Assembly: GCA_016204535.1 (NCBI GenBank)
Contig: JACQKL010000007.1
Location: 1 to 36,011 of the forward strand
From: Candidatus Levyibacteriota bacterium
Lineage (GTDB): Bacteria; Patescibacteriota; Microgenomatia; Levybacterales; UBA12049
Length of the DNA stretch: 36,011 bases
Direction: 5' to 3'
The notes under the pieces were generated by a model. That model was not told the DNA's origin and searched no databases. It saw nothing but the letters and a program-made list of their open reading frames with translations. Every line of letters begins with the position of its first letter. The stretch's first letter is position 1. The position numbers were made by a program, and so were the translations under genes. Below are positions 1 to 36,011 of this stretch, piece by piece.

Positions 1-147
1 CACGGGAATTCACTGCGAGCACTTGTTAAATATCTAGAAAATATTTCCGACGAAGATATAGAAAAGCTCGAAATCGCAACAGGAGAAATTTACGTTTATT
101 CCATAAATGAACAAGGCGATGTAGCTTCAAAAGAAATTAAACAATGA
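1..147 (+). CDS. gpmA: C-terminus of 2,3-bisphosphoglycerate-dependent phosphoglycerate mutase (partial, 5' outside window)
   Basis: Frame 1 reads [40 protein letters not shown]..., matching the conserved GpmA C-terminal motif [12 protein letters not shown]..; TGA at 145-147. Confidence 0.85.
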
Positions 148-195
148 GGCGACACCTTTGAGGCGACACCTCCCAGGTGCAATAGCCAGACACCT
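147..195 (+). repeat. Palindromic repeat between gpmA and rsmI
   Basis: AGGCGACACCTTTGAGGCGACACCTCCCAGGTGCAATAGCCAGACACCT. Confidence 0.65.
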
Positions 196-919
196 AAATA
201 TTAGTATTAAGTAAGATTACAAATTCGCCTTTTGGGGTTGTTTTTGAAAAGTGTTTTAGTGATTCTGAAATTTTTTCGCGGTATATTTCTTCATGAACTT
301 TTGTTAATTCTCGAGCTATAACAATATTTATATCTCCAAAAATTTCCATAAGGTTATTTAAAGTTTTAATCAATCTGTATGGAGATTCAAATATAATTAA
401 CGTAAGTTTAATAGTTTGAACTATTGAACTAAGATCAGTAAGTAATTTTTTTCTTTTTCCTTCTTTTTTCGGCAGATATCCGACAAAGAAAAATTTATCA
501 GTTGGAAGGCCTGAAGAAACAAGAGCTGATATTGCAGCGGACGGACCGGGAATCGACTCGACTTTAATTCCTTCTTTTATGCACTCTCTAACCAATTTAA
601 ACCCTGGATCTGAAATCGTAGGCGTACCGGCATCAGATACTAAGGCAACATTTAATCCATTTTTCAAGGCATTAATTATTTCAGGCATTTTCTGGCTTTC
701 GTTTTGTTCGTAATAAGAAATTAATCGAGCTTTCATTGAATTATTGACAGTATTTATAGTATTGATATTTATTGGTAATATTCTTGAGAGAAGAAATCCC
801 GTCTTTCTCGTATCTTCGCAGGCAATTACTTCAACGGTTTGTAAAACATCAATCGCTCTTAGTGTAATATCCTCAAGATTACCTATTGGAGTAGCTACAA
901 TGTATAACTTTCCTGCCAT
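194..919 (-). CDS. rsmI: 16S rRNA (cytidine(1402)-2'-O)-methyltransferase RsmI
   Basis: MAGKLYIVATPIGNLEDITLRAIDVLQ..ACEDTRKTG...VSDAGTPTISDPG motifs. Confidence 0.95.
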   Translation of the reverse strand: MAGKLYIVATPIGNLEDITLRAIDVLQTVEVIACEDTRKTGFLLSRILPININTINTVNNSMKARLISYYEQNESQKMPEIINALKNGLNVALVSDAGTPTISDPGFKLVRECIKEGIKVESIPGPSAAISALVSSGLPTDKFFFVGYLPKKEGKRKKLLTDLSSIVQTIKLTLIIFESPYRLIKTLNNLMEIFGDINIVIARELTKVHEEIYREKISESLKHFSKTTPKGEFVILLNTNI

Positions 920-924
920 AAATG

Positions 925-1563
925 TTAACTTAAAAACTTAATAATCAAAAAGCCGCCAATTAAAAAAGCCATAAAGATTAATGATGCGATGTCGAAATAT
1001 TTTTCGATGGCATTAGATATTCTTCTTCCAAATATACGAATTGCTCCTGCAACTGCAAAAAATCTAGCTGCTCTTCCAAATAAAGATGCGATTATTAATT
1101 GTTCAAGAGGAATTTGGAAGAATCCTCCACCTATAGTAAAAACTTTGTAGGGTATTGGTGTAAAAGCAGCTGTAAAGACAGCTAAAAAGGCATTTTCTTT
1201 ATATAAAACACCAACTTGATCAAAGGCAGTTTGAAGATGGTAAAAATCAACGATGGGCTGGCCTATTGCCTGAAAGAAGAAAAGTCCTATAAAGTAACCC
1301 GCAATCCCTCCCAAAACCGATCCTAGCGTTGAAATTAAGGCAAAAAACCACCATTTAAAACGATGTGCAACAGTCATCGCCAGAAGTAAAACGTCAGGAG
1401 GAATCGGGAAAAAAGAGCTTTCAGCAAAAGCCAGTAGGAATAATGAATACGAAGCATATTTAGTTTTAGACCAGTGGATGGTCCAATCATAAAGCTTTCG
1501 CATTATTTTGCTTGGAATAAGAATAATCCGAAGGAAAGGAGATAAATTCTGAGATAGACGCAT
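925..1563 (-). CDS. VTT/DedA-like (YqaA family) inner-membrane protein
   Basis: ESSFFPIPPDVLLLAMTVA...GSVLGGIAGYFIGLFF; multiple TM stretches; the true start may be the internal Met at about 1503 (MRKLYDW). Confidence 0.8.
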   Translation of the reverse strand: MRLSQNLSPFLRIILIPSKIMRKLYDWTIHWSKTKYASYSLFLLAFAESSFFPIPPDVLLLAMTVAHRFKWWFFALISTLGSVLGGIAGYFIGLFFFQAIGQPIVDFYHLQTAFDQVGVLYKENAFLAVFTAAFTPIPYKVFTIGGGFFQIPLEQLIIASLFGRAARFFAVAGAIRIFGRRISNAIEKYFDIASLIFMAFLIGGFLIIKFLS

Positions 1564-1586
1564 GATCTTTTTATCTTATCATAAAA

Positions 1587-2216
1587 TTAAGAGAATTTGC
1601 GGACGATTCCAACTGCTTTTCCTTGAATAGTTAGAGAGTTAGGGTAAATTGGATCCATTTCTGAGTTAGCAGGCTTTAGCACAATCCTTCCGTTTTCGTT
1701 ATAGAATCTTTTAAGAGTCGCCAAATTGTTATCAACTAAAGCGACAACTATATCTCCGCTTGTAGCAGTGTTTGTTTTTTCGATAACAACGAAGTCTCCC
1801 TCAAAGATACCGTCTTCGATCATCGAATTACCCTTCACCTGCAATACATAGGCAGTTCTTTTACCCGTTATCATCGAAGCAGAAACATGAAAAGTTGCAT
1901 TTGGATCGCTATGCGGCTCCAAAGGTTTACCTGCGGCAATATATCCCATCAAAGGAAGTTCTATCGAAGCGCTACTTCCCAACAGAGAAAATGTTACTTT
2001 TTGATCTATAATTTTAAGCACCCTATTGTTTCCATCCACTTTTTGAAGGAATCCCTTTTCAACCAAACCTTTGATAATAGCATGTACTGTGGAATTGCTT
2101 TTATGCCCTGTCGCTTCCGCTATTTCCGCAAGTGTTGGAGAATAGCCAAATTGTCTTTGAAATTGGGCAAGAAACTCTAATAGTTCTCTTTCTTTTTGAT
2201 AAATTACTCCTGGCAT
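1587..2216 (-). CDS. lexA: LexA SOS repressor
   Basis: N-terminal wHTH (FGYSPTLAEIAEATGHKSNSTVHAIIKGL), Ala-Gly cleavage region (YIAAGKP), Ser-Lys dyad (GNSMIEDGI / LATLKRF). Confidence 0.93.
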   Translation of the reverse strand: MPGVIYQKERELLEFLAQFQRQFGYSPTLAEIAEATGHKSNSTVHAIIKGLVEKGFLQKVDGNNRVLKIIDQKVTFSLLGSSASIELPLMGYIAAGKPLEPHSDPNATFHVSASMITGKRTAYVLQVKGNSMIEDGIFEGDFVVIEKTNTATSGDIVVALVDNNLATLKRFYNENGRIVLKPANSEMDPIYPNSLTIQGKAVGIVRKFS

Positions 2217-2236
2217 ATATTTTCTTATACCAGTAT

Positions 2237-2265
2237 TTTATACGAATATTTCTGTGCTCTGTCAA
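2237..2265 (-). promoter_or_regulatory. sigma70-like promoter of lexA: TTGACA (2260-2265) - 17 bp - TATAAA (2237-2242)
   Basis: Near-consensus hexamers at canonical 17-bp spacing on the minus strand, upstream of lexA. Confidence 0.7.
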
Positions 2266-2288
2266 GATGACGAAAATATACAAACCAG

Positions 2289-2318
2289 ATCAATATTTAT
2301 TGATGTTTGTGCTAGAAT
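2289..2318 (+). promoter_or_regulatory. uvrB promoter region: extended -10 (TGC-TAGAAT, 2310-2318) with a 7-bp-arm inverted repeat ATCAATA-TT-TATTGAT (2289-2304)
   Basis: Read directly; -10 lies 9 nt from the ATG at 2328. Confidence 0.5.
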
Positions 2319-2327
2319 ATAAGTTCC

Positions 2328-4337
2328 ATGAAGTTTAAATTAGTCTCGAATTTTAAGCCTACTGGTGACCAACCGCAGGCAATCCAAAAATTGACTCAAA
2401 ACCTTGAGAAAAATGTAAGGAATCAAGTGCTTTTGGGCGTAACAGGTAGTGGAAAGACCTTTACCATGGCTAATGTGATCGAAAAAATTCAAAAGCCTAC
2501 TCTTATAATTTCTCATAATAAAACTCTCGCAGCTCAACTTTATCAGGAATTTAGGGATTTTTTCCCCCACAATGCAGTTTCTTACTTTGTTTCTTATTAT
2601 GATTATTACCAACCCGAAGCTTATATCCCTCAAAGCGATACTTATATAGAAAAAGAGGCGGAAATAAATGATGAGATTGATAAATTAAGACTTTCTGCAA
2701 CAACCAGTCTTCTAACTCGTAAAGACGTAATTGTTGTTGCTTCTGTGTCCTGTATTTACAATTTAGGCTCTCCTGTGGAATATGGAAAATTTGTGCTTGA
2801 AATAAAGCCTGGTGTAAAAACTGATTTAAAGTCAATTATCTTAAGACTTACTGACTTACAATACGATCGAAATGAATACGCGTTTGAAAGAGGTAGTTTT
2901 AGAGTGAGAGGTGATGCTATTGATTTATTTCCGGCATACAAAGACATTGGCATCAGAATCGAGCTTAAAAATGACAAAATAAAGGAAATTTCGGAATTTG
3001 ACTCTCTTACAGGGACCACAATTGAAGTTTTAGAAAGTATTGTGATTTATCCTGCCAAACATTATATGACCGATCCTTTATCATATAGTAACGTCTTTCC
3101 AAGGATTCTGAAAGATTTAAAAATTCAAGTTGCAAAATTAAAACAAGAAAACAAACTCTTGGAGGCACAAAGACTTGAGCAGCGGACAAATTTTGATCTG
3201 GAAATGATCAAAGAAATTGGCTACGTAAATGGAATAGAGAATTATTCAAGATATTTTGACGGAAGAAACCCCGGAGAACCTCCCTATACGCTTTTGGATT
3301 ATTTTAACTATCAATCAAAAGACTTTTTATGCATTATAGATGAATCACATATGACTATTCCCCAGTTAAGAGGCATGTATAATGGGGATCATTCAAGGAA
3401 AGAAACCTTAATTGAATATGGTTTTCGCCTCCCATCGGCTTTGGATAATCGACCGCTTAAATTTCCAGAATTAATGCAACGACTCAATCAAATAATTTAT
3501 GTGAGTGCTACACCTGATGATTATGAACTATCCTTAGCAAAAGACAGCTTAAAATCTAATGACGCTATTATTGAACAATTAATCCGTCCAACAAATCTGG
3601 TTGATCCCAAAATAACTGTAAAACGATCAGAGGGGCAAATTATTGACTTAATTGAGGAAATTAACAAAAGAGTGTCTGTTGGGCAAAGAGTTCTAGTAAC
3701 AACTTTGACAAAAAGAATGGCTGAAGAGCTGTCTTCTTATTTGGAAGAAAGAAATGTTAAAGTTTCCTATCTTCATTCTGACATCCAAACCTTGGAAAGA
3801 CAGGATGTATTAGATCAACTTAGGGAGGGTACATATGATGTAATTGTTGGCATAAATCTTCTTCGCGAGGGACTGGATTTGCCTGAAGTTTCTCTAGTTG
3901 CAATACTAGATGCTGATAAAGAAGGATTTTTACGCAGCAAAACCTCGCTTGTCCAAACTATGGGAAGGGCTGCTCGTCACATTGATTCGCAAGTTATTAT
4001 GTATGCGGATATTTTTACTAAATCAATGAGGAATGCAATTGATGAAGTTGAAAGAAGAAGAAAAATTCAGATTAAATACAATAAGAAACACAATATAACC
4101 CCAAAAGGAATCGAGAAAAAAATCAAAGCAAAATTAGTTGAAGAAGATCTTTCCAAACCAGCAAATGAAGATTTAAAATATTTATTAACTCTTTCCCAAA
4201 AAGAAGTAATCTTACCCGATGAAAAAGAAAATCTAATTAAAAAACTTAGAAAAGAAATGAAGGAAGCAGCGCAAAACTTAAATTTCGAAAAAGCAGCTAT
4301 GATCCGCGACCAAATTAAACTCCTTAGAATCCGCTGA
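2328..4337 (+). CDS. uvrB: Excinuclease ABC subunit B
   Basis: GVTGSGKTFTMANVI, YYDYYQPEAYIP, LREGLDLPEVSLVAILDADKEGFLRS, C-terminal UVR motif. Confidence 0.98.
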   Translation: MKFKLVSNFKPTGDQPQAIQKLTQNLEKNVRNQVLLGVTGSGKTFTMANVIEKIQKPTLIISHNKTLAAQLYQEFRDFFPHNAVSYFVSYYDYYQPEAYIPQSDTYIEKEAEINDEIDKLRLSATTSLLTRKDVIVVASVSCIYNLGSPVEYGKFVLEIKPGVKTDLKSIILRLTDLQYDRNEYAFERGSFRVRGDAIDLFPAYKDIGIRIELKNDKIKEISEFDSLTGTTIEVLESIVIYPAKHYMTDPLSYSNVFPRILKDLKIQVAKLKQENKLLEAQRLEQRTNFDLEMIKEIGYVNGIENYSRYFDGRNPGEPPYTLLDYFNYQSKDFLCIIDESHMTIPQLRGMYNGDHSRKETLIEYGFRLPSALDNRPLKFPELMQRLNQIIYVSATPDDYELSLAKDSLKSNDAIIEQLIRPTNLVDPKITVKRSEGQIIDLIEEINKRVSVGQRVLVTTLTKRMAEELSSYLEERNVKVSYLHSDIQTLERQDVLDQLREGTYDVIVGINLLREGLDLPEVSLVAILDADKEGFLRSKTSLVQTMGRAARHIDSQVIMYADIFTKSMRNAIDEVERRRKIQIKYNKKHNITPKGIEKKIKAKLVEEDLSKPANEDLKYLLTLSQKEVILPDEKENLIKKLRKEMKEAAQNLNFEKAAMIRDQIKLLRIR

Positions 4338-4704
4338 TGTTTTTGGTAAGTTCTATATTCTGAACGTTCTGACCGTTTAATAATATTGATACGGCATCTA
4401 TCCGAAGGCTTTCGGGAAGATTGGGATGAATTAATTTATAAAATTGTGCTGTTTTAATTATTTCTCTTAGTTTCCAATAGGTGATTGATTCAAGCGGAGT
4501 ACCGAAATAGTTTGAAGTTCTCGTCTTTACCTCAATGAAAACTAATATTTCTTTTCCTTTACCTTCAGATGGGTCGATTGCAACAATATCAATTTCTCCA
4601 TATCCTTTTCTGAAATTCCGCTCGATAATTTTAAAACCTAATTTTTTGAGGTATTCACAGGCTTTATCTTCTCCTAATTTTGCAATAGGGTTGACAACTT
4701 TCAC
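4324..4704 (-). CDS. YraN/UPF0102 family putative endonuclease
   Basis: GEDKACEYLKKLGFKIIERNFRKGYGEIDIVAID..LVFIEVKTRTS; overlaps the uvrB 3' end by 14 bp, convergent. Confidence 0.9.
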   Translation of the reverse strand: MKVVNPIAKLGEDKACEYLKKLGFKIIERNFRKGYGEIDIVAIDPSEGKGKEILVFIEVKTRTSNYFGTPLESITYWKLREIIKTAQFYKLIHPNLPESLRIDAVSILLNGQNVQNIELTKNISGF

Positions 4705-4709
4705 TTAAA

Positions 4710-5009
4710 TTAAGGATTTACTCGAGGTAAACGTTTATAATAAAGTTTTGCACGTCTGACTCTTCCTTTTGAATGCTCCTTAACTACGACTTTTTCGACA
4801 TTTGGAGATTTGATCGGAAAGATTTTCTCAACTCCCACATCTCCGACTATTTTCATGACAGTAAAACTTTTATTTTCGCCTCGTCCTTTTAATGCCAAAA
4901 CAGTCCCTTCAAAAACTTGAATTCTTGATTTATCTCCTTCTTTAACTCTTTCATGAACTCGAATAATATCCCCAGGAACAAAATTAATTTGACTGATCAT
5001 AAAACTCAT
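4710..5009 (-). CDS. rplS: 50S ribosomal protein L19
   Basis: FVPGDIIRVHERVKEGDKSRIQVFEGTVLALKGRGENKSFTVMKI...RRAKLYYKR. Confidence 0.96.
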   Translation of the reverse strand: MSFMISQINFVPGDIIRVHERVKEGDKSRIQVFEGTVLALKGRGENKSFTVMKIVGDVGVEKIFPIKSPNVEKVVVKEHSKGRVRRAKLYYKRLPRVNP

Positions 5010-5052
5010 TATAGCAAAAAATCCTTGTACTTCTCAACTGCATTGAAGAAGA

Positions 5053-6714
5053 TCAATTCTCTTCGCATGCTTTAATAAATCCTAAGAATATTGGGTGAGG
5101 TTTTAGAGGGCGGCTTTTGTATTCGGGATGGCCTTGGGTACCAAGATAAAAAGGATGGTTTTCTTTTGGCAATTCTATTATTTCTGCCAAATTTTCAACG
5201 ATTGATCTTGCGCTAATAATTAAGCCGTTTTTTTCAAAATCTTTTGAATACTTATCATGAAATTCATATCTATGCCTATGCCGTTCGCTAGTTAATCCCT
5301 TACTTTTGTTTGTAAACCCCCCATATTTATCATAAAGCTCAAAAGCTCTGGTATTTGGTTTTACTTTTGCCTCCCAAGCACCAAGTCGCATGGTTCCTCC
5401 ATATGCCCTTCTTTTCACTATACTTTCTTGTTTTGGCATCAGATGAATTACCGGACGAAAGGTCTTTGGACTATTTTCTGTAGTGTCTGCATCCTTCCAA
5501 CCTAAAATATCTCGAGCGAATGCAATGACAGCAAGTTGCATGCCATAGCAAAGCCCAAGGTACGGTATATTGTTTATTCTCGCATAAGAGGCTGTTGTTA
5601 TCATTCCTTCCGCACCTCTTTCTCCCCATCCAATCGGCACAATAATCCCATTTGGCTTGCCGATAATATTTTCAAGATGTTTCTCCTCAGCCTGCACTTT
5701 TTCAGCGTCTATCCATTTTGTTTTTACCTCAACTCCAATCTTCCAGCTCGCATGATCAATTGCATCCAAGAGTGCTGCGTAAGAATCTCTTAGTTGGTAA
5801 TCTCCGGTTCCAAAATATTTTCCAATAATTGCAATTTCTATTTTTTTATCCTTTTTGCTTTTTATTTTTTCATTTAGTTTTTCCCATTCTAAAAGCTTTG
5901 GTAATTTTATTGGCAATTTAAGTTTTTTGAGAATCTTTTTTTCCAGATTTTGTTTGTGAAGGAGAAGCGGTATTTCGTAAATATAGGGAAGATCTGGATT
6001 AGAAATAATGTCCGAAGGATGCATGTTGCAGAAAAGTGCAAATCTGTCTTTTCTTCGTTGGTCTAAATATTTCTCAGATCTAGCAATTACAAAATCTGGT
6101 TGGATCCCCATAGAATTAAGTGTTCGAACTGAAAGTTGGGCAGGTTTTGTTTTGGGTTCTCCGATATGACGGGGAGTGGGAACATAGGTAACATGAATAT
6201 GAATAACGTCTTCAGGGTTTTTTAAAGTCATTATTCTTGCCGCTTCATAGTAAAATATATTTTGGTATTCCCCTGCCGTGCCTCCCAGCTCAATTAAAAC
6301 AATATCTGCATTTTTTTTACGAGCAAGGTAATTTATTCTTCTTGCTATCTCATCAGTTATGTAGGGAATAGCCTCAACATCTTCACCGTTATATTCAAAT
6401 CTTCTTTCTTTATCGATAACTGTTTTATAAATTCTTCCCATCGTGATGAAATTATCTTTTCCCATATCCTCGTCTAGAAACTTTTCATAGCTACCAATGT
6501 CCATATCTGCTTCCGTCCCATCTTCACATAAAAAGGGGTCCCCGTGTTCAATTGGATTTATTGTACCTGCGTCTAAATTTAAATAATTTTCAAATTTTAT
6601 TATTGTTACTTTGTAGCCGGATGCTTTAAGAAGAAATGCGATAGAGGCCGCTGTAGTACCCTTTCCAATTCCGGATATTACACCTCCTGAAACAAAAATA
6701 TACTTAGTGTGCAC
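5053..6714 (-). CDS. pyrG: CTP synthase
   Basis: KYIFVSGGVISGIGKGTTAASIAFLLKASGYKV; GATase domain YLGLCYGMQLAVIAFAR; GTG start at 6714. Confidence 0.97.
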   Translation of the reverse strand: MHTKYIFVSGGVISGIGKGTTAASIAFLLKASGYKVTIIKFENYLNLDAGTINPIEHGDPFLCEDGTEADMDIGSYEKFLDEDMGKDNFITMGRIYKTVIDKERRFEYNGEDVEAIPYITDEIARRINYLARKKNADIVLIELGGTAGEYQNIFYYEAARIMTLKNPEDVIHIHVTYVPTPRHIGEPKTKPAQLSVRTLNSMGIQPDFVIARSEKYLDQRRKDRFALFCNMHPSDIISNPDLPYIYEIPLLLHKQNLEKKILKKLKLPIKLPKLLEWEKLNEKIKSKKDKKIEIAIIGKYFGTGDYQLRDSYAALLDAIDHASWKIGVEVKTKWIDAEKVQAEEKHLENIIGKPNGIIVPIGWGERGAEGMITTASYARINNIPYLGLCYGMQLAVIAFARDILGWKDADTTENSPKTFRPVIHLMPKQESIVKRRAYGGTMRLGAWEAKVKPNTRAFELYDKYGGFTNKSKGLTSERHRHRYEFHDKYSKDFEKNGLIISARSIVENLAEIIELPKENHPFYLGTQGHPEYKSRPLKPHPIFLGFIKACEEN

Positions 6715-6719
6715 GACTC

Positions 6720-6749
6720 ATATTATCAAGAATTCAGATCTTTCGTCAA
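6720..6749 (-). promoter_or_regulatory. pyrG promoter: TTGACG (6744-6749) - 18 bp - TAATAT (6720-6725), 5 nt from the GTG start
   Basis: Read on the minus strand; leaderless-type spacing. Confidence 0.55.
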
Positions 6750-6767
6750 CAACTAGATTTATCAATG

Positions 6768-6868
6768 GAGCTCCTTTACGAAAAAGTTCGGACCGCTTTC
6801 GTATTATCATTGTAGTCGCTCACTTCGTTCGCTCCTATTATTTATATTGCTCGGCCTTCGGCCTCGCT
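6768..6868 (+). repeat. Inverted repeat IR-A (left copy)
   Basis: Reverse complement of 11266-11366, near identical over about 91 bp (GAGCTCCTTTACGAAAAAGTTCGGACCGC...GCTCGGCCTT), then weaker. Confidence 0.92.
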
Positions 6869-7067
6869 TTAGTATTTTTTGCACGGACCGAAAGTGCGCG
6901 ATTTTTTTCGGAACTCTTGGGAATATTATATCAGGTTTTTCCTAATTCCGTTTCAACCCACCCACCCGTTTATGGTGGCGGCGACCCCGCCTTTGGGCGC
7001 TAGACCCGCCTTGGGGCGGGTTTGCCCACAGTTTTCGTTTTTTAAATTCCGCTACAGTATCTTCCCC

Positions 7068-7092
7068 ACCCGCCGCGGGCGGGTTTTCTTTT
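7068..7092 (+). terminator. Intrinsic-terminator-like hairpin ACCCGCC-GCG-GGCGGGT followed by TTTTCTTTT
   Basis: Perfect 7-bp GC-rich stem (7068-7084) plus T tract; no convincing + strand ORF upstream. Confidence 0.6.
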
Positions 7093-7356
7093 AGCGTTAC
7101 TTAGTTTCGTTGCGCCGTCGGCGGGATGTGTCCGCTATTCGCCCCCGCCTTAATTATTTTACCCCTTCCCGTTCATGTTGCCGCAACGAAGTTCGGTTGG
7201 CGAACCCGCCGTCTTCTAATACAAAAATATTCTTCGGCGTGTTCGCTTGGTCGGGCTTCCTATCCGAATGAAATTCTTAAGTCGAGTTTTCCCTGACGGG
7301 CGCCCTCCTTTTAGCAACGACTCCATCGGGAGCGGGGGCGGCGGACCGCCAGAAAG

Positions 7357-7400
7357 AATCGGCCAGATTGGTGGAAATTGGCCGATTCCCGTGCTAGACT
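7357..7400 (+). promoter_or_regulatory. Promoter/operator of the 7407 gene: inverted repeat AATCGGCCA-N13-TGGCCGATT (7357-7387) and extended -10 TGC-TAGACT (7395-7400), 6 nt from ATG
   Basis: Perfect 9-bp arms immediately upstream of the -10. Confidence 0.55.
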
Positions 7401-7406
7401 AAATTT

Positions 7407-8099
7407 ATGCCAGACGATCCGATTCAAGACAACCAAGACCAGACGACGAGCCAACCGGAACCGCAACCGGAAGAATCAAAACCAGTTGAAGACCTGTCCT
7501 CCGAAGTCTCGACGAAGGAGGAAAATCCGAAGCCCGAAGATATTCCAACTCCTGAACCGCCGAAAGAAGGGGCTCCAGCCGACCTGTCCTCCGAAACCTC
7601 GGTGAAGGAGGAAAATCCTGCGCCATCCGAACCAGAACCGGAGAAAAGGCCCGATGAACCGAAGCCGGAAGAACCAAAGCAAAGCGAAGAAAAGAAATCC
7701 GAAGATTCCAAGCCTTCCTTGCCCGCCGAAGCTTCAACGAAGGTGGGAGAGCCTGAAATAAAGATTGTCGAGAAAGAAGTCATCAAAGAAATTCCGGTTG
7801 AGGTTATAAAAGAAGTGAAAGTTGTCGACGAAACAGAACTTGGCAAGCAACTCGATGAGAAATTCAAAGCAAAGCTTCTGGAAAATAAAAAGAAAGCCAA
7901 CGAGGCGAGATCTCAGAAGAAGAAAGATCATCTGGATAGAATTGTTGAGCTGGCAAAGAAAAAAGAGATTAATAATCAGGATGTCAGAGATTTATTGCAG
8001 GTTTCACAAAGCACGGCGACAAATTACTTAACAGAATTGACTAAATCTGGTAGACTAAAGTCGGAAAAGAAGGCTAAGGCAAAAGTATATAAAAGTTAA
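7407..8099 (+). CDS. Acidic Pro/Glu/Lys-rich protein with C-terminal winged-HTH DNA-binding domain
   Basis: Low-complexity P/E/K/S N-terminus with repeats DLSSEVSTKEENP / DLSSETSVKEENP; C-terminal HLDRIVELAKKKEINNQDVRDLLQVSQSTATNYLTELTKSGRLKSE. Confidence 0.8.
   Translation: MPDDPIQDNQDQTTSQPEPQPEESKPVEDLSSEVSTKEENPKPEDIPTPEPPKEGAPADLSSETSVKEENPAPSEPEPEKRPDEPKPEEPKQSEEKKSEDSKPSLPAEASTKVGEPEIKIVEKEVIKEIPVEVIKEVKVVDETELGKQLDEKFKAKLLENKKKANEARSQKKKDHLDRIVELAKKKEINNQDVRDLLQVSQSTATNYLTELTKSGRLKSEKKAKAKVYKS
7493..7528 (+). repeat. In-frame palindromic repeat copy 1 (CCTCC-N14-GGAGG core at 7498-7521)
   Basis: CCTGTCCTCCGAAGTCTCGACGAAGGAGGAAAATCC; near-identical copy 90 bp downstream. Confidence 0.75.
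7583..7618 (+). repeat. In-frame palindromic repeat copy 2
   Basis: CCTGTCCTCCGAAACCTCGGTGAAGGAGGAAAATCC. Confidence 0.75.
7717..7747 (+). repeat. In-frame palindromic repeat copy 3 (diverged)
   Basis: CCTTGCCCGCCGAAGCTTCAACGAAGGTGGG; same layout as copies 1 and 2. Confidence 0.6.
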
Positions 8100-8107
8100 A
8101 GTTATGA

Positions 8108-8134
8108 CGTTGTACTATGCTACAACGCTACAAT
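8108..8134 (+). promoter_or_regulatory. Inverted repeat CGTTGTA-CTATGC-TACAACG (8108-8127) plus -10 TACAAT (8129-8134), 6 nt from ATG 8141
   Basis: Perfect 7-bp arms immediately upstream of the TrpR-like gene. Confidence 0.5.
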
Positions 8135-8140
8135 AGTACT

Positions 8141-8428
8141 ATGGCAACACTTAATTTAGAGAAAGATAAAAAGTTATTGGTAGCAACCCTACGAAAATTA
8201 AAATCCTCAAAAGATTTATCAGCTTTTCTTGATGATCTTTTAACCGAAGAGGAAATTCTTGATTTAGCTCAAAGAATTAAAATCGCAAAATTAATTCTTG
8301 ATGGAAAAACCTATGATGAGATTGCAGTAAAAGTTGAAACTTCCACATCCACAGTTTCAAAGATTGGTCAGATAATTAAATACGGCAAAGGCGGGTTACA
8401 GAAAGTTTTGGAAAAAATAAAATTATGA
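8141..8428 (+). CDS. TrpR/YerC-YecD family transcriptional regulator
   Basis: DLLTEEEILDLAQRIKIAKLILDGKTYDEIAVKVETSTSTVSKIGQIIKYGKGGL; ORF track extends upstream to 8117 but ATG 8141 fits the promoter. Confidence 0.85.
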   Translation: MATLNLEKDKKLLVATLRKLKSSKDLSAFLDDLLTEEEILDLAQRIKIAKLILDGKTYDEIAVKVETSTSTVSKIGQIIKYGKGGLQKVLEKIKL

Positions 8429-8739
8429 ATCTATATTTCATTATTCTAGTTGTTTTTATCTCTGTGATGTTAATTATTTATTTTTGCCTAAGTAAGCATA
8501 ATCTTGAAAAATTTTTCCCAAAACCAGAACTTGATATGGCTAGCATAGCAGGAGTAATATCTCAAATTATCAAAACTCATGCACAGATAATTATTGGATC
8601 ATTTGTAATCTTGGTTTTAACGGCTTTATTAATAGAAAATAAAATATCTTCAGAGGCTGCGATGCCGATTATCTCACTGATTACCGGTTACATTCTCGGT
8701 TCAGAGATAAATACATATAAAAATAAAGATAAGGGTTAA
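8425..8739 (+). CDS. Small membrane protein of unknown function (two predicted TM segments)
   Basis: Two long hydrophobic stretches; ATGA overlap with the upstream stop suggests translational coupling. Confidence 0.55.
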   Translation: MNLYFIILVVFISVMLIIYFCLSKHNLEKFFPKPELDMASIAGVISQIIKTHAQIIIGSFVILVLTALLIENKISSEAAMPIISLITGYILGSEINTYKNKDKG

Positions 8740-8862
8740 TCAATATGGGAAAATGCTAGGCAAGGGCGGGAGACGCTGATTTGATGTTTTTAACAAGCAT
8801 TTTCTACTTGATAATTTTTAAACGAAACATTATGATTAGCTTGGGATGGAAAGGCATATCTC

Positions 8863-10053
8863 ATGTTGAAGAAAATAATTAAATTTATTTCAAGTTTACT
8901 CATCTGGTATTTCATTGGTTCCTTGTTCTATTTAACAGCAATAGGAGTCAAGGTTTTAAATAGTTCTCTTCCTACATTTTTATTATTCATAACAATTTTT
9001 CTTGTTGTGTGGAGACTATTACGAAAGACCTTGCAAAAAATAAATATTGGCAACGATATTCGCATCAGAAGATTTTATAGCCGTTCTCGAACACTTCTTA
9101 CTGTAGGAGCAATACTTCTATTGATTTATCAACTTATAGTTTCCCCATTTATACTAAAACCGCAGAAGGTAACCGTTTCCTATGGTAGTTTAAAAAGCGG
9201 TACTTTATTGACTTTTGTATACCATAATGGATTCTCACGTATAAACAGAGCTGATATTATTATCTACTTTTCACCTAAAAACTCAGGAGACACAATTACT
9301 AGGGTTATTGGCATTCCGGGAGATAAGATTATATTAAAAGGTGGATTTGTATATCTAAACGGTAAATTTTTAAAGGAACCATATACGATTCAACCGAGAA
9401 AAACATGGACAGATTATTCAGGGGTTATAATAGGCAAAAATTGCGAGGAGATAATTGTACCCCAACGCAAATACTTTGTATTAAGTGACGATAGGGAATA
9501 TGGATTTAATTCTTTGGTTGAAGGATTCATTTCGGAAGACAAAATAACAGATTATTTGCCAGCTAAGCTCCTAAAAAATTTTATATTTAACCCTAACGAT
9601 TTGTTTAACAATAATAGAGATACATCCAAAGACATGGAGCTAGTAAAGGAGCCCATATTGGATACTCAAGATTATGTAAGGCTTATAAATATAAAACGGC
9701 AGGAAAATGGAGCTGAACCATTAAGGTACGACAAGAAGCTAGAGCGATCGGCAGATTTAAGGTTGCAGAATATGCTAAAGCTCGATGATCTTTCTTATGA
9801 AGCAACGAAGAGCGGATACGTAGCGTGGAAAGCTCTCGCTGATGTCGGATATAACGATAAAGCCTATTTATATTTAGAGCGAACTCTTGAGGCAAATTTT
9901 AACTCCAATTCATTATCCAATTTTTATTGGGAATTCGGAGATAGGGAAAACTTTCTTAGTAAAGAGTTGAAATATATAGGGGTAGTTTCTAAAATTGTTG
10001 ATATAGATAGTTGCCCAAAACAGGTTATTGTTCAGCATCTTCTCGGTCAGTAG
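8863..10053 (+). CDS. Membrane protein with degenerate signal-peptidase I (S26)-like domain and C-terminal CAP/SCP-like domain
   Basis: ITRVIGIPGDKIILKGGFVYLNG and YFVLSDDREYGFNSLVEGFISEDKI resemble SPase I boxes; LINIKRQENGAEPLRYDKKLERSADLRLQNM...WEFGDRENFLSKELKYIGVVS resembles CAP. Confidence 0.65.
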   Translation: MLKKIIKFISSLLIWYFIGSLFYLTAIGVKVLNSSLPTFLLFITIFLVVWRLLRKTLQKINIGNDIRIRRFYSRSRTLLTVGAILLLIYQLIVSPFILKPQKVTVSYGSLKSGTLLTFVYHNGFSRINRADIIIYFSPKNSGDTITRVIGIPGDKIILKGGFVYLNGKFLKEPYTIQPRKTWTDYSGVIIGKNCEEIIVPQRKYFVLSDDREYGFNSLVEGFISEDKITDYLPAKLLKNFIFNPNDLFNNNRDTSKDMELVKEPILDTQDYVRLINIKRQENGAEPLRYDKKLERSADLRLQNMLKLDDLSYEATKSGYVAWKALADVGYNDKAYLYLERTLEANFNSNSLSNFYWEFGDRENFLSKELKYIGVVSKIVDIDSCPKQVIVQHLLGQ

Positions 10054-10151
10054 CTTATTCAAAGAGAGCATGTTCGATTACTTTGCTCTTTACCTCAAGA
10101 ATATATTCTCAAAGAGCCATTAGGAGATGCAGCTCTTAACTAGGGGTGGGG

Positions 10152-10180
10152 TTGACAAGAATTAGTTTCCAAAGTATGCT
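10152..10180 (+). promoter_or_regulatory. Promoter TTGACA (10152-10157) - 17 bp - TATGCT (10175-10180)
   Basis: Canonical -35 and spacing upstream of the 10219 small ORF. Confidence 0.5.
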
Positions 10181-10218
10181 ACTGTTGACAAAAGAATTTT
10201 ATGGAGGAAGGACGAAGC

Positions 10219-10368
10219 ATGAATTGCAGACATCAATATCTTGTTGAGAAAATTAAGGACATGCCAAATGTTGACTTTCATCATGCATGTGATGGAGATC
10301 TTTCAAAAAGGTGGAAAACTTCTATGTGTAAATTGTGTGGACATATAAAAACCGAACCAATTTTTTAG
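10219..10368 (+). CDS. 49-aa Cys/His-rich microprotein (putative zinc-binding)
   Basis: MNCRHQYLVEKIKDMPNVDFHHACDGDLSKRWKTSMCKLCGHIKTEPIF; strong SD (GGAGGAAGGA) 7-9 nt upstream; absent from the ORF track, which shows no ORF under 60 aa. Confidence 0.55.
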   Translation: MNCRHQYLVEKIKDMPNVDFHHACDGDLSKRWKTSMCKLCGHIKTEPIF

Positions 10369-10465
10369 ATATTATCATCTTTTTTTTTGAAGAAATAATA
10401 CTATGAATATTTTTGTGGAGAGGAAAAATTGTGTTTATCCTGAAGACTTGAAGTAAAATACGCTT

Positions 10466-11089
10466 ATGGAAACAACCGCCTCTGCTTTACTCGATCAAAT
10501 TAACCTAAGTTTAAAGCCTCTTGGGAATTTAAATAAACCATTCTATTTTGACCCCAATTTTCTTGGAGCAATGCTCGCGTCAGTTGCCGCTTTGGGTATA
10601 GCTATATTTAGCGAACAACTTAGAGGCCTATGGAGAAAAACAAATCTTACAGTGCAGAGAATACTTCCAAATGAACAAGGAAATGGGAATTCTATCCACT
10701 ACAGACTTTTAATAGTAAATAAAGGTAGCTATCCAGCAAAAGATGTAGAGGTGTATGTAGATAAGATCTACGAAAATAATAGAGAAAGGAGGAATTTCCT
10801 GCCAGTTCCTTTAAGATGGGCTCACGCCCGAGCCTATATGACTGCCGGAGTCTATAGAAATATACATCCTAATCAATCTGTCTTACTTGATTTTTGTGAA
10901 CTTATTAAGAGCAATAATCTGCTTAAATTAAGTCTAGCTGCGGGAGATGAAGTTCCAGATTATTGCATACTGCATGGTGGAGACACAAAGGTAGCAATAA
11001 AGATATATCAGGAAGATGGAAAGACAATTACGACAAAATTCAAAATCTCGTGGCAAACTAATTTTAATATACAGATTTCCGTGATTTGA
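10466..11089 (+). CDS. Hypothetical single-TM protein with a C-terminal beta-rich domain
   Basis: N-terminal hydrophobic FLGAMLASVAALGIAIFSEQL then IHYRLLIVNKGSYPAKDVEVYVDKI; -10 TAAAAT at 10454-10459, 6 nt from ATG. Confidence 0.55.
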   Translation: METTASALLDQINLSLKPLGNLNKPFYFDPNFLGAMLASVAALGIAIFSEQLRGLWRKTNLTVQRILPNEQGNGNSIHYRLLIVNKGSYPAKDVEVYVDKIYENNRERRNFLPVPLRWAHARAYMTAGVYRNIHPNQSVLLDFCELIKSNNLLKLSLAAGDEVPDYCILHGGDTKVAIKIYQEDGKTITTKFKISWQTNFNIQISVI

Positions 11090-11165
11090 TATAGAAAAAC
11101 TCAGTTGAAATCTTCCATAAAGCTGCTACACTAAAAACGTGATCAAACTTTCCTTTCGGCTTTTT

Positions 11166-11218
11166 AATGGCCGTTTTGAACAGATCCGAATGGATTTGAG
11201 CACACCAGAACGGCCATT
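11166..11218 (+). repeat. Stem-loop with 10-bp perfect arms AATGGCCGTT ... AACGGCCATT and inner ATCC-GAAT-GGAT
   Basis: Arms 11166-11175 and 11209-11218. Confidence 0.6.
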
Positions 11219-11265
11219 TGAATTTTTGGAAAAATTTTTGCGTTTTTTCTCGCCGACAGTTTTTG

Positions 11266-11366
11266 AGCGAGGCTCAAGGCCGAGCAATATAAGTAATAGG
11301 AGCGAACGAAGTGAGCGACTACAATGATAATACGAAAGCGGTCCGAACTTTTTCGTAAAGGAGCTC
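11266..11366 (-). repeat. Inverted repeat IR-A' (right copy)
   Basis: Reverse complement of 6768-6868. Confidence 0.92.
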
Positions 11367-11465
11367 AGAATGGGACTTTCCCAAAGCCAAGGTTTTGAGG
11401 CTGGGGGAAGAAAACCCCGAATAAAGCTCCGCAAAGCCTAAATTGTAGGCGGGGAAAAGTTGCCG
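11363..11465 (+). repeat. Inverted repeat IR-B (103 bp)
   Basis: Perfect reverse complement of 12908-13010; the ORF track shows the same peptide MRSFIRGFLPPASKPWLWESPILS from both copies. Confidence 0.95.
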
Positions 11466-11510
11466 GTTAAAAGAGAAAAAAAACGCAAAAATTGGGGAAA
11501 TAAGACTGCC

Positions 11511-13072
11511 ATGAAATATATAGCGTACTGTAGGAAATCAACAGACGAAAAGGACAGGCAAATTCTCTCGATAGAAGCTCAAATAGCAGAGCTAACTGAA
11601 TTTGCCAAACGAGAGGGCTTGGAAATCTCGGAATTTATCACGGAAGCCAAGACAGCCAAGATTCCCGGCCGTGAACAATTTGACAGGCTTTTAATGCTGC
11701 TTGAGAAAGGAAAAGCTCAAGGAATTATCTCCTGGCACCCGGATCGTCTGGCAAGAAATTCCATAGATGGCGGAAAGATCATTTATTTACTTGATACAGG
11801 CAAACTTTTTGACCTGAAATTCCCCTCCCATTGGTTTGAAAATACCCCGCAGGGGAAATTTATGCTTAGCATTGCCTTTAGTCAATCCAAATACTACATA
11901 GACAATTTAAGCGAGAATGTTAAAAGAGGTTTAAGAAGAAATTAAGAAATGGCGTATTACCTTCTAAGGCTCCATGGGGATACAAAAATAATGAGGAGTT
12001 TGGGACTATTGAAATTGACGAAGTAAAATCAAAAATCCTTAAGAAAGCCTTTGAATTGTTTGCTAACGGAAATAAATCATTTACCGACATCTCAATCTAT
12101 CTTTTTAAAAATGGTTTTACTGACAAGTATGGAAGACAACTAAAGATAGACAGGCTTAAAAATGCTTTAAGCAACAAATTCTATATCGGGATCATCTATT
12201 ACGGGGGAGAATATTATGAGGGAAAGCATAAATTATTTATTTCGAAAACATTATTTGATCAGGTACAAAAACAGTTCAAGCTTAGGGAAAGAGCCAGGCC
12301 CAATAACAAACACCATTTATCCTTCTTGGGGCTCATGAAATGCGGAGAATGTAAGGCTTCAATTACGGGAGAGATGAAAACTAAATTTTACAAAGGAACG
12401 CAAAGAAAAGCTGAATATATTTACTATGGTTGTACTAAAAAATTGAAAAACTGTTTGCAGAAACCAATTCCCGAACCGGAATTGGAATTGCAGATAACAA
12501 AAGCCATTAGCGATGTGGCTTTGCCCGAAGAATGGGCTGATGATTGGCATAAATGGCTCAAAGGAGACGAATTACAGGAAAAGCAGTTAAAAGAAGAAAA
12601 TTTACAAAACCTAGATGAGGAAATTAAAGCACTGGACCAAAAATTAAATTTTCTTCTAGACAGCTACTTGGACAACGTGATTGACGCCGATATTTACAAG
12701 AAAAAGAAGAATGAATTATTCGAAGAAAAGTTAAGAAAACAGGAAGAAATTACCAAATTTCAGGCAAACGGTTCCGGTTGGCTCGGACCTTTCAGGGAAT
12801 TCATAGATAGCGCCATGCGGTGCGAAAAAATCGCGCGTGCAAAAAATACTAATGAAGAATTGGCATTCTTCGCAAAAACTGTCGGCTCGGACTTCTTTTT
12901 AACTGATCGGCAACTTTTCCCCGCCTACAATTTAGGCTTTGCGGAGCTTTATTCGGGGTTTTCTTCCCCCAGCCTCAAAACCTTGGCTTTGGGAAAGTCC
13001 CATTCTGAGCGGGATACGAGAATCGAACTCGCTTCTCTACCTTGGGAAGGTAGCATACTACCAGTGTACTAA
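11511..13072 (+). pseudogene. Large serine recombinase (resolvase + recombinase + zinc-ribbon/coiled coil), interrupted by a frameshift at about 11938-11943
   Basis: Part 1: KYIAYCRKSTDEKDRQILSIEAQIAEL...GIISWHPDRLARNSIDGG. Part 2: after a frame change KLRNGVLPSKAPWGYKNNEEFG...FLGLMKCGECKASITGE...YYGCTKKLKNC. Confidence 0.9.
12908..13010 (-). repeat. Inverted repeat IR-B' (103 bp)
   Basis: Perfect reverse complement of 11363-11465; its last 2 nt overlap the tRNA-Gly 3' end. Confidence 0.95.
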
Positions 13073-13078
13073 TCCCGC
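13008..13078 (-). tRNA. tRNA-Gly(CCC)
   Basis: GCGGGAT/ATCCCGC acceptor; anticodon arm CTACC-TTCCCAA-GGTAG; T-arm GCGAG-TTCGATT-CTCGT; U73. Confidence 0.9.
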
Positions 13079-13100
13079 AATAATATTATTTTATCATAAC

Positions 13101-13685
13101 TTACCGCGGGAGTTTGAGGACGTTTCCTGAGAAAATAAGGTCGGGATTTGAGAGATTATTTACTTTTGCAAGCTCAACCCATTTATAACCATCACCATAT
13201 GCTCTAACCGAGATATCCCATAAATTATCACCACTTTTGACCGTATATGAACTTCCTGTAATTGAACTCTTTTCAGTTACTTGTGTCGGTACTGTAGGAG
13301 TCGGTTCCGATTTTTGCGTAATGGTTGGAATTGTTAATTTATTTCCGGAATGGATTATATCGGGATTTTGCAACTTATTTGCTCTTGCTAATTCTGTCCA
13401 TTTATATCCATCTTTATAAACGTTCTCAGAAATAGTCCACAGATCGTCACCAGGTTTTACTGTATAAGTTGATGAAGTCTTTGATTCATTAGATTCTTGT
13501 TTTTCAAGATTTGATTCTTCTTTGGTAGAACTCGTTTGTGTGTTTTTAGCATTTCTTACAAAAGAAATAAATAAAATCCCTGCAACCAAGACAACTATCG
13601 CTCCTAAAATAAGACTTGTATAAGATTCTGTAAGTTTAAAATAGCTAAAAATTCCGCTTCTTGCTTTTCTATTTTGTTTTGCCAT
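13101..13685 (-). CDS. Membrane-anchored protein with two LysM domains
   Basis: YTVKPGDDLWTISENVYKDGYKW..NPDIIHSGNKLTIP and YTVKSGDNLWDISVRAYGDGYKW..NPDLIFSGNVLKLP; one TM segment. Confidence 0.9.
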   Translation of the reverse strand: MAKQNRKARSGIFSYFKLTESYTSLILGAIVVLVAGILFISFVRNAKNTQTSSTKEESNLEKQESNESKTSSTYTVKPGDDLWTISENVYKDGYKWTELARANKLQNPDIIHSGNKLTIPTITQKSEPTPTVPTQVTEKSSITGSSYTVKSGDNLWDISVRAYGDGYKWVELAKVNNLSNPDLIFSGNVLKLPR

Positions 13686-13749
13686 ACATTTTAAGATATA
13701 AATTTGTGGGCAGAATTTTCTATGGGGCAGAAGTAAATCGACTTACTAG

Positions 13750-13823
13750 CGGGGTGAACGGGACTCGAACCCGCGGCCTCTTCCGTGACAGGGAAGCGCT
13801 CTAGCCAACTGAGCTACCACCCC
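13750..13823 (-). tRNA. tRNA-Asp(GTC)
   Basis: GGGGTGG..TCACCCC acceptor; anticodon arm CTTCC-CTGTCAC-GGAAG; GGGTTCGAGTCCC T-arm. Confidence 0.93.
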
Positions 13824-13896
13824 TCCCGTTTTTTAAGTTACTGATAGCCTAGCACATAATTGAAGTCTAGTCAATACTTTGATATTATCACATAAA

Positions 13897-15666
13897 ATGA
13901 GCAATCAGCAAATAGCAAAACTATTTAGAAATGTAGTAGCAGCATATTCCATTAAAGATGAGAAAAAATTTCATTTTCAAATTTTGGCTTACCAAACTGC
14001 TGCGGAGACAATATTAAATACGACAGAGGAAATAAAAGATTTATACAAAGAGGGGAAATTAATTTCTCTTCCAGGCATTGGAGAGACAATTAAAGGTAGA
14101 ATCGAAGAGTTGTTTAAAAAAGACCATGTAGCTCATTTTGACTGGGTTTTAAAAGGAATACCAAAATCCGTTTTTGTCCTGATTGAGATACCAACTATTG
14201 GGCCCAAAAAAGCTTACAAATTAGTTAAAGAATTTTCCCTAGAAAATCCAGATGAGGTAATAGAAAAGTTAATTTTCAAAGCTAAAAACGGAGAAATAGC
14301 TAAAATCCCGTCTTTCGGAGAAAAGTCTGAACAAGACATTTTAAGAGCACTTTTGGAATACAAAACTGGTAAAAACAAGACTGCAAGAATGGTTCTTCCT
14401 TATGCGGCTGAAATAGCGGAAAGAATAATTGCCTATCTTAAAAAGAGTTCTGTCATAGCTGAAGCCGTGGTACTTGGTAGTCTCAGACGTATGATGCCAA
14501 CAGTTGGAGACATCGATGTTGCAGTGGCTACTAATGAGCCTGAAAAGGCAATCCAATATTTTGTTTCTTACCCTTATAAAGATAGAATTGTCGAAAAAGG
14601 CCCCCGGACAGCTTCTATACTTACTTCCGGGGGTAAGCAAATAGATTTAATGGTTCAACCGACCGAAGGTTTTGGTGCTCTATTACAACATTTTACTGGA
14701 AGTAAAGCGCATAACGTACACCTAAGAGAATTTGCTCTCAAAAAAGGCCTTTCTTTATCAGAAAAAGGCATTAAAAACCTAAAGGGAAAAGGCCAAAAAC
14801 TCAAAACTTATGATAGTGAAGAAAAATTTTACAGTGCGCTTGGATTAAGCTGGATTCCTCCAGAAATAAGAGAAGATACTGGCGAGATTGAGCTCGCAGA
14901 GCAACAAAACCTTCCTCAATTAGTTGAGCTTTCAGATATAAAAGGCGATTTGCATCTTCATTCCGACTTTCCGATTGAGCCAAGCCACGATCTTGGACAT
15001 AATTCTTTAAATGAAATGGCTGAATACGCTAAAAAATTAAACTATGAGTATGTTGGTTTTTCAGAACATAACCCTAGTATTTCAAAACATTCAAAAAATG
15101 ATATTTATTTTTTAATTGCAAGAAGAAATAATCTAATTGAACAAATTATTTCGAGTAATAAAGGTATACGAATACTTAAGCTACTCGAAATAGACATCTT
15201 AACCGATGGATCCCTTGCTATCAATAATAATTCTTTAGATTTACTCGATGGCGCGATTGTTTCAATTCATAGTTCTTTTAATACAGACAAAAACGAAATG
15301 ACTAAAAGGGTAATCGAAGGACTCTCCCATCCAAAAGCTAAAATACTCGCTCACCCAACTGGTAGACTTCTTAATAAACGACCAGGTTACAATCTTGATT
15401 TCGAAAAATTATTTGATTTTTGCAAAAAAAATAACAAAGCACTTGAAATTAACAGTTGGCCTCTGAGACTTGATTTGCCTGATTCATTAATCAGACAAGC
15501 TGTAAAATATAAGATCAAGATGGTAATTAATACCGACAGTCATTCATTATCGGAAATGAACTTAATGAAATATGGGGTAGCAATGGCTAGAAGAGGCTGG
15601 GCGGAAAAATGTGATATAATAAATACGTTGCCATACGAAAAACTCTTGGATTGGTTTAAAAAGTAA
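13897..15666 (+). CDS. polX: Family X DNA polymerase with C-terminal PHP domain (PolX)
   Basis: MSNQQIAKLFRNVVAAY..., SLPGIGETIKGRIEEL, VLGSLRRMMPTVGDIDVAVAT, PHP: GDLHLHSDF.. Confidence 0.93.
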   Translation: MSNQQIAKLFRNVVAAYSIKDEKKFHFQILAYQTAAETILNTTEEIKDLYKEGKLISLPGIGETIKGRIEELFKKDHVAHFDWVLKGIPKSVFVLIEIPTIGPKKAYKLVKEFSLENPDEVIEKLIFKAKNGEIAKIPSFGEKSEQDILRALLEYKTGKNKTARMVLPYAAEIAERIIAYLKKSSVIAEAVVLGSLRRMMPTVGDIDVAVATNEPEKAIQYFVSYPYKDRIVEKGPRTASILTSGGKQIDLMVQPTEGFGALLQHFTGSKAHNVHLREFALKKGLSLSEKGIKNLKGKGQKLKTYDSEEKFYSALGLSWIPPEIREDTGEIELAEQQNLPQLVELSDIKGDLHLHSDFPIEPSHDLGHNSLNEMAEYAKKLNYEYVGFSEHNPSISKHSKNDIYFLIARRNNLIEQIISSNKGIRILKLLEIDILTDGSLAINNNSLDLLDGAIVSIHSSFNTDKNEMTKRVIEGLSHPKAKILAHPTGRLLNKRPGYNLDFEKLFDFCKKNNKALEINSWPLRLDLPDSLIRQAVKYKIKMVINTDSHSLSEMNLMKYGVAMARRGWAEKCDIINTLPYEKLLDWFKK

Positions 15667-15691
15667 CGAAATAAAGGAGGTGAAATAAGTT

Positions 15692-16246
15692 ATGTCTACG
15701 GAAATAATTATAATACTTATAATTTTAGGAATTATAACCTTCTATGTGCTATCCGTATATAACTCTTTGGCTACTGGAAAAGTACGCATCAAAGAGTCGT
15801 TTAGCGGAATAGACGTGCAATTAAAAAGAAGGGTAGACTTAGTTCCTAATCTAATAGAGGCTGTTAAAGGATACGCCAAGCATGAAAAGGAGCTGTTGGA
15901 AAATGTTACTAAAGCAAGATCTTCCCTAATGCATGCAAGTACTACTCAACAAAAAGCAGAATCTGATAATATGCTTTCTCAGGCATTAAAAAGTTTGATA
16001 GCGATTTCCGAAAGCTATCCCGATCTTAAAGCAAGTAAAAATTTTCTAGAACTGCAAGCGGAACTTTCTGATATTGAGGCAAAAATTGCCTATGCCAGAC
16101 AATTTTACAATTCAAATGTAAGAGGATTTAACACAACACTTGCGAATTTTCCAAGCGGAACGTTGGGTAAAATGTTTGGTTTTAAAGAAGAAGAATTTTT
16201 TGAAACTAAGGGAAGCGAAAGGGAACCTGTTAAGGTATCCTTTTAA
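15692..16246 (+). CDS. LemA family protein
   Basis: IDVQLKRRVDLVPNLIEAVKGYAKHEKELLENVTKARS...LQAELSDIEAKIAYARQFYN; SD AGGAGGTG. Confidence 0.93.
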   Translation: MSTEIIIILIILGIITFYVLSVYNSLATGKVRIKESFSGIDVQLKRRVDLVPNLIEAVKGYAKHEKELLENVTKARSSLMHASTTQQKAESDNMLSQALKSLIAISESYPDLKASKNFLELQAELSDIEAKIAYARQFYNSNVRGFNTTLANFPSGTLGKMFGFKEEEFFETKGSEREPVKVSF

Positions 16247-16252
16247 AAATAT

Positions 16253-17152
16253 ATGAACATTTACTCTCAAATCTCAGCCAACAAAACAAAAACTTGGCTG
16301 ATAGTTATTTTGTTTGTGATATTTATTACTACTATCGTATTTATATACGGTAAGGCATCAGGGTATGGACTATCTTATGCTGGAATAGGACTGATAATAT
16401 CAGGAATAATGGGTTTTACTAGCTATTATTATTCAGACAAGATGATCTTGGGAATGTCTCAAGCCAAACAGATCCAGAAATCGGATAATCCTCTGCTTTT
16501 TAGAACAGTTGAAAATTTGTGTATCGGAGCAGGAATTCCAATGCCTAAGATTTATATCATTGAAGATTCCGCTCCTAATGCATTTGCAACCGGTCGTGAC
16601 CCAAAGCATTCAGTCGTCTGTGCCACCACAGGAATTTTAGAAAAGCTGAATAAAGTCGAACTGGAAGGAGTTATTGCCCATGAGCTTTCCCACGTTCGAA
16701 ATTACGATATAAGATTAATGTCCATAGTCGTAATTTTGGTAGGTTTAGTTGCTCTTCTTGCAGATTTTTTCATGAGAAGCCTTTGGTATGGAGGAGGCCG
16801 AAGAGATAGAAATGACAGAAATAATACTCAAGGAATATTTTTATTGATTGGAATTGTTTTGGCTATACTTTCTCCACTTATTGCAACATTAATTCAGTTA
16901 GCGGTTTCCAGAAAAAGAGAGTTTTTGGCAGATGCATCCGGAGCATTGTTAACAAGATATCCTGAAGGTTTAGCCTCAGCTTTGGAAAAAATTGCTAAAG
17001 ATAAAGAACCTTTGGAGGTTGCCAACAATGCAACCGCACATCTATATATCGCTAACCCATTTAAAAATAAAATTTCAGGAAGTTGGTTTGCAAACCTTTT
17101 CAATACTCATCCCCCAATTGATGAGCGAATTAAAATCCTTAGATCAATGTAG
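16253..17152 (+). CDS. htpX: HtpX-like M48 zinc metalloprotease
   Basis: MPKIYIIEDSAPNAFATGRDPKHSVVCATTGIL, HELSH zinc motif, FLADASGALLTRYPEGLASALEKI. Confidence 0.93.
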   Translation: MNIYSQISANKTKTWLIVILFVIFITTIVFIYGKASGYGLSYAGIGLIISGIMGFTSYYYSDKMILGMSQAKQIQKSDNPLLFRTVENLCIGAGIPMPKIYIIEDSAPNAFATGRDPKHSVVCATTGILEKLNKVELEGVIAHELSHVRNYDIRLMSIVVILVGLVALLADFFMRSLWYGGGRRDRNDRNNTQGIFLLIGIVLAILSPLIATLIQLAVSRKREFLADASGALLTRYPEGLASALEKIAKDKEPLEVANNATAHLYIANPFKNKISGSWFANLFNTHPPIDERIKILRSM

Positions 17153-17182
17153 TCCTCACTACCAATACTATATAATGTATTC

Positions 17183-18502
17183 ATGAATATTCTTTTGGTC
17201 TTGTTTGGAAAACTACTTTCAACAATTAGTCGGTTTTTTAACCTAGGCTCTGGGTCAACGTGGCCCGGACATCTTGCGCTACTTATAAATAAAAATTTTA
17301 TTAAAGACTTGCTAAAAAATTCAAAAATTAAAGTAATTCTAGTGACAGGAACAAATGGAAAAACAACAACGGGAAAACTAATCCAAACTGTTCTTGAAAA
17401 AAGCGGTAAAAAGGTTTTTCAAAATGCATCCGGAGCAAATCTTCTGAATGGTATTGCGTCAAGTCTGTTACTACATAGTAGCATACTTGATAAGATAAAT
17501 TATGATTATGCGATTTTTGAAATTGACGAGAATATTTTACCCTTCATTCTTAAAGAGATAACGCCAGATTACCTTATTCTTTTGAATTTATTTAGGGATC
17601 AACTTGACAGGTATGGTGAAGTGAATACAATCACGAAAAAATGGCAGAAAGCATTGTCAAAACTTTCAAAAAATACGACCCTAATTTTAAACGCTGATGA
17701 TCCCCAAATTGCGTCTTTAAGGCGACACCTGGAAGGTGTCAATATAAAGTTTTTTGGAATTGATTCTAAAAACAATACCGAAAAAACCCAACATGCTTCC
17801 GACTCAATATATTGCCCAAATTGCGGTGAGAAATTGACATACATCTCTACATATTTTTCTCACTTAGGAGATTGGATTTGTAAGAAATGTCATAACAAAC
17901 ATCCGCAAGAAACGTTTACCTCTTCACCGTTTTACCCATTGTCAGGCGTTTACAATCAATATAATACCAATGCCGCAGTTCTTTTGGCGCAAGCTTTAGG
18001 ATTTGACAAAGAAAAGATAACGGCTTCTTTGAAGGGTTTTAAACCGGCTTTCGGAAGACAAGAGATTTTAGATATTGAAGGAAAAAAAGCGCAAATATTT
18101 CTCTCGAAAAACCCAACCAGTTTTAACGAATCTTTAAGGACGATCGCGTCTTTAAACGCAAAAACAATATTGATTGTTTTAAATGACCGAATTCCGGACG
18201 GAAGAGATGTTTCATGGATTTGGGATGTTGAGTTTGAAAATTATGTTGATAGTTTTGAACACATAATAATCTCTGGAGAAAGGTGTTATGACATGGCATT
18301 GCGCATTAAGTACGCAAATTCTTTGAAAAATCAAAAAATAGCAATAGGGCAATTTAACAATTTAACAATTGAAGATGACCTGCGAAAAACAATAAAAATA
18401 AGTTTGAGCAAAATAGATACTAAGCAAACTTTATATATTCTTCCTACTTATTCAGCAATGCTTGAGGTAAGAAAAATATTAACAAACAAAAAAATATTAT
18501 GA
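17183..18502 (+). CDS. murT: MurT-like lipid II isoglutaminyl synthase subunit (Mur ligase with zinc-ribbon insert)
   Basis: GTNGKTTTGKLI; CPNCGEKL..CKKCHNKHP; paired with the overlapping GatD-like gene. Confidence 0.87.
   Translation: MNILLVLFGKLLSTISRFFNLGSGSTWPGHLALLINKNFIKDLLKNSKIKVILVTGTNGKTTTGKLIQTVLEKSGKKVFQNASGANLLNGIASSLLLHSSILDKINYDYAIFEIDENILPFILKEITPDYLILLNLFRDQLDRYGEVNTITKKWQKALSKLSKNTTLILNADDPQIASLRRHLEGVNIKFFGIDSKNNTEKTQHASDSIYCPNCGEKLTYISTYFSHLGDWICKKCHNKHPQETFTSSPFYPLSGVYNQYNTNAAVLLAQALGFDKEKITASLKGFKPAFGRQEILDIEGKKAQIFLSKNPTSFNESLRTIASLNAKTILIVLNDRIPDGRDVSWIWDVEFENYVDSFEHIIISGERCYDMALRIKYANSLKNQKIAIGQFNNLTIEDDLRKTIKISLSKIDTKQTLYILPTYSAMLEVRKILTNKKIL
17719..17743 (+). repeat. 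Palindromic repeat within murT (GACACCT-GGA-AGGTGTC)
   Basis: Shares AGGCGACACCT with 147-195 and AAGGTGTCAATA with 18929-18977. Confidence 0.65.
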
Positions 18503-19305
18503 ATTATAAATTAACTATTGGTTGGTTATATCCAGAGCTAATGAGTACCTATGGCGATAGAGGAAATATTGTTGTCCTTCAAAAAAGATGTGAATGGCGA
18601 GGAATTAAAACAAAGATTAAAAGACTTGATTTGGGTTTTAACCTTAATGATTTAAAAAGTTGCGATTTATTGTTTATGGGAGGGGCACAAGATCGGCAAC
18701 AAAAAATAGTAGCGAATGATTTTGCTAAAGAAAAAATTAAAGCCTTGAAAGACATGGTCGAAAGTGAAACGCCCGGGCTTTATATTTGCGGAGCATATCA
18801 ATTCCTGGGAAAATATTATAAAGAAGCAGACGGAACAATAATTCCCTGCCTTGATATTTTAGATTTATATACAGTAAACCCTGGAGCAAATCATCCTCGG
18901 TTAATCGGCAATATTGCAGTAGAACTCCAAGGTGTCAATACTTGTTCACCTTCCAGGTGCAATTGTAGCTACACCTTGATAGGATTTGAGAATCATGGAG
19001 GAAGAACTTATCTTGGGAAAAATATTAAACCACTAGGGAAAACCTTGGTGGGATTTGGCAATAATGGTAACGACAAAACGGAAGGCGCTTTTTATAAAAA
19101 CAGTTTTGGAACATATCTGCATGGACCAATTCTTCCCAAAAATCCTCTGTTTGCGGACAGCTTAATAAGGCTGTCTCTGGAAAAAAAGTACTTGCCTCAC
19201 CAAAAGGCGGGTGGCTCCCCTACTATTAACCTCTCCCCTATTGATGAAACTTTGGAAAACAAAGCCCGCAGCGCAATTGCTAAAAGATTGAATGTTAAGC
19301 TATAA
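18499..19305 (+). CDS. gatD: GatD-like glutamine amidotransferase (CobB/CobQ type)
   Basis: GGAQDRQQKIVAND..LYICGAYQFLGKYY...FENHGGRTYLG; ATGA overlap with murT. Confidence 0.87.
   Translation: MNYKLTIGWLYPELMSTYGDRGNIVVLQKRCEWRGIKTKIKRLDLGFNLNDLKSCDLLFMGGAQDRQQKIVANDFAKEKIKALKDMVESETPGLYICGAYQFLGKYYKEADGTIIPCLDILDLYTVNPGANHPRLIGNIAVELQGVNTCSPSRCNCSYTLIGFENHGGRTYLGKNIKPLGKTLVGFGNNGNDKTEGAFYKNSFGTYLHGPILPKNPLFADSLIRLSLEKKYLPHQKAGGSPTINLSPIDETLENKARSAIAKRLNVKL
18929..18977 (+). repeat. Palindromic repeat within gatD
   Basis: AAGGTGTCAATACTTGTTCACCTTCCAGGTGCAATTGTAGCTACACCTT; similar to 147-195. Confidence 0.65.
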
Positions 19306-19323
19306 TAATATCTAGTTGAATAT

Positions 19324-19605
19324 ATGAAAATTAACGTACTTCATGTGGCAAAATTAGCCAATCTGCCTCTGAAAAATGAAGAAATAAAAAAGCTTGAAGA
19401 ACAATTGTCAGAAACTTTGACTTATATTGAAAAACTTAATTCAATAAATACAGAAAACATTGAACCAACCTCTCAAGTAACCGGTCTTGAAAATGTGGCC
19501 AGAGAAGATGAACCCAAACCCTCTCTTTCCCAAGAAGAAGCTTTATCCAACACAAAATCTCAGCACAATGGATTATTTAAGATTAAAGCAGTTTTTGATG
19601 TTTAA
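19324..19605 (+). CDS. gatC: Asp-tRNA(Asn)/Glu-tRNA(Gln) amidotransferase subunit C
   Basis: VLHVAKLANLPLKNEEIKKLEEQLSETLTYIEKLNSINTENIEPTSQV. Confidence 0.95.
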   Translation: MKINVLHVAKLANLPLKNEEIKKLEEQLSETLTYIEKLNSINTENIEPTSQVTGLENVAREDEPKPSLSQEEALSNTKSQHNGLFKIKAVFDV

Positions 19606-19607
19606 CG

Positions 19608-19636
19608 AGGTTGATCCTTGCAGCAAGGATTAACCT
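19608..19636 (+). repeat. Palindrome AGGTTGATCCTTG-CAG-CAAGGATTAACCT between gatC and gatA
   Basis: 13-bp arms with one G-T pair, 3-nt loop. Confidence 0.7.
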
Positions 19637-19647
19637 TAAAAAGATAT

Positions 19648-21057
19648 ATGAATTTGAATCAATTAACAATTAAAGAAGCAAAGGAAGGATTAAAAAATAA
19701 AAAATTTTCTTCTGTTGATTTGACTCAAGATTGTCTGAAAAGGATAAAGGAAATAGAACCAAAATTAAATGCCTTTGTTACGATTACAGAAAAAGAGGCG
19801 TTAAGCCAAGCGAAGAAAGCTGATGATATGATTGCAAATGGAGATGATTTGCCTCTTTTAGGTATACCCATCTCTATCAAGGATAATTTTTGCACTCTAG
19901 GAGTTAAGACTACTGCCTCTAGTAAAGTTTTAGAGAATTTTATTCCTCCCTATAATGCAACAGTCGTTGAGAAGTTAAATAATGCTGGTGCAGTTACTTT
20001 AGGAAAAACCAATATGGATGCGTGGGCTCATGGATCATCAACCGAAACCTCAGATTTTGGTTCAACAAAAAATCCTTGGAATTTAAAGAGGCTCCCGGGT
20101 GGATCATCGGGAGGAGCTGCGGCAAGCGTTTCCTCAGATGAAGTTTTAGCTGGAATTGGCTCGGAAACTGCCGGATCCATTCGTCAACCTGCATCCTGGT
20201 GCGGAGCTGTTGGCTTAAAACCTACATATGGACGCGTCAGCCGCTACGGAGTAATTGCAATGGCATCCTCACTTGATAGTCCAGGGCCAATAACAAAAAC
20301 TGTTGAAGACAGTGCGTTAATATTAAACGTTTTGGCAGGACAGGATGATAAAGATGCAACGACTTCACCCAGAAAAACTGAAGATCATACAAAAGACTTA
20401 TCCAAAAGCATAAAAGGGTTAAGAATTGGAATTTCAGAAGATTACTTCAAGGGAATCTATAGGGAAATAACTGAAGATGTCCAAAATGCTTTAAAAGTAT
20501 TGGAAAAACAAGGGGCGATCATCAAAAATATTAAATTATTTGACCCGCAATACGCGATTGCCGTATATACAATTCTCCAAAGAGCAGAGGTTTCTTCTAA
20601 CCTTGCTCGTTATGACGGAATAAGATACGGAAATGATAGATCATATTTTGGTGAAGAAGCAAAAAGAAGAATCATGCTTGGAACTTATACCTTATCTGCC
20701 GGATACTATGATGCATATTACAAAAAAGCACAACAAGTTAGAACTCTGATCGTTAAAGATTTTAATCAAGCATTTAAAGACGTTGATGTTGTTATTGCAC
20801 CAACAAGCCCCTCAACAGCATTATTCGCAGGGTCTTCTGAGGATAATCCAATGTTCGGAGAGCTTGCTGATGTTCTAGTTGAACCATCGTCTATCGCTGG
20901 CCTGCCAGGAATTAATATTACCTGCGGATTTTCAAAAGAAGATCTTCCTATTGGGATGCAGATTATCGGTCCGCAACTTGCAGAAAGCCTAATATTGAAC
21001 GTTGCCTACAAATATGAGCAGGAAACACAATTTTATAAACAGCGACCAAAACTATAA
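19648..21057 (+). CDS. gatA: Asp-tRNA(Asn)/Glu-tRNA(Gln) amidotransferase subunit A
   Basis: GIPISIKDNFCTLGVKTTASSKVLENF; amidase signature GGSSGGAAASVS. Confidence 0.97.
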   Translation: MNLNQLTIKEAKEGLKNKKFSSVDLTQDCLKRIKEIEPKLNAFVTITEKEALSQAKKADDMIANGDDLPLLGIPISIKDNFCTLGVKTTASSKVLENFIPPYNATVVEKLNNAGAVTLGKTNMDAWAHGSSTETSDFGSTKNPWNLKRLPGGSSGGAAASVSSDEVLAGIGSETAGSIRQPASWCGAVGLKPTYGRVSRYGVIAMASSLDSPGPITKTVEDSALILNVLAGQDDKDATTSPRKTEDHTKDLSKSIKGLRIGISEDYFKGIYREITEDVQNALKVLEKQGAIIKNIKLFDPQYAIAVYTILQRAEVSSNLARYDGIRYGNDRSYFGEEAKRRIMLGTYTLSAGYYDAYYKKAQQVRTLIVKDFNQAFKDVDVVIAPTSPSTALFAGSSEDNPMFGELADVLVEPSSIAGLPGINITCGFSKEDLPIGMQIIGPQLAESLILNVAYKYEQETQFYKQRPKL

Positions 21058-21059
21058 GT

Positions 21060-21089
21060 TTACTATAATAATATATATCATTATAGTAA
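21060..21089 (+). repeat. Inverted repeat TTACTATAAT-N10-ATTATAGTAA between gatA and gatB
   Basis: Perfect 10-bp arms. Confidence 0.6.
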
Positions 21090-21104
21090 TTGAGAGTAAA
21101 GTTT

Positions 21105-22436
21105 ATGAATAGCAATAAGTATCAACCAGTTATAGGATTAGAAGTGCATGTTGAGTTAAAAACAAAATCAAAAATGTTTTGCTCATGCAAAGCAGAATAT
21201 TTTGGGCAAAAACCAAATATTAACACCTGCCCAGTTTGCCTTGGGCTTCCAGGTGCATTACCTGTTCCCAATAAAAAAGCAATTGAATGGTGCATCATGA
21301 TAGGTTTTGCTTTAAACTGTCAAGTTTCCAATTTTTCAAAATTTGACCGAAAAAATTATTTTTACCCAGATCTTCCAAAAGGCTATCAAATAAGCCAATA
21401 CGATGAGCCTTTTTGCATAAACGGCAGCATCAAACTTTCCAATAACAAGAGTGTTGGAATAAGACGGGTCCACATGGAAGAGGACACCGGAAAACTAATC
21501 CATCAGGAAAATTCTACCCTTATTGATTTTAATCGAAGTGGCGTACCGTTGGTTGAAATTGTAACCGAACCGGATTTTGAAAGCGTGGAAGAAGTTGTTG
21601 AATATCTAAAAAAACTTCAGCAGATTGTCCGCTATCTTGGCGTATCAGATGCGGATATGGAAAAAGGCAATATGCGTCTTGAGCCGAATATATCGCTACG
21701 TGAGAATACTACCAATACTACAAATAAACAAATACTACCAATATATAAAGTGGAAGTAAAGAATATTAATTCATTCCGTTTTGTTGAAAAAGCAATAGAA
21801 TATGAGATTAAACGCCAATCGGGAATCTTAAATCAAGGAAAAAATCCTATTCAAGAAACACGCGGATGGGATGAGAATAAGCAAAAAACCGTTTCCCAAA
21901 GAATTAAAGAAGAAGCGCAGGATTATCGTTATTTTCCAGAACCCGATATTCCACCATTACGTTTTATCAATTCTCAGATTTCAAATCTTAAATCCCAAAT
22001 GCCGGAATTACCGACCGACAAGTTAATAAGATTTCAGAAAGAATATCAATTATCAAAATACGATGCGGAAATTTTAACGCGAGAAAAAGAGACAGCAGAT
22101 TATTTTGAGGAATCTGTAAGAATAGGAAAACTTCAAAAAGTCAGTCCGAAACAAATTGCCAACATTCTTATCAACAAAAAAGTGGATTTTAAAAACATTC
22201 TGCCTGCAAAGTTAATTAAAGGTATTGTTTTCTCGATAAAAATAGACTTTGTTGATAAAAGCAAGTTGAGGAAAATTATTCAAAATGTTCTTTTGAAAAA
22301 CCAAAAAGCAGTAAATGACTACAAAAACGGTAAAATTCAAGCTATTGGCTTCTTAATAGGAAAAGTGAAACAACATTTCCCTAAAGGTGACACTAATCAA
22401 ATAAAATCGACTCTGGAAAAACATTTAAAAACCTAA
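21105..22436 (+). CDS. gatB: Asp-tRNA(Asn)/Glu-tRNA(Gln) amidotransferase subunit B
   Basis: [40 protein letters not shown]. Confidence 0.97.
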
Positions 22437-22480
22437 AAAACCCTTTATACTTACTACATAATACATTATACTTAATACAT

Positions 22481-25400
22481 ATGTCAGACTTCGTACACCT
22501 TCATAACCATAGCGATTACTCGTTGCTAGACGGTCTTTCTAAAGTTGAAGAAATGGTTCGTCGAGCAAAAGAACTCAACATGAAGGCTCTGGCAATAACA
22601 GATCATGGAAACATGTATGGCGCAATAAAATTTTATAAAACTTGCATTAATTATGGAATAAAACCAATTATAGGATGTGAAATATATATATCAAGAAGAA
22701 CAAGACATGACAAAGAAGCCGGAATGGACAGTGACTCAAACCATCTAATTCTTTTGGCAAAAAATAATAAAGGCTACAAAAACTTGATGAAGATAATCTC
22801 GATTGCAAACCTTGAAGGTTACTATTACAGACCAAGAACAGATATCGAGCTTTTGAGAGAATATCGTGAGGGTTTGATTTGTTTAAGCGCATGTGTTAAT
22901 GGCTACGTTGCCGAACCTCTCTTGCAAAACCAAGAAGAAACGGCCATAAAGAGAGCGCATGCACTTTCTGAAATATTCGGAAAGGACAATTTCTATCTGG
23001 AAATACAAAAACATCTTGATGTTAAAGATCAAGATCAACTTAACGAAAAATTAATTAAACTTTCAGAAAAACTGGGAATTCCTCTGGTTGCAACCAATGA
23101 CAACCATTACATCCGTGCCTCGGATGCTCAGGCGCAGGAGATTCTTCTATGTATACAGACCCAAACAACGATTAATGACAAAAATAGAAAACTCTCAATG
23201 ATTGCCTCACCTGATTTTTATATAAAGTCTCAGGATGAAATGAGAGGCCTTTTTATACAAACTCCTTCTGCCATAGAAAATACTGTAAAAATTGCCGACA
23301 TGTGCAATGTGGAGATAGTGCTTGGTAAATGGATTATGCCAGTTTTTGATGTGCCAAACAACAAGAAACCTTCCGAATATATTAAAGAAAAAGTCGCAGA
23401 AGGACTTGCGAAAAGATACAAAAAGATTTCGCAAAAGATTCAAGAAAGAACAGACTATGAATTATCAGTCATTCTTAAAAAAGGATATGAAACTTATATT
23501 TTAATTGTTGCCGACTTTGTCAACTGGGCAAAATTACATAATATTACTGTAGGGCCCGGAAGGGGTTCGAATGCTGGATCAATAGTGTCTTATGCCTTAG
23601 GCATCTCGGATGTTGACCCATTATTTTTTAAACTCCCTTTTGAAAGATTTCTAAACCCCATGAGACCCTCCCCTCCTGATATAGATCTGGATTTTGCAGA
23701 TAACAGACGTGATGAAGTAATTGAATATGTTACACAAAAATACGGCCGCGACAAAGTGGCCCAAATAATTACTTTTGGAACAATGGAGGCAAGAGGATCG
23801 GTGCGCGACACCGGACGAGCTCTGGGAATGCCCTACGCAGGCCCAGATAGAATCTCCAAAATGATTCCACCTGGATGGCAAGGCCATGCTATGACAATAG
23901 ACACGGCTCTAGAACAAAGCTACGAATTAAAAATGGCCTACCAATCGGAGCCTGAAACAAAAAAACTTCTAGATCTTGCTAAAAAACTTGAGGGAGTTGC
24001 CCGTCATGCATCAATGCACGCAGCCGGAGTTGTAATAGCAGACAAATCATTAACCGAATATGCACCTCTTCAAAAAGAAACTAACGGTGAAAAAATAATA
24101 ACTCAATATGACATGTATACAATCGGAGAAGATGGTGTTGGGCTTTTAAAAATTGATTTTTTGGGACTTAGAAATTTAACCATAATTCAAGAATCGCTTC
24201 GCTTTATCAAAGAAAATCAAAAAAAAAGTATAGATTTATCCTCCGTCTCATACGATGACGAAAAAACTTATGAACTTTTATCAAGCGGTGAAACAACCGG
24301 AATATTTCAACTTGAATCATCTGGAATGCGAAGGTACATTAAAGATTTAAAACCAAGCTCTATTTTTGATCTTCAAGCAATGGTCGCCTTGTACCGTCCT
24401 GGTCCAATGGCAAATATTCCGGAGTTCATTAGGCGAAAACATAACCCGAGTCTTATAAAATACCCGGACCCCCGTCTTGTAGACATCTTGAAGGAATCCT
24501 ATGGTGTGATAACTTTCCAAGACGATGTTTTGCTAACTGCAATAAAAGTCGCTGGATACTCATGGCTAGAAGCAGATAAGCTACGGAAGGCAATTGGCAA
24601 AAAAATCCCATCGGAAATGAAGAAACAACACGATAAATTTATTGAAGGCAGTGTCGCAAATGGAATGAGCCAGAGAAAAGCAGAAGAATTTTGGATCCTT
24701 TTTGAACCATTTGCCGGATACGGATTCAATAAGGCTCATGCTGCGGGTTATGCCACAATCGCTTTCAGAACAGCCTATCTCAAAGCTCACTTCCCGGTTG
24801 AATTTATGACTGCTCTTCTGACAGCCGAATCCCGCGGTACCACTGGCCCTGTTAAAAATGAAAAGATTGCTCAAGCGATTGCTGAATGTAAAAGACTTAA
24901 AATTACCGTTCTTCCTCCCGATATTAATAAATCACAAAGCGACTTTACAATCGAAGATAAAATAAAAATACGTTTTGGACTAACAGCTATCAAAAATGTG
25001 GGACATGCGGCAATAAAAAGCATCCTAGATGCACGCTCAGGCGGTGCTTTTAAAAGTTTTGAAGATTTTTGTTTTAGGATTGATCTGGGGGCTGTAAATA
25101 AAAAAACAATAGAAAGCCTCATTAAGGCCGGCGCACTAGATCGTTTTGGCAACAGAGCAAGTCTTCTAATGGTCTATCCTGAGATAGCACTTTCCGCTCA
25201 CAAAAAGAGAAAGCAAGAAGAAGAAGGGCAAATCAGCTTTTTCAACGATAGTGAAGACAGAAAACTCGAAGGCAGAGGAAACATCAATAAGGTTGAAGAT
25301 TTTTCAACCAACGAAAAACTAGGATTTGAAAAAGAGTTTCTAGGGTTTTACCTTACTTCTCATCCTCAACTCGACAACCTTCTGTATATCAAATCAGTCA

Positions 25401-25699
25401 TCTCTCACGAAATAGATATTCTGGCGGAAGAAAAAGAGGGAACACGCGTAAAGATTGGGGGAATTATTGAATCCGCTAGAAGAATATTCACCAAAAAAAA
25501 TAATAATGAAATGGCTTTTTTACTTATCGGCAACGAAAACGGAGTTTCCGTTGAATGCGTTGTTTTTCCAAAAATCTTTGAACAGCATAAGAAACTATTG
25601 ATAAAAGATTCTGTAATCGTTGTTGAGGGTCATTTGGATACCAAAAATGATAAACCAACAATTATTGCGGAAAAAATATCCCAAATTAAAGAATCTTGA
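22481..25699 (+). CDS. dnaE: DNA polymerase III subunit alpha
   Basis: PHP domain [73 protein letters not shown]-terminal OB fold. Confidence 0.97.
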
Positions 25700-25724
25700 C
25701 TTATAAACAGATTACATTTAAAAT
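25696..25724 (+). promoter_or_regulatory. Promoter of the ATP synthase operon: TTGACT (25696-25701) - 17 bp - TAAAAT (25719-25724)
   Basis: Near-consensus, canonical spacing, 10 nt from the atpB ATG; the -35 overlaps the dnaE stop. Confidence 0.65.
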
Positions 25725-25734
25725 CTAAGTGAAG

Positions 25735-26460
25735 ATGATATCTTTTGCACCAGAGACAATTCTTTCTTTAGGATTTTTTCCAATAACCAACACTATTCTA
25801 GACATACTTCTCGTAGACTTGATCATTATTGGCGGAATTGTTTATGTCTACAAGAATATTGCTTTAATTCCAAATAATCTTTTCCAGAATGCAATAGAGT
25901 CAATAATTGAAATGTTTTATGGCTTAACTGAATCTATCGCTCAAAATGTTGCGGCAAAAATTTTCCCCTATTTTATGAGCTTTTTTTTATTTATATTACT
26001 TACTAATTGGAGTAGCCTTATACCAGGAGTTGGAACAATAGGGTTTCGCGAGCATGATGAATTTATTCCTCTTTTTAGAGGTGCAACCAGCGATTTAAAT
26101 CTTACACTAGGACTTGCTCTGGTTTCAGCTGTCGCAACGCATACATTAAGCATTAAAACAATCGGTATAAAAGAGTATCTAAGCCGTTATTTTTCCTTCA
26201 ATCCACTTAATCTTTTTATAGGTTTGTTAGAAATAATCTCCGAAATCACAAAAGTTATTTCCTTATCTTTTAGATTATTCGGAAATATTTTTGCGGGAGA
26301 GGTGGTAATCATAACCGTTTCATCCATTTTTGCTTTCATTTTTCCTCTCCCCTTCTTACTTCTGGAAATAGTAGTAGGTATGGTTCAGGCACTTGTTTTT
26401 TCAATGTTAACTATGGTTTTTATGGCAATCTTAACCACATCCCACAACCAATCTCACTGA
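25735..26460 (+). CDS. atpB: F1Fo ATP synthase subunit a
   Basis: SFRLFGNIFAGEVVIITV...VGMVQALVFSMLTMVFM. Confidence 0.94.
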   Translation: MISFAPETILSLGFFPITNTILDILLVDLIIIGGIVYVYKNIALIPNNLFQNAIESIIEMFYGLTESIAQNVAAKIFPYFMSFFLFILLTNWSSLIPGVGTIGFREHDEFIPLFRGATSDLNLTLGLALVSAVATHTLSIKTIGIKEYLSRYFSFNPLNLFIGLLEIISEITKVISLSFRLFGNIFAGEVVIITVSSIFAFIFPLPFLLLEIVVGMVQALVFSMLTMVFMAILTTSHNQSH

Positions 26461-26529
26461 AAAAAGATTGCAAGAGGCTTAAAAAAAGTGTAAGATAAAT
26501 TTAACAAGCTTAAGGAGGTGAAATTATAT

Positions 26530-26736
26530 ATGGACATTAGTATTTCAGGAGGTTTAATAATTGCAATTGGAGGTATGTTTCCAGCCCTTGCAATTGGTTT
26601 TATCGGCTCAAAAGCGATGGAGGCACTTGGTAGAAATCCAGAAGCATCAGGGAGAATTCTACCCGCAATGCTACTTGCTATGGCATTTGCTGAAGCAATT
26701 GCGATATACTCACTGATTTTGGCTTTTACAAAATAA
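26530..26736 (+). CDS. atpE: F1Fo ATP synthase subunit c
   Basis: GSKAMEALGRNPEASGRILPAMLLAMAFAEAIAIYSLILAF; SD AGGAGGTG. Confidence 0.95.
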   Translation: MDISISGGLIIAIGGMFPALAIGFIGSKAMEALGRNPEASGRILPAMLLAMAFAEAIAIYSLILAFTK

Positions 26737-26767
26737 TCTTAATAAAGAGGTAAGTAATTCGCAAGCT

Positions 26768-27271
26768 ATGGATATAATAAAAAATTTTGGAGTAAATCCA
26801 GTACTTTTGGGTGCTCAAATAGTTAACTTTTTAATTATATTTTTCATATTAAAAAAGTTTTTATATAAACCCATACTCGAGTTGTTAAGAAAAAGACAAA
26901 CAACAATTAAGGAGGGTTTAAAACAAGCAGAGGAAGCAAAGGTTCGTCTCGAAAAGGTTATCGTTGAGGAAAAAAATATTTTAAGACAAGCTCAAATCCA
27001 GGCAAAAAAAATCATCGAAGACACTAAGCAAGAATCAATAGAAATAACTAAAAACATGACCAATGACGCTAAAAAATTAACTGAAAAGATGTTGGGAGAG
27101 GCTAAAAATCAAATCATAAGAGAGTCTATGGAAACTGAAAAAAGATTAGCTCTAAAGGTAAGTAAACTAGCTGTGTCATTTCTAGAAAAATCGCTTAAGA
27201 ATTTTTTTTCAGGTAGTCAGCAAGAAGAAGTTTTAAAAAATGTTCTAAAAAAAATTAAGAAAACAGCTTAA
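26768..27271 (+). CDS. atpF: F1Fo ATP synthase subunit b
   Basis: N-terminal TM then long coiled coil; LRKRQTTIKEGLKQAEEAKVRLEKV. Confidence 0.92.
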   Translation: MDIIKNFGVNPVLLGAQIVNFLIIFFILKKFLYKPILELLRKRQTTIKEGLKQAEEAKVRLEKVIVEEKNILRQAQIQAKKIIEDTKQESIEITKNMTNDAKKLTEKMLGEAKNQIIRESMETEKRLALKVSKLAVSFLEKSLKNFFSGSQQEEVLKNVLKKIKKTA

Positions 27272-27275
27272 GGAT

Positions 27276-27626
27276 ATGAATAGAAAAAAAATGAATCAAC
27301 TTGTCTTTGAAAGTTATTCAAACCAATTCTTGAATCAAGCAAAAGTAAACAAAATAGTAAAATTTCTCAGCAAATCGGATTTAAAACAGTACATAAATGC
27401 ATTGAAATTGGAGGAAAAGAAAAAAAGCCTAATTGTTTCAGCCCCGGTTAAGAATCAAAATTTAGCAAGATTTACAGAACTATTCCCGAATAAAAAAATT
27501 ATCTTTAAAATAGATCCGTCCCTCATGCTTGGAATAAAAATTGTTGATAATGATCTTGTTTACGAATTCACATTAAAAAGCTCGCTTGATAAAATTGTCT
27601 CATATATGGAACAAAATTATGATTGA
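27276..27626 (+). CDS. atpH: F1Fo ATP synthase subunit delta (short)
   Basis: Position between atpF and atpA; C-terminal LMLGIKIVDNDLVYEFTLKSSLDKI resembles the delta/OSCP C-terminus. Confidence 0.8.
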   Translation: MNRKKMNQLVFESYSNQFLNQAKVNKIVKFLSKSDLKQYINALKLEEKKKSLIVSAPVKNQNLARFTELFPNKKIIFKIDPSLMLGIKIVDNDLVYEFTLKSSLDKIVSYMEQNYD

Positions 27627-29127
27627 TAATGACAAAATCATTCAAGCTCTTGAAAAAAAGCTGATGACATTTGGTGAAGATGTCAAAACTCAAAATGTAG
27701 GAAGTGTTATAAAAAATACCGATGGTGTTGTTATCGTTTCAGGGCTGTCTAAAGCCAGAATGGGAGAAAAAGTAGTTTTTAAAAACGGACAGACGGGGAC
27801 AGTATTGAACCTAGATGAAGATATGGCCTCAATCATACTTCTTGGAGAAGGAAGCGATATAAGGGAAGGGGAAAGTTTGGTAACTACAGGACAGATGCTG
27901 GGAATTGACGTATCGGAAGAATTATTGGGAAGGGTGATTAATCCCCTAGGCGAGCCCTTGGACGGAAAACCTAAAATAAAAAAAGGTAAGGCTATGTCTC
28001 TTGAGAAGATAGCAGCAGGAGTAGTTGACCGTGAGCCGGTTAATACACCTCTTAAAACTGGTATTAAGGCGATTGATTCTATGATCCCGATCGGCCGTGG
28101 GCAAAGAGAGCTTATAATCGGAGATAGGCAAACTGGAAAAACAGCCATTGCCATTGACACAATAATTAACCAGAAGTTGAACAAAAAACCAGTTATTTGC
28201 ATATATGTGGCAATCGGGCAAAAAAGAAGCACGATCGCTCAGGTCGTAGACAGATTAAACATGGAAGGCGCCCTCTCATACACAGTAATAGTCTCAGCGA
28301 GCGCAGCGGATCCAGCAGCATTACAATATTTTGCCCCTTATGCGGGGTGTGCTATAGCAGAATATTTCTTAGAGAAAGGAAAAGATGTTTTAGTGGTATA
28401 CGATGACTTAACCAAACACGCCTGGGCATATAGACAAATTTCGCTTGTTTTGAGAAGACCAGCGGGAAGAGAAGCTTATCCAGGAGATGTTTTTTACCTT
28501 CATAGCAGACTTTTAGAAAGATCTGTTAAATTAAATAAGGAGAATGGTGGAGGATCAATCACCGCTCTTCCCCTTATAGAAACACAAGCTAATGATATAT
28601 CGGCGTACATCCCGACAAATGTAATTTCCATTACAGACGGACAAATATATTTACAAGCCGATCTGTTTAACGCTGGAATAAGACCGGCTATAAACATCGG
28701 ACAATCGGTTTCAAGAGTTGGGGGAGCAGCTCAAACTCCGGCAATTAAATCGGTATCTGGAAGACTGCGTCTTGAACTTGCGCAATATAATTCACTTGCC
28801 GCATTTGCTCAATTTGGAAGCGAACTTGATCCATCTACACAGAAACAGCTCGATCGTGGCAATAGATTAACGGAAATCCTTAAGCAACCCCAATTCTCTC
28901 CCCTTCCAGAAGAATTAGAAATAATAAGCATTTATTCCGTTATAAGCGAACTAATGGACGATATCCCAATTGACTCCTTCTTAAGATTTGAAAAAGAATT
29001 GCATAATTTCGTTAAAAGATATCATCCAAACATTTTAAAAGCACTTGTTCAAGGCGAAAAACCAACCGAAGCAACTTTAAATCAAATTAAAAAAGCAGTG
29101 GAAGAATTTAAAAAAAGATTCGAGTAA
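27619..29127 (+). CDS. atpA: F1Fo ATP synthase subunit alpha
   Basis: GDRQTGKTAIAIDTIINQ; IPIGRGQRELIIGDRQTGKTA; ATG at 27619 preferred over the 27586 ORF start. Confidence 0.98.
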   Translation: MIDNDKIIQALEKKLMTFGEDVKTQNVGSVIKNTDGVVIVSGLSKARMGEKVVFKNGQTGTVLNLDEDMASIILLGEGSDIREGESLVTTGQMLGIDVSEELLGRVINPLGEPLDGKPKIKKGKAMSLEKIAAGVVDREPVNTPLKTGIKAIDSMIPIGRGQRELIIGDRQTGKTAIAIDTIINQKLNKKPVICIYVAIGQKRSTIAQVVDRLNMEGALSYTVIVSASAADPAALQYFAPYAGCAIAEYFLEKGKDVLVVYDDLTKHAWAYRQISLVLRRPAGREAYPGDVFYLHSRLLERSVKLNKENGGGSITALPLIETQANDISAYIPTNVISITDGQIYLQADLFNAGIRPAINIGQSVSRVGGAAQTPAIKSVSGRLRLELAQYNSLAAFAQFGSELDPSTQKQLDRGNRLTEILKQPQFSPLPEELEIISIYSVISELMDDIPIDSFLRFEKELHNFVKRYHPNILKALVQGEKPTEATLNQIKKAVEEFKKRFE

Positions 29128-29142
29128 AACAAACTATAAAGT

Positions 29143-31400
<2,258 letters not shown>

Positions 31401-31402
31401 CA

Positions 31403-31813
31403 ATGAATCTTCTTTTAGAGATAATTACACCGGAAAAAGTAATCTACAAAGATGAGGTTGATGAGATAGTTACGCCAACCGTGAATGGAGAAATCGCAAT
31501 TCTTCCCAATCACATTAATCTCTTAACCCAAATTACACCGGGCGAATTAATTGTCAAAAAAGGCTCTTCTACAGAGTCATTGGCTATTACAGGCGGTTTT
31601 TTAGAAGTTAGCAATAACAAAATTAGTATTCTTGCGGAATATGCGATAAAAGCAGAAGATATTCAAGTTGCACATGCTGAAGAGGCCAAAAAACGCGCCG
31701 AAAAAATTATGAGCGAAAAAACAAGCGAAAATGATTTCAAGATTGCAGAAGGAGAATTGTTGAAATCGCTTTTACAACTCAAAATCGCCAGCAAGCGCAG
31801 AAGAAGAATCTAG
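31403..31813 (+). CDS. atpC: F1Fo ATP synthase subunit epsilon
   Basis: LEIITPEKVIYKDEVDEIVTPTVNGEIAILPNHINLLTQITPGEL. Confidence 0.95.
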   Translation: MNLLLEIITPEKVIYKDEVDEIVTPTVNGEIAILPNHINLLTQITPGELIVKKGSSTESLAITGGFLEVSNNKISILAEYAIKAEDIQVAHAEEAKKRAEKIMSEKTSENDFKIAEGELLKSLLQLKIASKRRRRI

Positions 31814-31815
31814 CC

Positions 31816-31906
31816 TTTACGTATTTCTAGTTCCAACTAGTTCGCCTATACTCTTTATTCCTTCTTTTCGCATAAAATCAACTAATCCTCTATTAATTTT
31901 CCTAGC
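31816..31906 (-). pseudogene. Frameshifted C-terminal remnant of a PyrD-like dihydroorotate dehydrogenase
   Basis: Minus strand reads ARKINRGLVDFMRKE(frameshift in GGG)GIKSIGELVGTRNT*, resembling the DHODH tail (..VRxINRGLxxLLxxxGfxSIxELVG). Confidence 0.5.
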
Positions 31907-31985
31907 AACCCATGTTCTTGTTCTATGTCTTGAAAATGATCGTGGATATCTACCGGTGCCGGATGAAGTCTAATTAGTTCCTTAC

Positions 31986-32744
31986 TCATCTCTTACCGGA
32001 GGCAAGGTATGCTTTCGATTCATCATATTTTACTTTATTAATTTTGTCTTTTCTACGATAATTATCTAATAATTGTGTAACGGTAAACGCAGCGCGAAGT
32101 TTATGACCTCTTCTTTCTAACTCTTCCTTTCCTCCTTGCTCTCTATCTATTACTACTAATATATCTACAACTTTAAATCCCGCTCTTTCAGCTGCGTCAA
32201 TTGCTTCAACCTTTGTACCCGCCTCTGTTATAACATCGTCTCCTATTCGAAGCTTTTTACCTTCACCTCTTACTCCCGGTTTAATCACTATTCTTCTTTT
32301 TCCATCTGGTGTTTGTTCTTTGACAAAAATATCAACTAGAGGCACTCCTGAAGCATCAGCGTATGCTGTTATAAGGGGTGTTCCGGCATCAGGAATTCCA
32401 GCACAACAATCAGGCGTCACATCAGTTGGAATTTCTGATAACACTACTCCTATTTGCCTATTTAATTCCGGAGGTAAACTACGTAAATTAATATAATAAG
32501 GAGATAACGGCGCTTCAGGATGATTTTCATGGAGCTTTAAAGCGAACTCGCCCTCTTGAGCAAAATCAAATGGGCTTGTTGGTCTCGTTACATCTTCAAA
32601 CCCAAATTTTCCATTTAGTAAAGTTTTTCTTCTTTTGACCTTAGCAGATATTTTAGTTTCAATCAAGATATCAGCTAGTGTTTCTTGAGCTGGCGTTAAT
32701 CCTTCGGGATGGAATGATGTTTCTTTACCTGCTTCAGTTGTCAT
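31986..32744 (-). CDS. pyrE: Orotate phosphoribosyltransferase
   Basis: GDDVITEAGTKVEAIDAAERAGFKVVDILVVIDREQGGKEELERRGHKLRAAFTV. Confidence 0.9.
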   Translation of the reverse strand: MTTEAGKETSFHPEGLTPAQETLADILIETKISAKVKRRKTLLNGKFGFEDVTRPTSPFDFAQEGEFALKLHENHPEAPLSPYYINLRSLPPELNRQIGVVLSEIPTDVTPDCCAGIPDAGTPLITAYADASGVPLVDIFVKEQTPDGKRRIVIKPGVRGEGKKLRIGDDVITEAGTKVEAIDAAERAGFKVVDILVVIDREQGGKEELERRGHKLRAAFTVTQLLDNYRRKDKINKVKYDESKAYLASGKR

Positions 32745-32747
32745 AGG

Positions 32748-33557
32748 TTATTTTCCTTTAAGTATCTGAGCTGTCAATTGCAGTGCTACGGCTTTCATAT
32801 CCTGCGCTTTATATATAGCATCTCCTACTATTGCATGCCAATTGTCTCCCGCTACTTGTCCAGTTTCAGCGATGTCTCCACCTTGTTTTATGAAGCCAGG
32901 CGCGTAAAGTGTAAAATTCCCTAGTCCTAAAACTCTTTCCAATAGTTGACGATAAGCATTAACAAACTCTACTTTATTTCCTGGTACAACGAAATCTCTC
33001 ACGCCATTTTCTGCAGCTATTGTATATATCCTGGTAGGCGCTAAATTTGCAATGAACCCACCCTCGCTTTCTAAAAACTTCTTATGGGTCATGTGTCCAC
33101 CAACAAGCACAGTTAATCCTTCTCCTTGGCAGGCCTTAATCCATTCTTCTTCCGTTACTGGACTTGAAAATGGAAAAAGAATTGCCGCTTTTACTCCTGA
33201 TTTCCTTATGCCTCTTGCAAATTCTGGCCCCATCTCGGGTTTGTCGTTACCAGCCTTTTGATGATCGTAAATTATCGGCAGGTTGGTATGTGCCGTAACT
33301 CGTTTTGCTACTTCGATAAGTCCGTATGGGTTAGCAAGAGATAATCCTACTTTATATGCTCCAATGCCTGGAACACCACAGGTCTCCTTCACTATTTTTT
33401 CTAAGGAATCTAGGTCGGATACATCACAAGCCGGAATTACACTACGAGACAAGTCAATTAAACGTTTTCTTTCTTGCAGTTTCCCCTCTTCATTTGGTTT
33501 TGGTGGTCCTTCGTGACTTTGCATATTATAAAAATTGCCTTTGGGCGAGTATTGCAA
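32748..33557 (-). CDS. pyrF: Orotidine 5'-phosphate decarboxylase (HUMPS/OMPDC family)
   Basis: PACDVSDLDSLEKIV..GAYKVGLSLA..IIYDHQKAGND..YAPGFIKQGGDIAE; adjacent to pyrE. Confidence 0.85.
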   Translation of the reverse strand: MQYSPKGNFYNMQSHEGPPKPNEEGKLQERKRLIDLSRSVIPACDVSDLDSLEKIVKETCGVPGIGAYKVGLSLANPYGLIEVAKRVTAHTNLPIIYDHQKAGNDKPEMGPEFARGIRKSGVKAAILFPFSSPVTEEEWIKACQGEGLTVLVGGHMTHKKFLESEGGFIANLAPTRIYTIAAENGVRDFVVPGNKVEFVNAYRQLLERVLGLGNFTLYAPGFIKQGGDIAETGQVAGDNWHAIVGDAIYKAQDMKAVALQLTAQILKGK

Positions 33558-33644
33558 TCAATCTGTAATTAATTTAATCTTTTGTCAAGATACCAAAGGT
33601 TATCAAAATAACAAGGAGAAATTGCTCTTTGGAAGTAAATTTAA

Positions 33645-33650
33645 TACAAT
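33645..33650 (+). promoter_or_regulatory. tRNA-Thr promoter -10 TACAAT (with TTGCTC at 33622-33627, 17-bp spacer)
   Basis: Canonical spacing upstream of the tRNA. Confidence 0.45.
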
Positions 33651-33661
33651 AGATAGGATTT

Positions 33662-33734
33662 GCCGAAGTAACTCAGTTGGTAGAGTAGCTCTTTCGTAAA
33701 GAGCAAGTCGAGGGTCCGAATCCCTCCTTCGGCT
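33662..33734 (+). tRNA. tRNA-Thr(CGT)
   Basis: GCCGAAG/CTTCGGC acceptor; anticodon arm GCTCT-TTCGTAA-AGAGC; GAGGGTCCGAATCCCTC T-arm. Confidence 0.93.
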
Positions 33735-33758
33735 CAAAAACAAAATCTTGAATTCATT

Positions 33759-34466
33759 ATGAATCGATCAAGGCTTACCAGAAAATTTGAGCAAAGAACA
33801 AAGAAAAATCTTTTTTTTAGTTTACTCGGAATCGTCGTTGTAATTTTTCTTGTTTTCAAATTTGGCATTCCTCTCTTGGTAAATTTTAGCCTGTTTTTAA
33901 CCAATTTTAAGGGAAACCAAGCGGAATCTCAAAATAATAAACCGCTCTTTATCGCTCCGCCCATACTTGACTCATTTCCTCAGGCAACCAGCAGTGCAGA
34001 TATAGTAATTTCCGGAATAGCATCAAAAAATCAAATTATAAATTTATACATAAACGGAGACATGGTTAACACAACCAAAACCAAAGACGACGGAACTTTT
34101 TCTTTCAAAGAAACTATTCCAACCGGCGAAAACACAATAAAAGCTAAAGCAGTCGTTCAAGATAAAGAAAGCGATTTTTCCAATTCAATTGTAACGGCTT
34201 TCAAAACGGCTCCTCCTTCTCTTAATATTACCTCGCCGGTAAACGATACAACATACGGAAAAGATCAAAACTTTGCAGATATTAAAGGAGCTACCGATGC
34301 AGATGTAAAAGTGACCGTTAATGGTTTTTGGGCAATTACAGATAGTAATGGTAACTTCTCCTATAGACTTCCGCTTCAGAATGGTGAAAATAAAATTAGA
34401 ATTACAGCAACAGATACTGCAGGCAATAAAACCGAGAAAGAAATAAAACTCAATTATTCTCAATAA
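33759..34466 (+). CDS. Single-TM protein with tandem Ig-like/bacterial adhesive domains
   Basis: N-terminal TM; repeats ADIVISGIASKNQIINLYINGDMVNTTKTKDDGTFSFKETIPTGENTIKAKAV and ADVKVTVNGFWAITDSNGNFSYRLPLQNGENKIRITATDTAGN. Confidence 0.75.
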   Translation: MNRSRLTRKFEQRTKKNLFFSLLGIVVVIFLVFKFGIPLLVNFSLFLTNFKGNQAESQNNKPLFIAPPILDSFPQATSSADIVISGIASKNQIINLYINGDMVNTTKTKDDGTFSFKETIPTGENTIKAKAVVQDKESDFSNSIVTAFKTAPPSLNITSPVNDTTYGKDQNFADIKGATDADVKVTVNGFWAITDSNGNFSYRLPLQNGENKIRITATDTAGNKTEKEIKLNYSQ

Positions 34467-35673
34467 GTCCAAGCAAAATCCATATCCAAATCACTATAAA
34501 AGAATAAAAAAGACTGTTGATAAAAAATGAGTCAACAATAATTCCTCCAACGGAAGAAAGAACAACTATTGAAATATATTTTTGAAAACTATTTGCTTTT
34601 TGTTTTTTGAAATTTGCGTAAGCTTTTTTTAAAATATTCCAAATTAAATTAAGATAAATAATTAACCCAACAATACCCATGGTTGCAAAAACAAAAAGAA
34701 AGCTGTTGTCTGTTCCTGCGTCCGCATGACTGGTACTTGAACTTGAAGCACTCCTAAATCCGTATTTTATTTGCGCATATCTATAAGTATTAAATCCAAC
34801 ACCAAAAAACATATTTTTCTTAATGATCTGTATAGCTGTTTTTGCCGATTCGATACGAGCCTCTGCTGAAGCAATCCGGAATAAGTTAATATTCTCAATA
34901 TTGAAACTCCTTGAAGAGATTAAAACAAAAACTGCCAAAACTAATAAAACCGCTAAAAACAAATATATTTTTTTTGATAAGATAGAAAAAATTGCAATAC
35001 TGGTTAAAAACATAATTAAACCGCTTCTTGAGTAAGTCAAAAAGATAGAAACAATGCTTAAGGCAAAAATTGGCATTATTAACCAAATATTTTTGCTATT
35101 TTTTTCTCTGAAATATAAAAGGATACCCAATAAAAAAATTGAATATAGGACAAAAAATGCACCGGCAAAGTTTGGATCAAGAAAAGTTGAAAAAAGCCTA
35201 TACATATGCTCATCCCAGCCTAAATAATAAAGATTTCGAAGATTTGAGTAAAAAAAGTATTGCACAAATCCTAAGGCAACAAATATCGTTCCCAGAGCCA
35301 GAAGCAAATACATTATTTTTTCTTTAAATTTTGAAGAAAAGCTTTTTACGACAAAAAATAATGTTACGTATAATATCCATCTTAGGAAATAAGAAAATGC
35401 AACTAACATTTCATAGAAAGAAAAATTTTTAAAATTTATAACAAGCGAGATAAAAGCTATAGCAATAAACAAGATGATGGGAATAAATAATTTGTCATTG
35501 AGGATAATTTTTTTCCAAGATTTAAAGACCTTTGATATCCAAATTAAAACCAAAACAATGGAAGCGATATCAACCGGTTTTATGAAGAAATTATTTCCCA
35601 AGCTTAATCTTATTAATTCTCCAAAACTAAAAGTGCCTAAAAATATTACAAAAAACCACTGAATCATGTCCAT
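34450..35673 (-). CDS. O-antigen ligase/polymerase-like multi-TM protein
   Basis: Many TM segments; SAKTAIQIIKKNMFFGVGFNTYRYAQIKYG...SHADAGTDNSFLFVFATMGIVGLI; likely start MDMIQWFF at 35673 (ORF track extends to 35829). Confidence 0.78.
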   Translation of the reverse strand: MDMIQWFFVIFLGTFSFGELIRLSLGNNFFIKPVDIASIVLVLIWISKVFKSWKKIILNDKLFIPIILFIAIAFISLVINFKNFSFYEMLVAFSYFLRWILYVTLFFVVKSFSSKFKEKIMYLLLALGTIFVALGFVQYFFYSNLRNLYYLGWDEHMYRLFSTFLDPNFAGAFFVLYSIFLLGILLYFREKNSKNIWLIMPIFALSIVSIFLTYSRSGLIMFLTSIAIFSILSKKIYLFLAVLLVLAVFVLISSRSFNIENINLFRIASAEARIESAKTAIQIIKKNMFFGVGFNTYRYAQIKYGFRSASSSSTSHADAGTDNSFLFVFATMGIVGLIIYLNLIWNILKKAYANFKKQKANSFQKYISIVVLSSVGGIIVDSFFINSLFYSFIVIWIWILLGLIENN

Positions 35674-36011
35674 TTTTCTTCTTTTTTCAACCATAATTTT
35701 CCCCGAATTAAGAATGAATGAAATGACATAATTAAAGCAAAAACCAAACCTGCTGTTCCATCCATAAACCCTCTTTTCAAAATATAGTTTACTAAAAATT
35801 TTCCCAAAGGATAAAGAAAAATAGACCAAAAATATACTTTGATATGATTGGATACAAGCTCGCTCGCTCTAATATCGGTATAAAAATTAATCTCTTCTAA
35901 AAAATTCTCTATAGTCTGATGGGGAAAATGCAGCAAATGATTATTTAAGATCCCTAAATGACCTTCCACGACCCATCGTTCATGCGCCTTGCCCTTCCAT
36001 AAACCGGAATC
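35664..36011 (-). CDS. C-terminus of GT2 family glycosyltransferase (partial, 5' outside window)
   Basis: DSGLWKGKAHERWVVEGHLGILNNHLLHFPHQTIENFLEEINFYTDIRASEL; open to the window end. Confidence 0.82.
   Translation of the reverse strand, partial: DSGLWKGKAHERWVVEGHLGILNNHLLHFPHQTIENFLEEINFYTDIRASELVSNHIKVYFWSIFLYPLGKFLVNYILKRGFMDGTAGLVFALIMSFHSFLIRGKLWLKKEEKWT

Follow-up and report, generated by a model that had tools for sequence, protein, structure and literature searches.

Organization of the island between pyrG and tRNA-Gly

The window, that is, the whole stretch of 36,011 nucleotides analyzed here, carries an island between the pyrG upstream region and the 3′ end of a tRNA-Gly(CCC) gene. 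Its parts, including two pairs of inverted repeats with the arms A/A′ and B/B′, follow one another in the order flank, A, cargo, A′, B, recombinase, B′, and tRNA-Gly 3′ end.

6768-6868, + strand: A arm, left end of the element, with the outer GAGC core; putative attL, formed by the flank and P′
6787-6793: P′ motif TTCGGAC in the A arm
6869-6910, − strand: patches complementary to 3′ codons of the recombinase (ARAKN region), just inside A
7407-8099, + strand: acidic protein with a C-terminal winged-HTH; the relatives in loci L058 and L118 have an M23 peptidase domain
8117-8428, + strand: TrpR-like repressor (Pfam PF01371)
8425-8739, + strand: small membrane protein, with two transmembrane segments according to the earlier note and only a sub-cut-off DUF2921 match
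8863-10053, + strand: fusion of a signal peptidase S26 and a CAP domain (Pfam)
10201-10368, + strand: 55-aa ORF
10466-11089, + strand: hypothetical protein without a family match
11126-11222, − strand: pseudoknotted RNA-like element S (match of 70 bits to model R1; the RNA strand may be either)
11233-11265, − strand: patches on the inner side of A′, with complementarity to KTVGS codons and the leader of the recombinase
11266-11366, + strand: A′ arm, which together with B makes the putative inverted intact attP (junction c2)
11266-11465: putative inverted intact attP (A′.B), between the cargo and the recombinase
11363-11465, + strand: B arm, an inverted copy of the recombinase 3′ tail located 5′ of the gene
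11511-13072, + strand: large serine recombinase, the frame of which is broken once; its 3′ end overlaps B′ and reads into the tRNA in antisense
12908-13010, + strand: B′ arm, putative P half-site, which codes for the recombinase C-terminus and terminates inside the tRNA
13007-13078, − strand: tRNA-Gly(CCC), the target, with the attR core GAGC at 13007-13010 and the T-arm CGAAC at ~13024-13028

The A and A′ arms form an inverted pair of 101 nt with 97% identity, and the B and B′ arms form a pair of 103 nt with 100% identity, both exactly at the positions given by an earlier note on this DNA. All remaining inverted repeats in the 9 kb are at most 33 nt long with ~73% identity, so the A and B pairs are not due to chance. 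The repeats had been described as nested, but their arrangement is consecutive, A..A′B..B′. The tetranucleotide GAGC is present at all three boundaries (6768, 11361, and 13007), and at the right edge these 4 nt are shared between the island and the 3′ end of tRNA-Gly(CCC), in agreement with the claim that the island ends inside the tRNA. The host genome is a metagenome-assembled genome (MAG) of 605 kb and 83% completeness, in which neither further A or B repeats nor a second resolvase-family gene was found.

In all four genomes of the same genus the tRNA site is empty, the pyrG upstream region being directly joined to GAGC-tRNA-Gly(CCC), which defines the mobile unit as 6768 to about 13006. 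An empty site in relatives and a short core repeat at both ends are the traits of an integrative element. The comparison with related genomes proposed in the earlier note thus returned the empty sites and cargo variants sought, with the same layout found around other cargo at other tRNAs, and the reading of the locus as a mobile accessory island at tRNA-Gly is upheld. The sequence and the comparison make it very probable that the island is a large-serine-recombinase (LSR) element integrated into a CPR genome.

Recombinase and its relatives

The window recombinase contains the YCRKS motif and the Pfam domains PF00239 (resolvase), PF07508 (Recombinase), and PF13408 (zinc-ribbon), spread over two frames. 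A resolvase N-terminal domain with the catalytic serine, combined with Recombinase and zinc-ribbon domains in ~500 aa, characterizes the large serine recombinases; intact relatives have open frames of 512-562 codons, and the best PDB relatives are structures of the SPbeta large serine integrase YokA. The gene was therefore rightly named as to its domains but is not intact in the assembly, with a break near 11,940. Given this frameshift, the recombinase copy in the window is possibly dead, and the same may hold for the window copy of the element. In the recombinase tree, the placements and branch lengths of the window and L118 were not used; the L118 match spans frames, and the N-terminal half of the window protein is misframed.

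Recombinases of the same family end at tRNA 3′ ends in L058 (Lys), L059 (Gln), L060 (Gln), and L061 (Pro), where they are flanked by inverted repeats of 103-157 nt that include the gene's own 3′ tail. A second repeat pair surrounds the cargo in L058, L059, and L061, with the partner arm several kb further left; the L060 contig ends too early. In L061 the layout comes from a 99% complete genome assembled as one contig, with A arms of 334 nt and B arms of 159 nt. An independent IS-like unit B as the full story was ruled out by the A arms in L058, L059, and L061.

A scan of GTDB genomes yielded 80 further loci, giving a survey set of 84. The scanned loci are nearly all from CPR; a few were assigned to bins of Omnitrophota, Marinimicrobia, Syntrophaceae, or Sulfuricaulis, possibly through binning errors. 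The B pair is present in 68 of the 84 loci (36-162 nt, median identity 99%) and is accompanied by an A pair in 35 (25-354 nt, median identity 100%), the cargo between the A repeats measuring 583-7986 nt. A′ and B overlap by a few nt in 31 of these 35 loci. Among the 33 loci with B and without A, 21 have less than 400 nt of contig upstream and hence are not judgeable, and four with almost 10 kb upstream show no A pair. A tRNA or tmRNA gene lies at the recombinase 3′ side in 64 of the 84 loci; no tRNA was found within 700 nt on the 5′ side in 80 loci, and the recombinase orientation relative to the tRNA is invariant. The targets comprise 13 isotypes (Gln, Leu, Gly, Lys, Ile, Ser, Pro, Glu, Val, Trp, Ala, Arg, and Cys) plus one tmRNA, at the 3′ end of which an element of the group is inserted (L131, 1835-1962). 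Two recombinases with 94% identity (L058 and L077) have different targets, tRNA-Lys and tRNA-Glu. Judging from these genomes, the element group is widespread in CPR; only two relatives were found among viral contigs.

Related recombinases at the 3′ ends of tRNA-Trp and tRNA-Asn genes (L062, L063, and L076) are without inverted repeats, so that targeting of tRNAs extends beyond the elements with the repeat layout. Isolated recombinase C-terminal tails were also observed (L065, L066, and L067; the L065 tail adjoins tRNA-Pro) and are probably remnants of decayed elements.

Attachment sites and probable targeting of the tRNA T-arm

The element end at the tRNA edge carries the discriminator base and first acceptor bases of its particular target and varies by isotype, the core being GCTG for Gln, GTCG for Pro, GTGC for Leu, GAGC for Gly, and GTGA for Lys. 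Such matching of the core to the target isotype means that the tRNA is restored after insertion. When near variants of the motif are allowed, the T-arm CGAAC is located at position 16 of the tRNA half in 45 of 46 sites, and the CGAAC motif is located at position 20-21 of the A arm in 43 of 46. The offset between the two is 4-5 bp, farther out in attP, in 42 of 46 sites. For serine integrases, the published rule is that the zinc-ribbon motif lies 5 bp closer to the center of attB than to that of attP (PMC3783163), and the T-arm motif takes the corresponding place in those 42 sites. Because the offset matches this rule (PMC3783163), we infer that the A arm serves as the P′ half-site, and the T-arm of the tRNA as the B′ half-site of attB. 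The recombinase apparently recognizes the tRNA side of attB through the T-arm. Since nearly every tRNA, and tmRNA as well, has a T-arm, recognition of this kind would account for the many isotypes targeted. Both the identity of the island as an LSR element and its targeting of the tRNA T-arm are well supported by these sequence comparisons.

In the proposed insertion, an attP with the B′ arm as its P half and the A arm as its P′ half would be joined by the recombinase to attB at the tRNA 3′ end. The product would consist of attL (6768), the cargo, the inverted intact attP (11266-11465), the recombinase, and attR (13007).

Cargo

The cargo ORFs were confirmed together with the Pfam assignments of the TrpR-like protein (E = 4e-18) and the fusion of signal peptidase S26 and CAP. 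The supposed 55-aa zinc-type microprotein did not hold up, the ORF at 10201 being without any family match. The idea that the cargo genes are functionally linked gains limited support from the winged-HTH and TrpR-like genes, which are found as a pair also in L058 and L118. This pair occupies 7407-8428 in the window, 2455-4329 in L058, and 3744-5578 in L118, and a small membrane protein follows TrpR. The TrpR-like protein of the window shares 56% identity over 86 aa with an L058 cargo protein, and no sequence similarity was found between the membrane proteins of the window and L058. The cargo had also been suggested as an undescribed mobile system; it is the recombinase with the two repeat pairs that forms the mobile system, and not the cargo, which is almost entirely different from one element to the next.

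The 98 cargo proteins include restriction-modification enzymes (HpaII, DpnI, Mrr, and methylases), AbiL/OLD-like AAA proteins, M23 peptidases, XRE-like regulators, and many unknowns, and in some elements transporters as well.

Complementary patches and the RNA-like element S

The patches inside A and A′, of 17-37 nt, mostly show 90-100% complementarity to the recombinase gene that the element itself carries and to the leader of this gene. In group 1, which includes the window, they correspond to ARAKN codons, KTVGSN codons, and the leader, and in group 2 to FAAKEKLEIV, KTAKEPG, and LKNIGSN codons and the leader; the patch sequences vary along with the element's own recombinase gene. Own-recombinase patches were seen at the same places in about 24 elements. 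These matches make the cargo unit look like a recombinase unit in circular permutation, with the gene replaced, and the patches may go back to an event long ago in which an element integrated into a second element's recombinase gene.

Element S, of ~103 nt, is predicted to fold into a three-helix pseudoknot. The R1 model was built from 13 copies, one of them that of the window. In the covariation analysis of S, 91% of the cells are paired and 19 of 30 pairs show double changes, values reached by 0 of 500 shuffles and far above those of slid controls. No Rfam family was found for S at Rfam thresholds, and loose thresholds gave only weak matches well below gathering scores. S is found with many of the recombinases, for example in L058 (7810-7913) and L123 (9865-9975); of the 73 family genomes, 21 have it, at 26 places in total. 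In group 1 it neighbors the leader copy within the cargo unit, and with other recombinases, some just 23-35% identical, it is located close upstream of the recombinase start. Helix 1 contains a conserved C.A mismatch, equivalent to G.U on the recombinase-sense strand, which favors S as a 5′ leader RNA, while other pairs point the opposite way. A role of S as a target guide was ruled out, since L058 and L084 have similar S elements but insert at tRNA-Lys and tRNA-Val, respectively.

Paired repeats and the putative inverted second attP

The junctions c1 and c3 correspond to attL and attR, respectively, and the middle junction c2 (A′.B) is the inverse of the attP expected from joining B′ to A. 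It follows that the integrated element keeps an intact inverted attP between the cargo and the recombinase. Excision by attL x attR would yield a circle with two identical attP sites, inverted and separating the cargo arc from the recombinase arc, and the two copies would be homogenized in each cycle; such a circle is the form we favor. In 19 hand-picked pairs, the B arms are 99% identical within an element and 87% identical between related elements. Arms so alike within but 13% different between elements suggest that something homogenizes them, in the manner of concerted evolution. The invariant recombinase orientation and the cargo-unit orientation, fixed in all 14 judgeable group-1 elements by the marker patches, argue that this homogenization does not proceed by free inversion. 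Moreover, two equivalent attP sites predict both orientations and only one is seen, so something further should distinguish them. We tentatively suggest that the second attP keeps an intact attP beside the recombinase gene in every state, and it might serve the copying or repair of the circle. Two candidate explanations were dropped: integration by ssDNA fold-back, in which a serine recombinase would leave broken chromosome ends, and a palindromic core as the source of symmetry, which fits Gly (GC) and Pro (CG) but fails for Lys, Ala, and Ile.

Composite transposons and IS are units that are bounded by inverted repeats and move independently; here, a solo cargo unit was seen in G024 and paired units in fixed order elsewhere. 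The G024 unit (L187, 9128-12621) carries A repeats at tRNA-Pro, and no recombinase of this family was found in the G024 genome. Remnants like this unit were also observed at tRNA-Pro in other genomes. In such solo cargo units, either the recombinase unit was lost or the cargo is able to move in trans.

The paired repeats could alternatively reflect two independent tandem elements, with an IS-like recombinase unit (B/B′) inserted at a tRNA next to a cargo unit (A/A′) that is non-autonomous and moved in trans. Each unit is indeed closed by its own repeat pair, the cargo unit is similar at its inner ends to a recombinase unit in permuted form, and the solo A..A′ unit of ~3.5 kb in G024 abuts tRNA-Pro with no recombinase beside it. 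However, independent insertions would produce varied orders and orientations, whereas A′ abuts B with a common core wherever both are visible, and a single cargo unit is always combined with a single recombinase unit, without variation in order or orientation. A alone, furthermore, has only P′-type ends and by known rules makes no complete attP. We regard this explanation as unlikely. Far less probable is an inversion switch for phase variation of the cargo or recombinase: long inverted repeats with recombinase sites do flank both segments, but neither the recombinase nor, in the 14 of 14 elements with marker patches, the cargo unit changes its orientation, and S and the leader copy are always at the A′ side. 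That the repeats are a metagenome assembly artefact is hardly credible, even though the window and most relatives are MAGs, arms of ~100 nt are close to assembler k-mers, and 21 of 68 contigs end less than 400 nt from a repeat, since real long inverted repeats also cause contig breaks in short-read data, dozens of assemblies from different assemblers share the structure with arms from tens of nt to 354 nt, the arms differ by point changes (97% identity in the window), and a single-contig genome has the same layout.

Significance and comparison with known systems

To our knowledge, few mobile elements have been described for CPR bacteria. We consider that the elements with two inverted attP sites probably represent an undescribed, widespread class of CPR integrative elements, defined by a T-arm landing motif, two inverted attP around the cargo and recombinase segments, which are kept identical by some copying process tied to mobility, and an associated pseudoknotted RNA. 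An account of the inverted-attP layout was not found in the open-access PMC literature, subscription papers and preprints being outside the scope of the search. The group would be a common vehicle in CPR for defense and surface genes and a natural serine integrase group with a target motif common to nearly all tRNA genes and a core matching the isotype. For serine-integrase directionality, the conserved pair of inverted attP sites poses a concrete problem.

With respect to ICEs and IMEs, no relaxase or conjugation genes were found in the window cargo, nor such families among the 25 most-matched families of the 98 cargo proteins in three libraries. SCC elements encode ccr large serine recombinases and form cargo islands and tandem units at the 3′ end of the conserved gene rlmH (orfX). 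The CPR element is similar in its large serine recombinase, cargo-bearing islands, tandem units, and target at the 3′ end of a conserved gene, but its target is the tRNA-Gly 3′ end, and its long paired inverted repeats and inverted attP set it outside SCC. Tyrosine-integrase islands insert at the tRNA 3′ end and restore the tRNA, leaving a short direct core repeat. The CPR element shares the 3′-end insertion, the tRNA restoration, and a short core repeat, but has a serine recombinase, a core of ~4-6 nt, and long internal inverted repeats. In the yeast 2-micron plasmid (FLP), the recombinase sites lie in two identical inverted repeats, and the gene for the recombinase extends into one of these, which is the same topology as that of the predicted circle of the CPR element. 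Compared with this plasmid, the CPR element has a serine integrase and an integrated state, and its fixed orientations do not support inversion; no replication gene was recognized in the CPR elements, some of which have cargos of less than 1 kb. Domains, size, attP/attB logic, and the ~5 bp shift of the zinc-ribbon motif (PMC3783163) are shared with the large serine integrases of the A118, phiC31, and SPbeta YokA type, which belong to phages and integrative elements. Unlike these, the CPR element targets the T-arm of tRNA and tmRNA genes of many isotypes, and its putative attP overlaps the recombinase 3′ end, with a second, inverted attP 5′ of the gene.
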